A stretch of 64,000 nt of DNA. Source: an uncultured Aquimarina sp. (GTDB lineage Bacteria > Bacteroidota > Bacteroidia > Flavobacteriales > Flavobacteriaceae). Of the stretch, positions 1-64,000 are shown in pieces (the stretch's first letter is position 1; every line of letters begins with the position of its first letter). The position numbers and the translations under genes were made by a program. The stretch lies in NCBI GenBank assembly GCA_947498765.1, contig CANMLG010000059.1, forward strand, positions 1 through 64,000, read 5' to 3'. The notes beneath the pieces are model-generated. The model saw only the letters and a list, made by a program, of their open reading frames with translations, was not told the origin of the DNA and ran no database searches.

Positions 1-3000
1 ACTACACTTACTGTGATTGGTGCACTTGTGCTACCATCACTATCTGTTACTGTATAAGTAAAACTATCTGTGGTGGTGTCACTACCATCATGTACATAAC
101 TAAAGGTTCCGTCGGTATTTACCGTTACCGTTCCGTTGGTTGGATTGGTAGCTATAACTACATCTCCTGTTGGTACGCCATCTTCGGAATCTGTATCATT
201 TGCTTGTAGCGTTGTTGCTCCACTATCCAATACTGTTTGTGTTCCGCCTTCGGCTACCGTGATAGCATCTGGATTTCCTACTGGAGTATCATTAACATCT
301 AAATCTGCATCTCTTGTTTCTCTAAAACAAACATTATTTGCATGCGTAATAATTACTGTATAGGTATTCCCATTTAAACCCGTAACATCAGAAATACTTA
401 AAGTGGCTGTATTCGTTCCACTATATACTCCTGTATTAGAAAGATCTCCTCCGTTTTCTTGCCACTGATATTGTAATCCAGAAGAAGCATCAACAGCAGG
501 TGGAATTGTATAATTAGGTACTCCCGCTGCAAATGTTGTTGTATTTATAGCTTCAGCCACAACACTAAAACTTGCTGCATCACCTGCATCCACACTTACA
601 TTTGATGGTGCAGTAGAAACACTTGTTTGTGTTGCTATGATTTCGTTTCCGGTTGCTCCATTATAACTAGTAGCTAAAATAACATCCGCAGTGGTAACTT
701 GTCCTTGATTATTAAATCCATCTCCATCAAGAACTCCGTCGTTATTTGCATCAACACCTCCAGATTCCACAACATCATTACATGTGTCATTATCAGAATC
801 TAAATCAATAGTATTTGGTAAATTATCTCCATCAGTATCTGTTGGCGTACAAAAGAATATATCACCAATATAAATTACAGATCCTACCTGCGGAAGTCCG
901 CTTAATCTTACATCAGTATCTGGAACATCATAAAACCCATCTAAATCTAAAAATCCAGTTCTTATTGTAATACTTTGAATTAATTGTTGTCCAAAGTCGA
1001 AGTTAACTGTAGAATCAGAAGCTACATTATTCAATCCGCCACCTGTATACACTCTTTCTCCTGGAAAAGGATTATTTTCAGAAGCCGTATCATAAAAAAC
1101 CCATGTTGGAGTTACACCTAAAACAGAAGACGCAACTGGAAAAATAGCTCGTCCTTCAATATCTTGACCTGAAATAATAATGTAATCTGAAACATCCAAA
1201 TCTCCAATAGAAAAATTAATATTAGCTACAGGAACATCCATAGCTATATCAATATTTACAACAGTGCTGGCATTGGCACCATTAAATACATTATCTATTC
1301 TAGATTCAAAAACAACTTGATCGCCAGATGCATCCCCTTTTATTTCACGGGCAGGCTCAACAGAAAGTGTTCTTGGGTTTCCTGCTCTATTATTGCTAGT
1401 GGTTATTGTAAAATTAACTCCATTAGCCAATTGAGTAAACGAATTAGATATAGTTGGCACTTGTTCCCAATCCAAAACATTATCCGCAGAAGAACAACCT
1501 GCTCCCAATTCAATAGTATCTAAAATCCCATCATTATCATCATCTACATCCACAATATCTGCTACCCCATCATTATCAACATCTGTATTATCAGTAATCA
1601 CCCCTAATGCCTCACTATCAATAATAGCTCCCTCGGTTGTACTTACTAAACTTAATGTAATATTTTCATCAGCTTCATTAACGGTATCTAATGTTGTAAC
1701 AACTGGTATAATCCCAAATGTTACTCCCGCTGGGATTACCAGTGTACCATCGTTATCTGTATAATCATTATTCCCTAATGTTGCCGTACCATCATTAGTT
1801 GTGTATACTATCGAAATATCATTTGCACTTGGTTCACTTAATGTTACTAAAAAAGCCAAATCATTCCCTTCTAAGCTTATTGCATCACTTATTGATATGC
1901 TTGCTTGCTCAGTAAGTGTAGCATCTCTTGATTCTAAAAAACAAGCATTATCCGCATGAGTTACAATTACCGTATATATGTTGCCATCTAATCCAGTAAC
2001 ATCGGAAATAGTAAGAGTAGCCAAATCAACTCCCGAATATACTCCTCCGTTAGAAAGGTCCGCTCCATTTTCTTGCCACTGGTATTCTAAATTAGATGAA
2101 GAATCAATTCCTGGTGGAACATTAAAATCCGGCACTCCTCCTGCAAAAGTAGTCGTATTTATAGCGTTTACTACAATTTCAAAACTTGCACTGCCTCCTG
2201 GGGCTACACTTACATTTGAGGGAGCCGTAACAACTGATGCTTCTGTAGCAATAATTTCATTTCCATTAACGCCATTATATCCTCCGGTTGTTGGTGCTGT
2301 CCCAGTTACTCTCCCTAAATTATCTACAACTAATGGCAAATCTCCTAAAATACCGTCATTATTTGGATCTACACCTCCAGATTCTAAAACATCATTACAA
2401 TTGTCATTATCAGAATCAACACTCAAACAATTTGGCATAGAATCACCATTAATATCATTAATACCTAATCTATCACTACCAACAATTATGTTATCTATAA
2501 ATAAATTTTCCAAACCACTATTAATAGCCCCTATCCTTGCCATTAAAGCCAAATGAATCGCTCCACCAGTATAAGTAAATGACGCTCCATAGGTATCCCA
2601 TGTATTAATATTCATCACATCCCTAGGAGTTCCTGTATTATCATCTATAGTACCAGTTGGATTCCATGCACCAGGGACAACACTATCATTCGGAGTATTA
2701 ACACCAGCGCCAAAACTAAAGGTATCGTTCCCAAACCAAATGGCTATATTTGTGTCCGCATCTGAAGGCCTACCTCCAGGATCAGTGTTATAGTTTCTTC
2801 CTTCAGAATAATCAAACTGCACATAAATTAAATCTCCTGTTTGAAAACCAAATGCTGCCATTTCAACAGCAGTATAAACAATGGCTAATCCATCATTTCC
2901 AGTCGTTGATGTCACACTATTACTAGATGCTTGAATATTTCCAAAGGAAACCCCTTCATTTGCATTATACCAAGGACTACCTTCTGCATTTGCAACAAAA

Positions 3001-4961
3001 TCTGGAGATCTAACACCTATTAATGGTGCTGAAAAAGTAAAATTACTTTCATGATTATTAGTCGGATTAGCTAATGTTTGTTCCGGAGTATTTATTATTG
3101 CAGCTGTTTCAAAACCTTCTCTAACAATAATACTAATTAGCGTTCCATCTTCCAATCTACCTAGTGTAGGACACTCTAGCTCATCTAATATCCCATCATT
3201 ATCATCATCTAGATCAACAAAATCCGCCACACCATCAAGATCACTGTCTAAATTGTCATTAATTGTACCAGTAGTTACTTGCCCCCCTACATTAATCGTA
3301 TATGCATGTGCTGTTTCTGTAAGCGTATCTAATACGGTAGTCAATGAAACAGTAAACTCACTCACTCCTGGGGGAATAATTAGCTTATCACCAGTAGTAT
3401 TTAAGACTACACCATTGGTAAAAACAGGAATAGCACTATAATCTAAAGGAGATGTAGCTGTACCATCTGTTACTAAAAAATCAACTTCAACAGTTACTGT
3501 TGCGCTATTATTTAAAGTCACATTGTGACTCAGCACCTCTCCCTCTAACGCAGTATCACTTGTCACATTTAACACACTAACAGACACAAATCCATCACCA
3601 CCTACATTAGTTGAATTTCCTAAAATCGCACCATTGGTAATTGTTCTTGGGTTTACGCCTTCCGTTTGAGCGGGATTTGTTAATTGAGCTAACAAAGCAG
3701 GATCAGATAACGAAATTTCTACATCAACATCTCCTGGCACATTGATAAATGTAGACCAGGATCCATCGCTTTCTGTAATTGTAGGATAGTCAATTCCTGA
3801 TGAATCTGTTACTACAACACCTACTCCAGCAATTCCAATTTCACTTCCATCCTGTGTTCCATTAGCATTTACATCTTCATATACAAGACCCGTAACAATG
3901 GCTTGATTAGTTACTAATACTCCTAAACCTCCTAAAATATCTGCTCCACCAGCATTAGTATCTCGAGGAAATGTAGTTGGATCAGTTAATGTGTTTGACG
4001 TTGTAATATCATTACCAAAAAATGAAACCCCTAAAAGCTGATCACCAACTGTTAAACCAAGATCTCTCAATGAAATAAAGGAAACACCTATTTTAGAAAC
4101 TCCTCCGTCAATTCTTTCAGGTCTATTAGTTGGATTAATGTTTGGTAATGTCGCATCATCCCTATCTATGTTCCATGATAGTGAAAAGCTTAAATCTCCA
4201 TCAGCATCAGAAGGTCCATCACCTGTTACATCTAATGTAGTTCCATAATCAGTTGAAATAACACTTTGTAACGGATAATAATCTGTAATATCACCAGTAG
4301 CTGAAATCCCTCTTACTCCTGCTACTTTTAGCGGACTATTGGCATCTTTTTCACTAACTATAAAACCTATATTATCTAAATCTGAAGAAGTTGTGGTTAT
4401 TATATTTTCATAAATAACATCAACACGCTCAATATTATTAGCTGTTGAAAAAACATTTCTAAATAAATCATTTGCACCTCTATTTATAAATGGACTTGTC
4501 AGCGCTTCAACTAACGAACAATTAGCTGGGTCCGACTCATCAGTGGGTGTATTAGGGTTATCAATTGTCCCAGGAAAACTTCCTGCAAAAGTATAATTAT
4601 CCGTTATAGTTTGTGCTACCAAACTACACAAATCTCCTGTAGCATTAGTATTATCAGCTCTAATAATAATGGCATCGGTTTTTCTGGAAAGATCTGTTTT
4701 AAAAAAAACTCCTCCAACAGTAACTCCCTCAATTTCAAGATCCGAACCTTGTCCCCATGTATATGTTTGGGTATTAGGCACTGGAGTTGTATCATTTTCT
4801 CCCGTTACTGAATACGAATTTGTGTTTGTTGGAGTTATACTATTAAGTCTTATTGATTCTACTGCCGTCTGACTCCAAAGCCCAAATGAAACAGAAAATA
4901 ATACTAAAAAAAGTGTAGGTATTAATTTTAAACTACTTATAGTGCTAGTAAAAATCCTCAT
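1..4961 (-). CDS. giant secreted multi-domain adhesin-like protein (3' end outside window)
   Basis: One uninterrupted frame of about 1,653 codons runs from ATG at 4961 off the left edge. Residues 1-31 form a hydrophobic signal peptide. Next comes an N-terminal region, then an SdrD-B-like segment (about 355-420, VYEDVNANG), a Calx-beta domain (about 465-570), a DxDxDG thrombospondin-3-like calcium repeat (about 572-594), a jelly-roll-like region, an Ig-like domain (about 950-1015, core YQWQENG), a second Calx-beta (about 1023-1124), another DxDxDG repeat, a second YQWQENG Ig-like domain (about 1490-1550), and the start of a cadherin/VCBS-like repeat at the edge. This is typical of Flavobacteriia cell-surface or gliding-associated proteins exported by T9SS. 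A C-terminal sorting domain would be expected outside the window, so that is inference. Function is probably adhesion; the ligand is unknown. It is divergent from prfC. Confidence 0.85.
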   Translation of the reverse strand, partial: MRIFTSTISSLKLIPTLFLVLFSVSFGLWSQTAVESIRLNSITPTNTNSYSVTGENDTTPVPNTQTYTWGQGSDLEIEGVTVGGVFFKTDLSRKTDAIIIRADNTNATGDLCSLVAQTITDNYTFAGSFPGTIDNPNTPTDESDPANCSLVEALTSPFINRGANDLFRNVFSTANNIERVDVIYENIITTTSSDLDNIGFIVSEKDANSPLKVAGVRGISATGDITDYYPLQSVISTDYGTTLDVTGDGPSDADGDLSFSLSWNIDRDDATLPNINPTNRPERIDGGVSKIGVSFISLRDLGLTVGDQLLGVSFFGNDITTSNTLTDPTTFPRDTNAGGADILGGLGVLVTNQAIVTGLVYEDVNANGTQDGSEIGIAGVGVVVTDSSGIDYPTITESDGSWSTFINVPGDVDVEISLSDPALLAQLTNPAQTEGVNPRTITNGAILGNSTNVGGDGFVSVSVLNVTSDTALEGEVLSHNVTLNNSATVTVEVDFLVTDGTATSPLDYSAIPVFTNGVVLNTTGDKLIIPPGVSEFTVSLTTVLDTLTETAHAYTINVGGQVTTGTINDNLDSDLDGVADFVDLDDDNDGILDELECPTLGRLEDGTLISIIVREGFETAAIINTPEQTLANPTNNHESNFTFSAPLIGVRSPDFVANAEGSPWYNANEGVSFGNIQASSNSVTSTTGNDGLAIVYTAVEMAAFGFQTGDLIYVQFDYSEGRNYNTDPGGRPSDADTNIAIWFGNDTFSFGAGVNTPNDSVVPGAWNPTGTIDDNTGTPRDVMNINTWDTYGASFTYTGGAIHLALMARIGAINSGLENLFIDNIIVGSDRLGINDINGDSMPNCLSVDSDNDNCNDVLESGGVDPNNDGILGDLPLVVDNLGRVTGTAPTTGGYNGVNGNEIIATEASVVTAPSNVSVAPGGSASFEIVVNAINTTTFAGGVPDFNVPPGIDSSSNLEYQWQENGADLSNGGVYSGVDLATLTISDVTGLDGNIYTVIVTHADNACFLESRDATLTEQASISISDAISLEGNDLAFLVTLSEPSANDISIVYTTNDGTATLGNNDYTDNDGTLVIPAGVTFGIIPVVTTLDTVNEADENITLSLVSTTEGAIIDSEALGVITDNTDVDNDGVADIVDVDDDNDGILDTIELGAGCSSADNVLDWEQVPTISNSFTQLANGVNFTITTSNNRAGNPRTLSVEPAREIKGDASGDQVVFESRIDNVFNGANASTVVNIDIAMDVPVANINFSIGDLDVSDYIIISGQDIEGRAIFPVASSVLGVTPTWVFYDTASENNPFPGERVYTGGGLNNVASDSTVNFDFGQQLIQSITIRTGFLDLDGFYDVPDTDVRLSGLPQVGSVIYIGDIFFCTPTDTDGDNLPNTIDLDSDNDTCNDVVESGGVDANNDGVLDGDGFNNQGQVTTADVILATSYNGATGNEIIATQTSVSTAPSNVSVDAGDAASFSVVAEAINTTTFAAGVPNYTIPPAVDASSGLQYQWQENGGDLSNTGVYSGTNTATLSISDVTGLNGNTYTVIITHANNVCFRETRDADLDVNDTPVGNPDAITVAEGGTQTVLDSGATTLQANDTDSEDGVPTGDVVIATNPTNGTVTVNTDGTFSYVHDGSDTTTDSFTYTVTDSDGSTSAPITVSV

Positions 4962-5188
4962 ATAATTCCAATTTGCTGTATATCAATCACTTAACAAAAA
5001 AAGGTGAAAAAACCTAATTTTTATCAAATTAAATACAAAAAAAACTGTTAAATCTACAAAAATAGAAGCGCCCTATTTTTTTTCGACAAAACACACATAA
5101 ATTCGTTTAAAAACACAAAAAATATCAAATTAAATTGTTTTTTAAGTAATTAACAACCAATTTTGCCTCATATTTTTATTAAAAACTT

Positions 5189-6781
5189 ATGAAATTATCC
5201 TTTGAAGAAGAAATAAAGCGTAGACGTACCTTTGGCATTGTTTCTCACCCCGATGCAGGAAAAACAACACTTACTGAAAAACTATTACTCTTTGGAGGAG
5301 CTATTCAAGAAGCAGGAGCTGTAAAATCGAATAAAATCAAAAAAGGCGCTACTAGTGACTTTATGGAAATAGAAAGACAGCGTGGGATTTCCGTAGCTAC
5401 TTCCGTCTTGGCTTTTGAATATAAAGACATAAAAATAAACATATTAGACACTCCTGGGCATAAAGATTTTGCTGAAGACACTTTTAGAACCCTTACCGCG
5501 GTAGATAGTGTTATTGTAGTTATTGATGTAGCCAAAGGTGTTGAGGAACAAACTGAAAAACTAGTATCAGTTTGTAGAATGCGTAAAATTCCAATGATTG
5601 TTTTTATTAACAAAATGGATAGAGAAGGTAAAGACGCCTTTGATTTACTTGATGAAGTAGAACAAAAATTAGGTCTACGGGTAACCCCTCTTAGTTTCCC
5701 TATTGGTATGGGCTATGATTTTAAAGGAATTTATAATATTTGGGAGAAGAATATCAACTTATTTAGTGATGAATCTTCAAAAAATATTTTAGATACTATT
5801 GAAATTGAAGACCTTGAAAGCACTAAACTGGATCAATTAGTTGGCGAAATAAGTGCTAACACCTTACGTGAAGAAATAGAATTGACAACTGGTATTTACC
5901 CTGAATTTGATAAAACTGAATATCAAAACGGTGATTTACAACCTGTATTTTTTGGATCAGCTTTGAACAACTTTGGAGTACGTGAATTATTAGACTGCTT
6001 TGTTGATATAGCTCCTATGCCAAGACCTAAAGAAAGTGACACTAGAGAGGTGTTTCCTACAGAAAAAAAATTCACAGGCTTTGTATTCAAAATACATGCT
6101 AATATGGACCCTAAACACCGAGATCGCTTAGCTTTTATAAAAATTGTTTCTGGAACCTTTGAACGAAACACCCCTTATTTACACACTCGATTAGGAAAAA
6201 AATTAAAATTCTCAAGCCCAAATGCATTTTTTGCAGAAAAAAAGGAAATTGTAGATATTTCATATCCAGGTGATATTGTTGGTTTACATGATACGGGTAA
6301 CTTTAAAATAGGTGACACACTTACTGCCGGCGAGTTAATGAATTACAAAGGAATCCCTAGTTTTTCACCTGAGCACTTTAGATATATAAACAATGCTGAC
6401 CCAATGAAATCCAAACAATTAACAAAAGGAATTGACCAGTTAATGGACGAAGGAGTTGCTCAGTTATTTACCCTTGATTTAAATGGAAGAAAGGTAATTG
6501 GAACGGTTGGTGCGCTGCAATATGAAGTGATTCAATACAGGTTAGAACACGAGTATGGCGCTAAATGTAGTTACGAAAACCTAAACGTTCACAAAGCTTG
6601 TTGGATTGAAACTGACGATGAAAAAAGTGAAGAATATAAGGAATTTAAACGTGTAAAGAGTAAATTTTTAGCCAAAGACAAAAGAGATCAGTTGGTCTTT
6701 TTAGCTGATTCTCATTTTAGCTTACAAATGACACAAGATAAATTTAAAAGTTTAAAATTTCATTTTACTTCTGAATTTTAA
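5189..6781 (+). CDS. prfC: peptide chain release factor 3
   Basis: A 530-residue translational GTPase, the usual length for RF3, which recycles RF1/RF2 from the ribosome after peptide release. The G1 loop HPDAGKTT lies near residues 20-27, G3 is DTPGHKDF (about 90) and G4 is NKMD (about 140). RF3 carries HPDAGKTT where EF-G has a different G1, and the short C-terminus without EF-G domains IV/V supports RF3. The start ATG follows an AT-rich 227-bp divergent gap shared with the adhesin gene, in which no strong Shine-Dalgarno is seen. A bidirectional terminator follows at 6959-6990. The gene stands alone on this strand. Confidence 0.97.
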   Translation: MKLSFEEEIKRRRTFGIVSHPDAGKTTLTEKLLLFGGAIQEAGAVKSNKIKKGATSDFMEIERQRGISVATSVLAFEYKDIKINILDTPGHKDFAEDTFRTLTAVDSVIVVIDVAKGVEEQTEKLVSVCRMRKIPMIVFINKMDREGKDAFDLLDEVEQKLGLRVTPLSFPIGMGYDFKGIYNIWEKNINLFSDESSKNILDTIEIEDLESTKLDQLVGEISANTLREEIELTTGIYPEFDKTEYQNGDLQPVFFGSALNNFGVRELLDCFVDIAPMPRPKESDTREVFPTEKKFTGFVFKIHANMDPKHRDRLAFIKIVSGTFERNTPYLHTRLGKKLKFSSPNAFFAEKKEIVDISYPGDIVGLHDTGNFKIGDTLTAGELMNYKGIPSFSPEHFRYINNADPMKSKQLTKGIDQLMDEGVAQLFTLDLNGRKVIGTVGALQYEVIQYRLEHEYGAKCSYENLNVHKACWIETDDEKSEEYKEFKRVKSKFLAKDKRDQLVFLADSHFSLQMTQDKFKSLKFHFTSEF

Positions 6782-6958
6782 TGCATTTTACAAAATACAA
6801 TCAAATAAGACTTTTTAAGAAACTTTATCAACCTAACCCATAAAAGGTAAGCAAATCACAAATTACCTTATTTAACTCAACTAAAAAGAACATATTAATT
6901 AGTGCTCATAACAAAAAACAATAAATTCCTATTTTTTTCATACTTAAAATTTATAACA

Positions 6959-6990
6959 AAAAAACCTCTTGAAATATCAAGAGGTTTTTT
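6959..6990. terminator. bidirectional intrinsic terminator between prfC and the rpoC operon
   Basis: A perfect 12-bp stem (arms 6961-6972 and 6977-6988, loop AATA) has an A-run before it and a T-run after it, so it can terminate from both sides. It separates the convergent prfC and DUF3467 genes. The rest of the 6782-7012 gap is AT-rich with nothing recognised. Confidence 0.9.
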
Positions 6991-7012
6991 TTATTATATA
7001 TGACCTACTCAA

Positions 7013-7327
7013 TTAAGCCTGACCTGTTGGCCCAAAATTTAAAGGTATAGTAGCTTTCTCATAATCTTTAATTTCTCCATGTTCTTGCTCAAAACGCTTT
7101 ACATTATCATTTAATGCTTTTACTAAACGCTTAGCATGTTGAGGAGTTAAAATGATCCTGCTCTTTACTTTGCTCTTCGGGTTACCCGGCATTACATTTA
7201 TAAAATCGACCACAAACTCTGATAAAGAATGATTTATTATTGCTAAGTTACTATAAATTCCTTCTGCAATCTTTTCATCAATTTCAATATTAATACTTTG
7301 CGAGTTGTCTTTTTTATTTTCAGCCAT
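7013..7327 (-). CDS. DUF3467 family protein, distal gene of the rpoBC operon
   Basis: A small cytosolic protein of 104 residues matching the DUF3467 family, conserved in Bacteroidota immediately after rpoC. Recognisable parts are the N-terminal INIEIDEKIAEGIYSNLA segment, SEFVVDFI, the conserved PGNPKSKVKSRI-type stretch and LTPQHAKRLVKAL. The function is not known. Position 13 nt after rpoC implies co-transcription with RNA polymerase genes. The start chosen is ATG 7327 (MAENKK); an in-frame TTG three codons upstream at 7336 is less likely. Confidence 0.88.
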   Translation of the reverse strand: MAENKKDNSQSINIEIDEKIAEGIYSNLAIINHSLSEFVVDFINVMPGNPKSKVKSRIILTPQHAKRLVKALNDNVKRFEQEHGEIKDYEKATIPLNFGPTGQA

Positions 7328-7340
7328 TCTTATCAATTAT

Positions 7341-10300
7341 CTAATTAAAATTCAATTGTTCTGTTGCTTTAGTACGCTTTTCTAATTCTTCCTTTGAACC
7401 AACAATAATAGAATCATAGTGACGCATACCTGTTCCTGCAGGAATCTTATGACCAACAATTACATTTTCTTTTAATCCTTCAAGGTAATCTTCTTTTCCG
7501 CTTACTGCAGCTTCATTAAGTACTTTTGTAGTTTCCTGGAATGATGCCGCTGAAATAAATGATTTCGTTTGAAGTGACGCTCTAGTAATACCTTGTAAAA
7601 TCGGTGTTGCAGTTGCTGGAGTAGCATCACGAGCTACTACTAATTCTTTATCCTCACGACGTAAAATAGAGTTTTCATCTCTTAATTCACGTGGAGTAAC
7701 AATTTGACCAGCCTTTAAGTTCTCACTTTCACCTGCGTCTTCAACAACCTTCTTACCAAATATCTCATCATTTTCTTCAATAAAATCAATTTTATGTACT
7801 AATTGATTTTCAAGGAAAATAGTATCACCTGGGTCTTGAATTTGAACTTTACGCATCATTTGACGTACTACTACCTCAAAATGCTTATCGTTAATTTTAA
7901 CCCCTTGTAACCTATATACTTCTTGCACTTCGTTTACTAAATACTGCTGTACCGCTGATGGTCCTTTAATTTTTAGTATATCAACTGGCGAAATTGCACC
8001 ATCAGATAATGGCATTCCAGCTCGAACAAAGTCATTTTCTTGTACAAGAATTTGATTTGACAATTTAACAAGATACTTTTTAATATCACCTAAACGAGAT
8101 TCAACGATAATCTCGCGGTTACCACGTTTAATTTTACCAAAGGAAACTACACCATCTATTTCAGAAACAATCGCTGGATTAGATGGATTACGTGCTTCGA
8201 ACAATTCTGTTACACGAGGAAGTCCCCCTGTAATATCACCTGCTTTTGATGATTTACGTGGTATTTTTACTAAAATCTTTCCTTCTCTAATTTTCTCACC
8301 ATCTTCAATCATCAAGTGAGCTCCAACAGGTAAGTTGTATGAACGTAACACTTCATCACCTTTACCCATAATAATTAAGGTAGGAATCTTTTTCTTATCT
8401 CTTGATTCAGAAATTACTTTTTCCTGGAAACCAGTTTGTTCATCAATTTCTACTTGATAAGTAATTCCTTGCTCAATATTTTCATATTTAATTCGTCCTG
8501 CAAACTCAGAAATAATTACTCCGTTATAAGGATCCCATGAACAAATCACATCATCTTTTGCAATAGTATCCCCTGTTTTTGAAAACAATTCAGAACCATA
8601 AGGAATTAGATTTGTACTTAAAACAATTTTAGTTTTAGGGTCAATTATTTTAACTTCAGAAGTTCTAGAAATTACAACATCAATCTCTTTTCCTTCGTTG
8701 TTTTCACTTTTTACAGTTTTTAACTCTTCAATTTCTACAACACCTGGGAAACGCGCTTTTAAACTATTATCCTCAGAAATGTTACCCGCAATACCTCCCA
8801 CGTGGAATGTACGTAAGGTAAGCTGCGTACCTGGTTCTCCAATTGACTGTGCCGCCACAACACCAACAGCTTCTCCTAATTGCACTGTTTTGTTGGTTGC
8901 TAAGTTACGACCATAACATTTTTTACAAATACCTTTTTTGGCTTCGCAAGTCAATGCCGAACGCACCTCTACAGTTTCAATTGGGGCCGCAGAAATTAAC
9001 TCAACTTGTTCATCATTAATTTCAGCACCAGATTCAACTAACACCTCTTGAGTTAATGGGTTTATAACATCATTTAAAGCAGTACGTCCTAATATACGTG
9101 CTCCTAATGATTCTATAATTTCCTCATTTTTCTTTAATGGAGCAACTTCAACACCTCGTAACGTACCACAATCAGTTTGATTAATGATTACATCCTGAGA
9201 AACATCAACTAAACGACGTGTTAAGTATCCTGCATCAGCTGTTTTTAAAGCCGTATCCGCAAGTCCTTTACGCGCACCGTGAGTAGAAATAAAATACTCA
9301 AGAATTGAAAGTCCTTCCTTAAAGTTTGAAATAATCGGGTTTTCAATAATAGCTCCACCTCCATCTGCTGATTTCTTAGGTTTTGCCATTAATCCACGCA
9401 TACCAGTCAACTGACGAATTTGCTCTTTAGATCCACGTGCTCCAGAATCAAGCATCATAAATACAGAGTTAAATCCTTGCTGATCTTCACTAATACGCTT
9501 CATTGACAACTCTGTTAATTGAGAGTTTGTCGATGTCCATATATCAATTACCTGATTGTATCGTTCATTATTAGTAATCAGACCCATATTATAGTTTCCT
9601 ATAATACCATCAACTTGAGTATTAGCAGCATCAATCATTCCTTGCTTTTCAGCAGGAATAATAATATCTCCTAAACTAAATGAAAGACCACCTCTAAATG
9701 CGAAACCATAACCTAAGCCCTTAATTTCATCAAGGAAATCAGCTGTTTCGGGCACAGAAGTTACTTTTAAAATATCTCCAATAATATCACGTAATGCCTT
9801 TTTTGTCAATACCTGATTGATATATCCTGCTGCTGCCGGTACTTTTTCATTAAAAAGAACTCTACCAGTAGTAGTTTCAATAATTTGAGGCACTAACTCA
9901 CCTGCTTCATTAAAATCCATTGTACGGATTTTAATTATCGCATTAATATCTAATTTATTTTCATTGTATGCTATAGTAACTTCCTCAGCAGAATAAAAAG
10001 TAAGACCTTCTCCTTTAATTTCTAATTCTGGAGTTGATCTGCGGGCTTTTGTCATATAATAAAGTCCCAAGACCATATCCTGCGATGGTACCGTTACCGG
10101 AGAACCATTTGCTGGGTTCAAAATATTATGCGATGCTAACATTAATAACTGAGCCTCTAATATTGCCTCAGGTCCTAATGGTAAGTGAACCGCCATTTGA
10201 TCCCCATCAAAATCGGCGTTAAATGCCGTACATACTAATGGATGTAATTGGATTGCTTTTCCTTCAATCAATTTTGGTTGAAAAGCTTGTATTCCTAAAC

Positions 10301-11642
10301 GGTGAAGCGTAGGAGCACGGTTAAGCAATACAGGATGTCCTTTTAGTACATTTTCTAAAATATCCCATACTACAGGCTCTTTACGATCTATAATTTTTTT
10401 AGCTGATTTTACCGTTTTAACAATACCACGCTCAATAAGCTTTCGGATAACGAAAGGCTTATACAATTCAGCCGCCATGTTTTTTGGTAAACCACACTCA
10501 AATAATTTTAATTCTGGTCCAACAACAATTACCGAACGTGCTGAATAATCCACACGTTTACCAAGTAAGTTTTGACGGAAACGTCCTTGCTTTCCTTTTA
10601 ATGAATCAGAAAGAGACTTAAGTGGTCTGTTACTTTCTGTTTTAACAGCTGAAGACTTACGGGTGTTATCAAATAATGAATCCACAGATTCCTGAAGCAT
10701 ACGCTTTTCATTACGTAAAATTACTTCAGGGGCTTTTATTTCAACTAAACGCTTTAAACGATTGTTACGAATAATTACTCTTCGGTATAAATCATTTAAA
10801 TCAGATGTAGCAAAACGACCTCCATCCAATGGTACTAATGGACGTAATTCAGGCGGTATCACCGGAATTACTTTCATAATCATCCATTCTGGATTATTCT
10901 CTCTATTTTTATTGGCATCACGCAAAGCCTCTACAACCTGTAAACGCTTTAAAGCTTCTGCTTTACGTTGCTTAGATGTTTCATTATTTGCTTTATGACG
11001 CAATTCATATGAAAGATCATCTAAATCAATACGCTTTAATATCTCAATTAAACACTCAGCTCCCATTTTAGCAATAAACTTTTCTGGGTCTGAATCATCT
11101 AAGTATAAATTTTCCTGTGGAAGACTATCTAATATATTCAAATATTCCTCTTCAGTAAGGAAATCCATTTTTTGAACTGGCTCACCTTCTTCATTTTTAG
11201 CAATACCAGGCTGAATTACTACGTAACGTTCGTAGTAAATTATCATATCTAATTTCTTAGAAGGTAATCCTAACAAATAACCAATCTTGTTTGGCAATGA
11301 ACGGAAATACCAAATGTGCGCTACAGGTACTACAAGGTTAATATGACCTACACGATCTCTACGCACCTTTTTTTCAGTTACCTCTACCCCACAACGGTCA
11401 CAAACAATACCTTTATAACGGATACGCTTGTATTTACCACATGCACACTCATAATCCTTTACAGGACCAAAAATACGCTCACAAAACAACCCATCACGTT
11501 CAGGTTTATGTGTACGGTAATTTATAGTTTCTGGTTTTAGCACTTCACCATGTGAAGCCTCCAAAATAGATTCTGGAGAAGCTAAACCGATTGAGATTTT
11601 ATTAAATCTCTTTACTTGATTCTTATCATTATTTCTAGCCAT
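7341..11642 (-). CDS. rpoC: DNA-directed RNA polymerase subunit beta'
   Basis: A 1,433-residue beta' subunit, normal for Bacteroidota. It shows the N-terminal zinc site ([13 protein letters not shown] followed by CDRC, about residues 65-90), the catalytic [12 protein letters not shown] motif that holds the active-site magnesium, and the second zinc site ([11 protein letters not shown]). With rpoB it forms the catalytic core of RNA polymerase. It is separated from rpoB by 81 nt that contain a perfect hairpin (11681-11704) and is followed closely by DUF3467. No frameshifts were seen. Confidence 0.99.
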
Positions 11643-11680
11643 AGTATATGCTACTTAAGAATATTAGTATGTTGAAAATA

Positions 11681-11704
11681 GCCGCTCATAAAATAGTGAG
11701 CGGC
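11681..11704 (-). other. perfect hairpin in the rpoB-rpoC intergenic region
   Basis: GCCGCTCA and TGAGCGGC form an 8-bp GC-rich stem with an 8-nt loop, unusual in this AT-rich sequence. On the transcribed strand it is followed by TATTTTCAAC rather than a proper U-run. An RNA-processing or pausing site is therefore likelier than a full terminator. Confidence 0.6.
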
Positions 11705-11723
11705 ATTTATACGCTTTATTAGG

Positions 11724-14700
11724 TTATTCTTCTAAACGAATGTCTAAACCAAGTCCTTTTAGTTCATGCATTAATACATTGAACGATTCTGGAATTCCTG
11801 GTTCTGGCATTGGTTCACCTTTAACTATACTTTCGTAAGTTTTGGCTCTTCCAATAACATCATCAGATTTTACAGTTAAAATTTCACGCAATGTACTTGA
11901 TGCTCCATAGGCTTCAAGTGCCCAAACTTCCATTTCTCCAAAACGCTGACCTCCAAATTGAGCTTTACCTCCTAATGGTTGTTGTGTAATTAATGAGTAT
12001 GGACCTATTGAACGTGCGTGCATTTTATCATCAACCATGTGACCAAGTTTTAACATGTAGATTACTCCTACTGTTGCTGCTTGATCAAAACGCTGACCTG
12101 TTCCACCATCATATAAGTATGTATGTCCAAATCTTGGTATACCCGCACTATCAGTTAATTCATTAATCTGATCTAATGACGCTCCATCAAAAATTGGAGT
12201 AGCATATTTTTGACCTAATTTTTGACCTGCCCAACCTAATACAGTTTCATAAATTTGACCAATATTCATACGAGAAGGTACCCCTAATGGATTCAGTACA
12301 ATATCAACTGGTGTTCCATCTTCAAGGAATGGCATATCTTCTTGACGAACTATACGAGCAACAATACCTTTGTTACCATGACGCCCTGCCATTTTATCTC
12401 CTACTTTAAGCTTTCGCTTTTTAGCTACATAAATTTTAGCTAATTTTAAGATACCTGCTGGTAATTCATCTCCCACTGAAATCGTGAACTTTTCTCTACG
12501 CAGATTACCTTGCAGATCATTTTCTTTGATTTTATAGTTATGAAGTAAATCAGCTACCATTTCATTCAGCTCATTATCTGTAGTCCATACCCCTTTTGTC
12601 AAATGTGAATAATCATCAATACTATTCAACATTTTTAGGGTATATTTTTTACCTTTTGGCAATACTTCTTCCCCTAAATCATTGGATACACCTTGCGAAG
12701 TTTTACCTCCAACAATAGTAAAAAGCTTATCAATTAATTGATTTTTTAAACTTTCAAACTTAACATCATATTTAGCTTCAAGCTTAGAAATATCTTCTTT
12801 ATCCTGTGCACGCTTACGCTTGTCTTTTACCGCTCTTGAGAATAATTTTTTATCAATTACTACCCCATGTAATGATGGAGAAGCTTTTAATGACGCATCT
12901 TTAACATCACCTGCTTTATCTCCAAAAATGGCACGCAATAATTTTTCTTCAGGAGTTGGATCACTTTCCCCTTTTGGAGTAATTTTTCCAATTAATATAT
13001 CACCAGGTTTCACCTCTGCACCAACACGGATCATTCCATTTTCGTCCAAGTCCTTAGTAGCCTCTTCCGATACATTTGGAATATCATTAGTTAATTCTTC
13101 GTTACCTAATTTTGTATCTCTAACTTCTAATGAATATTCATCAATATGTATTGAAGTAAAAATATCTTCCCTTACTACTTTTTCAGAAATTACAATCGCA
13201 TCCTCAAAGTTATATCCTTTCCATGGCATGAAGGCTACTTTCATATTACGTCCTAAAGCAAGTTCCCCTGCTTCAGTTGCATAACCCTGACATAACACTT
13301 GTCCTTTAGATACACGATCACCCTCTTTAATAATAGGCTTTAAGTTGATACTTGTCCCTTGGTTTGTTTTACGGAACTTAATTAAATCATATGATTTAGA
13401 GTCTGAATCAAAACTTACTAATTGATCTTCTTCAGTACGATCATATTTGATAATAATTTTTTCTGCATCAACATACTCTACAACACCAGCTCCTTCAGCA
13501 TTAATCAATACACGAGAATCCGAAGCTACCTGACGTTCAAGACCTGTTCCAACTATAGGAGAGTCAACTCGTAATAAAGGTACAGCCTGACGCATCATGT
13601 TTGACCCCATCAATGCACGGTTGGCATCATCGTGTTCCAAGAAAGGAATCAACGAAGCCGATATAGATGATATTTGATTTGGTGCTACATCAGTATAATG
13701 AATATTCATAGGATCTTCCACTGGAAAATCTCCCTCTTCACGAGCAATTACTTTATCTGTAGTAATTTTTCCACTTTCATCCATTGGAATGTTTGCTTGC
13801 GCAATTTTCATTCCTTCTTCTTCTTCAGCACTTAAATACCTTGGCACAGACTCTAAATCCACCTGACCCTCTGTTACCTTTCGATAAGGAGTCTCAATGA
13901 ATCCCATACTATTTACTTTAGCATATACTGAAAGTGAAGAAATCAAACCAATATTCGGTCCTTCAGGAGTTTCAATAGGACATAAACGACCATAATGTGT
14001 ATAGTGAACATCTCGCACCTCGAAACCAGCACGCTCTCTTGATAAACCACCTGGTCCAAGAGCCGATAAACGACGCTTATGCGTAATCTCAGCTAATGGA
14101 TTGGTTTGATCCATAAATTGAGATAACTGGTTAGTTCCAAAGAACGAATTAATTACCGATGATAATGTTTTTGCATTAATCAAATCTATAGGCGTAAACA
14201 CCTCGTTATCACGAACATTCATTCGTTCACGAATAGTACGTGCCATACGTGCTAAACCTACTCCAAATTGTTGTGATAATTGCTCCCCTACGGTACGTAC
14301 ACGACGATTAGATAAGTGATCAATATCATCAATTTCAGCTTTTGAGTTTATTAACTCAATAAGATATTTTACAATTGTTATGATATCCTCTTTGGTAAGC
14401 ACTTGCTTATCCATTGCAATATCTAATTGTAATTTTTTATTCATTCTATAACGACCAACTTCACCTAAGTTATAACGCTGATCCGAAAAGAATAATTTAT
14501 CAATAATACCACGTGCAGTTTCCTCATCAGGCGGTTCTGCATTACGTAGTTGTCTATAAATATGTTCTACTGCTTCCTTTTCAGAGTTTGTTGGATCTTT
14601 TTGAAGTGTATTATGAATAATTGCATAATCACCTTTTTCATTATCCTCTTTATGAAGCAAAATTGTTTTTACTCCACTCTCTAAAATTTCTTCAATATGT

Positions 14701-15536
14701 TCTTTTTCTAAAATTGTATCACGATCTAATACAATTTCATTACGCTCAATTGATACCACTTCACCAGTATCCTCATCTACGAAATCCTCATGCCATGTAT
14801 TTAATACACGAGCAGCTAATTGGCGTCCTAATACTTTTTTAATTCCAGATTTTGATACCTTAACTTCCTCTGCAAGGTCAAAAATCTCTAATATATCTTT
14901 ATCTCGTTCAAATCCGATAGCACGGAATAACGTGGTTACAGGTAATTTCTTTTTACGATCAATATACGCATACATAACGCTATTGATATCTGTTGCAAAT
15001 TCAATCCATGATCCTTTGAAAGGGATTACACGGGCAGAATACAACTTAGTACCGTTTGCATGAAATGACTGTCCAAAGAACACCCCTGGCGAACGGTGTA
15101 ACTGAGAAACAACTACTCGTTCAGCTCCATTTATACAAAATGTACCACTTGGAGTCATATAAGGTATAGTACCCAAATACACATCCTGTACAATAGTTTC
15201 AAAATCCTCATGTTCAGGATCGGTACAATATAATTTTAAACGCGCTTTTAATGGAACACTATAAGTTAACCCTCTTTCAATACACTCTTGTAAATCGTAA
15301 CGTGGAGGATCAACAAAATAATCTAAAAATTCAAGTACGAACTGATTACGTGTGTCCGTGATTGGAAAGTTTTCCATGAAGGTATTATACAATCCTTCAT
15401 TCCCTCTCTCTTCTGATTTCGTTTCTAATTGAAAGAAATCCTGGAAAGACTTAATTTGAATATCCAATAAATCTGGATAAGCAGGGATGTTCTTTACAGA
15501 AGAAAAATTTAATCTTTCAGTTTGCGTTGCTGACAT
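11724..15536 (-). CDS. rpoB: DNA-directed RNA polymerase subunit beta
   Basis: A 1,270-residue beta subunit. The rifampicin-pocket region reads [19 protein letters not shown] followed by [12 protein letters not shown], the wild-type arrangement. The C-terminal part includes [14 protein letters not shown] and the [21 protein letters not shown] stretch typical of beta. The start is ATG 15536 ([11 protein letters not shown]); a TTG one codon upstream is not needed. The 292-bp gap to rplL holds a strong hairpin (15770-15806) and, on the same strand, a TATTTTTG sequence that could be a minus-7 box, so rpoB may have a promoter of its own besides read-through from rplL. Confidence 0.99.
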
Positions 15537-15769
15537 CAATGGATAGAATTAAATTATCAAAATAATTAGTATGTTGTGGGCTATCAAAAATCAAAAGAAA
15601 ACTACTCACGCAGTTTTGTTTTAAGTTACGATAGTTTTTACTAACACACAAAACACAAAACATAATATTGTCTTATGCAAAAATATTGAGCAATAATGCC
15701 CGTTATATAGTTAAATAACTTATTAGTTAAATAACAACATACAAAACCTAAGTTTTATATACACAAAAT

Positions 15770-15806
15770 GGTTTAGACCACTGAGAACAAACTCAGGGCC
15801 TAAACC
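15770..15806 (-). terminator. hairpin after rplL, probable attenuator of rpoBC read-through
   Basis: On the transcribed strand GGTTTAGGCC-CTGAG pairs with CTCAG-TGG-TCTAAACC around a 6-nt loop, with one bulged base and one wobble, followed by ATTTTGTG. The downstream U-tract is poor, so partial termination is plausible. In E. coli an attenuator lies at the same place, between rplL and rpoB. The equivalence here is inference. Confidence 0.6.
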
Positions 15807-15828
15807 TTTGTGATTTTAATATTAAAGC

Positions 15829-16206
15829 TTACTTAAGCTCTACTTCAGCACCAGCTTCTTCTAATTGAGCTTTTAATGCTTCTGCTTCATCTTTAGCAAT
15901 ACCTTCTTTGATGTTACTTGGAGCATCATCAACTAATCCTTTAGCTTCTTTAAGACCTAAACCAGTTAATTCTTTAACCAATTTAACTACTGCTAATTTA
16001 GAACCTCCTGCTGCTTTTAATACAACATCAAATTCAGTTTTTTCTTCAGCATCGTCTCCACCTGCTGCTCCACCACCTGCTGCTACAGCTACCGCTGCTG
16101 CTGCTGGCTCAATACCATACTCCTCTTTAAGGATATCTGCTAATTCGTTTACTTCCTTAACAGTTAAGTTTACTAATTGTTCTGCGAAATCTTTTAAATC
16201 TGCCAT
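15829..16206 (-). CDS. rplL: 50S ribosomal protein L7/L12
   Basis: A 125-residue bL12 stalk protein: N-terminal dimerisation and L10-binding helix ([15 protein letters not shown]), an alanine/glycine-rich hinge near residues 34-50, and the C-terminal factor-binding domain containing [20 protein letters not shown]. Multiple copies bind L10 and recruit EF-Tu, EF-G and other GTPases. It follows rplJ by 60 nt, the conserved order. Confidence 0.98.
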
Positions 16207-16266
16207 TTTCTATCGTTTTAAATAGTTTTATATAATATAATAATTGTGCGCACACGCTAGTGTTAT

Positions 16267-16782
16267 CTATTTCTCAGATAACGTTTTAAGGATACCAGCT
16301 AATTTACCTCCACTTGACTTAAGAGCAGACACAACATTTTTAGCTGGAGATTGTAACAATCCAACAATTTCACCAATAACTTCTTCCTTAGACTTGATAT
16401 TAACAAGTGTTTCTAAGTTGTCATCACCAACAAAAATTGCCGACTCAACAAAAGCTCCTTTTAACAAAGGCTTTTCAGATTTCTTACGAAATTCTTTAAT
16501 TACTTTTGCTGGTCCATTACCAGTTTCAGAAAACATGATTGAAGTATTACCTACCAATGTAGCTGGTAACTCACCAAAATCCTTATCTGAAGCTTCCATT
16601 GCTTTTGCAAGCAATGTGTTTTTCACTACTGAAAGTGATACGTTAGCTTTAAAACAAGCTCTACGTAAATTTGAAGTCGTTCCTGCATCTAATCCAGAAA
16701 TATCAGCAATATAAATATTACTGTTTTCAGCCAACTGTGCAGTTAAGTTTTCAATTACTATTGATTTTTCTTCTCTTGTCAT
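16267..16782 (-). CDS. rplJ: 50S ribosomal protein L10
   Basis: A 171-residue uL10 stalk-base protein. MTREEKSIVIENLTAQLAEN followed by YIADISGLDAG is the typical N-terminus and the C-terminal helix carries the L12 dimers. It lies 15 nt downstream of rplA. In other bacteria L10(L12)4 represses this operon by binding its leader; no leader structure was identified here. Confidence 0.97.
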   Translation of the reverse strand: MTREEKSIVIENLTAQLAENSNIYIADISGLDAGTTSNLRRACFKANVSLSVVKNTLLAKAMEASDKDFGELPATLVGNTSIMFSETGNGPAKVIKEFRKKSEKPLLKGAFVESAIFVGDDNLETLVNIKSKEEVIGEIVGLLQSPAKNVVSALKSSGGKLAGILKTLSEK

Positions 16783-16797
16783 AATCGTTATTCTTAA

Positions 16798-17493
16798 TTA
16801 CCCAGCAAAAGCCTTTGTATCCAACTGAATTCCAGGACTCATTGTACTTGAAATGTACGCTGATTTTATATATACTCCTTTTGCCGCCTGAGGTTTTAAC
16901 TTCACTAAAGTACTTACTAGTTCATTAATATTTCCCTCTAATTTATCAGCATCAAATGATGCTTTTCCTACAGCCGCATGCACTATACCAGTTTTATCAA
17001 CTTTGAAGTCAATTTTACCAGCTTTCACATCAGATACCGCCTTAGCAACATCCATAGTAACTGTTCCAGTTTTAGGGTTTGGCATTAAACCACGAGGACC
17101 TAACACTCTACCCAATGGACCTAATTTCCCCATTACCGAAGGCATGGTTACAATTACATCAACATCAGTCCAACCTGCTTTAATTTTAGCCAGATACTCA
17201 TCCAAACCAACAAAATCAGCACCTGCTGCTTTCGCCTCTTCTTCTTTATCCGGAGTAACTAAAGCTAATACTTTAACATCCTTACCTGTACCATGTGGCA
17301 AAGTAACCACACCACGTACCATTTGATTTGCTTTTCTAGGATCTACATTCAACCTTACTGCTATGTCAACAGAGGCATCAAAGTTTACAGTCGACACTTC
17401 CTTTACCAAAGAAGCTGCTTCTGCAATAGTATACGCTTTGCTAGCATCTACCTTAGCGCGCGTATCTTTTTGTTTTTTTGTCAATTTTGCCAT
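16798..17493 (-). CDS. rplA: 50S ribosomal protein L1
   Basis: A 231-residue uL1 protein that forms the L1 stalk for E-site tRNA release. The family signature region around [20 protein letters not shown] is present. It sits 19 nt after rplK in the conserved rplK-rplA pair. In other bacteria L1 autoregulates this pair. Length and reading frame are normal. Confidence 0.98.
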
Positions 17494-17512
17494 GATTTTC
17501 TATTTAAAAAGA

Positions 17513-17950
17513 TTAAGATGGCGCATCGCCTTTAACATTAATACCCATTGAACGAGCGGTACCTGCCATCATTCTCATTGCTGACTCGATAGTAAACGCA
17601 TTCAAATCAGGCATTTTATCTTCCGCGATAACTTTTAACTGATCCCAAGTAACCGTAGCTACTTTTTTTCTATTAGGTTCTCCTGAACCTTTTTTTATTT
17701 TTGCTGCTTCCAATATTTGAACTGCTGCAGGAGGAGTTTTTATTACGAAATCAAAAGATTTATCTTTATATACCGTAATTGCCACTGGTAATACTTTACC
17801 AGCCTTATCCTGAGTTCTACCATTGAATTGCTTACAGAATTCCATGATATTAACCCCAGCAGCACCCAAAGCAGGTCCAACAGGTGGAGATGGATTTGCC
17901 GCCCCACCACGTACTTGTAGTTTTACAACCTTACTTACTTCTTTTGCCAT
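17513..17950 (-). CDS. rplK: 50S ribosomal protein L11
   Basis: A 145-residue uL11 of the GTPase-associated centre. It shows the N-terminal [21 protein letters not shown] motif region with conserved prolines that bind thiostrepton-class drugs, and the C-terminal rRNA-binding domain ending [13 protein letters not shown]. It starts 82 nt after nusG. It also senses uncharged tRNA together with RelA-type enzymes in other bacteria. Confidence 0.98.
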
Positions 17951-18032
17951 TTTTAAAAATAATTATTGAAATTGCATTGTTTCAGTGGAAGCTCAGAAAA
18001 AACACAACTCCGATATAAAATAAAATAGTTAT

Positions 18033-18584
18033 TTAAACTTTTTCTACTTGCATATAACTTAACTCTAAAGGCGTTTTTCTTCCAAAAATTTTCACCATCA
18101 CTTCAAGCTTACGCTTTTCTTCATTCACCTTTTCTACCGTACCATTAAACCCATTAAAAGGACCATCAATAACCTTCACAGTCTCTCCTTCAGTGTAAGG
18201 TATAGCAACATTATCAACCTTTATAGCCAACTCATCTACCTTACCTAACATTCTATTCACCTCAGATTTCCTTAACGGAACAGGATCTCCACCCTTAACT
18301 TCCCCTAAGAAACCAATTACCCCATTTATAGATTTAATAATATGCGGCACCTCACCAGATAAATTAGCCTCAACCATAATGTAACCCGGAAAATAAACTC
18401 TTTCTTTATTCACCTTTTTCCCATTACGCACCTGAACCACTTTTTCCGTAGGCACCAAAACTTGATCAACAAAATCATCCAAACCTTGCTGAGAAATTTC
18501 ACGTTCTATATAATCTTTTACTTTATTCTCTTGACCACTAACAGCACGCACAACGTACCATTTCTTAATGTTAGAATCAGCCAT
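18033..18584 (-). CDS. nusG: transcription termination/antitermination protein NusG
   Basis: A 183-residue NusG: N-terminal NGN domain starting KKWYVVRAVSGQENKVK, with FPGYIMVEA in the middle, and a C-terminal KOW domain (VKVIDGPFNGFNGTVEKVNEE). It binds RNA polymerase and couples it to the ribosome or Rho. ATG 18584 (MADSN) is preferred over an in-frame GTG at 18593 that overlaps the secE stop codon. Confidence 0.97.
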   Translation of the reverse strand: MADSNIKKWYVVRAVSGQENKVKDYIEREISQQGLDDFVDQVLVPTEKVVQVRNGKKVNKERVYFPGYIMVEANLSGEVPHIIKSINGVIGFLGEVKGGDPVPLRKSEVNRMLGKVDELAIKVDNVAIPYTEGETVKVIDGPFNGFNGTVEKVNEEKRKLEVMVKIFGRKTPLELSYMQVEKV

Positions 18585-18592
18585 AACGCGCA

Positions 18593-18790
18593 CTACTGTT
18601 TAACTAGATTAAAGTACTGCTCTATCACTTTACTAAACGCAGTATCAACACCCCAAATAGCCAATGAAAACAAGACAGAAAACACAACAACGATAACCGT
18701 TAAACGTTGCGCCTCAGCCCTAGGAGTCCAAGAAACATTATTCTTTAATTCCGAAAAGGATTCTGTTATATAATTTACTATTCCTGCCAT
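18593..18790 (-). CDS. secE: preprotein translocase subunit SecE
   Basis: A 65-residue SecE with one C-terminal transmembrane helix (LTVIVVVFSVLFSLAIWGVD) preceded by the amphipathic segment that ends in VSWTPRAEAQR, the family signature. It stabilises SecY in the inner membrane. Start ATG 18790 (MAGIVNYITES) is chosen. A GTG at 18808 would lie inside tRNA-Trp and is rejected. The start is 15 nt downstream of the tRNA, as in many bacteria. Confidence 0.96.
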   Translation of the reverse strand: MAGIVNYITESFSELKNNVSWTPRAEAQRLTVIVVVFSVLFSLAIWGVDTAFSKVIEQYFNLVKQ

Positions 18791-18805
18791 GTTGCTTAGT
18801 ATTTG

Positions 18806-18878
18806 CACGGGTTGCGAGGCTCGAACTCACGACACCTGGTTTTGGAGACCAGTGCTCTACCAACTGAGCTAAACCCGT
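18806..18878 (-). tRNA. trnW: tRNA-Trp (CCA)
   Basis: A 73-nt cloverleaf: acceptor ACGGGTT/AACCCGT with discriminator G, D-loop AGCTCAGTTGGTAGAGC, anticodon loop CTCCAAA (CCA) and T-arm GTTCGAG. No CCA is encoded. It heads the secE-nusG-rpl-rpo transcript. Confidence 0.97.
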
Positions 18879-18920
18879 CTATTTTACACTCCACACTAAA
18901 ATCCTATTTTAATGGGTGTG

Positions 18921-18948
18921 CAAAAATATAAATTTTTATTTAAAACAA
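18921..18948 (-). promoter_or_regulatory. promoter for tRNA-Trp-secE-nusG-rpl-rpo
   Basis: The minus-7 box TATTTTTG (18921-18928, on the minus strand) lies 17 nt from a minus-33 TTG (18946-18948), matching the Bacteroidota consensus TTG-N17-23-TAnnTTTG. It sits directly downstream of the tuf terminator and 42 nt before tRNA-Trp. Confidence 0.65.
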
Positions 18949-18952
18949 GCAA

Positions 18953-18977
18953 GGTATTCTAAAAAAATTAGAATACC
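18953..18977 (-). terminator. terminator after tuf
   Basis: A perfect 10-bp stem (GGTATTCTAA/TTAGAATACC) with a 5-nt loop, followed on the transcribed strand by TTGCTTGTTTT. It separates the tRNA-tuf unit from the tRNA-Trp-secE unit. Confidence 0.7.
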
Positions 18978-19006
18978 CATGCTTTATTTTATTCACATCA
19001 ACGAAA

Positions 19007-20194
19007 TTAGTCAAGGATTTCAGTTACCTGACCAGCTCCAACTGTTCTACCACCTTCACGGATAGCAAAACGAAGACCTACATTCATTGCAATAGTCTGA
19101 ATTAATTCAACTGTAATAGTTAAGTTATCTCCAGGCATAACCATTTCAACTCCATCAGGCAACGCAATGTTACCAGTTACATCAGTTGTACGTACGTAAA
19201 ACTGTGGACGGTAGTTATTATGGAATGGAGTATGACGTCCACCTTCTTCTTTTTTAAGGATATACACCTCAGCTTTGAATTTTTTATGTGGAGTTACAGA
19301 TCCAGGCTTAGTAATAACCATCCCTCTTGAAATCTGTGTTTTTTCAATACCTCTTAACAAGATACCTGCGTTATCCCCAGCCTCTCCTCTATCAAGAATC
19401 TGACGGAACATTTCGATACCAGTAATAGTAGAAGTTAACTTCTCTGCACCCATACCAATAATCTCAACAGGATCTCCAGTGTTAGCAATACCAGTTTCGA
19501 TACGCCCAGTAGCTACTGTACCACGTCCAGTAATAGAGAATACATCTTCAATAGGCATCAAGAAATCTTTATCAACCTCTCTTAACGGCTCTTCAATATA
19601 AGCATCAACTTGCGTCATTAATTCCAACACAGTATCAACCCACTTTTGCTCACCATTAAGCGCTCCTAAAGCAGAACCAGCAACTACTGGCGCATTATCA
19701 CCATCATAGTCATAGAAAGAAAGCAAATCTCTAACTTCCATATCTACCAACTCTAACAATTCTTCATCATCCACCATATCAACTTTATTCAAGAAAACAA
19801 CAATACGAGGAATACCTACCTGACGACCCAATAGGATATGCTCACGTGTTTGTGGCATTGGCCCATCAGTTGCAGCTACTACAAGAATAGCTCCATCCAT
19901 TTGCGCAGCTCCAGTTACCATGTTCTTTACGTAATCGGCGTGACCTGGACAGTCAACGTGAGCGTAGTGACGGTTAGCAGTCTGATATTCTACGTGAGAT
20001 GTATTAATTGTAATCCCTCTTTCTTTTTCCTCAGGAGCGTTATCGATAGTATCGAAATCTCTAGCTTCAGAAAGACCTGCATCTGCTAATACTTTAGTAA
20101 TTGCAGCAGTTAAAGTTGTTTTACCGTGATCTACGTGTCCGATAGTACCGATATTCAAGTGTGGTTTCGAACGATCAAAAGTTCCCTTTGCCAT
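19007..20194 (-). CDS. tuf: elongation factor Tu
   Basis: A 395-residue EF-Tu that delivers aminoacyl-tRNA to the ribosome. G1 [10 protein letters not shown] (residues 18-27), the effector loop with [15 protein letters not shown]3 DCPGHADY, and G4 NKVDMVDD are intact. The C-terminal [13 protein letters not shown] is standard. It lies directly after tRNA-Thr(GGT), so it is probably processed from a tRNA-tuf precursor, as in E. coli tufB. It is the only tuf in the window. Confidence 0.99.
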
Positions 20195-20255
20195 AATGAA
20201 TGTTATTTAATTCTAATTTTATTTTTAGTAAAAGTAATTTGTTCTACACAGTTTG

Positions 20256-20327
20256 AGCCAATGACGAGATTTGAACTCGTGACCTCTTCCTTACCAAGGA
20301 AACGCTCTACCCCTGAGCTACACCGGC
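20256..20327 (-). tRNA. trnT: tRNA-Thr (GGT)
   Basis: A 72-nt cloverleaf: acceptor GCCGGTG/CATTGGC with two G-U pairs, anticodon loop TTGGTAA (GGT), T-loop GTTCAAA. It lies 61 nt upstream of tuf, equivalent to thrT of E. coli. Confidence 0.96.
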
Positions 20328-20390
20328 ATGATGCAACGTGAGTTACTTATATAGACATAGAACCACACCAAGTGCAGTTCTATATCGTTG

Positions 20391-20463
20391 AGCGGGAGAC
20401 CGGGTTCGAACCGGCGACATTCAGCTTGGAAGGCTGACGCTCTACCAACTGAGCTACTCCCGC
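20391..20463 (-). tRNA. trnG: tRNA-Gly (TCC)
   Basis: A 73-nt cloverleaf: acceptor GCGGGAG/CTCCCGC, anticodon loop CTTCCAA (TCC), T-loop GTTCGAA. Just upstream, 20463-20487 forms an imperfect hairpin (CCTTTATT/AATAAAGG) and a TATATTTG minus-7-like box lies at 20491-20498 without a clear minus-33, so a secondary promoter is possible. Confidence 0.97.
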
Positions 20464-20519
20464 CTTTATTCATAAACCAATAAAGGCTTGCAAATATATG
20501 TAATTATTTTTGAAAAAAG

Positions 20520-20601
20520 TGGGAAGAGCAGGATTCGAACCTGCGAAGTTAAAAACAGCAGATTTACAGTCTGCCCTCGTTGGCCGCTTGAGTATCTTCC
20601 C
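20520..20601 (-). tRNA. trnY: tRNA-Tyr (GTA)
   Basis: An 82-nt class II tRNA with a long variable arm: acceptor GGGAAGA/TCTTCCC, discriminator A, anticodon loop CTGTAAA (GTA), T-loop GTTCGAA. It is the counterpart of tyrU in the E. coli cluster. Confidence 0.97.
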
Positions 20602-20652
20602 AAAATCAATATTTCAAAAAATAAAGGCTATTAAAAACCTTTGTTAAAAAAG

Positions 20653-20726
20653 AGCCGATAGAGGGACTCGAACCCACGACCTGCTGATTACAAATCAGCT
20701 GCTCTAGCCAGCTGAGCTATATCGGC
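20653..20726 (-). tRNA. trnT: tRNA-Thr (TGT)
   Basis: A 74-nt cloverleaf: acceptor GCCGATA/TATCGGC, anticodon loop TTTGTAA (TGT), T-loop GTTCGAG. It is the first gene of the tRNA-tuf transcript, equivalent to thrU. Confidence 0.97.
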
Positions 20727-20758
20727 TTTTTTACCGTTTAGCACTTTTAAAAAAGCAC

Positions 20759-20809
20759 CCCGTTATTGCTAACGGGATGCAAATATATAACTGTTTTACG
20801 ATTCACCAA
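20759..20809 (-). promoter_or_regulatory. promoter and leader hairpin of the tRNA-tuf operon
   Basis: Minus-33 TTG (20807-20809), 19-nt spacer and minus-7 TATATTTG (20780-20787) fit the consensus exactly. Immediately downstream lies a perfect 7-bp hairpin, CCCGTTA/TAACGGG, at 20759-20776, near the predicted start of the transcript. Confidence 0.75.
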
Positions 20810-20828
20810 AACTTTTTTAAAAAAAATT

Positions 20829-21134
20829 TCAAACTAATCTCATTTTTTGCTTCTCTTTAAATTTCATCAACTGACGCTCCAAACTACTAAGACACTGATC
20901 AACACCCTCTTCAAATGTTTTATATGTCTTTTTCGCCACAAATTCACCTCCCGGTATATTTAATAAAATTTCTGTTTTTTTATTTTCTTTAGCACTTGTA
21001 TTTTGAACTTTCATAAAAACTTCCGCAGAAATAATCTTACTAAAGTGCCCCTCTAACTTGGTTAATTTTTCTTTCGTAAACGAAACTAACTTTTGATCTA
21101 CATTAAAATTTACAGACTGAACATTTACTTTCAT
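20829..21134 (-). CDS. hpf: short ribosome hibernation promoting factor (HPF/RaiA family)
   Basis: A 101-residue protein of the RaiA/HPF fold (MKVNVQSVNFNVDQKLVSF). It retains a basic surface and the KKTYKTFEEGVDQCLSSLERQL segment, and lacks the long C-terminal dimerisation domain, so it is a short HPF. It inactivates 70S ribosomes during slow growth. The start is ATG 21134; longer in-frame extensions overlap xerC and do not look like protein. It lies 37 nt downstream of xerC on the same strand. Confidence 0.92.
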   Translation of the reverse strand: MKVNVQSVNFNVDQKLVSFTKEKLTKLEGHFSKIISAEVFMKVQNTSAKENKKTEILLNIPGGEFVAKKTYKTFEEGVDQCLSSLERQLMKFKEKQKMRLV

Positions 21135-21171
21135 ACACATTATATTTAAGATTAGACAATGCGCACCCGTT

Positions 21172-22068
21172 TTAAACCTTCTTGTTTCGAGGATGAGATT
21201 TCTTATAGACCTCCGCCAACTCTGCAATATTATTATGCGTATACACTTGAGTTGCCGCCAAGCTCGAATGCCCCAACAATTCTTTAACAGAATTCAAATC
21301 CGCTCCATTCTTCAATAAATGAGTCGCAAAAGAATGCCGCAATATATGTGGACTTTTATTGTTTTTAACAGATACCTTACCAAAGTATGAATTAATTAAG
21401 CGAAAGACAAAATTTTCATAAATTTTAACACCCTTATTTGTCAAAAATAAAGGACTCGAAATTTCAGCAACATAACGCACTTTATATTCATCAATATAAC
21501 GCGAAAGCAAATCAACTGTAACACCTAATAAGGGCACAATACGCTCTTTATTTCGCTTACCTAACACCTTTAAGGTATTAGAAAAAAGATCCACACTACC
21601 CAATGTTAACCCTATCAATTCCGCCCTACGCAAACCTGTTACATATAATATTTCGATAATTATACGATCGCGTAATTTGCAAAAGTCATCCAAATCTTTT
21701 TCAAACAAATCAAACACCTCACTCACCTCCCCTTCTGAAAATGGCAACTTTGCCTTCAACTCCATTTTTAACGGCTTATGCTTCACCAATGGATTCACCT
21801 GAATTACATCTGTTTTTTGAAGAAATAAATAAAATGCTTTTAATGAAGCCACCTTACGATTAATACTTCGATTTGAAACCCCCAACTCTACCAACGAAAC
21901 AATCCACTGCCGAATTTCAGGATAATTTACTTTTTTTAAATCCACAACACCATACTCAGCTTCATAAAACAAAACAAAAGCCTCAATATCCGCCCCATAA
22001 GCCTTAACCGTCAATTCAGAACAATTACGCTCCAATAACATATAATCCTTAAACTGATCTATCAACAT
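21172..22068 (-). CDS. xerC: tyrosine recombinase XerC
   Basis: A 298-residue site-specific recombinase that resolves chromosome dimers at dif. The N-terminal SAM-like DNA-binding domain covers about residues 1-90 and the catalytic domain follows. Catalytic residues are visible: Arg147 (GLRRAE), Lys171 (GKRNKER), His241 and Arg244 ([12 protein letters not shown]), His267 (LGHSS) and nucleophile Tyr276 (TQVYTH). ATG 22068 is used; an upstream GTG at 22074 is rejected. No integron or phage features flank it, so it is the housekeeping enzyme rather than an integrase. Confidence 0.93.
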
Positions 22069-22095
22069 ACACACAAGTTAACACAAACCTTTTAA

Positions 22096-22129
22096 ACAAA
22101 AAAAAGCCCTACTCTTTTTGAGTAAGGCT
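22096..22129 (-). terminator. rpsU terminator
   Basis: Stem AGCCTTACTC/GAGTAGGGCT with one G-U pair and loop AAAAA, followed by a run of T on the transcribed strand. It lies between the rpsU stop and the xerC start, so rpsU is essentially monocistronic. Confidence 0.88.
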
Positions 22130-22167
22130 ATATATTTATATCACAAAGACGTTGTTACACAAACGAC

Positions 22168-22362
22168 TTAGATATTTTCCGCATCTCTAAGTCCTTGTAT
22201 ATACTGAGCTTTTTGAATTTGAGCTCTACGAACTACAGAAGGTTTTTTAAATTGCTGACGCCCTCTAAGTGCACGCATTGTTCCAGTTCTATCGAACTTT
22301 CTCTTAAAACGCTTTAGCGCTCTATCTATATTTTCTCCGTCTTTAATTGGTATAATTAACAT
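22168..22362 (-). CDS. rpsU: 30S ribosomal protein S21
   Basis: A 64-residue bS21, strongly basic (ALKRFKRKFDRTGTMRALRGR), with the family's normal length. It binds near the 3' end of 16S rRNA. In Bacteroidota ribosomes bS21 with bS18 and bS6 sequesters the anti-Shine-Dalgarno, which explains why most genes in this phylum lack one. This gene is an exception with a perfect Shine-Dalgarno at 22369-22375. It has its own promoter and terminator. Confidence 0.97.
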   Translation of the reverse strand: MLIIPIKDGENIDRALKRFKRKFDRTGTMRALRGRQQFKKPSVVRRAQIQKAQYIQGLRDAENI

Positions 22363-22368
22363 AGTTTA

Positions 22369-22375
22369 ACCTCCT
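22369..22375 (-). promoter_or_regulatory. strong Shine-Dalgarno of rpsU
   Basis: AGGAGGT on the minus strand lies 6 nt before the rpsU ATG, within an extended purine tract AGAGAGGAGGT. Full complementarity to the anti-Shine-Dalgarno is exceptional in this window and suggests translational feedback by bS21. Confidence 0.9.
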
Positions 22376-22397
22376 CTCTTTAAGAATTATTAGGCTG

Positions 22398-22426
22398 CAA
22401 ATATACTACCTTTTTACAACCTACAA
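22398..22426 (-). promoter_or_regulatory. rpsU promoter
   Basis: Minus-33 TTG (22424-22426), an 18-nt spacer and minus-7 TATATTTG (22398-22405), a consensus Bacteroidota promoter ending about 35 nt before the start codon. Confidence 0.75.
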
Positions 22427-22493
22427 AGTTTTTTCTTTTATTTTTACTATTAAGCAGTTAGTTTATTTTAACAACAACTACATAGCATCTAAT

Positions 22494-23633
22494 TTATTTT
22501 AAAATCTCTCTTGCTATTACCAATTTCTGAATCTCAGTTGTCCCCTCCCCAATAGTACACAACTTAGCATCTCTATAAAATTTTTCTACAGGATAATCCT
22601 TGGTATACCCATAGCCTCCATGAACCTGTACCGCTTCATTTGCAATTTCCACACAAATCTCGCTAGCATACATTTTACTCATTGCTCCAATCTTTGTAAC
22701 AGCCTCTCCCTTATTTTTTAAATAAGCTGCTTTATGCAACATTAATTCTGCTGCTTCAATTTTAGTTGCCATATCAGCCAACTTGAAACTTATGCCCTGG
22801 AATTTACTTATTGGTTTACCAAATTGCTCACGCTCTTTTGAATATTGTATCGCCGCTTCAGCTGCTCCTTTAGCAATCCCTAAAGAAAGTGCCCCTATAG
22901 ATATCCTTCCTCCATCTAAAATTTTCATTGACTGAATAAAACCATCACCCAATTCTCCTAATAAATTCTCCTTAGGAATTCTACAATTTTGAAAAATCAA
23001 TTCTGCCGTTTCACTGGCACGCATTCCTAATTTATTTTCTTTTTTACCTGCTAAAAAACCTTTAGTTCCTCTTTCTACAACAAAAGCGGACATCCCATGA
23101 GAATCTCCTTTCTCTCCAGTACGCGCTATCACAACTGCAATATCACCTGTTTCTCCATGCGTAATAAAGTTTTTAGCTCCATTTAACACATAATGATCTC
23201 CATCAAGTACTGCAGTAGTATTCATTCCTCCAGCATCACTACCCGTATTGTGCTCTGTTAAACCCCAAGCACCAATCAATTCTGCTGAAGCTAACTTAGG
23301 AATCCACTTCTTCTTTTGTGCTTCATTACCAAATGACAAAATATGATTGGTACACAATGAATTATGTGCCGCCAAAGAAAGCCCTATTGATGGATCTATC
23401 TTAGAAATCTCCTCAATAATAGCAATATATTCATGATATCCAAGACCTGATCCTCCATAAACCTCAGGCACTAACACCCCCATAAAACCCAACTCTCCTG
23501 CCTTTTTAAATACCTGAACAGGAAATGTTTGACTTTCATCCCACTCCATTACGTATGGCTTAATATGTTGTATTGCGAAGTTTTTTGCAGCTTCAGCAAC
23601 CATTTGCTGCGTTTCTGAATAATCGAAATTCAT
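22494..23633 (-). CDS. acyl-CoA dehydrogenase (short/medium-chain type)
   Basis: A 379-residue flavoprotein that introduces the 2,3-double bond in acyl-CoA. The N-terminal helical domain is followed by the first signature AWGLTEHNTGSDAGG (about 125-140), the beta domain, and the C-terminal helical domain with REQFGKPISKFQ and QVHGGYGYTKDYPVEKFYRD. The catalytic base should be the Glu in the GEGTTEIQ motif near residue 362, the SCAD/MCAD position. Substrate length cannot be set; short or branched-chain acyl-CoA is likely. It appears monocistronic. Electrons would pass to ETF. Confidence 0.93.
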   Translation of the reverse strand: MNFDYSETQQMVAEAAKNFAIQHIKPYVMEWDESQTFPVQVFKKAGELGFMGVLVPEVYGGSGLGYHEYIAIIEEISKIDPSIGLSLAAHNSLCTNHILSFGNEAQKKKWIPKLASAELIGAWGLTEHNTGSDAGGMNTTAVLDGDHYVLNGAKNFITHGETGDIAVVIARTGEKGDSHGMSAFVVERGTKGFLAGKKENKLGMRASETAELIFQNCRIPKENLLGELGDGFIQSMKILDGGRISIGALSLGIAKGAAEAAIQYSKEREQFGKPISKFQGISFKLADMATKIEAAELMLHKAAYLKNKGEAVTKIGAMSKMYASEICVEIANEAVQVHGGYGYTKDYPVEKFYRDAKLCTIGEGTTEIQKLVIAREILK

Positions 23634-23927
23634 ATATAAACTAAATATGATACTTATTTTTTTGTGCCATATAAAAACAATAACATTTCGTTATCAAGCA
23701 CAAAATTCAAGTTAGGTTCATGACTAATTTAGGATCAAATATAGGGGTAATCTTGCAATCTAACTGATTGAAAAGTCCTCATTTTTTAGTAAAGTATTCT
23801 AGAATGCTGATTATGCACTGATTTTTACAAACTTTATGAATCGTTAAAGTTGTTTACCTGTTTTACACAAACGATAAACAAACCAAAAAAAGGGGATTTT
23901 TCTGTTTAAAACTAAGTTTAAGGCTTT
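23634..23927. other. 294-bp intergenic gap with a possible repeat relic
   Basis: No gene is seen. The stretch GATTATGCACTGA at about 23808-23822 resembles the ends of the inverted-repeat element at 28459-28688, and ATTCTAGAAT lies just before it. Both may be chance. Confidence 0.3.
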
Positions 23928-24554
23928 TCATTTTTTCAAATACCCATTTATGCTTAAGCGCTTTAATTGATAAGGCAAAATTCCGTACACCTTTTTTAAT
24001 TGGTCCATAGAACTAAATCCATTTAAAGACGTTCTAAAATTTACAATTCGGTTGGCTAAAAATTCTGGCAACTGTAGTTTTTCTTTCAATTCCTTAGCCG
24101 AAACTGAATTCATTTCTATTTTCTGCTTTAAAATTACAGAGATCTTTTTCTTTTTAAACTTTTGAAATTTCTTTTTTGGAAATTTTAGACGCCCCCTTAT
24201 AGTATCCAATTGCTGTAAATTAACTCCAGCAATTTGCTTAAATTCATTTATAGTATAAATTCGCTTTCCAGTTTTACGATAAGCCAACAAACGATCAATC
24301 TGATCTGGAGACAACCCCAATTGATATCCTGTATAATCAGAAATTGAATTCACATAATAGGAAAACGCTTTTTTAGATTTTGCTTCCGCAAGAAGTGATT
24401 GCTTGTTATCCACAAAACATTGAGCTTCTTTATTTAAAACAAACGCACCACTATTCCTAGGAAATTTATTGTACGCCACTATTAAAAAACAGATGACTCC
24501 TAATAAAACACCCAACTTAACTATCCCTATTTTATGTTGATTATTTAAAACCAT
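23928..24554 (-). CDS. membrane-anchored helix-hairpin-helix (ComEA-like) protein
   Basis: A 208-residue protein with one N-terminal transmembrane anchor (about 10-28, LGVLLGVICFLIVAY). Two or three helix-hairpin-helix units follow: ISDYTGYQLGLSPDQIDRLL, INEFKQIAGVNLQQLDTIRGRL, and a C-terminal unit from about residue 145 with FLANRIVNFRTSLNGFSSMDQLKKVYGI. A very basic linker (KFPKKKFQKFKKKK) separates them. ComEA proteins bind DNA at the membrane during uptake, so a role in DNA binding is possible, but other competence genes are absent here. The ATG overlaps the TGA of the symporter gene, so the two are translationally coupled. Confidence 0.75.
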   Translation of the reverse strand: MVLNNQHKIGIVKLGVLLGVICFLIVAYNKFPRNSGAFVLNKEAQCFVDNKQSLLAEAKSKKAFSYYVNSISDYTGYQLGLSPDQIDRLLAYRKTGKRIYTINEFKQIAGVNLQQLDTIRGRLKFPKKKFQKFKKKKISVILKQKIEMNSVSAKELKEKLQLPEFLANRIVNFRTSLNGFSSMDQLKKVYGILPYQLKRLSINGYLKK

Positions 24555-26173
24555 CACTCACTCTTTACCGAAGAATGTCCAATAACCTTTAAATACTTTG
24601 AAACTTCTTTCTTAACCTTAGGTGCCAAGATAAACAAACCAATCATGTTAGGAAAAACCATAGCAAAAATCATGGCATCAGAAAAATCTACTACAGAATT
24701 TAAACTGGAAGAAGCTCCCACTAAAATCATGAATAGAAAAATTATTTTATATGTTAAATCTGTTATTTTTCCTTTTCCAAAAAGGTATTTCCAACCTTGT
24801 AAACCATAATAAGACCATGACAACATTGTTGAAATAGCAAATAAAATAACTGCAATTGTCAAAATGTAAGAAAAATAAGGAATTGCCGTTTCAAAAGCCA
24901 AAGAAGTCAAATCAACTCCACCAATAGATTCTCCCGTTTTATTAAGTACTACAGAAGATCCTTTTACAGCACCATAACTAAATAAATTTTCTTTAATATT
25001 AACTACCACTATCACCAAAGCAGACATAGTACAAATAACCACAGTATCCACAAATGGTCCTATTGAAGCTACAATACCCTCACTAGCCGGAAAACGTGTT
25101 TTTACAGCCGCATGTGCTATCGAAGCCGAACCAACTCCAGCCTCATTAGAAAAAGCTGCTCTTTTAAAACCTTGAATCATAACACCAATAACACCACCCA
25201 ATGCAGCTTGAGGCGAAAAGGCTTCCATTAAAATTTTGCTAAATGCTTCTGGCAGTAAACTTATATTCATCATTAGAATAACAAATCCAGCACCTACATA
25301 AATAATACCCATAAAGGGAACTATTTTTTCAGTTACTTTCCCTATCCTTTTAATTCCTCCAATAATAACAAAACCAACCAAAATCATCATTACAATTCCA
25401 AAAAACCACCCCGAATCAACATCAAATAATTGTTTCGCTTGAGCCGCTGCTTGATTTGCCTGAAACATATTACCTCCTCCAAAAGATCCTCCTACTACCA
25501 TTATAGCATAAAAAACAGCTAAAAACTTACCTAAACCACTTAAATTCTTTTCCGCCAAGCCTTTTTTTAGATAATACATGGGACCTCCATATATTTTCCC
25601 ATTTTCATCAACTTCTCTATATTTTACTCCCAATGTACCTTCGACAAGCTTAGTAGACATCCCTAAAAAACCAGCTAGTATCATCCAAATTGTAGCCCCA
25701 GGCCCACCTAATGCAATAGCCACCGCTACTCCCGCAATATTACCTAAACCTACAGTTGCAGATAATGCCGCTGTTAATGCCTGAAAGTGAGTCACCTCAC
25801 CTACAACAGGTTCCGCTCGAGGCGATTCAAGTATGTTTTCATCATTACTGGTTACATCCCCTTCCACTTGTGACACTTGACGCAAATCAACATCATCATA
25901 ATCTCCTTTTGCAGCCTTTACAGCAACCCCCAATAGCCTCACATTAGCAAATTTATAATAAAGCGTAAAAAATAAAGCCCCTAATAATAATACAATAAGA
26001 ACAATGGGAACTTTTTTACCTGAGATTAGAATTGGAAAAAACACTACCCCTCCAACGGCTTCTGCTATGGGTCCAAAAAATGATTCTATTTTTTCGTCAA
26101 TGGATTGGTTACCTGCCAAAGCTACCATACTTTGCATTACTAGCATTACAAAAAGACTAACTCGTTTTATCAT
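24554..26173 (-). CDS. alanine/glycine:cation symporter (AGCS family)
   Basis: A 539-residue integral membrane protein with about ten hydrophobic helices, Na+-coupled amino acid uptake by family. Typical AGCS segments are visible: HFQALTAALSATVGLGNIAGVAVAIALGG (here only in parts), WMILAGFLGMSTKLVEGTLGVKYRE, GGPMYYLKKGL, and AFSNEAGVGSASIAHAAVKT. An N-terminal signal-like stretch of about 20 residues is present, as in other Bacteroidota members. It forms an operon with the downstream helix-hairpin-helix gene (1-nt overlap). Confidence 0.93.
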   Translation of the reverse strand: MIKRVSLFVMLVMQSMVALAGNQSIDEKIESFFGPIAEAVGGVVFFPILISGKKVPIVLIVLLLGALFFTLYYKFANVRLLGVAVKAAKGDYDDVDLRQVSQVEGDVTSNDENILESPRAEPVVGEVTHFQALTAALSATVGLGNIAGVAVAIALGGPGATIWMILAGFLGMSTKLVEGTLGVKYREVDENGKIYGGPMYYLKKGLAEKNLSGLGKFLAVFYAIMVVGGSFGGGNMFQANQAAAQAKQLFDVDSGWFFGIVMMILVGFVIIGGIKRIGKVTEKIVPFMGIIYVGAGFVILMMNISLLPEAFSKILMEAFSPQAALGGVIGVMIQGFKRAAFSNEAGVGSASIAHAAVKTRFPASEGIVASIGPFVDTVVICTMSALVIVVVNIKENLFSYGAVKGSSVVLNKTGESIGGVDLTSLAFETAIPYFSYILTIAVILFAISTMLSWSYYGLQGWKYLFGKGKITDLTYKIIFLFMILVGASSSLNSVVDFSDAMIFAMVFPNMIGLFILAPKVKKEVSKYLKVIGHSSVKSE

Positions 26174-26251
26174 AGATGTTCTATTCTTTACTATTAATTT
26201 TACTTATTATTTCATATTCATTTAGACCCATTACTAGTCTTATATGAGTAT

Positions 26252-27274
26252 TTATTCAAAATCAACCGATATGTTATAAATCCCATTTAAAATTTCGATC
26301 TGTTGCCTATTACCCAGTACCACAACCCTTGAACCATATCCAATTACTTGATCAGCATCTGGGTTAACTATATATTTTCCTTCTGGAGTTTTATAACCAA
26401 TAATAGTACAACCTGTTCTCGATCGTATATCTAAATTCCGGATACTTTGATGCTCCTTTCCATTAATTAACTTTTCTGAAGGCACCTCTTCAATATTTAC
26501 AGATCCTTTACCCACCAGAGAAAGCTTATCTAGAAATTCGATTAAATCTGGCACCACCACTAATGAAGCCATATGATCACCTCCAATACTATCGGGCATA
26601 ATCACATTATCGGCTCCTGCTAAACGTAATTTTTTGTAACTAGAGGTTTTAGAGGCTCTACTGATAATTTTTAAGCTTTTATTCATCTGCCTTGCCGAAA
26701 GCACAATAAATAAATTACCTGCATCTTCAGGCAATGTTGAGATTAAACAATTTGCTTTATAAATTCCAGCCTGTTTCAACACATTATCTTCAATGGCATC
26801 CCCAAGCAACATCGGTCTATCTATTGATTGATATTTATCAATGATTTCCTTTTCATGCTCTATAATTAAAAACGGTCTATTGTGTGCATGCAGCTTTTTT
26901 GCTACTTGCTTGCCATTCCTTCCATAACCACAAATAATCACATGATCTTCTAAGGTTGAAATCATTTTTTGAATTTTTTTATATTCAATTAATTTTGGAT
27001 TACTATTACTTACAATATACTCTGTTATCACCGAAAGCGAAAAACCAATTACTCCCAAACTGGTTAAAATTAAAAATACAGCAAACAACTTTGCTGTATC
27101 ATCCAATGGACCAACCTCCCCATAACCTACTGTTGCAACAGTAATTACAGTCATATATAAGGAATCAATCCAATTATAATTTGCAAAATACCGAAAACCT
27201 AAAGTTCCCATTAGCAATAATGATGCTAACAAAGTTATAGCCAGATATACTTTATTTTTTAAAAATAGCAGCAT
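26252..27274 (-). CDS. potassium channel with RCK (TrkA-N/TrkA-C) gating domains
   Basis: A 340-residue two-transmembrane channel subunit: helix 1 (about 10-28), pore with the selectivity filter TVGYGE (Thr48-Glu53), helix 2 (about 63-85), then an RCK N-domain with GYGRNGKQ nucleotide-binding loop (about 116-123), and a TrkA-C domain from about 255. The layout resembles MthK. Ligand (NAD, cyclic nucleotide or Ca2+) is not predictable. The gene starts 2 nt after the PspC gene, so the two form one operon. Confidence 0.93.
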   Translation of the reverse strand: MLLFLKNKVYLAITLLASLLLMGTLGFRYFANYNWIDSLYMTVITVATVGYGEVGPLDDTAKLFAVFLILTSLGVIGFSLSVITEYIVSNSNPKLIEYKKIQKMISTLEDHVIICGYGRNGKQVAKKLHAHNRPFLIIEHEKEIIDKYQSIDRPMLLGDAIEDNVLKQAGIYKANCLISTLPEDAGNLFIVLSARQMNKSLKIISRASKTSSYKKLRLAGADNVIMPDSIGGDHMASLVVVPDLIEFLDKLSLVGKGSVNIEEVPSEKLINGKEHQSIRNLDIRSRTGCTIIGYKTPEGKYIVNPDADQVIGYGSRVVVLGNRQQIEILNGIYNISVDFE

Positions 27275-27276
27275 AT

Positions 27277-27495
27277 CTATATATCAAATACTGATGTTCG
27301 TTTTGTATAAATTAAATCTTTTAATTTAAGCCAAAATGCCAATGTTAGATATACAAAAAAACTTAAACCTACTGTTGCAAACGTAGCGTAAATAAAAAAA
27401 ATCCTCACATTTTTAGTTCGCATTCCTAAACGCTCTGCTAGTCGCGAGCATACATAATAACCTCTTCGTTCTAAAAAGTGTCTTAAATTATACAT
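27277..27495 (-). CDS. PspC domain small membrane protein
   Basis: 72 residues. The N-terminal half (LRHFLERRGYYVCSRLAERLG) and the following RIFFIYATFATVGLSFFVYLTLAFWLK transmembrane segment match the PspC domain, found in phage-shock regulators and in many small Bacteroidota membrane proteins. It is first in an operon with the K+ channel. Its function here is not known; a link to membrane-stress or channel control is only context. Confidence 0.8.
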   Translation of the reverse strand: MYNLRHFLERRGYYVCSRLAERLGMRTKNVRIFFIYATFATVGLSFFVYLTLAFWLKLKDLIYTKRTSVFDI

Positions 27496-27602
27496 TTACA
27501 TTAGATTTACTCAAAAATAAGTATTCTTGATCAATTAGTTTCTATTTTAACCCTTATCAATATCGTTATAGTACATTTGTTTCTTTCATAATTGAATTAC
27601 TA

Positions 27603-27633
27603 CTACAAAAAAAGGCAGTTAAAAACCACCTTT
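27603..27633 (-). terminator. terminator downstream of the 155-residue secreted protein gene
   Basis: On the transcribed strand AAAGGTGGTT pairs with AACTGCCTTT (two G-U pairs) and is followed by seven T. It follows the gene at 27696-28163. Confidence 0.7.
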
Positions 27634-27695
27634 CAAATACTTAATTACTATTTTTATTTTATTCGAATAATAAATTCTTAAAATATCTTAAAAAA

Positions 27696-28163
27696 TTAAT
27701 TCGAAGCCACCATTCGATCCCCTTCTTTATTATATTTTCCATTTATTGAAAATGCATATTGCTTTAAAAAACTAGTATTAGCAATAAATTTGTTTTTTGT
27801 TTTTACATCTTCAAACAAAATTTGAGCTACATTAACATGGTTACTTACTAGTAAATTGTACTTGGACACTTCATTAATACTTATTAATTGACCCACAAAA
27901 AACAAATCTTGATATTTTTTATTTACCACAAAATACCTACCCAATTTCACAAACTGACCGCTAATTTTTGAAGGGTTATCTACTTTACCATTCACGGAAT
28001 ACCCGACTGCTGTTTCAACAACATACTCCAATATTGGTATTTGTTTATGCTCTCTTATTTTTCTTCGTGTATGCATTTGATCTAAATCATACACATCTGT
28101 TTTTTGGGCAACACAAAATTGCGTAATAAGCATTAAAAGACTTAGTATTGTAATTTTCTTCAT
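27696..28163 (-). CDS. secreted protein of unknown function
   Basis: 155 residues with a clear signal peptide (MKKITILSLLMLITQFCVAQ, predicted cut before Gln20). The mature part is small, basic and without recognised motifs, transmembrane segments or sorting domain. It is monocistronic, with a terminator downstream and a gap of over 500 bp upstream. No family was recognised; periplasmic location is inferred. Confidence 0.7.
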   Translation of the reverse strand: MKKITILSLLMLITQFCVAQKTDVYDLDQMHTRRKIREHKQIPILEYVVETAVGYSVNGKVDNPSKISGQFVKLGRYFVVNKKYQDLFFVGQLISINEVSKYNLLVSNHVNVAQILFEDVKTKNKFIANTSFLKQYAFSINGKYNKEGDRMVASN

Positions 28164-28458
28164 AATCTTGTTTTTTTAGTTATTTCATGTAAAAAGCACC
28201 TTTGATCTATACTCCGTTATAATACATTTACACAAAGTAATTAATCAAATAACACACAAATACCTTAAATGTTTAATAGACTTGGGATAGAATAAAAACA
28301 AACTTCAAGTGTTTTTTAACTGAATAAAAAAACATATAATCGAGGTAAAAAAACAAGTATTTATTTAAATTCAAGATGGTTAATACTCTAAATTTAAACA
28401 AACAACGCAAAGTCTCAAAACAACAAAGAAAAAACCTACAATAAACCACTTACAATCC

Positions 28459-28688
28459 TTCAACCCAAATTATGCATTAGAAAATTTATTACATTATGAA
28501 ATCACTTCAAAAACAAACACTTTGTTGCACTTTTCAATTTAACCATAGCGGTGCTATGCTGAAATTGAGAAAGTACTTCACCACAACAGCTGGCTCTTTC
28601 ATAACGAGCCAAACCTTTGGCTTGACATTTCTGCCCTATTGTGCTTTAATACCTCATTGCAAAGTTCTAGTGCATAATCCGGGTTCAA
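28459..28688. mobile_element. 230-bp inverted-repeat element (MITE-like), non-coding
   Basis: The ends form an imperfect inverted repeat of about 29 bp: the left begins TTCAACCCAAATTATGCATT, and the right, read on the opposite strand, begins TTGAACCCGGATTATGCACT. Inside are further palindromes: arms around CAATTTAACCATAGC/GCTATGCTGAAATTG (28532-28575), TGGCTC/GAGCCA and GCCAAA/TTTGGC. No transposase is present and the 78-codon plus-strand frame across it has no protein features. It looks like a miniature element derived from an insertion sequence. No clear target-site duplication was found. The rest of the gap (28164-28458) is AT-rich without a gene. Confidence 0.6.
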
Positions 28689-28723
28689 CTAAATCTAACT
28701 TCTTATTTACCCTTATATTATTT

Positions 28724-29995
28724 TCAGTTTAACAACCTATATCCAATAGCACAATCTATACATTTTTGTTTTTCGCAATATTGCTTTTTAAGAGTAAGAG
28801 AAGCTTGAGAGTGCAATGCATTATCCATTGGAACACCCAACTTTTTAAATCGTTTACTAATATTGTTGCTTTCTGGTTTTAGAAGTTTTAAAACCTGTAA
28901 CATTATATCTGGATCAAATTTTTGTATTGATTTTTCATAAATAAACCTTAATGGCAATACTGCATTAATAAGCAATAAAGCTACAAATGATTTAGAAATT
29001 TTTTTAGTACTCTTTTTTGATATTTTATCAAAAGTATAATGATCTACCCAGTATGGAGAAGTTGTTACTCGTAATAATTCCTCTAAATCATCCAGCTTAT
29101 TTAATTGCATAATTAAATTAAAAACATTTTTATGCTCTGTATAAAATACGGCTAATTGAGATAATCGTATACTTGGAAAATTTAATGGACGATGTTTAAA
29201 AAACTGAACTTGTAAACCTATTAACGACTTCAATTTAAATTTATGCTTTAAAAACATATACTCATTTTTTAATGCATTATAGTAAGGATCTTCATAATTT
29301 CCACTAAGTAAATTAGCCTGACCAAAAAACAGTGCCTCCAACTCAAAGGTAGTCTTTGCCTTTTGAACTATTGTAAAGGGAATTGATTGTGCTATTTGAA
29401 AAAAAGCAAGCCCATTAGTATTACCTCCAAAAGATTTTGCAATAACTGCAAAACATGTTGCTTCCCAATTATTATTACACTTTTTCAATAACTGAAGGAT
29501 AGGTTTCGATTTTAGCTCCAAGCGCTCAAAATAAATACGCTCCAACCAATTATTTATGGTAAACGACGATATTTCAATTAATTGATTTTCGCAATTAATC
29601 CATTTATTTATTTGGTTTTTGTACAGACTATAATATGCTGTTAGAGCTGTTTGGGACACATAATTCTTTAATTGCAGTACAGGGATAACACTATTATTTA
29701 ATCGAAATACATCTATATCATATTCCCATACTACGTGTAAAATTACTGAATTATAATTTGGATCACTTTGATGCTGATGCACAAACCAATCACTTGCCTT
29801 AACATGAATTTCTATATTACCCGCCCATTTTTGACCATTAATAATTAATTGGGCATTAAAAAAATCTGGTCCGGAGGTTTGCGTATTATGGGTACCCACT
29901 GTAATAACTTCGATTGATTCACCTTGCGTTGTTAACAATTGCGAAGTATTGATCTTCTGAAACTTCCACAAATAATACAGAAAATCTTCTTTCAT
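28724..29995 (-). CDS. DUF2851 family protein
   Basis: 423 residues. The N-terminus MKEDFLYYLWKFQ, the GPDFFNAQLIINGQKWAGNIEIHVKASDW region and the cysteine-rich C-terminus (YCEKQKCIDCAIG) are characteristic of DUF2851, a Bacteroidota cytosolic family of unknown function. The four-cysteine tail could bind a metal. It is monocistronic. The 3' end lies only 36 bp from the inverted-repeat element. Confidence 0.9.
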   Translation of the reverse strand: MKEDFLYYLWKFQKINTSQLLTTQGESIEVITVGTHNTQTSGPDFFNAQLIINGQKWAGNIEIHVKASDWFVHQHQSDPNYNSVILHVVWEYDIDVFRLNNSVIPVLQLKNYVSQTALTAYYSLYKNQINKWINCENQLIEISSFTINNWLERIYFERLELKSKPILQLLKKCNNNWEATCFAVIAKSFGGNTNGLAFFQIAQSIPFTIVQKAKTTFELEALFFGQANLLSGNYEDPYYNALKNEYMFLKHKFKLKSLIGLQVQFFKHRPLNFPSIRLSQLAVFYTEHKNVFNLIMQLNKLDDLEELLRVTTSPYWVDHYTFDKISKKSTKKISKSFVALLLINAVLPLRFIYEKSIQKFDPDIMLQVLKLLKPESNNISKRFKKLGVPMDNALHSQASLTLKKQYCEKQKCIDCAIGYRLLN

Positions 29996-30107
29996 ATTAT
30001 ATAACTAAAAAATCAGCTTATTAAGTTACACTAATATAACCTAACAAACTGATTTTTAATCTAATTTACTTACAATTAATTGTAAATAATTATTATAAAA
30101 CTATGAA

Positions 30108-32708
30108 TTAATTCGCTATCACTAATCGCTTGGTCAATCCGTTACCAATACTAATAAAATACACACCATTTGCATAGCCTTCTAGATTGATGCGTTCCGT
30201 AGTATTTTCTATAATTTGAACTAATAGTTTTTGACCCAGTAAATTTGTTAGCACAATTTCACTTCCCTCTTTAGCACCAATAAGTTCAACATATGTTTGA
30301 GCTGGGTTTGGAGCCATTATTACTTTTAAAGTCACCTCATCATCTAAAGTTTTTTGACCTGTTACTTTAACTAACTCAAACTTCTGATTATTATTAGCAG
30401 TATTCAAATCCCACAACTGAACATTTCCATCAACACTACCTTTTTCAATATCCAATGCTAAATTTGTACATTTTTGAGGACGTATCGAGTAAAAATCTCC
30501 AACCTTTACTATTTGCCATGAACTACTTGTTCCTCTAGCATTAATAGTACTACTTACATTAACTCCATTTGTACAATTACCTACAACTGTCAAATAACGC
30601 TTGTTTCCTTTATTCTGAATACTATATAAGTTAGTACCTATAGATTTTATCTCCCATAATTGATCATCCCATTTACCATAATCATGCGTAATTGCACTAA
30701 AATTCTCATTTGATCTAGCCAAAATTCGCTGTCCCGTTTTTGGAAACTTGATACTATACGTTCCACTTAAATTTGGAGCTGATTTACCCGAAACCTTAAC
30801 AGTTATTTTTGCTTCTGCCGTATTTCCTTTTTTATCAGTCGCCACCGCCTTAAGCTCATACGTACCTTGCTTCATATTTTTCAATACACCATCATTTCCT
30901 CCCCATTCGTATGGCAAAATATTTTCTTGACGTACAAACTTATTATTCAAATATAATTTTACATTTTGAATACCATCATTATCTGTTGCCTGAACATCTA
31001 CATTTAAAGTGGCACCTTCTTTTAAATTCAAATTAGTAGGCTTTAAAAAACTTAATCTAGGTTTATTATTTACAACTATTGGCGTTGGTTTAGGTGCAGG
31101 TGCATTTTTAGGCGCTATATTTAAAGTAGTAATTATCTCGCCTGTAGTTCCATTTCTATCTGTAGCAACAGCCTTAAGTTCATATGAACCTGGTTTCATA
31201 TTTTTCAATGCTTGTTCTCTAAATCCAAATCTATAAGGCGCCGATCCCTGTTGTCCTATAAAACTATTATTTAAATAAAGCTTTACATTTTGAATACCGT
31301 TAGCATCATTTGCAGCAACCTCTACAATTACATTAGCCCCCTCAACTAAATTAAACAAGGTAGGCTTTAAAAAACTTACTTTAGGCACATCATTATTTGT
31401 TGGCTTTGGCGATGGCTGTACAACTGGCTTAGCAGGCTCAGGTTTTGGTTTTGGAGCACCCCCAGTAACTGTTCCTTGGTTACTAGTTGTAGCAACCACT
31501 TTATTTGAACTCGATTCTGTTAATTCGCCAATAAAAGTATACTTCCCTTTAGCTAAGGTTTTCCCTAAGTTAAGTGTTTTTCTATTTTTCCCTAAACCTT
31601 CTAAAACTTTAAATCCTGAATTGAATACTTCTTTATTATTGGCATCTAATATTCTTAACCTAAAATTTCTATCCGTTTTAGCAGAATACAAATACGAAAC
31701 TTCAACTTTCTTATTTCCATCAACTAATTTTGTATTTTGAAAAAATGAAATTTTATCTTGAAATATCTGAGCTGCATTATATTTTGTAGTTTTTGGTGCC
31801 TTATCGACTGGAACTAACTCGTAGGCACGAATCCAATCGTAGTATGATGTATTGATGTTATTATTTCTTAATTGCGCTGGAGATGGGTGAGGTTTTGCCC
31901 AATCATAAGTTTCTGTTACCATATTAATACGCATTGGATCTGGAAATGGTTTATCAACTACCTCAGTACTAACTTTTACATCACCTACATACTTATTGTC
32001 TGCATAAAAAGATACTTCATTTTCATTTCTCCAGTAAGCACCATAAGTATGAAAATCTTGCCATGATTCACTGCTTAATTTTGCATTATTTTTTCCATTT
32101 CCTTCAATAGAATTATTTCCACGAGAAAAGAATTTCTCTCTACCTCCATTACAATCCACGTAACGGTAGTGTGTATTAAAGTTCATGTTATTTCTAAATG
32201 AGCTTGTTCCATTAAAAACTCCTCCAATACTTTCTGCAATATCTAATTCTTGACTAAAACTATCCCTTGAACAATTATTCCCATTACTTTTCTTGGTAGG
32301 AAAATTAACTGATCTTTTAGGATTAGACAACCAAAATGTAGTTGACATTGCTACTCTTGAAGATTTGAAACGACACTCATAATATCCAAAAAACGCAGTA
32401 GTCTCTTTAGATTGTACAGCTCCACCATCAATTGTATATCCATCTCCTGGATCAGTAGATACTTGATTTTTGATCTGCATGGTACCATTCTTTACAGATA
32501 TGGTTTTAGGTTCAAACTTTGCAGGTCTTCTACCCTTCCATCCTTTGAATGTTTTATTCCACTTAGAAGCATCTAATTTATTCCCGTTGAATTCATCTGA
32601 ATATTGTTTGTTAAGCACCCATCGGTATCCAATTTTAGGTTCCGGAGGACCTGCAAGAATAATTTGAGATAAAAATAAGCATACCAAAAAGGGTAAAAGC
32701 GTTTTCAT
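30108..32708 (-). CDS. secreted GH16 polysaccharidase with Ig, ricin-type lectin and T9SS sorting domains
   Basis: 866 residues. Signal peptide 1-19. The GH16 catalytic domain (about 25-305) has the ELDIAE motif: Glu154 should be the nucleophile and Glu159 the acid/base. Segments such as YSDEFNGNKLDASKW and MSTTFWLSN resemble agarase/porphyranase-type GH16 enzymes of marine Flavobacteriia. After a beta-rich linker come two similar Ig-like domains (about 440-535 and 548-640, each with GIQNVKLYLNN), a ricin-type beta-trefoil (about 648-790), and a type A T9SS sorting domain (about 793-866, PNPAQTYVEL to KRLVIAN). It probably degrades an algal beta-galactan or beta-glucan outside the cell; the substrate is not settled. 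A TATATTTG minus-7 box is at 32733-32740. No SusC/SusD pair is nearby. Confidence 0.92.
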   Translation of the reverse strand: MKTLLPFLVCLFLSQIILAGPPEPKIGYRWVLNKQYSDEFNGNKLDASKWNKTFKGWKGRRPAKFEPKTISVKNGTMQIKNQVSTDPGDGYTIDGGAVQSKETTAFFGYYECRFKSSRVAMSTTFWLSNPKRSVNFPTKKSNGNNCSRDSFSQELDIAESIGGVFNGTSSFRNNMNFNTHYRYVDCNGGREKFFSRGNNSIEGNGKNNAKLSSESWQDFHTYGAYWRNENEVSFYADNKYVGDVKVSTEVVDKPFPDPMRINMVTETYDWAKPHPSPAQLRNNNINTSYYDWIRAYELVPVDKAPKTTKYNAAQIFQDKISFFQNTKLVDGNKKVEVSYLYSAKTDRNFRLRILDANNKEVFNSGFKVLEGLGKNRKTLNLGKTLAKGKYTFIGELTESSSNKVVATTSNQGTVTGGAPKPKPEPAKPVVQPSPKPTNNDVPKVSFLKPTLFNLVEGANVIVEVAANDANGIQNVKLYLNNSFIGQQGSAPYRFGFREQALKNMKPGSYELKAVATDRNGTTGEIITTLNIAPKNAPAPKPTPIVVNNKPRLSFLKPTNLNLKEGATLNVDVQATDNDGIQNVKLYLNNKFVRQENILPYEWGGNDGVLKNMKQGTYELKAVATDKKGNTAEAKITVKVSGKSAPNLSGTYSIKFPKTGQRILARSNENFSAITHDYGKWDDQLWEIKSIGTNLYSIQNKGNKRYLTVVGNCTNGVNVSSTINARGTSSSWQIVKVGDFYSIRPQKCTNLALDIEKGSVDGNVQLWDLNTANNNQKFELVKVTGQKTLDDEVTLKVIMAPNPAQTYVELIGAKEGSEIVLTNLLGQKLLVQIIENTTERINLEGYANGVYFISIGNGLTKRLVIAN

Positions 32709-32945
32709 AATTTGATTTTTTGTTTAGCAGTCCAAATATAAAATCAAAAACGCTGCCTTTTATCTAAGCTTTAATTCATTATGTAAGAAAAAACACCTCT
32801 TCTTATTCATTCTGAAACATCCACTTAAAAACAAAACAAAAAACACACTAACAAGTATTTACCCCTTTACTATACACATAAAAAATAAAAAACTAGCATC
32901 TATACTAACCAAACATTTAAAACTTTACACAAAAATTTTAAAAAA

Positions 32946-33470
32946 TTAATTCAAACTGAAACCAAAATTCGCATCATGCATATCGTTAAAATCAACTTCA
33001 TCATCTTTTAATTTTCGTAGCTCTTCAATACCTTTTTCTGCATAGCCTTCTTCGATCCATTCTCCTCTAACCACTTCTTCTGATAAAAATGTATAAGCAA
33101 CTAATCCATTATGAGGATTTTCATCATTATCGAGGTATGAAAAATTAAATACTAAAATATTTGAGCTTACTTGCATACCATAAGCATAATGCATAAAACC
33201 AGAAATATACCATGTAGCTAACCAAGTTCCTTCATCAAATTCAATTACTACATTCCCTATATAACATGAGTCTGGATCATCTGGATTTTGCCCCATAATT
33301 TTATAAATCCCTTGGCCATTATCCGAATCTAATGTGAATTCTCTTTCTGAATAATATTCAACTATTTCTTTGCGTATAGCTAACTCATATTCAAAGCTTG
33401 AACGGTAGTTATCTGCTGCTTTTTTCGTTACTTTTTCCGAATTTTGATACCATTTCCCTACTAAACTCAT
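32946..33470 (-). CDS. conserved hypothetical cytosolic protein
   Basis: 174 residues from ATG 33470 (MSLVGKWYQNSEKV); an in-frame GTG at 33488 would add six residues. Acidic, without signal peptide or transmembrane segment. The middle is beta-rich with aromatic strands (GTWLATWYISGFMHYAYG), followed by an acidic C-terminal tail. This could be a lipocalin-like or beta-barrel fold, but no family is recognised. It is followed by an AT-rich 237-bp gap and has the PAS gene upstream, separated by a terminator. Confidence 0.7.
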   Translation of the reverse strand: MSLVGKWYQNSEKVTKKAADNYRSSFEYELAIRKEIVEYYSEREFTLDSDNGQGIYKIMGQNPDDPDSCYIGNVVIEFDEGTWLATWYISGFMHYAYGMQVSSNILVFNFSYLDNDENPHNGLVAYTFLSEEVVRGEWIEEGYAEKGIEELRKLKDDEVDFNDMHDANFGFSLN

Positions 33471-33558
33471 CTCATACAATTTAGACACTCAAAAAATCAA
33501 TTAAACTTAAAAGATAAAAAAATTATACAAATTTTTTTGAAGATAAATTTACACAAAC

Positions 33559-33594
33559 AAAAAAGTCGACTGCTTACAAAAAACAATCGACTTT
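33559..33594 (-). terminator. terminator after the PAS gene
   Basis: AAAGTCGA pairs with TCGACTTT (arms 33562-33569 and 33587-33594), with extra G-U/T-A pairs inside, followed by six T on the transcribed strand. Confidence 0.75.
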
Positions 33595-33613
33595 AATATA
33601 TCGGCTAATTAGT

Positions 33614-34138
33614 TTATGCTGCATGTTCAACAGCAACATATTTAACAAGCTCTCCTTTACTGTTAAAAACTGGATAACCCTTAATATGACAATTGTACAC
33701 CGATTTATCTTTTTTATAATTTACAAGCGTAGCTTCAAAACATTCTTTTTTATTAACATGAGCCCTGATCTCTCTTGATAATTGCTCATTTGTTTTAGGT
33801 CCTTGAAACATTTTTGGAGACTTTCCTAAAACTTCTTCGGACAAATAACCCGACATATCTACCATGTTACTTGTTACATATTCAATAACAAGATTTGTAT
33901 CGGTCACTACTATAACCGCATTATTTTTTACCAATTCATCAACTACATCAACATCAATTTTTAATTTTTTGGTTAATTTCTGTAAGCCTATAATATCTTT
34001 ATTTAATTGGTTTTGATTAGTAAAATTGCTCATATGGGTATCCCAACTTAATAGTGGCATTATTGAGTGTTTAAGCTCCAGAGCATTCTCTATTAACTTA
34101 TCTTCATAATTATCTAAAAAACTCATAGTAGTTGTCAT
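33614..34138 (-). CDS. single PAS (LOV-like) domain protein
   Basis: 174 residues: an N-terminal helical region (about 1-65) and one C-terminal PAS domain (about 66-174) with VVTDTNLVIEYVTSNMVDMSGY and a LOV-type GKSPKMFQGPKT loop. At the place of the photoactive Cys in LOV domains (NCRFLQ) this protein has SPKMFQ, so a flavin-Cys photocycle is not expected. There is no output domain, so it may act by protein-protein contact as a cytosolic sensor. It is monocistronic. Confidence 0.8.
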   Translation of the reverse strand: MTTTMSFLDNYEDKLIENALELKHSIMPLLSWDTHMSNFTNQNQLNKDIIGLQKLTKKLKIDVDVVDELVKNNAVIVVTDTNLVIEYVTSNMVDMSGYLSEEVLGKSPKMFQGPKTNEQLSREIRAHVNKKECFEATLVNYKKDKSVYNCHIKGYPVFNSKGELVKYVAVEHAA

Positions 34139-34245
34139 TGCTAATTTTTATCTAAATTACTAAGATTCTATACCCTGTAAAGAAAACAAATGTTAATATC
34201 TTTTAAATCCTTTTAGTTTTAACTTTTGTTGTACTAACAAACTAC

Positions 34246-36699
34246 TTAAAACTTAAATTGTAACACTGCATAAAAGTTTCTTGGAGCCGATGGAATAATA
34301 CCTGGTCCGGGATAACCTGTTGCCCTACGGGTAAAATATGATTCATCTAGCAAATTATTTACACCTGCTTCTAAGGTCCAATTTTTATACGTATACTCTG
34401 CAGAAAAATCCATGATAGTATAAGCAGGAATTTCGCCAGTTACCCCTGCTGCTGCAACCGAAATTGGTGTATTATTCGAATCAGTAAATTGAGTAGAAAT
34501 ATACGTATACTGGAAACTTGATTTAAAGTTTTTATACCCTAACTCAACCCCTGTTTTTAAATTAACCTTTGGTACAAATTGTAATTCATTCCCTTTTCTT
34601 AATCCATTATTTTGAAATTCTTCAGGTAGAAAAATATCTGTAAATTCTGAATCTGTATAGGCGAAATTTAAAAAATGTTGCCAATGAAAACCAGTATTCT
34701 CAGTAAATAACCAATTTGAAAAATTAGCAGTTATCAATGATTCTATACCCAAAATACGTGCTGCTCCTACATTAGAACGTAGTACTCTAAAGGATTGATT
34801 TCCTCGGGCTACATCAATTCTATTATCATAAAATAGAGAAAAACCACTCACATCGTATCGTATAATATCATCTATAACTCCACGTACTCCCAAATCAAAT
34901 GTATAACCCGTTTCATCTTGAATATTGGGATCAATAATAAAGTTAGGACTTTCAATTTGAATATCACTAAACGTTACCGAACGGTAATTTTGAGAAAAAT
35001 TAGCAAAAGCCTCAAAAGATTTTGATGGCTCATAACTTAGCCCCAAACCAAGTAAAAACAGATTTCTTTCTAAAGATTTTGATTCTTCAGTAACGGTTCT
35101 TGTGATTGTATTTTGGTCCACTCTTGTTCCTTCTACAAAAGTTCCATCACTCTCCGTTTTTATGTATTCAAATCGAAAACCAGGAGTTACAGAAAAGTCA
35201 TTAGTTAACTTAAAAATATGTTCTCCAAATAGGGCTACATTTAAGTTTGGAAGATCGAAATCAGATTGTATCAATTCAGAATTAGATGACTCTTCATTAT
35301 TAAAAGAAAAATCTACTGCGGCACCTGCATTCCCTATCCCTTGTTGTGATCTATTATCGGACTGATAATACTTAGCTCCAAATAATGAGATATTCCTTAT
35401 TCCAAAAAGGTGATAATTACTTAATACTCTAAATTCGGCTCCAAAATTATTAAATTCGTCAATAATAAGCTCCCTAGGTATGTCGGGAGAATCTGGTGTA
35501 CTTGGACGTCCTCCTTCTCTAAAACCTAATGCATTTCGTTGTGCATCTAATCGAAAAACATTTAAACTCCCTTTCGTATTTTCTGAAAATTGATGCTCTA
35601 ATTTTAAATTCAACAACACCCAATCAACAGCAAAAAAATTACGCTCCCTATTACTAAAGTTTGGATTTTCTTCAAATTGCTTATCTGTTAAACCACCTGC
35701 TTGTTGCGCCAAATAAGTAAGGTAGGTACTTTCCAAAGTTAACTTCGTATTCTCGGTAAATTGATACCCTACATTTGCATAAAAATTTTGAGAATCAAAA
35801 CCCGAATTAGGTCGAAAACCATCTCCATCTTTATATTGGAAATAGGTATAATAACTAACCTTATCAACGGTTCCACTTAAACTATTAAAGGAATTAAACA
35901 ATCCAAAAGAACCTATTCCTTGTCTGGATATTATTTCTATTTCCTTAACTCGATTAGGCTCTTTTAATTTAAAATTAACCAAGCCCCCAAATTGAGTTCC
36001 ATATTGCAAAGATGCTGCGCCACGTATTACTTGAATTTCTTCCAAGGCTTCCAAAGGAGGTGTGTAATAACTTTCGGGATAGCCTAGCACATCTGCACTA
36101 ATATCATAGCCATTTTGACGTGTATTAAAATTTGCAGAACGATTTGGGTCTAAACCACGACCACCTATATTTAATTGTAAGCCGGCATCTTCTGTTTCAT
36201 AAATATTCAAACCCGCTACCTGAGCATAAGCCTGTCTAGGATTACCCGAAGCTTTATTACCCACTTGCTGCTCTATTAAAACAACTTCCGTTTTTTTACC
36301 CGCATAAATAGCTGTTCCCTCAACATCTTTAAGCTTTTTAATTCCAAAAACTTTTTGACGTTGTTGATTAATCACTACCTCATTAAGGTTTTCACCTAAT
36401 GTTTGTAATTCAATAATCAAATTTGTTTTCTCAATAGGATTGATTTTATATTCTAAAATTTCATATCCATAATTAATAAAAACTAATGTTTGTTCTGTAG
36501 GTTCCAGTGACATCAGAAACTTACCTGCTGTGTCAGTACGTATTGTTTTTACCAAAGCTTTACTATACACTTCTGTATTAGGAAGTGGTTTTTGTGTATT
36601 TCCATCCATAACCACTCCTGTTACTACAACTTGTGCTTGCACGATTTGTACAAAAAACCACACTAATACTACTAATTTAAATCCCTTTAATTGTTCCAT
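34246..36699 (-). CDS. TonB-dependent outer-membrane receptor (FecA-like), last gene of the iron-linked cluster
   Basis: 817 residues. Signal peptide 1-22 (ending VQAQ), a carboxypeptidase-regulatory-like beta domain (about 25-105), a plug domain (about 120-240, with IQVIRGAASLQYGTQFGG) and a 22-strand-type barrel ending in aromatic YAVLQFKF. Features such as IGGRGLDPNRSANFNTRQNGYDI and the barrel's FecA-like motifs suggest import of a ferric chelate. The start is ATG 36699, which overlaps the carboxylase-like gene by 23 bp, implying translational coupling. An earlier TTG/ATG extension lacks a proper signal peptide. Confidence 0.92.
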   Translation of the reverse strand: MEQLKGFKLVVLVWFFVQIVQAQVVVTGVVMDGNTQKPLPNTEVYSKALVKTIRTDTAGKFLMSLEPTEQTLVFINYGYEILEYKINPIEKTNLIIELQTLGENLNEVVINQQRQKVFGIKKLKDVEGTAIYAGKKTEVVLIEQQVGNKASGNPRQAYAQVAGLNIYETEDAGLQLNIGGRGLDPNRSANFNTRQNGYDISADVLGYPESYYTPPLEALEEIQVIRGAASLQYGTQFGGLVNFKLKEPNRVKEIEIISRQGIGSFGLFNSFNSLSGTVDKVSYYTYFQYKDGDGFRPNSGFDSQNFYANVGYQFTENTKLTLESTYLTYLAQQAGGLTDKQFEENPNFSNRERNFFAVDWVLLNLKLEHQFSENTKGSLNVFRLDAQRNALGFREGGRPSTPDSPDIPRELIIDEFNNFGAEFRVLSNYHLFGIRNISLFGAKYYQSDNRSQQGIGNAGAAVDFSFNNEESSNSELIQSDFDLPNLNVALFGEHIFKLTNDFSVTPGFRFEYIKTESDGTFVEGTRVDQNTITRTVTEESKSLERNLFLLGLGLSYEPSKSFEAFANFSQNYRSVTFSDIQIESPNFIIDPNIQDETGYTFDLGVRGVIDDIIRYDVSGFSLFYDNRIDVARGNQSFRVLRSNVGAARILGIESLITANFSNWLFTENTGFHWQHFLNFAYTDSEFTDIFLPEEFQNNGLRKGNELQFVPKVNLKTGVELGYKNFKSSFQYTYISTQFTDSNNTPISVAAAGVTGEIPAYTIMDFSAEYTYKNWTLEAGVNNLLDESYFTRRATGYPGPGIIPSAPRNFYAVLQFKF

Positions 36700-38044
36700 C
36701 GAATGGCAATATCCATTTTTTATGAGCAAATGATTCTTTTTCATTTGCAAGATTAATAGTTGGGTCGATAAAAGCCTTGCTTAAACGACCATTTAATGTA
36801 ACATAACATTTCACATATACCTGTGGCTTAGCTATGCCCTCTTTTACATAATGATCTCGTAACATATGAGCATACTCCAATATAAAATCGGGCTGTGTAC
36901 TCATTTGCTTGATTTGAACTGTAGTTAAAAAATCATTATTTCTAATTTCAAATTCTCTCCCAGTATCAGGGTCTATAATAGTAAAAGTGGCTATCCCTAC
37001 TTTTTCAACAAGCATAACGCGCCACGAAAAACGATAGCCTTCTTCGGTCCAAAACAACTCACCTGGATAGCTTAAATAACGCCACGGCAAAAGTAATTGA
37101 ATCGCAAAAAACACTATTAAAATTCCTTGAACTAATTTTAAGTTATTTTGAACATATACAGATCCATTATTCTTGTTCTGTTTCGCGTATTTTTTAACGC
37201 CTAATCCTACTATTCCTTTACGGAAAAGTCTTATTATTTTTTCATGAAATTCTGCATTAAAAAATACCAACGTGCATGCAATCATTATATATGGAAACAT
37301 TCCAATAGGAAATAACATCCTTGTTAACACATGAAATGCAATCACTACAAAATAAGCATATACTCTAGTAGATTTTTTTACTAAAAAAAAGACTATAAAA
37401 ACATCATACAGCATTCCAAACCAACTAAAAAAATAATGCACCCAACTATAATGTAGTATACCTCCAATAACAGGAAAATCACTACGAGTTCGTAACCATA
37501 TTTTTAAAGGTTGAGCATGAAGTAACCAATCCGAATTTATTTTTGACAAGCCAGCATATATGTATACAATAGCCAACACCAATTTTAAAGCATCAACACA
37601 CCATTTTGGAATACGCGCTACTTGTAACTTTTTATTTTTTAAAGCATCAATAGAATAATATACATGTGCAGGTAAAAAAATAAGCAAAAAGCTTAAAATA
37701 CTAACAAAGTAATAATGGTTTAAATAAGTAGTTTTATCAATAAGTTCGATATACGTAAAACTTAAAAAAAATACGATTATACTTATTCGATACCTAAAAC
37801 CAAGTGCCACAAAAAGTGCTGACAATGCACAAATTGCAAACAACAAATACGTCCAATTCCCTAAAGGTTTTACAAACTCGAAACCATAATATGAAAAGTA
37901 AAATTTTGGCTCAATATATAACTGCTCAATCCAGCCTTTACTCCAAAATCGAATTATACTGGCACACATGAGTATGCCAAACAAAATACGAAAGACAGCA
38001 ATAGGTGCTGCCTTTGTGGTTTTATGTAAGTAATCGGCAAACAT
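36677..38044 (-). CDS. homologue of vitamin K-dependent gamma-glutamyl carboxylase (HTTM family)
   Basis: 455 residues with a multi-pass N-terminal half (about 15-270) and a soluble C-terminal half. Recalled human GGCX motifs have clear counterparts: DKTTYLNH (residues 103-110), YIYAGLSKINSDW (161-173), LFPIGMFPYIMIA, and the lumenal-type tail segments GYRFSWRVML and DPDTGREFEIRN. His110 and Lys168 align with human His160 and catalytic Lys218, with the same 58-residue spacing. It should therefore use a reduced naphthoquinone, CO2 and O2; menaquinone is native to these bacteria. Whether it carboxylates protein glutamates is unknown; a Leptospira relative was reported to epoxidise without carboxylating. 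It lies 7 nt after imelysin-1 and overlaps the TonB receptor. Confidence 0.88.
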   Translation of the reverse strand: MFADYLHKTTKAAPIAVFRILFGILMCASIIRFWSKGWIEQLYIEPKFYFSYYGFEFVKPLGNWTYLLFAICALSALFVALGFRYRISIIVFFLSFTYIELIDKTTYLNHYYFVSILSFLLIFLPAHVYYSIDALKNKKLQVARIPKWCVDALKLVLAIVYIYAGLSKINSDWLLHAQPLKIWLRTRSDFPVIGGILHYSWVHYFFSWFGMLYDVFIVFFLVKKSTRVYAYFVVIAFHVLTRMLFPIGMFPYIMIACTLVFFNAEFHEKIIRLFRKGIVGLGVKKYAKQNKNNGSVYVQNNLKLVQGILIVFFAIQLLLPWRYLSYPGELFWTEEGYRFSWRVMLVEKVGIATFTIIDPDTGREFEIRNNDFLTTVQIKQMSTQPDFILEYAHMLRDHYVKEGIAKPQVYVKCYVTLNGRLSKAFIDPTINLANEKESFAHKKWILPFDGTIKGI

Positions 38045-38051
38045 AGATCAA

Positions 38052-39128
38052 TTAATCGCCATCGTTATCTACAATAGTAATAGGAATTTCCAACACAGAT
38101 ACCACATCTGCTTTAAACAATATTACCAAATCTTGTAACGCATCTCGGGCAGCTAGCATTAATGTATTATCTGTTTCTACTTGTTGCGCCAAGTTTTCAT
38201 TAAGTGCGTTAAGCGCTATTTCGGCTTCAATAAATTCTAATTTTATACGGGCATCTAATCCTTCTTCACCTAAATTAACCAGTATTTTTGACCAACTAGA
38301 AGTACTATTTTCTGTCCCTAAATAAAATATTCTAGCACTATTAAATGCTTCTAAGAGCAACCTCTGAGATTCTTCTGGTTTAAATACAGACTCTACAGCC
38401 ATAGAATTAGGAATTCCACTAAATTTTCCTGCTGGAAAATCTATTTTAGATGAGCGCAATCTTTTTTCAAAGTATTCCACATAACTGTTGTAAATCAAAT
38501 CAGCAAATTCCGCATCATTTTTTACTGTATTGGCAAAATTAACCTCCCAGTCAGTTACTACTTGTTGAGTTAAATTTGCAATTCGATCTATTACTTTATC
38601 TAAAAAACCTTGATAATTATCGCCTTCATCTCCAATATAAAAAGCTAAAATCTCACTATCTGATGTGCCTAGTCCATTTAACAAATAATCCACAGCAGGA
38701 AAACCTTGACTTGCTTGAAATTCTATTCTTTCTAGATTAATACTTTCCGGTGAGGGGATGATATTTTCAACTTTACCAATATCCAATGGATGTGAGTTCA
38801 CATTCAAATAAAAACGAATGTCATTGGCTACACCAAAATCGTATTTACCTGCCGCTTGAAAAGTAGTATATGCTTGTAAATAAGCCTCACGTAAACTAAC
38901 TAAGTTTACCTCAGTAGTATTTGTTAGAAAAGTATCTTTGGCCGCAACTAATTTGGATAAATCTTTATTAAATGTATCATATTCTGGTAAAATATGAGTA
39001 TCAACAATATTTTCCAGTAATGGAATAGCATCAAAAACATTATTTTCACTAGGCTTCAGTTCATCATCACAACTCAATACTAACAAAGCACTAAATGCTA
39101 TTATTAAAACTCCTACTTTTTTTACCAT
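38052..39128 (-). CDS. imelysin-like lipoprotein 1 (degenerate GxHxxE site)
   Basis: 358 residues. Lipobox LLVLSC with Cys20 followed by DDE, fitting surface-exposed Bacteroidota lipoproteins. The helical body matches the imelysin/IrpA family (COG3489-like): helical pairs around REAYLQAYTTFQ and the segment GFPAVDYLL (142-150), where the family's metal motif GxHxxE has Pro144 for His and Asp147 for Glu. It should therefore not bind metal by the usual site. It ends in DNDGD, as does imelysin-2. A TATTTTTG minus-7 box lies at 39148-39155, so it may begin an imelysin-carboxylase-TonB transcript, with read-through from DUF4856 also possible. Confidence 0.88.
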   Translation of the reverse strand: MVKKVGVLIIAFSALLVLSCDDELKPSENNVFDAIPLLENIVDTHILPEYDTFNKDLSKLVAAKDTFLTNTTEVNLVSLREAYLQAYTTFQAAGKYDFGVANDIRFYLNVNSHPLDIGKVENIIPSPESINLERIEFQASQGFPAVDYLLNGLGTSDSEILAFYIGDEGDNYQGFLDKVIDRIANLTQQVVTDWEVNFANTVKNDAEFADLIYNSYVEYFEKRLRSSKIDFPAGKFSGIPNSMAVESVFKPEESQRLLLEAFNSARIFYLGTENSTSSWSKILVNLGEEGLDARIKLEFIEAEIALNALNENLAQQVETDNTLMLAARDALQDLVILFKADVVSVLEIPITIVDNDGD

Positions 39129-39224
39129 ATCCTACTCCATTTTCGTGCAAAAATAACCATAAACTTTAATTGAAGTATCAAAAAAAGCTTATGATTACCT
39201 ATACATATTAACAAACAATTATGT

Positions 39225-40469
39225 TTACTTTTTTATAGCACCAGTATCCTGAGCCTGCTCCACTGTAAAATTAAATTTAGCGGCTATTTCCTCAGCCATA
39301 TTGTCTGCAATTTCAAGCTTATCTGCTACATCCCAAAAACCATCACCTTCAGTTAATTTCGCTAAAAATGCATCTACAGCAGTTTTTGAAAAATAAGGTT
39401 TACCAGTATCGGGATCTTGAGTAAAACGTAATGAATATATAAACCCGTATCCTTCAGACCAATCATGAAATGCTGTTCCATCATTAACTGCACCTAAGCC
39501 AAAATCTCTTATTTTATCAGCCCCTTGCTTTAAGTAAAATACGGCACGTATACCGATAACCTCTGATAAGGCCAAACGAATAATATCTGCTTGTTTTTCT
39601 GATTCCTCATATTTACCTGCTGTTATAGCCGCTCTACCCGTTTTAAAAGCTTGAAAAATACGATCTGCTATACCTTCAAAATCTTTATCCCCTTCAACAC
39701 GTTGTACATATTTATATAAAAAGTCATCTACAACAGTTTCTATATGTTTTGAATTAGGATCACTCAATGCATCAACATCAGATGCTCCATATAAATATCC
39801 ATAAGCTTCATCCCAAAAATGTTCTGCTTCAGTATATGTTTTTCCTTCATTTAAAGTTCCTGCATCATTCGCTTCTCTAATTGCAGCTCCTTCAGTTAAA
39901 CTTAAATAATCATTGATAATTTGATCTAAAGTTAAGGCTCCTATTAAGCCTTTATTAAAAGCTTGATTTAATTCTAATCCTTTTTCATTTACAAAACGAC
40001 CTTCTAGCCTCCCTACCGTACCTCTGGTTGCTACTGGCACCTCATCAGCACTAGCGTATTTAGATAAAAGTATAGATACTTGTTCCGCTATATATCCATC
40101 AAAAACACCTCTAATTTCAGCTTGTTCTACTGAATTTGTTTTAAAGTAATCTACAGATTCAGCTACTTTGCTTCTAATATTTTTTGTATCATTTAATGCA
40201 GTATCGGCAAAACCTTGTCCTGTGCTAAACTTGTCATCAATAACAGTTTCGGTGGTTCCAAAAGTTTTAAAATCCTTTAAAATTTCAGAACCTTGATTTA
40301 AACGTGTCGTTTGCCCACCAAAACTTACGGTACTTTCTCCGTTTCTAGTAAACTCATATGTCAAAGGAACGTCTAATGCATTATCTGGAGTTACATCACT
40401 ATCATCAGAACTACAAGCTACAAAAGCTGTAGCAACTACTCCAAATTTTAATATATTGACTAATTTCAT
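39225..40469 (-). CDS. DUF4856 lipoprotein
   Basis: 414 residues with a lipobox (TAFVAC, Cys19, followed by SSDDSD), so an outer-membrane lipoprotein probably facing outward. The mature part matches DUF4856: LTYEFTRNGESTVSFGGQT near the start, a long helical middle with EAEHFWDEAYGYLYGA, and GTAFHDWSEGYGFIYSLRF toward the end. The function is unknown, but the family regularly accompanies imelysins. It is preceded by a consensus promoter overlapped by TTAGAA half-sites (40509-40562), suggesting iron control. Confidence 0.9.
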   Translation of the reverse strand: MKLVNILKFGVVATAFVACSSDDSDVTPDNALDVPLTYEFTRNGESTVSFGGQTTRLNQGSEILKDFKTFGTTETVIDDKFSTGQGFADTALNDTKNIRSKVAESVDYFKTNSVEQAEIRGVFDGYIAEQVSILLSKYASADEVPVATRGTVGRLEGRFVNEKGLELNQAFNKGLIGALTLDQIINDYLSLTEGAAIREANDAGTLNEGKTYTEAEHFWDEAYGYLYGASDVDALSDPNSKHIETVVDDFLYKYVQRVEGDKDFEGIADRIFQAFKTGRAAITAGKYEESEKQADIIRLALSEVIGIRAVFYLKQGADKIRDFGLGAVNDGTAFHDWSEGYGFIYSLRFTQDPDTGKPYFSKTAVDAFLAKLTEGDGFWDVADKLEIADNMAEEIAAKFNFTVEQAQDTGAIKK

Positions 40470-40508
40470 TTATTTAGATTTAATATTAATAACTGCTAAT
40501 TGATGCTG

Positions 40509-40562
40509 CAAATATATTATCCATATCCATTCTAAACAAATCTTATATTAAATTATTCTAAA
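40509..40562 (-). promoter_or_regulatory. DUF4856 promoter with Fur-like half-sites
   Basis: Minus-7 TATATTTG (40509-40516), 20-nt spacer, minus-33 TTG (40537-40539). A GTTTAGAAT half-site (about 40529-40538) overlaps the minus-33 region, and TTTAGAATAATTTAA follows upstream (about 40548-40562). The half-sites are related to the perfect palindrome upstream of imelysin-3. Confidence 0.55.
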
Positions 40563-40689
40563 TAAAATTAAACTAATTTGTATTTGATAAAAAAACAAAA
40601 CTTAAAGTATTAATTATTTATTTTTAAACACAAAAAACCAGCAAATATTCAATATTTTACTGATTCCTTTACCGTATTTAAAATAAGCT

Positions 40690-40791
40690 TTAGTGTTCCT
40701 TAAATTTCTCTGTCCATAAAATCAATGTTTCTTTTTCTTTTTCAGATAAATCGCCATGTGTTGATTGACATACTTAAAAGGGCTTTCATTA
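40690..40791 (-). pseudogene. 3' fragment duplicate of the haem-binding protein gene
   Basis: The region 40632-40791 repeats 41698-41857 in direct orientation at roughly 85% identity by eye. In frame it still reads STHGDLSEKEKETLILW-TEKFKEH and the stop, the same C-terminus as the haem-binding gene at 41757-42200. It has no start or CxxCH. It is a relic left beside the inserted lipoprotein gene. Just beyond, 40825-40841 is a perfect palindrome (GTATGATC A GATCATAC). The rest of the 404-bp gap is the DUF4856 promoter and AT-rich spacer. Confidence 0.8.
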
Positions 40792-40873
40792 AAAAACTAA
40801 TCGCTTATTTAAGAAAGGGAGTACGTATGATCAGATCATACTTAAAAATTGGAAAGATTGCTGTAATACATTT

Positions 40874-41431
40874 TTATGGCGTTTCAGATAATGTAGAACG
40901 TTCATAGGAAAAACCACCACTATTTCCTTGTTTTCCTCCTCTTGACCAACTTAAAAACTTTATATCAATATAAATATCTTCATCTATAAGATGGAGTATC
41001 AAGTCTTGATCAATAATTTCAAAAGGTCTTACCGTTCTCCTCAAAGATTGAAAGTCTAAAGTACTCAAATCAGAAGAAGCAATTGAACCTTTTGCCCACT
41101 CCGTCCCAAAAGGACTTTTATTAGTTGCGGCATCAGTTTCTATTTTAGCATTGTATAATTCCCCTCCACTATTTGCACGAGTTAACCATATAGTTTCTGT
41201 GATACGATCTTGATTTTCCTCCAACATAGGGTCGGCTCCAATTTCTTTTGTAAATATAATTTTAGAACCATTCCAAATGATAGGTGTTTTAGTATCTACA
41301 GGTTTTGAAATAGGAGAAGGCTTCATTTCTTCATTTTTAACAGTATCAGTTATGGAATCATCAGAAGAACATCCTTGTATTCCTAAAGAAAAGATTAGTA
41401 TTAATAACTTAAATAGTTGTGAAAATTTCAT
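40874..41431 (-). CDS. lipoprotein of unknown function, flanked by direct repeats
   Basis: 185 residues. Lipobox LGIQGC with Cys21 followed by SSDDS, so an outer-membrane and probably surface lipoprotein. The mature region contains IIWNGSKIIFTKEIGADP, ETIWLTRANSGGELYNA and a C-terminal SWSRGGKQGNSGGFSYERST. The last part recurs in various secreted proteins of bacteria, but I cannot name the family. It is bracketed by two copies of the 3' end of the haem-binding gene, so it seems to have entered the cluster by a duplication or insertion and may not belong to the core system. Confidence 0.75.
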   Translation of the reverse strand: MKFSQLFKLLILIFSLGIQGCSSDDSITDTVKNEEMKPSPISKPVDTKTPIIWNGSKIIFTKEIGADPMLEENQDRITETIWLTRANSGGELYNAKIETDAATNKSPFGTEWAKGSIASSDLSTLDFQSLRRTVRPFEIIDQDLILHLIDEDIYIDIKFLSWSRGGKQGNSGGFSYERSTLSETP

Positions 41432-41552
41432 TTTTTAAAATTTAAAAATTATATACTGAGAAATTTAACCAATCGATCTCCAGTTATGAATCCTACTGTT
41501 TTAAATTCTTATTAAAAAATGATTCCCATTTTGTAAAATAATGTTCTTGATT

Positions 41553-41690
41553 AAACCCAAATTATAGGACATTTTTTATTGTAACATAAAGTTTCTAACT
41601 TTTGGGCTCCAGCAAATAAGCCTCAATTGCATAGTGGTGAATATTTTATCCCTTCCCGAATTATGGCTGAAATGTAAAAGCTCCCCTCTG
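41553..41690. mobile_element. possible relic of the inverted-repeat element family
   Basis: CCCAAATTATAGGACATTTT (about 41558) resembles the left end of the element at 28459, and CCCGAATTATGGCTGAAATG (about 41656) resembles its right end with an internal deletion. The 41432-41756 gap holds no gene. The match is short and by eye. Confidence 0.35.
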
Positions 41691-41756
41691 CTAAACATAA
41701 AAACCAGTAAAAACTTAACATTTTTACTGGCTCCTTTATCGTATTTAAAATAAGCT

Positions 41757-42200
41757 TTAGTGTTCCTTAAATTTCTCTGTCCACAAAATCAATGTTTCTT
41801 TTTCTTTTTCAGATAAATCACCATGTGTTAATCGATATATTTTTAATGGCATTTCACCTTCTTCTACCTCTTCATACACTTCAGCCAGTTTGTGTAATTG
41901 TCGTGCTTCTGGATAGGTCTGCCATTCCGAAAAATTTAAATGTTCCTTCCCCTCTTCAATATGATGATCCAATAATAAATTAACAGCCCCAATGGAAGCA
42001 TACCAAGGGTATTTGGTATGGTTGCTATGACAATCATAACAAGATGATCTAAAAATTGTTTTTACCTCCTCTGGAACATTAAAGGATTTTTCGAATGATG
42101 CCACACTTTCATAAGAAGACACATTATCTTTTTTTACAAAAAACTGAAGTACTACTAATGCTAGTACAATAAGGCTAAGTATTATTTTTTTTATGTTCAT
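41757..42200 (-). CDS. haem-binding domain (Haem_bd) c-type protein
   Basis: 147 residues: an N-terminal membrane anchor (about 3-22) and one covalent haem site CYDCH (Cys54, Cys57, His58) in the context SSCYDCHSNHTKYPWYASIGA, characteristic of the Haem_bd family. Periplasmic, probably electron transfer or haem handling with the di-haem oxidoreductase upstream. Start ATG 42200; a TTG three codons earlier is not used. A minus-7-like TAACTTTG lies at 42223-42230. Its last third is duplicated downstream at 40690-40791. Confidence 0.92.
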   Translation of the reverse strand: MNIKKIILSLIVLALVVLQFFVKKDNVSSYESVASFEKSFNVPEEVKTIFRSSCYDCHSNHTKYPWYASIGAVNLLLDHHIEEGKEHLNFSEWQTYPEARQLHKLAEVYEEVEEGEMPLKIYRLTHGDLSEKEKETLILWTEKFKEH

Positions 42201-42259
42201 TAAATACAAATTAATTCAATTTCAAAGTTACTAGAATTATTTAAAAATTCTTTCTGAAA

Positions 42260-43405
42260 TTAATCCCCATCATTATCATTTAATGTTATGGTAAACCCAA
42301 GCGCACTAGCCATATCCACTTCTAACAATCTTTTTAGTATTACAAAACTATCCTTAAGCTCTAAAACAGCCGATTTATTACGTACTAACTCTTTAGCTAA
42401 TGAACCCTCAATAGCGTTTAATTTGGTCCTACAATCGGCAAATGCTTTTTCAAAAGAATTCACTAAATCTTGCCTTTCATTCAGTATTAAAAAATTTGAA
42501 AAACCAACATTTTCTTCCAAAATACCATTAAAATTACCTATAAATAATTCCTCCATAGCTGTCACATGCGATTGTATAATCTCTTTTGAAAACTCTGCAT
42601 AAGGAGATTCCACCTCATTTGCTGCTATTTCCCCTCCATCTTTATTACCTAAAGGAACGCCTAATTTTTCTAAAATAATATCCTCAGTAAGCGTAATCAT
42701 CGCATTGATCAATCGATTTTGACTTCCGTTTATTCCTGTTTCTGTGACCATTATAAATCGCGCTTTATATTGCTCCCATGCCTCCTTATAGCGCTCCACA
42801 TTAGTCTTCAAATTCTCACTTACTGCTACTAAATAAGCTACATTACGTATTCCGCTTTCGCTAGAAGTAAAGCGCTCTATGTCACTAAGACTACTTGTTT
42901 CAAAAAAAAGTAGATATTCTAACGCCGAAATTCCTTTTTGCGATGATCCCTTTGAATTTACAAAAGCTTCATTAATCACTTCATCATCAGAAATAGTTGC
43001 TTCAATTTTTACCACATCTGTTGGCCAACGATTTAACTCAAAAGAGATAAATGTTTGTGCCACTGGACCTATATCGTATAACTCTAATGCTTTCCATGTA
43101 AATTGCAAATCTTTCCAAGCCTTTTGTAAATCATTCAAATTATTGGCATTCTGAATATTTTGAAACAACTTGGCTTTTAAAACCATCCCCTCAGTTTTAG
43201 CAACTAATTCCGATAGTAAAATTGATATTTCATTTTGATAGACTTGCTCAAATTGTCTTTGTTTTAAAGCTTCAACACCTATATTCGTATCATTCAATTC
43301 TATGTCAGATATATCTTTCTGATCATCATTGCTACTACAAGCAAAAGCCATAGTAATAATTAAAGCCACTATTACTTTTAATATATTATGCGTTATTTTC
43401 ACCAT
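42260..43405 (-). CDS. imelysin-like lipoprotein 2 (degenerate GxHxxE site)
   Basis: 381 residues with a lipobox (TMAFAC, Cys23, followed by SSNDD). Imelysin/IrpA-type helical body, with paired segments WKDLQFTWKALELY and FISFELNRWPTD. At the family's metal motif it has GISALEYLL: Gly158, Ser160 in place of His, Glu163 kept. It ends in DNDGD like imelysin-1. It starts 9 nt after the di-haem oxidoreductase stop, so the pair is co-transcribed, as in the proteobacterial COG3488-COG3489 arrangement. Confidence 0.88.
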   Translation of the reverse strand: MVKITHNILKVIVALIITMAFACSSNDDQKDISDIELNDTNIGVEALKQRQFEQVYQNEISILLSELVAKTEGMVLKAKLFQNIQNANNLNDLQKAWKDLQFTWKALELYDIGPVAQTFISFELNRWPTDVVKIEATISDDEVINEAFVNSKGSSQKGISALEYLLFFETSSLSDIERFTSSESGIRNVAYLVAVSENLKTNVERYKEAWEQYKARFIMVTETGINGSQNRLINAMITLTEDIILEKLGVPLGNKDGGEIAANEVESPYAEFSKEIIQSHVTAMEELFIGNFNGILEENVGFSNFLILNERQDLVNSFEKAFADCRTKLNAIEGSLAKELVRNKSAVLELKDSFVILKRLLEVDMASALGFTITLNDNDGD

Positions 43406-43414
43406 ATCTGTTTT

Positions 43415-44827
43415 TTATAAAGACTCAATAAATGCAATCAACTTCATTCTTTCGCTTTCCTTTAAATTCATAAATTGTTGTTTCGAATTTTCAGCTTCGC
43501 CGCCATGCCATAGTATGGCTTCTTCTACTCCACGCGCACGACCATCATGTAATAAATCCATATGGTTATTTACAGTTTGTATCAATCCAATTCCCCATAA
43601 AGGAGGCGTTCGCCATTCTGTCCCTGTAGCCTCAAAATCGGGAGTCTGATCTGCTAAGCCTTCCCCCATATCATGCAACAACAAATCGGTATATGGGAAA
43701 ATAACTTGATTTTCTAATGCTTTTATCTCCGATACTCCTGTGGTAAATGTTTTTATATGACATGCTATACAGTTGACTTGATCAAATATCTGTTGACCTT
43801 GCTGAATGGCTTCATCATCAAATTCACGCCTAGCTGGCACTGATAATGTGGAGGCATATAATGTAACTCTCCCTAAATTACGATCGGTAATTTCTGGATT
43901 CCCTCCATTAATAATACTATCACAATCCACTCCAGTAGGGCAATTTTCATTTGGAAACAATGATGATGTAATCCCTAAATCCCCGGCAAATGCTGCAGCC
44001 ACTTGCTGCTTTAACGTAGATTGATTAGCCTTCCATCCAAATCGTCCTAATTGTAATGAATTTGTTGCTATATCATACACTCGATTAGGTTTTCCCGAAA
44101 TACCATCATTATCAACATCAGTTTCATCGGCATTTTTTAAAATATCCGTTTCAGAAATAGCATCTAGTAAACCTAATCCAATCATTTGATTGGCTACTCG
44201 TGGCGACACTTGTAAATTAGCTGCCAATGCTCCATAATTTAAATTTTCAAATGTGTATTTAGGAACACGCAAGCTTACTGTTTCACCATCTGGATAAGTT
44301 ACTACAAGTGGCGTATATGTTATTTTCACATTCCCCTCGGGCTCTAAATCTTGTACCGACTGATCTTGAAACTGATCTCCATAAATCGGATCGGGGAAAT
44401 TTCGCCCGAATTCATCTTGTCCTGGGATACTTAAACGAAATAAAATTCCAGAAGATTTATTACCACTATCGGTTTGCGGGCGACCACGACCATCTTTAAA
44501 ATGACAACTAGAACAGGCTCTGGAATTAAAAAAAGGCCCTAAACCATCACGTGCAGTAGTAGAAGCCGGTGCCGTAACCCAACTTTGATTGAATAACGAA
44601 TTTCCTGTAAAGAAAAACAAACTATTTTCTGCATCTAAATTAGGTGCTGCCGCTCCAAAGGCATTTGGTGATATATCAAAAACAGTCACCGCACCTCCTG
44701 GAAATTCCTCTCTTGAATCAATAGCAATATTTGTAATAGCTTCAGACACATCTTCATAATTATCATCACTACTACAGCCAACTATTAACAATACAACAAA
44801 CCAACTATAAAACTTTCTTAAATTCAT
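43415..44827 (-). CDS. di-haem oxidoreductase lipoprotein (COG3488, thiol oxidoreductase-like)
   Basis: 470 residues. Lipobox LLIVGC (Cys18, then SSDDN). Two c-type haem sites: CSSCH (105-109) and CIACH (353-357). Other family stretches are ARDGLGPFFNSRACSSCH, VDNDGISGKPNRV, FGWKANQSTLKQQ and HDMGEGLAD; the fold is related to MauG and di-haem peroxidases. It probably does a redox job at the cell surface or in the periplasm, perhaps on iron or on the imelysin partners. Known neighbours in other phyla are imelysins on both sides, exactly as here. Confidence 0.93.
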   Translation of the reverse strand: MNLRKFYSWFVVLLIVGCSSDDNYEDVSEAITNIAIDSREEFPGGAVTVFDISPNAFGAAAPNLDAENSLFFFTGNSLFNQSWVTAPASTTARDGLGPFFNSRACSSCHFKDGRGRPQTDSGNKSSGILFRLSIPGQDEFGRNFPDPIYGDQFQDQSVQDLEPEGNVKITYTPLVVTYPDGETVSLRVPKYTFENLNYGALAANLQVSPRVANQMIGLGLLDAISETDILKNADETDVDNDGISGKPNRVYDIATNSLQLGRFGWKANQSTLKQQVAAAFAGDLGITSSLFPNENCPTGVDCDSIINGGNPEITDRNLGRVTLYASTLSVPARREFDDEAIQQGQQIFDQVNCIACHIKTFTTGVSEIKALENQVIFPYTDLLLHDMGEGLADQTPDFEATGTEWRTPPLWGIGLIQTVNNHMDLLHDGRARGVEEAILWHGGEAENSKQQFMNLKESERMKLIAFIESL

Positions 44828-44902
44828 AACAAACTGTTTTCAATACGATTTACTAACAAATATTTCGCATATATGCTGTTTCTTTTTCACTATTCTAGCG
44901 TT

Positions 44903-44944
44903 AAAAAAAGCAACCGTAGCTAAGGCTATGCTTGATTTTTTTTG
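44903..44944 (-). terminator. hairpin with A/T flanks upstream of the di-haem oxidoreductase gene
   Basis: A7 and T8 tracts surround arms GCAACCGTAGC and GCTATGCTTG (one mismatch, one G-U pair, loop TAAG). In RNA this would make a bidirectional terminator-like stem. It lies between imelysin-3 and the di-haem gene, so may limit read-through. Confidence 0.55.
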
Positions 44945-45006
44945 CCTTAGACTAGCAAAAAATAATTCAACATATTTATACGAAATCATTATCAGTAAAT
45001 CGCATA

Positions 45007-45042
45007 ACACAAAAATCAGGACTTAAAAAAAGCCCCGATTTT
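45007..45042 (-). terminator. terminator after imelysin-3
   Basis: AAAATCGGGGC pairs with GTCCTGATTTT (two G-U pairs) around a T-rich loop and is followed by TTTTTG on the transcribed strand, 60 nt after the stop codon. Confidence 0.6.
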
Positions 45043-45102
45043 CAACTAGATAATCATGCTGCAATCCACAAGTGATTACAAACAAAATAAAAAACCAATT
45101 AT

Positions 45103-46341
45103 TTATTCTTCTAAGTCTGCTATTACTCCAGATAAGCCCAAAGCAGTGGCTCCTTCTACTAATTTATCTCCTAAATTTTGCAATTCTATTGCTGCAACTC
45201 TCACCGCAGGTCTAACAGAATCATCTGATATGGCAAAATCAAAAGGTATTGCTGTGGCTTCAACTGCTGCTTCTGCCTTGGCTAGTTGTGCCGAAATTTC
45301 TGCTCCTAAAGTGGCATTTGTTTCTGCTATCAAATCTTCAATTGATTTCCCGCTTACCGTAGTATACTCACCTCGGTACACATTGGCTACCCCTGCCAAA
45401 TTTAAACGCAAGTCACGATGTGTGTTATCACTAAAACAAGAATGCTCATCTTCTTGATCTCTATTATCAAAGGATACAAATACACGTTCGCCTGCTAATT
45501 CTCCTTTTGCTAGTTTAGAAATACCTGTAAGCATATTTTTCAATGCTACGTCTTCGTCTAATTCCAAAAATGTTTTTCTGTAAGGTCCATTAGCATTCCA
45601 TTCACCTATTAAAGATTGTAAATTATCCAATAAAATTTTTGAGCATACGCTTAAATAAGCTCTCCTTCTATCTTGATTTTCCGCAGTTCCGCCGTCAACA
45701 AAATCTGTATATGGCCTTTTTCCAGCTTCCTTTTCTGTTGGATTTGTGTTATCCTGACCCCACAATAAAAATTCGATAGCATGATAACCTACACTAATAT
45801 TTTTTTCAGCCACATCTTGATCTCCATTGGCGGTATTACCTCCTTCATTTTGATCTAATAAAAGCTGTTTAGTTATTGTTGGAAAAGCGGTTGGATTGTT
45901 AATGATTCCAGAATCTTCTTTCCCCTCAACATAATCAATATAATTCTCATCCAAAGGCCATGCATTTAACAAACCCTCTGGTCCATCTTCATCATCAATA
46001 GGACCATCGGCAAACCTAAATGCTTCTGTTTGCCCGTAAGGTTCTCTAGCCTCTAACCAAGCTTTTTTTGTGGCTTCAAAATTGGTTTCAGTTGGTTCTC
46101 CTACAAATGCTTCTATTTTTTCATCTAAAAGCTTAGCTGTATCAAATGCATCTTGATAATTTTTTAATACCAGATTTGCATAATTTTCTATTACCGCTGT
46201 TTTAGTTACAGATTCTATTTCAATTACACCCCCTTCTTTTGGATCATTTTTAGCATTATTATTTGAATCGTCATCTGAACATGATATAATAGCTACACCC
46301 ATTGCTAGCATACCTATTAAACTAATTTTTGTCAACTTCAT
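45103..46341 (-). CDS. imelysin (IrpA/COG3487-like) lipoprotein 3, canonical site
   Basis: 412 residues with lipobox VAIISC (Cys21, then SDDDS). The family metal motif GxHxxE is intact as GYHAIE (Gly185, His187, Glu190), and the typical FADGPIDDEDGPEGLLNAWPLDENYIDYV (quoted here in parts: FADGPIDDEDGPEG, NAWPLDE, YIDYV) and YRGEYTT segments are present, matching the IrpA-type imelysin. This family is iron-regulated in several bacteria and the motif is proposed to bind metal; peptidase activity is disputed. It is the first gene of the minus-strand cluster, controlled by a divergent Fur-like promoter region. Confidence 0.93.
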   Translation of the reverse strand: MKLTKISLIGMLAMGVAIISCSDDDSNNNAKNDPKEGGVIEIESVTKTAVIENYANLVLKNYQDAFDTAKLLDEKIEAFVGEPTETNFEATKKAWLEAREPYGQTEAFRFADGPIDDEDGPEGLLNAWPLDENYIDYVEGKEDSGIINNPTAFPTITKQLLLDQNEGGNTANGDQDVAEKNISVGYHAIEFLLWGQDNTNPTEKEAGKRPYTDFVDGGTAENQDRRRAYLSVCSKILLDNLQSLIGEWNANGPYRKTFLELDEDVALKNMLTGISKLAKGELAGERVFVSFDNRDQEDEHSCFSDNTHRDLRLNLAGVANVYRGEYTTVSGKSIEDLIAETNATLGAEISAQLAKAEAAVEATAIPFDFAISDDSVRPAVRVAAIELQNLGDKLVEGATALGLSGVIADLEE

Positions 46342-46382
46342 TTTATTTTAATTTAGATTGTATTTAAATAGAGTTTTAAGCG

Positions 46383-46510
46383 CAAATATATACCTCAAAT
46401 TCAAATAACAAAAATTATTTCTAATTATTCTAAATAAAAATAATAAACAAAATTCTTTTATTTAGAATAATTCTAACATATATTTGAATTGTTATTTGGA
46501 ATAATTCTAA
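46383..46510. promoter_or_regulatory. divergent promoter region with three Fur-like 7-1-7 boxes
   Basis: Minus-strand promoter for imelysin-3: TTG (46409-46411), 18 nt, TATATTTG (46383-46390). Plus-strand minus-7 TATATTTG at 46479-46486 for the DUF6686 gene. Boxes: TTAGAAT A ATTCTAA, a perfect 7-1-7 palindrome (46462-46476), directly upstream of the plus-strand minus-7; TTGGAAT A ATTCTAA (46496-46510), just after the predicted start; and TTCTAAT T ATTCTAA (46419-46433), adjacent to the minus-33 of the imelysin promoter. The architecture is that of Fur boxes, so iron repression is likely. Fur itself is not in the window. Confidence 0.65.
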
Positions 46511-46522
46511 ACAAAAAAAAGA

Positions 46523-46873
46523 ATGTGCAAAAACATAACATCAATTATAAAAACAAGAGCTGGCATATTATATAAATGTAACGAATGCGACCTTTATCAA
46601 CTGGTTTACAAAAACATACTACTTGAATTTACAGCAAAAGAATTTGAAAGTTTTAGAAGCTACTTGGAATTTTTAGAAACTAACCATAACGACAAAGGTG
46701 TTGAATACACTACTAATCATAAAATACCGATCCCCACATTACAGCAGAATTTATTCTTAATATTTAAAAAACAAGAATTTGAAGATTTAAAAAAATTAGT
46801 TTTTGGCCCCTTAAAACAACAATATCCGATCCTTAAAGGGCACGAAATTGAATATCAATTTTTAAAAAATTAA
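46523..46873 (+). CDS. DUF6686 family protein
   Basis: 116 residues, cytosolic. The N-terminal CKN...YKCNECDLYQL motif, LLEFTAKEFESFRSYLEFLE, and KIPIPTLQQNLFLIFKKQEFEDLKKL fit DUF6686, a small Bacteroidota family of unknown function with a CxxC pair that could bind metal. The ATG is 12 nt after a Fur-like palindrome, so the gene is probably iron-repressed. It is followed after 5 nt by a paralogue. Confidence 0.8.
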   Translation: MCKNITSIIKTRAGILYKCNECDLYQLVYKNILLEFTAKEFESFRSYLEFLETNHNDKGVEYTTNHKIPIPTLQQNLFLIFKKQEFEDLKKLVFGPLKQQYPILKGHEIEYQFLKN

Positions 46874-46878
46874 ACATT

Positions 46879-47247
46879 ATGGCTGATAAAGATATCATAA
46901 CTATTTACAACAATTCCTTTGGCATAAGTTTTAAATGGAAAAGAACCGAAGCAAAAAACCTGAACAAAGTACAACTCGTTTTTGAAAATACGGGATTATT
47001 CTTAAACTATAAGGAACTCCTTTTATTTGAAAAAAATATAACTGATGCTCTAAAAAGACCATCCATATGTAATGATTGCAAAACCAATATTTCATGTAAA
47101 TCCATTTTACTAGAAACTCCTGTAGCACAAATTAGTTTTGCTATGAGTTACAAAGAGCTTAATGACATGTATGATTTGGTTAATGGTACACTATTCCAAT
47201 TAGGCTTGGATACTATTTTGCAAAAAAATACAATTCATAAACTCTAA
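46879..47247 (+). CDS. divergent DUF6686-like protein
   Basis: 122 residues, cytosolic. It resembles the upstream gene in layout (VQLVFENTGLFLNYKELLLFEKNI; C-terminal SFAMSYKELNDMYDLVNGTL) but lacks the N-terminal CxxC. Instead it has CNDCKTNISC (about 71-80), a four-residue-spaced cysteine set that may bind metal. It lies 5 nt after the first DUF6686 gene, so co-transcribed. Function unknown. Confidence 0.7.
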   Translation: MADKDIITIYNNSFGISFKWKRTEAKNLNKVQLVFENTGLFLNYKELLLFEKNITDALKRPSICNDCKTNISCKSILLETPVAQISFAMSYKELNDMYDLVNGTLFQLGLDTILQKNTIHKL

Positions 47248-47351
47248 CGCTTATTATTTATATTGTTTCTTTATTCAATTAACTGTAAATTAATCATATA
47301 ATTTTTGTAGAGAAGTCGACATACTACTTTACAAACAAAAAAATTAATGTT

Positions 47352-47600
47352 ATGGCTATTAGATTAGGAAACAGTTGTATGAACTGCGAAAATTTGACAG
47401 AAAAAAAAGAATGTAAAATTCATATGGTTGCCGTGAGCAACAACTATACATGTGATCATTTTACTATGAAAGCTACTTTAAAAGATGATAGAAATTGTGT
47501 GACATGTTCTCGTTTTCACGAAACTGATTGTGCAAACCCACAAGCTGCTGCTCCTGGAATGTTATGTACTCATTGGGCTCCGCAAAATGCTATGGCTTAA
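47352..47600 (+). CDS. cysteine-rich small protein
   Basis: 82 residues with nine cysteines in CxxC-like pairs: CMNC, KKECKIH, CDHF, CVTC, DCAN and MLCTHW. No signal peptide or membrane segment is seen, so it is cytosolic. The spacing and small size suggest zinc or Fe-S binding. The family was not recognised. It follows the DUF6686 pair on the same strand after a 104-bp gap that contains TAATTTTTG, close to a minus-7 box, so it may have its own promoter. Confidence 0.7.
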   Translation: MAIRLGNSCMNCENLTEKKECKIHMVAVSNNYTCDHFTMKATLKDDRNCVTCSRFHETDCANPQAAAPGMLCTHWAPQNAMA

Positions 47601-47631
47601 AGGAAGCAAACAGTAAACATCTGGCAAAGAA

Positions 47632-48495
47632 TTAATGGTATTGAGAAAACAATACCGTAGCTTGATTATGTGCCGATTCAAAACGCATTACATCTACATC
47701 AAACACCTCTTTTTGTGTGGTAAAATAAGAAATCATTTTTTCGGTGGGCATATTCCCTATTAAGGCATCACCTGCCATTGGACAACCACCATAGCCTTGT
47801 ATAGCTCCATCAAATCTTCGGCATCCTGCTTGATAAGCGGCATCTATTTTTTCGTACCAGGTACTTAATGAGGTATGTAAATGTGCGCCAAATTCAATAG
47901 CTGGATATTCGGGTATTAATGTTGAAAATAACTCCGTTATCGTTTGACCTGTTGATGACCCCACCGTATCACTTAATGAAATAATAGTGATCCCCATAGC
48001 TGCAATTTTTGCCACCCACTCACTTACAATTGTTGGGTTCCAAGGTTCACCATAAGGATTTCCAAAACCCATACTTATATACACTACCACCTGCTTCTTT
48101 GCTTGTTGAGCAATTTCAATGATTTCTTTCAGTATTATTTCGGATTGCGCTATTGTTTTATGCGTATTTCGCATTTGAAAAATTTCTGAAATTGAAAAAG
48201 GAAAACCGATATACGATATCTGTGGCATTTCTGCCGCAGCTAAAGCCCCACGAGTATTAGCTACAATAGTCAACAATTTGGTAGGAGCTGTTGACAAATC
48301 TAACCGCTCAATCACTTGCTTGGTATCAGCCATTTGTGGAATGGCTTTAGGCGAAACAAAACTACCCACATCTAAAGTATCAAAACCACAATTAACAAGC
48401 ATTTGCAAATATTGTAATTTAACCTCTGTTGGAATAAATTGTTTTATTCCTTGCATAGCATCTCTTGGACATTCTATTAGTTTCAACTTTTTCAT
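47632..48495 (-). CDS. mvaB: hydroxymethylglutaryl-CoA lyase
   Basis: 287 residues, a DRE-TIM metallolyase. It splits HMG-CoA to acetoacetate and acetyl-CoA in leucine degradation. Visible motifs are the N-terminal ECPRDAMQG (catalytic Arg-Asp), the strand-6 region ISLSDTVGSSTG, the metal-ligand HLHTSLSTW, and the glycine-rich GYGGCPMAGDALIGN signature with its conserved Cys. Start ATG 48495; a TTG six codons upstream overlaps the preceding gene. It is 7 nt downstream of yjbQ. Confidence 0.9.
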   Translation of the reverse strand: MKKLKLIECPRDAMQGIKQFIPTEVKLQYLQMLVNCGFDTLDVGSFVSPKAIPQMADTKQVIERLDLSTAPTKLLTIVANTRGALAAAEMPQISYIGFPFSISEIFQMRNTHKTIAQSEIILKEIIEIAQQAKKQVVVYISMGFGNPYGEPWNPTIVSEWVAKIAAMGITIISLSDTVGSSTGQTITELFSTLIPEYPAIEFGAHLHTSLSTWYEKIDAAYQAGCRRFDGAIQGYGGCPMAGDALIGNMPTEKMISYFTTQKEVFDVDVMRFESAHNQATVLFSQYH

Positions 48496-48502
48496 TCGTT
48501 TA

Positions 48503-48925
48503 TTAGTTACCAAAAAGTGTTAAAACTAACTTTCTCTGCCCACCATAATCTCTATGTTCACACAAATAAACACCTTGCCAAGTCCCTAAATTTAATCTGC
48601 CATTAGTTACTGGAATTTGTACCGATGCCCCCATTAATGATGCTTTTATATGTGCTGGCATATCATCTGGTCCTTCATAAGTATGAATATAATACGATGC
48701 ATTTTCTGGCACCATTACATTCATATGACTTTCAAAATCTGTACGTACCGTTGGATCTGCATTTTCATTTATGGTTAAACTAGCCGATGTATGCTGAATA
48801 AACACTTGTAATTGACCTACAGCTATTTTCGAAATTTCGGGCATTACATGCTCAATTTCGGCAGTTATTAAATGAAAACCACGACGATAAGCTTTCAGTC
48901 GAATTTCTTTTTGAAAAAAATGCAT
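48503..48925 (-). CDS. yjbQ: YjbQ/UPF0047 family protein
   Basis: 140 residues of the YjbQ (UPF0047) family. Conserved HTSASLTINENADP (His and Ser-rich), the HxxPxNxxxYxHxxEGPDDMPAHIK core and GTWQGVYLCEHRD are intact. Members were reported to have weak thiamine-phosphate synthase activity; the true role is open. It is the first gene of an operon with HMG-CoA lyase, divergent from the Cof-type phosphatase. Confidence 0.93.
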   Translation of the reverse strand: MHFFQKEIRLKAYRRGFHLITAEIEHVMPEISKIAVGQLQVFIQHTSASLTINENADPTVRTDFESHMNVMVPENASYYIHTYEGPDDMPAHIKASLMGASVQIPVTNGRLNLGTWQGVYLCEHRDYGGQRKLVLTLFGN

Positions 48926-48967
48926 TAAAGTTAATTTAAGGATAGGTTTCTATGAATTACAAAACAG

Positions 48968-48975
48968 TACATTTG
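48968..48975 (+). promoter_or_regulatory. minus-7 box for the Cof-type phosphatase
   Basis: TACATTTG, 21 nt before ATG 48997. Its position shows that an in-frame ATG at 48952 is upstream of the transcript start, so the later ATG is used. No good minus-33 is seen. Confidence 0.5.
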
Positions 48976-48996
48976 TATTTCACTAAAATAACAAAA

Positions 48997-49806
48997 ATGA
49001 ATTTATCTGACGTAAAATTAGTAGTTACAGATATGGACGGCACGCTATTAAACTCAAATCACGAAGTAAGTGACCTCTTTTTTGAGTTATTTGAACTACT
49101 AAAAGCGAATAATATTCATTTTGTTGCCGCTAGCGGACGTCAATACCATAGCATTTTAGAAAAACTTGCCACTATAAAAGAACACATCACAATAGTAGCC
49201 GAGAATGGCGCGTATATTGTTAAAAATGATGAAGAATTATTTGTTAACGCTATTTCACATAATGATGTAGAGAACTTACTTCAACTTTGCAAAAATATCG
49301 ATGGTGTCCATTTAGTAGTCTGCGGTAAAAATAAGGCCTATATTTTAAACGAATCGGAACAATTTCAAAACACTATTGCCGAATATTATACTGAATATAA
49401 AGTTTTAAATAGTTTTGATGAATTACCTGCTGATGATTTTTTTAAAATAGCACTATGTCATCATCAAGGTTCTGAAGAATTTATTTATCCGTTTGTACAA
49501 CACTTGGAAAATGATTGGCAAATAAAAGTTTCTGGTAAATTATGGATCGATATCTCACAATATTCATCCCATAAAGGAAATGCTATTGCCAAAATTCAAG
49601 AACAATACAATATTACCGACGCCCAAACTATGGCTTTTGGCGATTATAATAATGATCTTGAAATGCTAGAAAAAGCAGCCTTTAGCTATGCCATGGAAAA
49701 TGCACATCCAAACATAAAAAAAGTGGCTAAATACCAAACACTCACCAACGACAATAATGGTGTAGAAAAAATACTACAAAAACTTATTGCTAGTATTAAT
49801 CCGTAA
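48997..49806 (+). CDS. Cof-type HAD-superfamily phosphatase
   Basis: 269 residues. HAD motif I TDMDGTLL (nucleophile Asp near residue 11), motif II AASGRQY, motif III Lys in the SSHKGNAI segment, motif IV AFGDYNNDLEML, with a C2-type cap between. Members dephosphorylate sugar phosphates, flavin or pyridoxal phosphate; the substrate here cannot be chosen. Its 3' end overlaps the convergent gene at 49796-50311 by 11 bp. Confidence 0.92.
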   Translation: MNLSDVKLVVTDMDGTLLNSNHEVSDLFFELFELLKANNIHFVAASGRQYHSILEKLATIKEHITIVAENGAYIVKNDEELFVNAISHNDVENLLQLCKNIDGVHLVVCGKNKAYILNESEQFQNTIAEYYTEYKVLNSFDELPADDFFKIALCHHQGSEEFIYPFVQHLENDWQIKVSGKLWIDISQYSSHKGNAIAKIQEQYNITDAQTMAFGDYNNDLEMLEKAAFSYAMENAHPNIKKVAKYQTLTNDNNGVEKILQKLIASINP

Positions 49807-50311
49807 AAAACTGTTTATCTAAAAAGCGCTTGCCTAATTTTACAGTGTAATACATCCGTCGTATTAACTGACCGTCTCCTACCCTGCCTTTTAAGTATTC
49901 TTTACCACTAGTATACCAAATAGTATACTCAGTTCCGCGAGGTACCTTGGAAAACAGAGTGGACATATCCAATAAAAACTCTTCACCAAAAGGTTTTTTG
50001 GACACTAACTGACTTGAAGCCACATTATTATCTCTTGACTTAATAAATATACGTGAATTTTCCTCTAATTTAAACTTTCCTTTTCCCTTAATTGGAGCAT
50101 CTACATTAACCAATACATTGTAAAAGGTAACATAAGCTGGTTTTACAAAATTCATAGAAGAAGTATTAATAATTACCTGATCTTTTACAGAGTAATCATT
50201 TCCATTAATGATCATTCCTCGATCAATCCTTGAAAGCTTATCAGACAAGTCTACAAAATGCTGAGCATAACTAATATTAACAATAAAAAAGGTGAGTAAT
50301 AATATTCTCAT
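49796..50311 (-). CDS. secreted protein of unknown function
   Basis: 171 residues with a signal peptide (MRILLLTFFIVNISYAQ). The mature part has regular beta-strand character (YVTFYNVLVNVDAPIKGKGKFKLEENSRIFI) and no known family. Location periplasmic or surface by inference. Its end overlaps the Cof-type phosphatase convergently. Confidence 0.7.
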   Translation of the reverse strand: MRILLLTFFIVNISYAQHFVDLSDKLSRIDRGMIINGNDYSVKDQVIINTSSMNFVKPAYVTFYNVLVNVDAPIKGKGKFKLEENSRIFIKSRDNNVASSQLVSKKPFGEEFLLDMSTLFSKVPRGTEYTIWYTSGKEYLKGRVGDGQLIRRMYYTVKLGKRFLDKQFFTD

Positions 50312-50710
50312 AACGTAATTTTTTGATCATACACTTAGTTGGTTTATAGTTTTTCAATGTATAAAAAAAAGCCTTACAATACACAAAATCAACTATTTCC
50401 ATACATAAACAGTCACTTAAAGAAATACATTACAAAAAGAACAAAAACACAAAACACCTTTAACTAAAAATTCAAAACACTGATTATCAAATTTTTAAAA
50501 AGTGTTAAAGTTTTATTTTATTATAAAAAAATTAAGAGAAAAAATGTTTTTTTTCTTTGGAATATTTTATTAATATCCATAAAAAAGAGTGGATTTCAAC
50601 CGTTTTTGTAAGTGTATTTTAGGTCAAAAACGTCAATTACATCGTTTTAGTGATCAAAAAATTAAAAAATACTTAAATTTATTCTTAATAATAAAGTGTT
50701 AAGAATACGA
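50312..50710. other. 399-bp AT-rich intergenic gap
   Basis: Very AT-rich with A- and T-tracts. No gene, RNA or convincing hairpin was found. It holds the upstream region of the secreted protein gene (minus strand) and the downstream end of pyrD. Confidence 0.5.
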
Positions 50711-51742
50711 CTAATTACGTATCAATTTTTTATTAATATCTCTAATCAATTTTGGCCCACTATAAATAAAGCCTGTATAAATTTGGACCAAGCTTGCTCC
50801 AGCTTCAATTTTTTCAAGAGCATCAGCAGCAGTATGTATACCTCCTACTCCAATAATAGGAAAAGATTGATTACTTTTTTCTGACAAATATTTAATTACC
50901 TGAGTTGATTTACTTGTCAATGGTTTTCCACTTAATCCTCCATTTCCAATTTCATCCAAACGCGAATCCGAAGTTTTTAAATTACTTCTAGAAGTTGAAG
51001 TATTACTAGCAATAACGCCATCCAGACCTGTCTCCTGAATAAGAGCTACAATTTCATCTAATTGGTTTTGATTTAAATCTGGAGCAATTTTTAACAAAAT
51101 TGGTTTTTGAACATCAAAAGTTGTATTGGCTTGTTGCACAGCACTAATTAATTCTTCTAAATATTCTTTATCATTTAATTTAGCATGACTAGATACATTA
51201 GGACAACTTACATTTAAAACAAAATAATCTACATATGCGTGCAAAGCATTAAAACATGCTAGATAGTCTTGTGTGTAATCCTTGGGGTCTGTATCTGTAT
51301 TTTTCCCAATATTCCCGCCTATAATAAGCTGCTTTTTATTCTTTTTTAATTGTTCAATAGCAATCTCAACCCCCTCATTATTAAAGCCCATTCTGTTAAT
51401 AATTGCCTCATCTGCTTGCAAACGAAATAAACGCTTTTTTGGATTTCCAACCTGCCCCTTTGGAGTTACGGTTCCAATTTCAATAAAACCAAATCCAAAA
51501 TTAGCTAGTTCATTAAACAATACTGCATTTTTATCAAATCCTGCTGCTAAACCCACTGGATTTTTAAAAGTTAACCCAAATACGTTACGCTCTAAACTTT
51601 GATGTTCTATTTTGTACATCTTTTTAATTAACGAAGCAATGCCTGGTATTTTATTTAAAAAACGAATTAATGAAAAAGTGAAATAGTGTACTTTTTCAGG
51701 ATCAAACTTAAATAATAATGGACGGATTAGCGTTTGATACAT
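50711..51742 (-). CDS. pyrD: dihydroorotate dehydrogenase (quinone)
   Basis: 343 residues, a class 2 (membrane-associated) enzyme of pyrimidine synthesis: dihydroorotate to orotate, with electrons to menaquinone. N-terminal helical extension ([21 protein letters not shown]), FMN barrel with [13 protein letters not shown], catalytic Ser region [16 protein letters not shown], and C-terminal [27 protein letters not shown] (seen in parts). Start ATG 51742; a TTG seven codons upstream lies within the promoter (minus-7 TATTTTTG at 51761-51768). Divergent from pepT. Confidence 0.96.
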
Positions 51743-51848
51743 ATTAGATTTTATTTTTTTCAAAAATACTATTTTGTGTGGGAATACCGCTCAAAAACTA
51801 CTTTTAAAAACAGGGACTATTTGTATCTTTACTTTCAAATTTTGCATC

Positions 51849-53087
51849 ATGTTTTCAAAAGAAGCTATTATAGATCGTTTTATTACCTATGTTAGTATTG
51901 ACACACAAAGTGATCCTAAAAGCAACAAAACCCCTAGTACTGAAAAACAATGGAAGCTAGCGCATTTACTAGTAGATGAACTAAATACAATTGGTCTACA
52001 GGAAGTCACTATTGACAATAATGGCTATATTATGGCTAGCATACCGGCAACTACTAGTAAAACTACTCCTATTATAGGCTTTATTGCTCATTATGACACC
52101 TCACCAGACTTTACTGCTAAAAATGTATCGCCTAAAATTTTAGCAAACTATGACGGTAAAGACATTATTCTCAACAAGGAAAAAAATATTATCCTATCTC
52201 CTTCCTATTTTGAAGATTTAAAACAATATGTGGGACAAACTTTAATTACTACTGATGGGAGCACTTTACTGGGAGCCGATGATAAAGCGGGAATTACAGA
52301 AATAATTTCGGCAGCAGAATACTTAATCAACCACCCAGAAATAGCACATGGAAAAATCAGAATAGCCTTTACTCCCGATGAAGAAATTGGACGAGGTGCC
52401 CACTTATTTGACGTCAAAAAATTTGGCGCTGATTATGCCTATACCATGGATGGCAGTCAAATTGGCGAATTAGAATACGAAAATTTTAATGCCGCCTCGG
52501 CTTTAGTTACCATTAACGGTAGAATTGTACATCCTGGTTACGCCAAAGACAAATTGGTTAATAGTATGTTGATTTCTCAAGATTTCATTAGTTCTTTACC
52601 CCGTTTGGAAACTCCGGAGCACACCTCGGACCGCGAAGGCTTTTTTCATTTACATGATATAAAAGGTCGTGTTGAAAAAACCACTTTAGAATATATTATT
52701 CGCGATCATGAAAAAGAACATTTTGAAGCCAGAAAACAAGTAATGATTGCTCTTGTTGAAGAATTAAATAAACAATATGGCGAAGGTACCCTTGAAATTG
52801 AAATACACGATCAGTATTACAATATGAAAGAAAAAATTGAGCCAAATATGCACATAGTTACTATTGCAAAAAAAGCTATGGAAGCATTAAAAATTAAACC
52901 CATCATAAAACCTATACGAGGAGGAACTGATGGATCTCAATTAAGTTTTATGGGCTTACCATGTCCAAATATTTTTGCTGGCGGTCATAATTTTCACGGA
53001 AAATACGAATATATCCCCGTTGAAAGTATGCAAAAGGCTAGCGAGGTTATTGTAAAAATAGCCGAATTAACTACTGAATTATCTTAA
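51849..53087 (+). CDS. pepT: peptidase T (tripeptide aminopeptidase)
   Basis: 412 residues, an M20 di-zinc aminopeptidase. Zinc and catalytic motifs: HYDTSPD (about 75-82), GADDKAGI (about 140), PDEEIGRG (about 175, catalytic Glu), and the C-terminal [13 protein letters not shown] with the last His ligand. Start ATG 51849 ([11 protein letters not shown]). An upstream in-frame extension has no family match. A TATCTTTA minus-7-like box lies near 51822. Cytosolic use of peptides. Confidence 0.95.
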
Positions 53088-53100
53088 TCAAACCTATGCT

Positions 53101-53625
53101 ATGAGGCATTTTTTAATCTTATCCTATTTATTTGCAGCTAGCCTTGGGTGGTCACAATCGGAAAAAGCACACGAAATTAAAATTGACGCCCTTTCAGCAT
53201 TAGTTACTCCTGCCATTGAAATAAGTTACGAATATGCCCTTGGAAATTCCTCTGGAGTTGGTTTAGCTACTTTTTTTAGATTAAACCCGCCAAATGACAA
53301 TTATCGTGAATTTTCTATAGCACCTTACTTCCGTCAATATTTTTACAACAACAGAGAGTATGGGCAAAAAGGTTTTTATATCGAAGCTCTTTTACAATAT
53401 GCTACTGGTAACGATGATGCTAAACTTTTCGGATCAACAAATAGAGATAAATTAGATGATTATAATGACCTAGGTATTGGCTTTGGAGGTGGTATAAAAT
53501 GGCTTACAAATAATGGTTTTAGCGTTGATATTGGCGCTGGTATTGGTCGTAATTTTAAAATTGATGATGCCTCTCCAGATTTTTTCTTGAATTGGGGAAT
53601 TAATTTAGGCTATCGATTTTTTTAG
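53101..53625 (+). CDS. outer-membrane beta-barrel protein (DUF3575-like)
   Basis: 174 residues with a signal peptide (about 1-18, ending LGWSQ). Alternating strands (IEISYEYALGNSSGVGLATFFRL, IAPYFRQYF) and the last aromatic residues (GYRFF) indicate an eight-strand barrel. It resembles DUF3575 proteins. It starts 13 nt after pepT, so it may be co-transcribed. Role unknown. The heptamer repeat begins right after its stop codon. Confidence 0.8.
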   Translation: MRHFLILSYLFAASLGWSQSEKAHEIKIDALSALVTPAIEISYEYALGNSSGVGLATFFRLNPPNDNYREFSIAPYFRQYFYNNREYGQKGFYIEALLQYATGNDDAKLFGSTNRDKLDDYNDLGIGFGGGIKWLTNNGFSVDIGAGIGRNFKIDDASPDFFLNWGINLGYRFF

Positions 53626-53686
53626 CTTTTGGCTTTTGGCTTTTGGCTTTTGGCTTTTGGCTTTTGGCTTTTGGCTTTTGGCTTTT
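53626..53686. repeat. CTTTTGG heptamer tandem repeat, about 8.7 copies
   Basis: 61 bp of perfect CTTTTGG units begin immediately after the TAG of the barrel gene. Unit length 7 makes it prone to slippage. It is not in a coding frame. Confidence 0.95.
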
Positions 53687-53809
53687 AAAAGTAACTATGG
53701 AGCTGAAATTAAATTTCAAAAAAAGCAAAAAAATATTATTACTATTTTCAACAACGAAATAAATAATTAAAAACGGTCAACTTTATTTAGCATACAAACC
53801 CCACAACAA

Positions 53810-53868
53810 ACACGAACAACCAACAACTGACAACTCACAACTAATAACTAACAACCGACAACCAAAAA
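53810..53868. repeat. degenerate ACAACTNAC-type repeat
   Basis: About 60 bp of imperfect repeats (AACAACCAACAACTGACAAC and similar) immediately before the hydrolase ATG. On the opposite strand it reads GTTGTTGGTT/GTTGTCAGTT, related to the heptamer at 59326. It displaces any usual promoter spacing. Confidence 0.7.
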
Positions 53869-53870
53869 AA

Positions 53871-54641
53871 ATGAAACTACACTCCAACATCATAGGCCAA
53901 GGTGCTCCTTTTATTATACTACATGGTTTTTTAGGCATGAGTGACAATTGGAAAACTTTAGGCAAAAAATATAGTGAGTTAGGCTATCAAGTTCACATGA
54001 TTGACCAACGTAATCATGGACGCAGCCCCCATAGCGATGATTTCAGTTACCCACTTTTAAGTGATGATTTACTTGAATACTGCCACACACATCAATTAAC
54101 TAACATTATTTTACTAGGACACTCCATGGGAGGAAAAACTGCCATGCATTTTGCCTGTGAACACTCCAACATAGTATCCAAACTTATTATTGCCGACATT
54201 GCGCCTAAATATTATGCTCCGCATCATCAAGATATTTTAGACAGCCTACAAGCCTTAGATTTTTCTGAAATTACTTCGCGTTCCGACGCCGAAAATGTGC
54301 TAAAAAATTACATTAAAGATACGGGTACTCGTTTATTTTTATTAAAAAACCTGTACCGTAAAACAAAAACTGAATTTGACTTACGCATTAATTTACAAAC
54401 ACTAAACAAAAAAGTAAATGAAATAGGAAAAGCATTACATAATGAAGCTCGTTATGTAGGAAATACCTTGTTTTTAAGTGGCGAAAATTCAAACTATATT
54501 CTGGAAGAAGATCAGGCTTTAATTCAGTTTCATTTCCCCAATGCTCAAATTCAAAAAATAACAAAATCAGGCCATTGGCTGCATGCAGAAAACCCTGTAG
54601 AATTTTTCAAATACTCTTCCAAATTCATAAAAAACCCATAA
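53871..54641 (+). CDS. alpha/beta hydrolase (YbfF-like esterase)
   Basis: 256 residues. Oxyanion motif ILHGFLG near residue 16, nucleophile elbow LGHSMGG (Ser about 83), DQRNHGRSP, and a late catalytic His in SGHWLHAENP. This fits the YbfF/acyl-CoA esterase branch. The substrate is unknown; a small ester or thioester is likely. Cytosolic. Confidence 0.9.
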   Translation: MKLHSNIIGQGAPFIILHGFLGMSDNWKTLGKKYSELGYQVHMIDQRNHGRSPHSDDFSYPLLSDDLLEYCHTHQLTNIILLGHSMGGKTAMHFACEHSNIVSKLIIADIAPKYYAPHHQDILDSLQALDFSEITSRSDAENVLKNYIKDTGTRLFLLKNLYRKTKTEFDLRINLQTLNKKVNEIGKALHNEARYVGNTLFLSGENSNYILEEDQALIQFHFPNAQIQKITKSGHWLHAENPVEFFKYSSKFIKNP

Positions 54642-54742
54642 AGTGCACTCCTTTTTGTTAGTATTTTCTTTGATTTTTTAAAAAAACCACAAAATTTACC
54701 TTAAATTTACTTTAACTATTTAAGAATTTTAAGTTTCAAATC

Positions 54743-55969
54743 ATGAAAAAACTACTATTTTCATTAGCCCTTGGGCTAACTACTTTAAGCACCTTTGCTG
54801 GTGGATACAGAGTAAGTCTGCAAGGACAGCGTGCTCTAGCCATGGGACATACAGGTGTGGGTGTTGTGGATAGCGCCGAACTTGCTTTTTTTAACCCCGC
54901 AGGCTTGGTATATCTAGAAAACAAACTAAATATAAGCGGTGGTGTTACACTAATTAGCTCAACAGCAAAATATCAGAATAGCCTAACAGGCGAAAGTGCC
55001 GAAACTGATAATGCTTTAAGTACTCCTTTTAACCTATATGCATCTTATGGAGTAAACGATTGGTTATCTGTAGCTTTAGCAGTATACACACCTTACGGAA
55101 GCACTATTGATTGGGAAAAAGATTGGGCTGGTTCCGATTTAGTAAACTCAATAAGCTTACAATCCGTATATATAAACCCTGTAATTTCTGTTAAACTTGA
55201 CGAATCATTTAGTATTGGTGGAGGACCTATTTATGCCATAGGTAACGTAAATTTTGACAGAAATCTTGTAAGAGCTCCTGGTGGAGTAACAAATAGACCT
55301 AACGTTGAAGTTAACGCCGAAGGTGTTGACAATTGGGGCTGGGTCGTTTCCACTATGTTTAGACCAAGTGACAAAGTAGCCATTGGTGCTACTTACCGTA
55401 GCAAAATTGAATTAAATGCTAAAAATGGTGAAGTTACCTACACAAATATCGATTTGCCTGAAACGCAATTTAACGCTACATTACCCTTACCTGCCGAACT
55501 TACTTTTGGAGGGTCGGTACAAGTTTCTCCAAAACTATTACTTGCCGCAGAATTTAACAGAACTTATTGGAGTACCTACAAATCTTTAGACATTGATTTC
55601 ACCAATCCCGAATCAACAGATTCAAGAAATGCTCGTAACTACAAAAATTCGAACATTTACCGTATTGGTGCCCAGTACGACCTAAATGATAAATTTACCT
55701 TAAGAGGTGGTTACTATTATGATGAATCCCCTGTGCAATCTGGGTTTTATTCACCTGAAACACCACGTAATGACTCACAAGGTTTTACTACTGGTTTTTC
55801 ATATAACATAAACAGCCATTTAGCTATTGATGCTTCATTCCTTTACTTATACTTTAGCGAAACTGACGAGTCTTATGACTCTGATCCAAATGATACCGTA
55901 GAGCGTTTTTCAGGAACCTATAAATCAAATGCCATAATCGGTGGTTTAGGAATTACTTACAAATTGTAA
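54743..55969 (+). CDS. FadL-type outer-membrane transporter
   Basis: 408 residues. Signal peptide about 1-19. The N-terminal plug-like part (GGYRVSLQGQRALAMGHTGVG, DSAELAFFNPAGL) and barrel strands mark the OmpP1/FadL/TodX family, which lets long-chain fatty acids or hydrophobic compounds pass the outer membrane. The C-terminus GLGITYKL is standard. It lies 50 nt before an SGNH lipase lipoprotein, a pairing that suggests release and uptake of fatty acids. Confidence 0.93.
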   Translation: MKKLLFSLALGLTTLSTFAGGYRVSLQGQRALAMGHTGVGVVDSAELAFFNPAGLVYLENKLNISGGVTLISSTAKYQNSLTGESAETDNALSTPFNLYASYGVNDWLSVALAVYTPYGSTIDWEKDWAGSDLVNSISLQSVYINPVISVKLDESFSIGGGPIYAIGNVNFDRNLVRAPGGVTNRPNVEVNAEGVDNWGWVVSTMFRPSDKVAIGATYRSKIELNAKNGEVTYTNIDLPETQFNATLPLPAELTFGGSVQVSPKLLLAAEFNRTYWSTYKSLDIDFTNPESTDSRNARNYKNSNIYRIGAQYDLNDKFTLRGGYYYDESPVQSGFYSPETPRNDSQGFTTGFSYNINSHLAIDASFLYLYFSETDESYDSDPNDTVERFSGTYKSNAIIGGLGITYKL

Positions 55970-56019
55970 ACACCCGTTAACATATAAAAGTAATCCATAC
56001 AACCCAAAAAATTATACTC

Positions 56020-57693
56020 ATGAAAAATTATATAAAATATATCTCAATATTTTCACTAGCCTTAGTGGCTTGTGAACCCGAATTTGATAACGAAGTTAGC
56101 GGAACACCTGCTCCACAAAGTAGTGGCGAAGCTGACTTTTCCACCTATGTTGCCCTAGGAAACTCATTAACCGCTGGAGTTGCTGACCAGACCTTATATA
56201 TTGACGGACAGCAAGTCGCTTTCCCTGTTTTAATGGCAGAACAAATGAAAGCTGCTGGTGGGGGCGAATTTACCGTGCCTTTTATGGCAGATAATATTGG
56301 AGGTTTCCCTGGTATTCCAGAAACTGACCCAGAGACTGGAGATCCGATACCTAATACTTTACGTTTTCCGCCAAGGTTAGTATTTAATGCTTCAACTAGA
56401 CTGCCTGAATTAATAGAAGGCGTATCCACCACTAACCCTACTACAATACTTGATGGTCCATTTAACAATATGGGTGTACCTGGCGCTAAAAGTTTTCATT
56501 TAGGTTTTTCTGGATATGGAAATGTAGCTGGATTAAGTATGGGAACGTCGAATCCCTTTTTTGTGCGTTTCGCTTCTGAAGCAACTACTTCTGTACTTGC
56601 CGATGCTTTAGCACAACAACCTACCTTTTTCAGTTTATGGATTGGAGGCAACGATGTACTTAGTTATGCTACAAGTGGAGGTATTGGAAAAGTACAATCT
56701 AATGAAGACGCTATGGCTGAAATACCACCTGGACAAGATGACATAACTAATCCTGGATTCTTTAATGATGCTTTTAATGGAATTGTTGATAACTTAACCA
56801 CTAATGGAGCAAAAGGACTTGTTATCAATGTACCTGATGTTAAAAGTTTACCATTTTTTACTACTGTACCAAACAATGCTTTAGTTCTAGATGCTGAACA
56901 AGCAGCTAGTTTAACTGGTTTTTTCAGAGCTTATGTAGGTGTATTAACCCAAGGAGCCGTTGTCCAAGCAGTAACTCAAGCTATAACTCAAGCACAAACC
57001 AATGGAGTAACTGATCCAGCCGCACTTGCTCAAATACAAGCACAAGCTACTGAAGCCGCTATTGCTCAAGCTTCACCTGTGCTTAGTCAATATGCTTTTA
57101 CATTTACCCCTGGCCCAAATCGTTTTTTAATTAAAACTGATGAAACTCTTACCAATCCAATAGGTTTAAGACAAATGACCGAAAGTGAGCTATTATTACT
57201 TTCTATTGATCAAACGGCGTTACGTACACAAGGTTATGGCAGTGTAGCTATTACTCCCGAAGTTTTAGCGGTATTAGGAAAACTACAAACTGCTCCAGAA
57301 ACTGTTACACTTGATGAGGGTAATCTTGTTGTAAATGCAGTAAGACCTATAGAAGATAAAGATGCTTTAGATGATAACGAAATTTCTAATATTGCCACTG
57401 CAACTCAAGCTATAAACGCAATTATAAAAACTAAAGCTGAAGAAAAAGACTTGGCTTTTTACGATGCCAATGCACGTTTAAATGTGCTAAGTACCACTGG
57501 TGTTAACGTAAATGGATCTGTAATAACAAGCACACTTGTTAGAGGAGGCTTCTTTTCGTTAGATGGGGTACACCTTTCGCCTCGTGGAAATGCTGTAATT
57601 GCTAATGAAATGATGGAAACTATTAATGCCAAATATGGTTCGACATTACAACCTGTTGCCTCTGGTACATTCCCTACAGTAAGGCTGAAATAG
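56020..57693 (+). CDS. SGNH/GDSL lipase-type lipoprotein
   Basis: 557 residues. Lipobox ALVAC (Cys18, followed by EPEFD). SGNH blocks: I GNSLTAG (catalytic Ser), II NMGVPGAKS (Gly), III WIGGNDVL (Asn), V DGVHLSPRGNAV (Asp and His). A long insertion between III and V includes an Ala/Gln-rich helix (TQAITQAQTNGVTDPAALAQ). It is an outer-membrane esterase, probably facing outward, paired with FadL. The terminator at 57721 follows. Confidence 0.92.
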   Translation: MKNYIKYISIFSLALVACEPEFDNEVSGTPAPQSSGEADFSTYVALGNSLTAGVADQTLYIDGQQVAFPVLMAEQMKAAGGGEFTVPFMADNIGGFPGIPETDPETGDPIPNTLRFPPRLVFNASTRLPELIEGVSTTNPTTILDGPFNNMGVPGAKSFHLGFSGYGNVAGLSMGTSNPFFVRFASEATTSVLADALAQQPTFFSLWIGGNDVLSYATSGGIGKVQSNEDAMAEIPPGQDDITNPGFFNDAFNGIVDNLTTNGAKGLVINVPDVKSLPFFTTVPNNALVLDAEQAASLTGFFRAYVGVLTQGAVVQAVTQAITQAQTNGVTDPAALAQIQAQATEAAIAQASPVLSQYAFTFTPGPNRFLIKTDETLTNPIGLRQMTESELLLLSIDQTALRTQGYGSVAITPEVLAVLGKLQTAPETVTLDEGNLVVNAVRPIEDKDALDDNEISNIATATQAINAIIKTKAEEKDLAFYDANARLNVLSTTGVNVNGSVITSTLVRGGFFSLDGVHLSPRGNAVIANEMMETINAKYGSTLQPVASGTFPTVRLK

Positions 57694-57720
57694 GATTATA
57701 TTTTACACACTATATTTTAA

Positions 57721-57755
57721 AAACCTCCATCAATTGATTTTGATGGAGGTTTTTT
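57721..57755. terminator. bidirectional terminator
   Basis: AAACCTCCATCA/TGATGGAGGTTT, 12-bp perfect stem, loop of 8 nt, with A- and T-tails on either side, between convergent genes (the right arm reaches the stop of the HExxH gene). Confidence 0.9.
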
Positions 57756-58615
57756 CACCTTATTCGTGTTTTAGAATATTGATCAGCTTCATTTTCAAAG
57801 AAGTTATCACTACTTGAGTTCTTTCCAATTTCTTCTAATCCATATAATCCAAAAAACAAAGCTCCATGAAAATCTAAATAAAATAAATCTCTCAACCTAT
57901 CGAATCTAGGATATTTCGTTTCGGCTATTTTAAGATCTGATTCAAAAAAACTATTTACAAAATTATAATCTTCATATTGATACGTATGCAAAATTTCATG
58001 TGCTATAATTTCATACTCTGTATCCAATAAACTTTTATCAATAACCACTGATTTCCCTATTGCTTTACCTGTAACTGGTGTTCCGAATAAGGATACTTTA
58101 TCATTTGTAAAAATAAATTCTCCTGTTCTAAAACTTTCCTCAAATTCAAACTTATTATTACTAGCGGTTATAATTACTGAAACAAAAGCCATGGGCTTTA
58201 TTTTGTATCGAAATTTTAACTTATTCTCAAGTTCTAATTCGAATCTATTAAAGCCAATATCAAAATGCCATTTTTTCCAAAAATTTTTATTTAGAGCTGC
58301 ATTTTCAACAATTGACACACCAGCAGCGTTTAAAATCTTTGCTCCCCAACTATACTCCAGTTTGCGTCTTTCCCCTATTAAACCTAATAAGTTTTTGCTC
58401 TCATGTATTAAATATCCCCCTAAAGCTCCTTGCCTAAATCCTTTAAAAAAAACTTTGCCCCATTTTTCATTAGGTTTTTTATTAATAACTGAACCAATAC
58501 TACTTCCTAAGGCTCCAAGTCCAATATTATAAAAAGCTAGCTCTGTTTTATTTTGTCCGAATAAATTAGCAGAAAAAACAAATACTAAAACAAACAATTT
58601 CTTTTTAATTGACAT
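57755..58615 (-). CDS. exported protein with HExxH zinc-protease-like motif
   Basis: 286 residues from ATG 58615 (MSIKKKLF), signal peptide about 1-20 (ending LFGQN). The motif HEILHTYQYE near residue 213 is a metalloprotease HExxH, and a downstream NEADQYS may supply a third ligand. Before it is a glycine-rich N-terminal segment (GLGALGSSIGSV, GALGGYL). No full family match was recalled. It is probably periplasmic or outer-membrane associated. An upstream in-frame start extends over a hydrophobic stretch, so either start is possible. Confidence 0.65.
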   Translation of the reverse strand: MSIKKKLFVLVFVFSANLFGQNKTELAFYNIGLGALGSSIGSVINKKPNEKWGKVFFKGFRQGALGGYLIHESKNLLGLIGERRKLEYSWGAKILNAAGVSIVENAALNKNFWKKWHFDIGFNRFELELENKLKFRYKIKPMAFVSVIITASNNKFEFEESFRTGEFIFTNDKVSLFGTPVTGKAIGKSVVIDKSLLDTEYEIIAHEILHTYQYEDYNFVNSFFESDLKIAETKYPRFDRLRDLFYLDFHGALFFGLYGLEEIGKNSSSDNFFENEADQYSKTRIR

Positions 58616-58932
58616 AGGAATTTCTTTGAAAAAAGTGATTAATAACAAAAGAACCATCAAATAAACTAAATACTTATTTACCAAAAAAGTAAAACTCAAC
58701 TTTACAGCTACAATAACATAAAGTTCACATTGTTAAAAAAAACTCATTAATTATATTTTATGTATCCAATAATTAATTTATATAAAAATTTATGCATACT
58801 TTTTATTAAGTTTATACAAACATAATCGACTAATTACAAAACACTTACTATGCAATACTAATTACAGAATAATTTTTCCAGTTACTACAAAAATTATTTC
58901 GTGAACTATTTTAACCCTTAAAAATTAAAATT
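58616..58932. other. 317-bp AT-rich intergenic gap
   Basis: Divergent upstream regions of the HExxH gene and the small T9SS gene. No RNA gene, repeat or clear promoter was recognised, apart from a possible upstream extension of the HExxH frame to 58699. Confidence 0.4.
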
Positions 58933-59325
58933 ATGAGACGAATACTTTTATCATTACTAGGCACCTTGGCATTTACTAGTATACAGGCACAGTACAATGT
59001 AAACAGAACACTTCCTTTAGGCATTGGCATGAGTCATTTTGAAAGCAAATCAAGTGAATATATACTGGAAAAAAAGATCAATACAGAGGCTTCATCCGAT
59101 GTTATACATAATTATTCTGTACACCCTAATCCTGCCCATATTGGAGAAAATATTAAAATAAGCAACTTACAAAAAGGCGATATCATTCACATTTTTGAAC
59201 CCGAAGGCGCTCTTGTTTCTACCCAAATAATTGATGTAGATCAACATGTTAACACCCATGAACTTACCAGTGGTGAATATTTATTACGTACTAAAACACT
59301 TTTCGTGAAGTTATTGATTCATTAG
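58933..59325 (+). CDS. very small T9SS type A sorting-domain protein
   Basis: 130 residues. Signal peptide 1-19 (ending SIQAQ), a passenger of only about 40 residues (YNVNRTLPLGIGMSHFES to ASSDV), then a type A T9SS sorting domain (about 60-130) with YSVHPNPAHIGENIKISN, the strand pair IHIFEPEGALV and the terminal SGEYLLRTKTLFVKLLIH. It therefore should be exported and anchored or released, although almost nothing is carried. A heptamer repeat follows its stop codon. Confidence 0.8.
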   Translation: MRRILLSLLGTLAFTSIQAQYNVNRTLPLGIGMSHFESKSSEYILEKKINTEASSDVIHNYSVHPNPAHIGENIKISNLQKGDIIHIFEPEGALVSTQIIDVDQHVNTHELTSGEYLLRTKTLFVKLLIH

Positions 59326-59371
59326 TGGTTGTTGGTTGTTGGTTGTTGGTTGTTGGTTGTTGGTTGTTGGT
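59326..59371. repeat. TGGTTGT heptamer tandem repeat, about 6.6 copies
   Basis: 46 bp of perfect TGGTTGT units begin immediately after the stop codon of the T9SS gene, the same position as the CTTTTGG repeat after the barrel gene. The rest of the gap to tig (59372-59653) is AT-rich, with the tig promoter near its end. Confidence 0.95.
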
Positions 59372-59589
59372 AACAATGCAGAAAAAATTATTCTTTTCAT
59401 TATTTAAATTTTATAGTTGTCATTTTTTATTTACCATCTAGCTTTATTCTAGATTTAAAAAACTGACTCGTTCAGGATCTAGAACACTATTTTTAACAAA
59501 ATCATACTAATAAATACCATCAATACTCCTAATAAAAAACTAGCTTTAACCAACTCGCTAAAATTTAACTTTTTGTAAGAAATTAAAAA

Positions 59590-59620
59590 TTGGTAAACCT
59601 TTAAAAATGTATTACTTTTG
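59590..59620 (+). promoter_or_regulatory. tig promoter
   Basis: Minus-33 TTG (59590-59592), 20-nt spacer, minus-7 TACTTTTG (59613-59620), 33 nt before the tig ATG. Confidence 0.75.
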
Positions 59621-59653
59621 CACCCAATTTATTTCTACTAAATAATAGCCAGA

Positions 59654-60973
59654 ATGAACATTTCTAAAGAGCAGATTGATGATTTAAATGCGGTGGTTAC
59701 CGTAAATATCGAAAAAGAAGATTACAGTGATCGCGTTGAAAAGATCCTAAAAGACTATAGAAAAAATGCCAATATCCCTGGTTTTAGAAAAGGTCACGTA
59801 CCTATGGGAATGGTTAAAAAACAATACGGTCAGGCAGTTTTGGTTGATGAAATCAATAAATTGATTCAAGAAACACTAAACAACTACCTTACTGAAGAAA
59901 AATTAGATGTATTAGGAAATCCACTTCCAAAGGAACAAGCTGATTTTAGCTGGGATGCCGAAAAATTCACTTTCGAATTTGAGCTTGGATTAGCCCCTAA
60001 ATTTGATGTAAACCTACAAGGTAAAGAGGCTATTAAACAATACAAAATTGTGGCTACTGAGGAAATGATTGACAATCAATTGAAATCAATCCAAAAGCAA
60101 TATGGAAAATTAACTCCTGTTGATGTAGTAGCTAACGAAAATGTAGTGGCTGGTTTATTTGAAAACGAAACCGCTTCAATTAGCAAACAAGCTAGTGTTG
60201 AATTGGATAGTTTACAAGAAAAGACCAAAGAGCAATTCATTGGCGCTAAAGTTAACGATGTGATTACTGTTAATACTAAAGATTTGTTTGAAAACAATCA
60301 ACTTTTAGTATCATTAGTAGGCGTAAGTCAAGAACAAAAAGATCTTATTGACGTTGATGTTACCTTTACTGTTTCGGAAGTAAACGAACGTATTTTAGCA
60401 GATTTAGACCAAGAGTTATTCGACAAACTTTTTACTGACAAAAGCGTAACTTCTGTTTCTGAATTAAAAGAAAAAATTAAAGAAGACGCCGAAAATCAGT
60501 TTGCACAACAAGCCGATCAGCAATTACTAAACACAATTACTGAAAGTGTTATTGAAAATACTACATTTGATTTACCTGCCGACTTTTTGAAAAAATGGTT
60601 ACAAGTTTCGGGAGAAAAACAATTAACTGCCGATGAAGCTGCTGCTGAATATGAAAAAAGCGAAAAAGGCTTGCGTTTTCAATTAATTGAAGGTAAAATT
60701 ATTACCGACAACAACCTACAAATTACTTACGACGAAATTAAAGATCACGCTAAGGAATTAATCAAAGGACAAATGGCTCAATTTGGGCAAACGAATCCTG
60801 AAGATAAAGAATTAGAAGAAATTGCAGGTCGTATTTTAGGAAACCAAGACGAAGTAAAACGTATTTCGGAGCAGTTAATGAGTCAAAAATTGTTAGCTTT
60901 TTATAAAGAAAACGCTAAGTTAGAAGAAAAAGAAATTACTTTTGACGACTTTATAAAAGAGGTATACAACTAA
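59654..60973 (+). CDS. tig: trigger factor
   Basis: 439 residues. N-terminal ribosome-binding domain with the signature GFRKGHVP (about residue 40), a central segment replacing or degrading the FKBP-type PPIase domain (no clear FKBP active site is seen), and a long helical C-terminal chaperone domain. It binds nascent chains at the ribosome exit. First of tig-clpP-clpX, a standard order, but a terminator separates it from clpP. Confidence 0.93.
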   Translation: MNISKEQIDDLNAVVTVNIEKEDYSDRVEKILKDYRKNANIPGFRKGHVPMGMVKKQYGQAVLVDEINKLIQETLNNYLTEEKLDVLGNPLPKEQADFSWDAEKFTFEFELGLAPKFDVNLQGKEAIKQYKIVATEEMIDNQLKSIQKQYGKLTPVDVVANENVVAGLFENETASISKQASVELDSLQEKTKEQFIGAKVNDVITVNTKDLFENNQLLVSLVGVSQEQKDLIDVDVTFTVSEVNERILADLDQELFDKLFTDKSVTSVSELKEKIKEDAENQFAQQADQQLLNTITESVIENTTFDLPADFLKKWLQVSGEKQLTADEAAAEYEKSEKGLRFQLIEGKIITDNNLQITYDEIKDHAKELIKGQMAQFGQTNPEDKELEEIAGRILGNQDEVKRISEQLMSQKLLAFYKENAKLEEKEITFDDFIKEVYN

Positions 60974-61029
60974 ACAAATACGTATAAAGTGTTATTTATA
61001 TGTATTGAATTTTAAAATATCCTATCTTT

Positions 61030-61063
61030 AAGGCGTAGAACTATAGTTTTACGCCTTTTTTTT
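61030..61063 (+). terminator. terminator after tig
   Basis: AAGGCGTAGAAC/GTTTTACGCCTT stem (one mismatch), loop TATA, followed by eight T. A TATCTTTA sequence (61023-61030) overlaps its left edge and may be a clpP minus-7 box. Confidence 0.85.
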
Positions 61064-61086
61064 AAACTTAAAATTATTTCTTATCT

Positions 61087-61761
61087 ATGGATTACGGAAA
61101 AGAATTCGAAAAATACGCAACTAAACACCACGGAATAAATAGTAACTACTATGGGCAACTAACTAGTGCTATGACACCCGTTGGCATGACTCCAAATATT
61201 ATTGAAGAACGCCAGATGAACGCTGTTGCTATGGATGTTTTTTCGAGATTAATGATGGATCGTATTATCTTTTTAGGTACAGGTATTAACGATCAAATTG
61301 CTAATATTGTTCAAGCTCAGTTATTGTTTTTAGAAAGCACTGATTCTAATAAAGACATACAAATTTATATTAACTCTCCAGGTGGTGGTGTATATGCCGG
61401 ACTAGGTATTTATGATACTATGCAGTTCATTAAGCCTGATGTAGCTACTATTTGTACCGGTATGGCGGCATCAATGGGAGCCGTATTAATGTGCGCAGGT
61501 CAAAAAGGAAAACGTTCCGCTTTACCACATAGCCGCATTATGATTCATCAGCCCTTAGGAGGTGCACAAGGACAAGCTAGTGATATTGAAATTACAGCAA
61601 GAGAAATTTTAATTCTTAAAGAAGAATTATATAATATTATTGCAAAACATTCTGGTCAAAGTTATGATAAAGTTTACAATGACAGTGACCGTGATTATTG
61701 GATGAAAGCAGATAAAGCTTTAGAATATGGTATGATTGATGAAATCCTTACCAGAAAATAA
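61087..61761 (+). CDS. clpP: ATP-dependent Clp protease proteolytic subunit
   Basis: 224 residues, including an N-terminal extension of about 25. Catalytic Ser129 (GMAASMGA), His154 (RIMIHQP) and a later Asp in YNDSDRDYW are present. It assembles as a tetradecamer and degrades substrates fed by ClpX, the downstream gene. Confidence 0.97.
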   Translation: MDYGKEFEKYATKHHGINSNYYGQLTSAMTPVGMTPNIIEERQMNAVAMDVFSRLMMDRIIFLGTGINDQIANIVQAQLLFLESTDSNKDIQIYINSPGGGVYAGLGIYDTMQFIKPDVATICTGMAASMGAVLMCAGQKGKRSALPHSRIMIHQPLGGAQGQASDIEITAREILILKEELYNIIAKHSGQSYDKVYNDSDRDYWMKADKALEYGMIDEILTRK

Positions 61762-61832
61762 TACCTTTGCAGGAGGTAATTCATTAGTTATAACTTACTA
61801 ATAAAACAATAAATAACCAGAACAAATAAAAG

Positions 61833-63062
61833 ATGGCGAAAGATGATTTAGAATGTTCCTTTTGTGGACGTAAAAAACCTGAAACAAGCTTGTTAATTGC
61901 TGGTTTGGATGCTCACATTTGTGATCGCTGTATTCAACAAGCCTATGGTATTGTTGTAGAAGAATCAAAAGATGAAGATGGGGAAGAACTAAGTCAAGAA
62001 TTAGTATTGAGCAAACCAAAAGCTATTAAAGAGTTTTTGGATACCTATATTATTGGTCAAGATTTTTCAAAAAAGGTGATTTCAGTTGCTGTATACAACC
62101 ACTACAAAAGGTTATTGCAAAAAAAATCTGATGATGATATTGAAATACAAAAAAGTAATATCATTTTAGTTGGGCAAACTGGTACTGGAAAAACATTAAT
62201 TGCAAAAACTATTGCAAGGATGCTAAATGTACCTTTGGCAATTGTTGATGCTACCGTATTAACCGAGGCAGGCTATGTAGGTGAAGATGTAGAAACCATT
62301 CTGACTAAACTTTTACAAGCCGCGGATTACAACCTTGAAAAAGCACAACGTGGTATTGTTTTTATTGATGAAATAGACAAAATTGCACGTAAAAGTGATA
62401 ATCCTAGCATTACACGTGACGTATCGGGCGAAGGAGTACAACAAGCCTTGTTAAAACTTTTAGAAGGAACTACAGTTAATGTTCCACCTAAAGGAGGACG
62501 TAAGCACCCAGATCAAAAATTTATTGAAGTGAATACTGAAAATATTTTATTTATTGCTGGCGGTGCCTTTGATGGTATTGAACGAAATATACAAAAACGC
62601 TTGAATATGCAAGCTGTTGGTTTTAGCGCTTCTATTAAAGAGGAGGTAATTGAAAAAGAAAACTTACTTCAATACATTATCCCAAAAGATCTCAAGGATT
62701 TTGGTTTAATTCCCGAAATTATTGGTCGTTTACCTGTATTAAGTTACATGAATCCTTTGGATTCTAAAACACTTAGAGCTATTTTAACCGAACCTAAAAA
62801 CGCTATTATTAAACAATACACGAAATTATTCGAAATGGATGATATCGAGTTTTCAATTACTGATGGTGCTTTAGATTTTATTGTTGAAAAAGCCAATGAA
62901 TACAAATTAGGAGCTAGAGGTTTACGCTCTTTATGCGAAGCTATTTTAACCGATGCCATGTTTGAGCTACCCGATAGTGATGAAAAATCATTTAAAGTAA
63001 CTAAAGACTACGCAGAGAAAAAATTAAACAAGGCTAGCATAAAACTAAAAGCAGTTTCATAA
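61833..63062 (+). CDS. clpX: ATP-dependent Clp protease ATP-binding subunit ClpX
   Basis: 409 residues. N-terminal zinc-binding domain (Cys8, Cys11, Cys30, Cys33), Walker A GQTGTGKT, Walker [10 protein letters not shown], and the sensor and RPVLSYM-type C-terminal AAA+ portions. It unfolds proteins and feeds ClpP. A terminator follows at 63085-63123. Confidence 0.97.
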
Positions 63063-63084
63063 TACCAATTCTAAATGTTAGCAC

Positions 63085-63123
63085 AAAAAAAGCTCAGTTT
63101 TGAAAAATAACTGAGCTTTTTTT
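63085..63123. terminator. bidirectional terminator between clpX and the S41 protease
   Basis: AAAAAAAGCTCAGTT pairs with AACTGAGCTTTTTTT, a stem of 15 pairs including the A/T tails, with loop about TTGAAAAAT. Confidence 0.9.
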
Positions 63124-63145
63124 ATGACATAAACTGAGATTGGTT

Positions 63146-64000
63146 CTAATCTTTTTGCTCCAAACTTAGTACACGCAACAACATTGGGTCTGTTTTAATT
63201 TTTAACTTGTAACTCAAATTTGTTGAAAATAATTGGTTCCCAATTTCGGCTTTTATACAGGTTTTTATTTGTTCATTAATTGTAGCTCCTGTAAATTCCA
63301 ACCCACGTTTAACCGCATAATTTTTAAACTGCCTTAATAGCACATCGGTTATTTCTAAAGAAAGAACACTTTCTTCATTTAATGTATTATAAAACCCACG
63401 ATTAGTATCCAACTCCTCAAACACAAAACGACTCAATACTCCCGAATACTCTGCATACTCTAGTACCTCAACATTTCTATCCTTTGCTTTTCCTATATAC
63501 ACATCTGGAATAATACCTCCGCCGCCATAGACAACTTTACCCTTTGGCGTTGTAAATACTAGAGTGTCATTTACCTTTATTTTTGTTGAATCTTGTAATT
63601 CCCCAGTATCAAAACGCTTGAGGTATTCTTCGTTATAAGCCTCTACTCCATTTTTATAGGAACGCTGTATTGACCTCCCCGTTGGTGTAAAATATTGCGA
63701 AACGGTTAATCGAACTACACTTCCATCACCTAAATCCATTTCTCGCTGTACTAATCCTTTTCCAAACGAACGACGTCCTACTATGGTTCCTTTATCATTA
63801 TCCTGTAATGCTCCTGCTAAAATTTCACTAGCCGATGCCGAATTTTCATCAATTAATACATACACCTGTCCATTTTCAAAATCTCCTTTTTTAGTTGCGA
63901 AGGATTTTTCAATTTTACCTTGACGATTTTTTGTAAACATAATTAATTTATCATCTTCCAAAAATTCATCTGCTATTCTTAAAGCAGGTCTAATATACCC
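63146..64000 (-). CDS. S41 C-terminal processing protease (5' end outside window)
   Basis: The last 284 residues of a periplasmic Ser-Lys protease of the CTP/Tsp family, in frame to the right edge (the first whole codon is at 64000). The catalytic Ser is in [15 protein letters not shown] and the Lys in [24 protein letters not shown] precedes them, the family's conserved segment. Tail about 130 residues after [11 protein letters not shown]. It probably degrades or processes misfolded or ssrA-like substrates in the periplasm. The signal peptide and PDZ domain are outside the window. Confidence 0.93.

What the first reader, a model, noticed from the sequence alone, without database searches (positions are those of the whole stretch)
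36677..38044. Bacterial homologue of vitamin K-dependent gamma-carboxylase with conserved His/Lys, in an iron-linked gene cluster
The motifs DKTTYLNH, AGLSKINSDW, FPIGMFPY and GYRFSW correspond to recalled human GGCX motifs. His110 and Lys168 keep the 58-residue spacing of GGCX His160 and Lys218. Flavobacteriia make menaquinone, so the cofactor is native. Placement between imelysin-1 (7 nt gap) and a TonB receptor (23-bp overlap) suggests the reaction acts on the surface proteins of this cluster or on a redox step of iron uptake. Gamma-carboxyglutamate in a bacterial iron system would be new. The alternative is an epoxidase-only enzyme, as reported for a Leptospira relative.
Basis: partly seen in the sequence, partly recalled or inferred. 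Interest (0 to 1): 0.88.

Follow-up and report, generated by a model that had tools for sequence, protein, structure and literature searches.

The report
Vitamin-K carboxylase relative in iron-uptake operon
A marine bacterium carries a structural relative of the human enzyme that uses vitamin K to activate clotting factors; here it sits inside an iron-starvation gene cluster, so bacteria may use vitamin K chemistry to help them take up iron.

Summary

Of 108 class-A relatives counted, 105 lie directly behind an imelysin gene, in two main arrangements: DUF4856-imelysin-VKGC-TonB receptor, or imelysin-DHOR-imelysin-VKGC. In 199 genomes of its family, all 64 with the window's class have DUF4856. 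Fur-box-like sites (up to 3 mismatches) occur in the window only before its two gene runs and recur in relatives. A published Riemerella Fur regulon lists a like-named gene beside a TonB receptor and an imelysin.

What it does is open. The vitamin-K pocket is kept almost whole, but the glutamate pocket is partly altered and the second propeptide lobe is missing; three enzyme-free loci keep their conserved Glu. Best reading: a menaquinol/O2-driven enzyme modifying a product of its operon, probably the imelysin. Gamma-carboxylation is plausible, not shown.

The parts
36677..38044 (-). GGCX/VKGC homologue, 455 aa (HTTM PF05090 residues 8-265; VKGC lumenal domain PF22777 residues 303-449)
37715..37717 (-). 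codon of His110 = GGCX His160 (Glu and vitamin K pocket)
37718..37720 (-). codon of Asn109 = GGCX Asn159 (coordinates Glu)
37541..37543 (-). codon of Lys168 = GGCX Lys218 (base that deprotonates vitamin K hydroquinone)
37034..37036 (-). codon of Tyr337 = GGCX Tyr395 (Glu coordination)
38052..39128 (-). imelysin-family lipoprotein (imel1), ends ...VDNDGD
39225..40469 (-). DUF4856 lipoprotein, head of the VKGC gene run
34246..36699 (-). TonB-dependent receptor (ORF listed from TTG at 36750; ATG at 36699 gives the 23-bp overlap)
40545..40563 (.). Fur-box-like site upstream of DUF4856
40874..41431 (-). small lipoprotein-like protein without a Pfam match, between two copies of a 162-nt repeat
41757..42209 (-). 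haem-binding domain protein PF14376
42260..43405 (-). imelysin-family lipoprotein (imel2), ends ...NDNDGD
43415..44827 (-). di-haem oxidoreductase DHOR PF06537
45103..46341 (-). imelysin, LruB-like (imel3)
46417..46435 (.). Fur-box-like site upstream of imel3
46460..46478 (.). Fur-box-like site upstream of imel3
46494..46512 (.). Fur-box-like site upstream of imel3

Best explanation
The gene encodes an inner-membrane enzyme of the GGCX family that works for a Fur-repressed iron-uptake system made of a TonB receptor, an imelysin lipoprotein and a DUF4856 lipoprotein. By homology, Lys168 deprotonates menaquinol, which reacts with O2 to give menaquinone epoxide and a strong base next to His110/Asn109 on the periplasmic side. 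The base removes a proton from a side chain of a protein of the same operon, most likely the imelysin, its most constant neighbour, as that protein crosses the periplasm; with CO2 this would give gamma-carboxyglutamate or a related carboxylated residue that helps bind or pass on iron. Shown: homology, fold, conserved base and nearly all of the quinone pocket, gene order, Fur-box-like sites. Inferred: orientation in the membrane, Fur binding, substrate, reaction product and role in iron binding.
Against: No activity data. Glu pocket partly changed (N158 to L in 98 of 98 A1, R436 to Q in 97 of 98, Y395 to F in 18 of 98), and one quinone contact is changed (M401 to V in 98 of 98). GGCX beyond about residue 508, with the second propeptide lobe and Arch, has no counterpart. 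Three genomes keep DUF4856, imelysin and receptor without a class-A enzyme (L105-L107), so the system can run without it, and these loci keep every conserved Glu tested in the three neighbours. Two copies lie outside any such cluster (L141, L160; L160 keeps its active site) and one locus lacks imelysin and receptor (L078). Five further phylum genomes have DUF4856 with neither class-A enzyme nor imelysin beside it (L164-L168). VKOR in only 10 of 64 A1 genomes.
Confidence: 0.45

Rival explanations
1. The enzyme makes the same vitamin-K strong base but uses it for another reaction than Glu carboxylation: for example carboxylating or oxidising Asp, modifying a siderophore or a lipid, or preparing a residue in the imelysin.
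For: Most residues that touch menaquinol are invariant while residues that touch Glu vary: Y395 is Y or F in A1 and H in 9 of 9 class B; R436 is Q in 97 of 98 A1; N158 is L in 98 of 98. In one genome a fatty-acid-hydroxylase family protein (PF04116) takes the enzyme's place between imelysin and receptor (L107). From recall, not read here: a Leptospira relative was reported to epoxidise without detectable carboxylation.
Against: N159 and H160, two of the three side-chain contacts of Glu named for GGCX, are invariant in 98 of 98 A1 and 9 of 9 A2.
Confidence: 0.28
2. Epoxidase only: it consumes menaquinol and O2 as a redox valve, for example to keep iron reduced or to remove oxygen near the di-haem peroxidase, with no protein substrate.
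For: Base and nearly complete quinone pocket; neighbours in the window include DHOR and a haem-binding protein.
Against: Tight gene coupling to imelysin in 105 of 108 loci. DHOR is directly upstream in only 10 of these (the nine A2 loci, and L163) and within reach in 6 of the 80 nearest loci. No VKOR match in 54 of 64 A1 genomes.
Confidence: 0.13
3. A scaffold or chaperone: the enzyme fold is kept for membrane assembly of the receptor or lipoprotein and catalysis is secondary.
For: Some genomes do without it.
Against: All seven core residues are invariant in 107 of 107 A1 and A2 sequences (98 + 9), and the only departures among 120 bacterial sequences are in an orphan copy outside the cluster (L141).
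Confidence: 0.07
4. Chance neighbour: a housekeeping VKGC that happens to sit next to iron genes.
For: Class B paralogues lie near ribF in 9 of 9 loci looked at and near serS in 7 of 9. The orphan L160 keeps its active site away from iron genes.
Against: Class A is one side of a well supported branch (99/95); 105 of 108 loci are imelysin-linked, in several families of the phylum.
Confidence: 0.02

Closest known systems
Human gamma-glutamyl carboxylase GGCX (for example PDB 9wfc, 9l6q)
   Same: Fold over residues 50-508, base Lys218, His160, Asn159, aromatic quinone pocket, Trp223, Trp399, Met402
   Different: 28.7% identity; no counterpart found beyond about residue 508 (second propeptide lobe, Arch); Lys217 is Ser or Ala; no Cys99-Cys450 pair; Asn158, Met401 and Arg436 replaced
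Leptospira VKGC homologue (reported as epoxidase without detectable carboxylase; recalled, not read)
   Same: Bacterial GGCX relative (existence: PMC4555120 passage); Leptospira also has an iron-responsive lruB-DHOR-imelysin operon (PMC13066512 passages)
   Different: Its sequence and gene neighbours could not be fetched here
Class B VKGC (second copy in this genome, G000:C59:87737)
   Same: Same two Pfam domains in the one scanned (L100) and same core residues in 9 of 9
   Different: Other side of the class A branch; 35% identity for the own copy; near ribF in 9 of 9 loci; His at 395, Met at 401, Asn at 290
Imelysin/EfeB-type iron systems (PA4370-PA4372 of P. aeruginosa, EfeUOB; PMC3143127, passages)
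   Same: Two imelysins plus a di-haem peroxidase, Fur control; the window's imel1 and imel2 and IPPA (3pf0) share the C-terminal DGD
   Different: The main text of that paper has no occurrence of carboxylase or DUF4856
Riemerella anatipestifer Fur regulon genes RAYM_09779-09794 (PMC5609570, passages)
   Same: TonB receptor, vitamin K-dependent gamma-carboxylase and imelysin with neighbouring locus tags, listed as Fur-regulated under iron restriction
   Different: A table row in the passages seen; no mechanism or wider survey there. That it is the same class is inferred from the gene order

Membership tests
GGCX / VKGC family | HTTM domain plus VKGC lumenal domain | tested here: met
   PF05090 270.1 bits, PF22777 193.6 bits, both over cut-off 27.7
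GGCX / VKGC family | GGCX fold of the membrane domain and first lumenal lobe | tested here: met
GGCX / VKGC family | Lys218 base and His160 | tested here: met
   K168 and H110; 98 of 98 A1
GGCX / VKGC family | Vitamin K head pocket V210, W223, F286, F294, F299, M401 | tested here: inconclusive
   Five of six kept in the window protein; M401 is V343, and V in 98 of 98 A1
Metazoan-type carboxylase (GGCX subgroup) | Complete Glu pocket N158, N159, H160, Y395, R436 | tested here: not met
   Window keeps the side-chain contacts N159, H160, Y395; the backbone contacts N158 and R436 are L and Q
Metazoan-type carboxylase (GGCX subgroup) | Second propeptide lobe (PBD-2), Arch domain, Lys217, Cys99-Cys450 | tested here: not met
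   Protein ends at GGCX about 508; S167, F50, M394 at 217, 99, 450
GGCX / VKGC family | Vitamin K-dependent Glu carboxylation | not testable with these tools
   Needs enzyme assay or mass spectrometry
GGCX / VKGC family | Vitamin K epoxidation | not testable with these tools
   Needs enzyme assay
Vitamin K cycle | VKOR in the genome | tested here: inconclusive
   One hit in this genome (39.7 bits, cut-off 27.5, in a 533-aa frame); 10 of 64 A1 genomes have one, odds ratio 0.95 against the rest
Fur-regulated imelysin iron-uptake operon | Imelysin with TonB receptor or di-haem peroxidase | tested here: met
Fur-regulated imelysin iron-uptake operon | Fur box upstream | tested here: met
   Match to the predicted Riemerella consensus; Fur binding itself not tested

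The most novel reading that the evidence does not exclude
Bacteroidota have a Fur-controlled, menaquinol-dependent protein carboxylation system: under iron starvation the GGCX relative puts extra carboxylates (Gla, or carboxylated Asp) on the imelysin or its partner lipoproteins, which then hold iron for the TonB receptor. Vitamin K-dependent carboxylation would then be an old bacterial metal-acquisition chemistry, not an animal invention.
Probability: 0.28. Interest if true: 0.92.

Novelty: new variant of a known kind. Interest (0 to 1): 0.68.

Why it matters
From recall, GGCX relatives in bacteria have been known for about twenty years without an established substrate. The gene-order evidence here narrows the search to a handful of proteins in one iron-linked operon that occurs across a phylum, and it gives natural controls: genomes that lack the enzyme but keep its neighbours, and an orphan copy that lost active-site residues. 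If carboxylation is found, vitamin K-dependent protein modification gains a bacterial role in iron uptake; if another reaction is found, the vitamin-K strong base has a new use.

Tried and rejected
Substrate signature: I looked for Glu columns conserved in enzyme-linked neighbours but lost where the enzyme is missing. None in imelysin (2 Glu columns at 90% or more) or receptor (9 columns at 95% or more in 94 rows; receptors over 500 bits only) in the three loci L105-L107. In DUF4856 four Glu columns are conserved; L105-L107 keep all four, while six other enzyme-free copies (L108, L164-L168) lose some, which divergence alone can explain. No Gla-domain-like Glu cluster stood out (most: 11 Glu in 40 residues in the haem-binding protein, 9 in imel2).

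The C-terminal D-G-D of the imelysins looked like a recognition tail for the enzyme, but it is also present in the three enzyme-free loci and at the end of IPPA from Psychrobacter, 3pf0, so it looks like a mark of that imelysin subfamily.

VKOR as cofactor recycler: no association with class A1 (10 of 64 against 22 of 135, odds ratio 0.95).

A looser Fur-like pattern was not above chance (33 found, 26.0 expected).

Papers: imelysin with gamma-carboxylase gave one paper, HTTM domain with imelysin none. Further searches showed no study of a bacterial enzyme of this class in the rows listed; I saw 20 of 24, 20 of 606 and 12 of 357 rows. Only the open-licence library was searched.

The plasmid search gave four relatives, of which I opened three. 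The Leptospira homologue could not be reached: the one genome-contig scan went to the window protein.

Mended on checking: in L163 a receptor cut off by the contig end and a DHOR end were present, which my first ORF filter had hidden.
Full report

Active site. GGCX roles are taken from PMC12589487, of which I read parts 1 and 2 of 3. I aligned 98 class A1, 9 A2, 9 class B, 2 orphan and 2 other bacterial sequences (ORFs over 400 aa only) with human GGCX 54-505 and the window protein. N159, H160, K218, W223, F286, F294 and F299 are identical in all A1, A2 and B sequences; among the 120 bacterial sequences only L141 departs. Changes fall elsewhere: K217, which couples the membrane domain to the second propeptide lobe, is Ala in 95 and Ser in 3 of 98 A1; model matches end at about GGCX 508, so that lobe has no counterpart. 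Of the Glu pocket, N159 and H160 are kept, Y395 is Y in 80 and F in 18 of 98 A1, N158 is L in 98 of 98, and R436 is Q in 97 of 98. On the quinone side M401 is V in 98 of 98 A1 and 9 of 9 A2, and parts of the tail tunnel vary. The base and the aromatic quinone pocket are thus strictly kept and the acceptor side partly changed. The reading of the changed positions depends on the MAFFT alignment.

Two paralogue classes. In this genome a second VKGC lies at C59:87737. 154 of them have a VKGC lumenal domain. Identity to the window protein separates 64 genomes at 54% or more (A1), G014 at 49% (492 bits), eight at 43-49% (A2, 373-401 bits), and the remaining listed rows at 39% or less (B) (list cut at the end). 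In a tree of 52 rows (28 of the 98 A1 sequences), A1, A2 and the orphans form one side of a branch with support 99/95; A2 has 100/99 and B 100/100; GGCX sits on a long branch whose place is unsure. Of nine class B loci, nine have ribF and seven serS close by.

Gene order. Of the 80 closest loci (a set biased to near relatives, many of them Aquimarina), 79 hold the imelysin, 79 the TonB receptor and 78 DUF4856 beside the VKGC. Counting class-A loci, 105 of 108 have an imelysin gene within 400 nt upstream on the same strand (that call lists 109, one of which, L150, is class B; the window's own copy, L098 and the short loci L111-L140 were not in the count). Of the 105, 96 have the receptor directly downstream (95, plus L163, where it is cut by the contig end) and 9 have the imelysin-DHOR-imelysin run upstream instead (eight genomes of the family sample and a Persicobacter plasmid; L148 also carries a 32-bit TonB label). 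L163 has both a DHOR end upstream and a receptor downstream, which links the two arrangements. Exceptions are L078 (no imelysin and no receptor), L141 and L160 (orphans). The loci are related to each other and a species may be present twice, so these are not independent draws.

In the family sample DUF4856 occurs in 67 of 199 genomes: in all 64 with class A1 and in 3 without; 63 of 64 pairs lie within 5 kb and the last is split by contig ends. In one search I first took the A1 set from lumenal-domain scores plus G012, which I added knowing its neighbour; the identity ranking gives the same 64 genomes. In 395 genomes drawn from the phylum, 58 have DUF4856, 72 a VKGC that I took as class A (43% identity or more, four of them in split matches; not placed on the tree one by one) and 53 both. 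Of the 19 with VKGC only I fetched 15: 14 have an imelysin gene next to it (L169 only in part) and 14 the receptor; the fifteenth, L160, has neither. Ten ORFs in the DUF4856 place of such loci score weakly with my DUF4856 profile (E 3e-12 to 4e-4 in a search of those ten alone); of two given to Pfam, one scored 20.2 bits, under the cut-off of 22.3, and one had no match. Of the five with DUF4856 only, all fetched (L164-L168), none shows an imelysin or class-A VKGC by these profiles and two have a TonB receptor beside DUF4856. So imelysin-VKGC-receptor appears old in the phylum, and a DUF4856-like fourth member probably is.

Natural losses. Three genomes of the family sample keep DUF4856, imelysin and receptor without a class-A enzyme: L105 (absent), L106 (a 93-aa ORF of unclear kind between; that genome has a class B copy), L107 (a fatty-acid-hydroxylase family protein in its place). 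The orphan L141, outside any imelysin cluster, has N159S, H160S and F286S; the orphan L160 keeps the core. This hints that the active site is under selection inside the cluster, on a sample of two orphans of which one fits.

Iron control. The 19-bp Fur box predicted for Riemerella anatipestifer (PMC5609570, passages) gives 7 matches with up to 3 mismatches in the window against 0.37 expected: three sites, each read on both strands, before imel3, and one before DUF4856. Across fetched loci with at least 300 nt upstream, the 350 nt before DUF4856 hold such a site in 74 of 92 cases and before imel3 in 11 of 15, against 17 of 564 other ORFs, 6 of 97 imel1, 4 of 29 haem-binding, 2 of 109 receptor, 1 of 109 VKGC, 0 of 15 DHOR and 0 of 15 imel2 genes (the shuffle there is a simple two-base block shuffle). 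This fits two Fur-controlled gene runs, imel3-DHOR-imel2-haem-binding and DUF4856-imel1-VKGC-receptor. The same paper lists RAYM_09779 (TonB-dependent receptor), 09784 (vitamin K-dependent gamma-carboxylase), 09789 (imelysin) and 09794 (hypothetical) as Fur-regulated under iron restriction; that the 09784 protein belongs to class A is inferred from its neighbours.

How it may work. GGCX chemistry (and general knowledge) needs the hydroquinone, O2, CO2 and an acidic side chain. The genome has menA (284.7 bits, over cut-off), so menaquinone is likely native. VKOR is not generally present; a cell that makes its own menaquinone may not need to recycle the epoxide for a low-turnover modification (inference). 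The imelysins, DUF4856 protein and DHOR show by eye a lipoprotein-type signal with an early Cys (first 40 residues; no predictor was run), so they should cross the periplasm, where the active site should face by analogy with the ER lumen (inference). The imelysin is the most constant neighbour and hence the first substrate candidate. Against this, no conserved Glu in imelysin or receptor depends on the enzyme's presence, though only three enzyme-free loci were available.

Known or new. The family is known; sources name such proteins HTTM domain-containing protein or once vitamin K-dependent gamma-carboxylase. The imelysin operon with its di-haem peroxidase and Fur control is known (PMC3143127, passages), and Leptospira has an iron-responsive lruB-DHOR-imelysin operon (PMC13066512, passages; see also passages of PMC7567364, and PMC8638851). 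PMC4555120 (passages) mentions a glutamyl carboxylase homologue in L. interrogans. The report that the Leptospira enzyme epoxidises but does not detectably carboxylate is recalled, not read. I found no paper in the held library that connects the enzyme with imelysin systems apart from the table in PMC5609570. I therefore call it a new variant of a known kind: a GGCX-family enzyme, tested as such except for activity, in a role not described before in what I searched.

Noticed in passing
window 38052-39128, 42260-43405; L003-L170: Imelysins of the imel1 and imel2 kinds end in D-G-D at the very C-terminus: 97 of 99 imel1 (not L048, nor L109, which is split by a contig end), 16 of 16 imel2, 0 of 15 LruB-like imel3. 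IPPA from Psychrobacter (3pf0) ends the same way. The role of this acidic tail is unexplained.
   Followed up: partly
window 40625-40786 and 41692-41853: A 162-nt direct repeat (85% identical) flanks a small lipoprotein-like gene (40874-41431) and includes a copied 3' end of the haem-binding gene. Of the 80 closest loci only L004 was found to have that gene: probably a recent insertion.
   Followed up: partly
G000:C59:87737-88507 (L094) and L095-L097, L099-L102, L150: A second class of VKGC with intact core residues lies near ribF (9 of 9) and often serS (7 of 9); its function is also unknown.
   Followed up: partly
L107:5752-6699: A fatty-acid-hydroxylase family protein (PF04116) stands where VKGC stands in relatives, between imelysin and TonB receptor: possibly another oxygen-dependent membrane enzyme doing the same job.
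   Followed up: no
L141:8678-10045: Orphan VKGC that has lost the Asn159, His160 and Phe286 equivalents but keeps the lysine; the gene upstream is an outer-membrane barrel protein.
   Followed up: partly
L163:1-3565: Short contig with DHOR end, imelysin, VKGC and the start of a TonB receptor in one run, joining the two main arrangements.
   Followed up: partly
window 39225-40469: DUF4856 has a confident, mostly helical predicted model with no clear match in the PDB.
   Followed up: partly
window 30108-32708: A protein with a GH16 domain, Ig-like repeats, a ricin-type lectin domain and a C-terminal secretion-system sorting domain.
   Followed up: no
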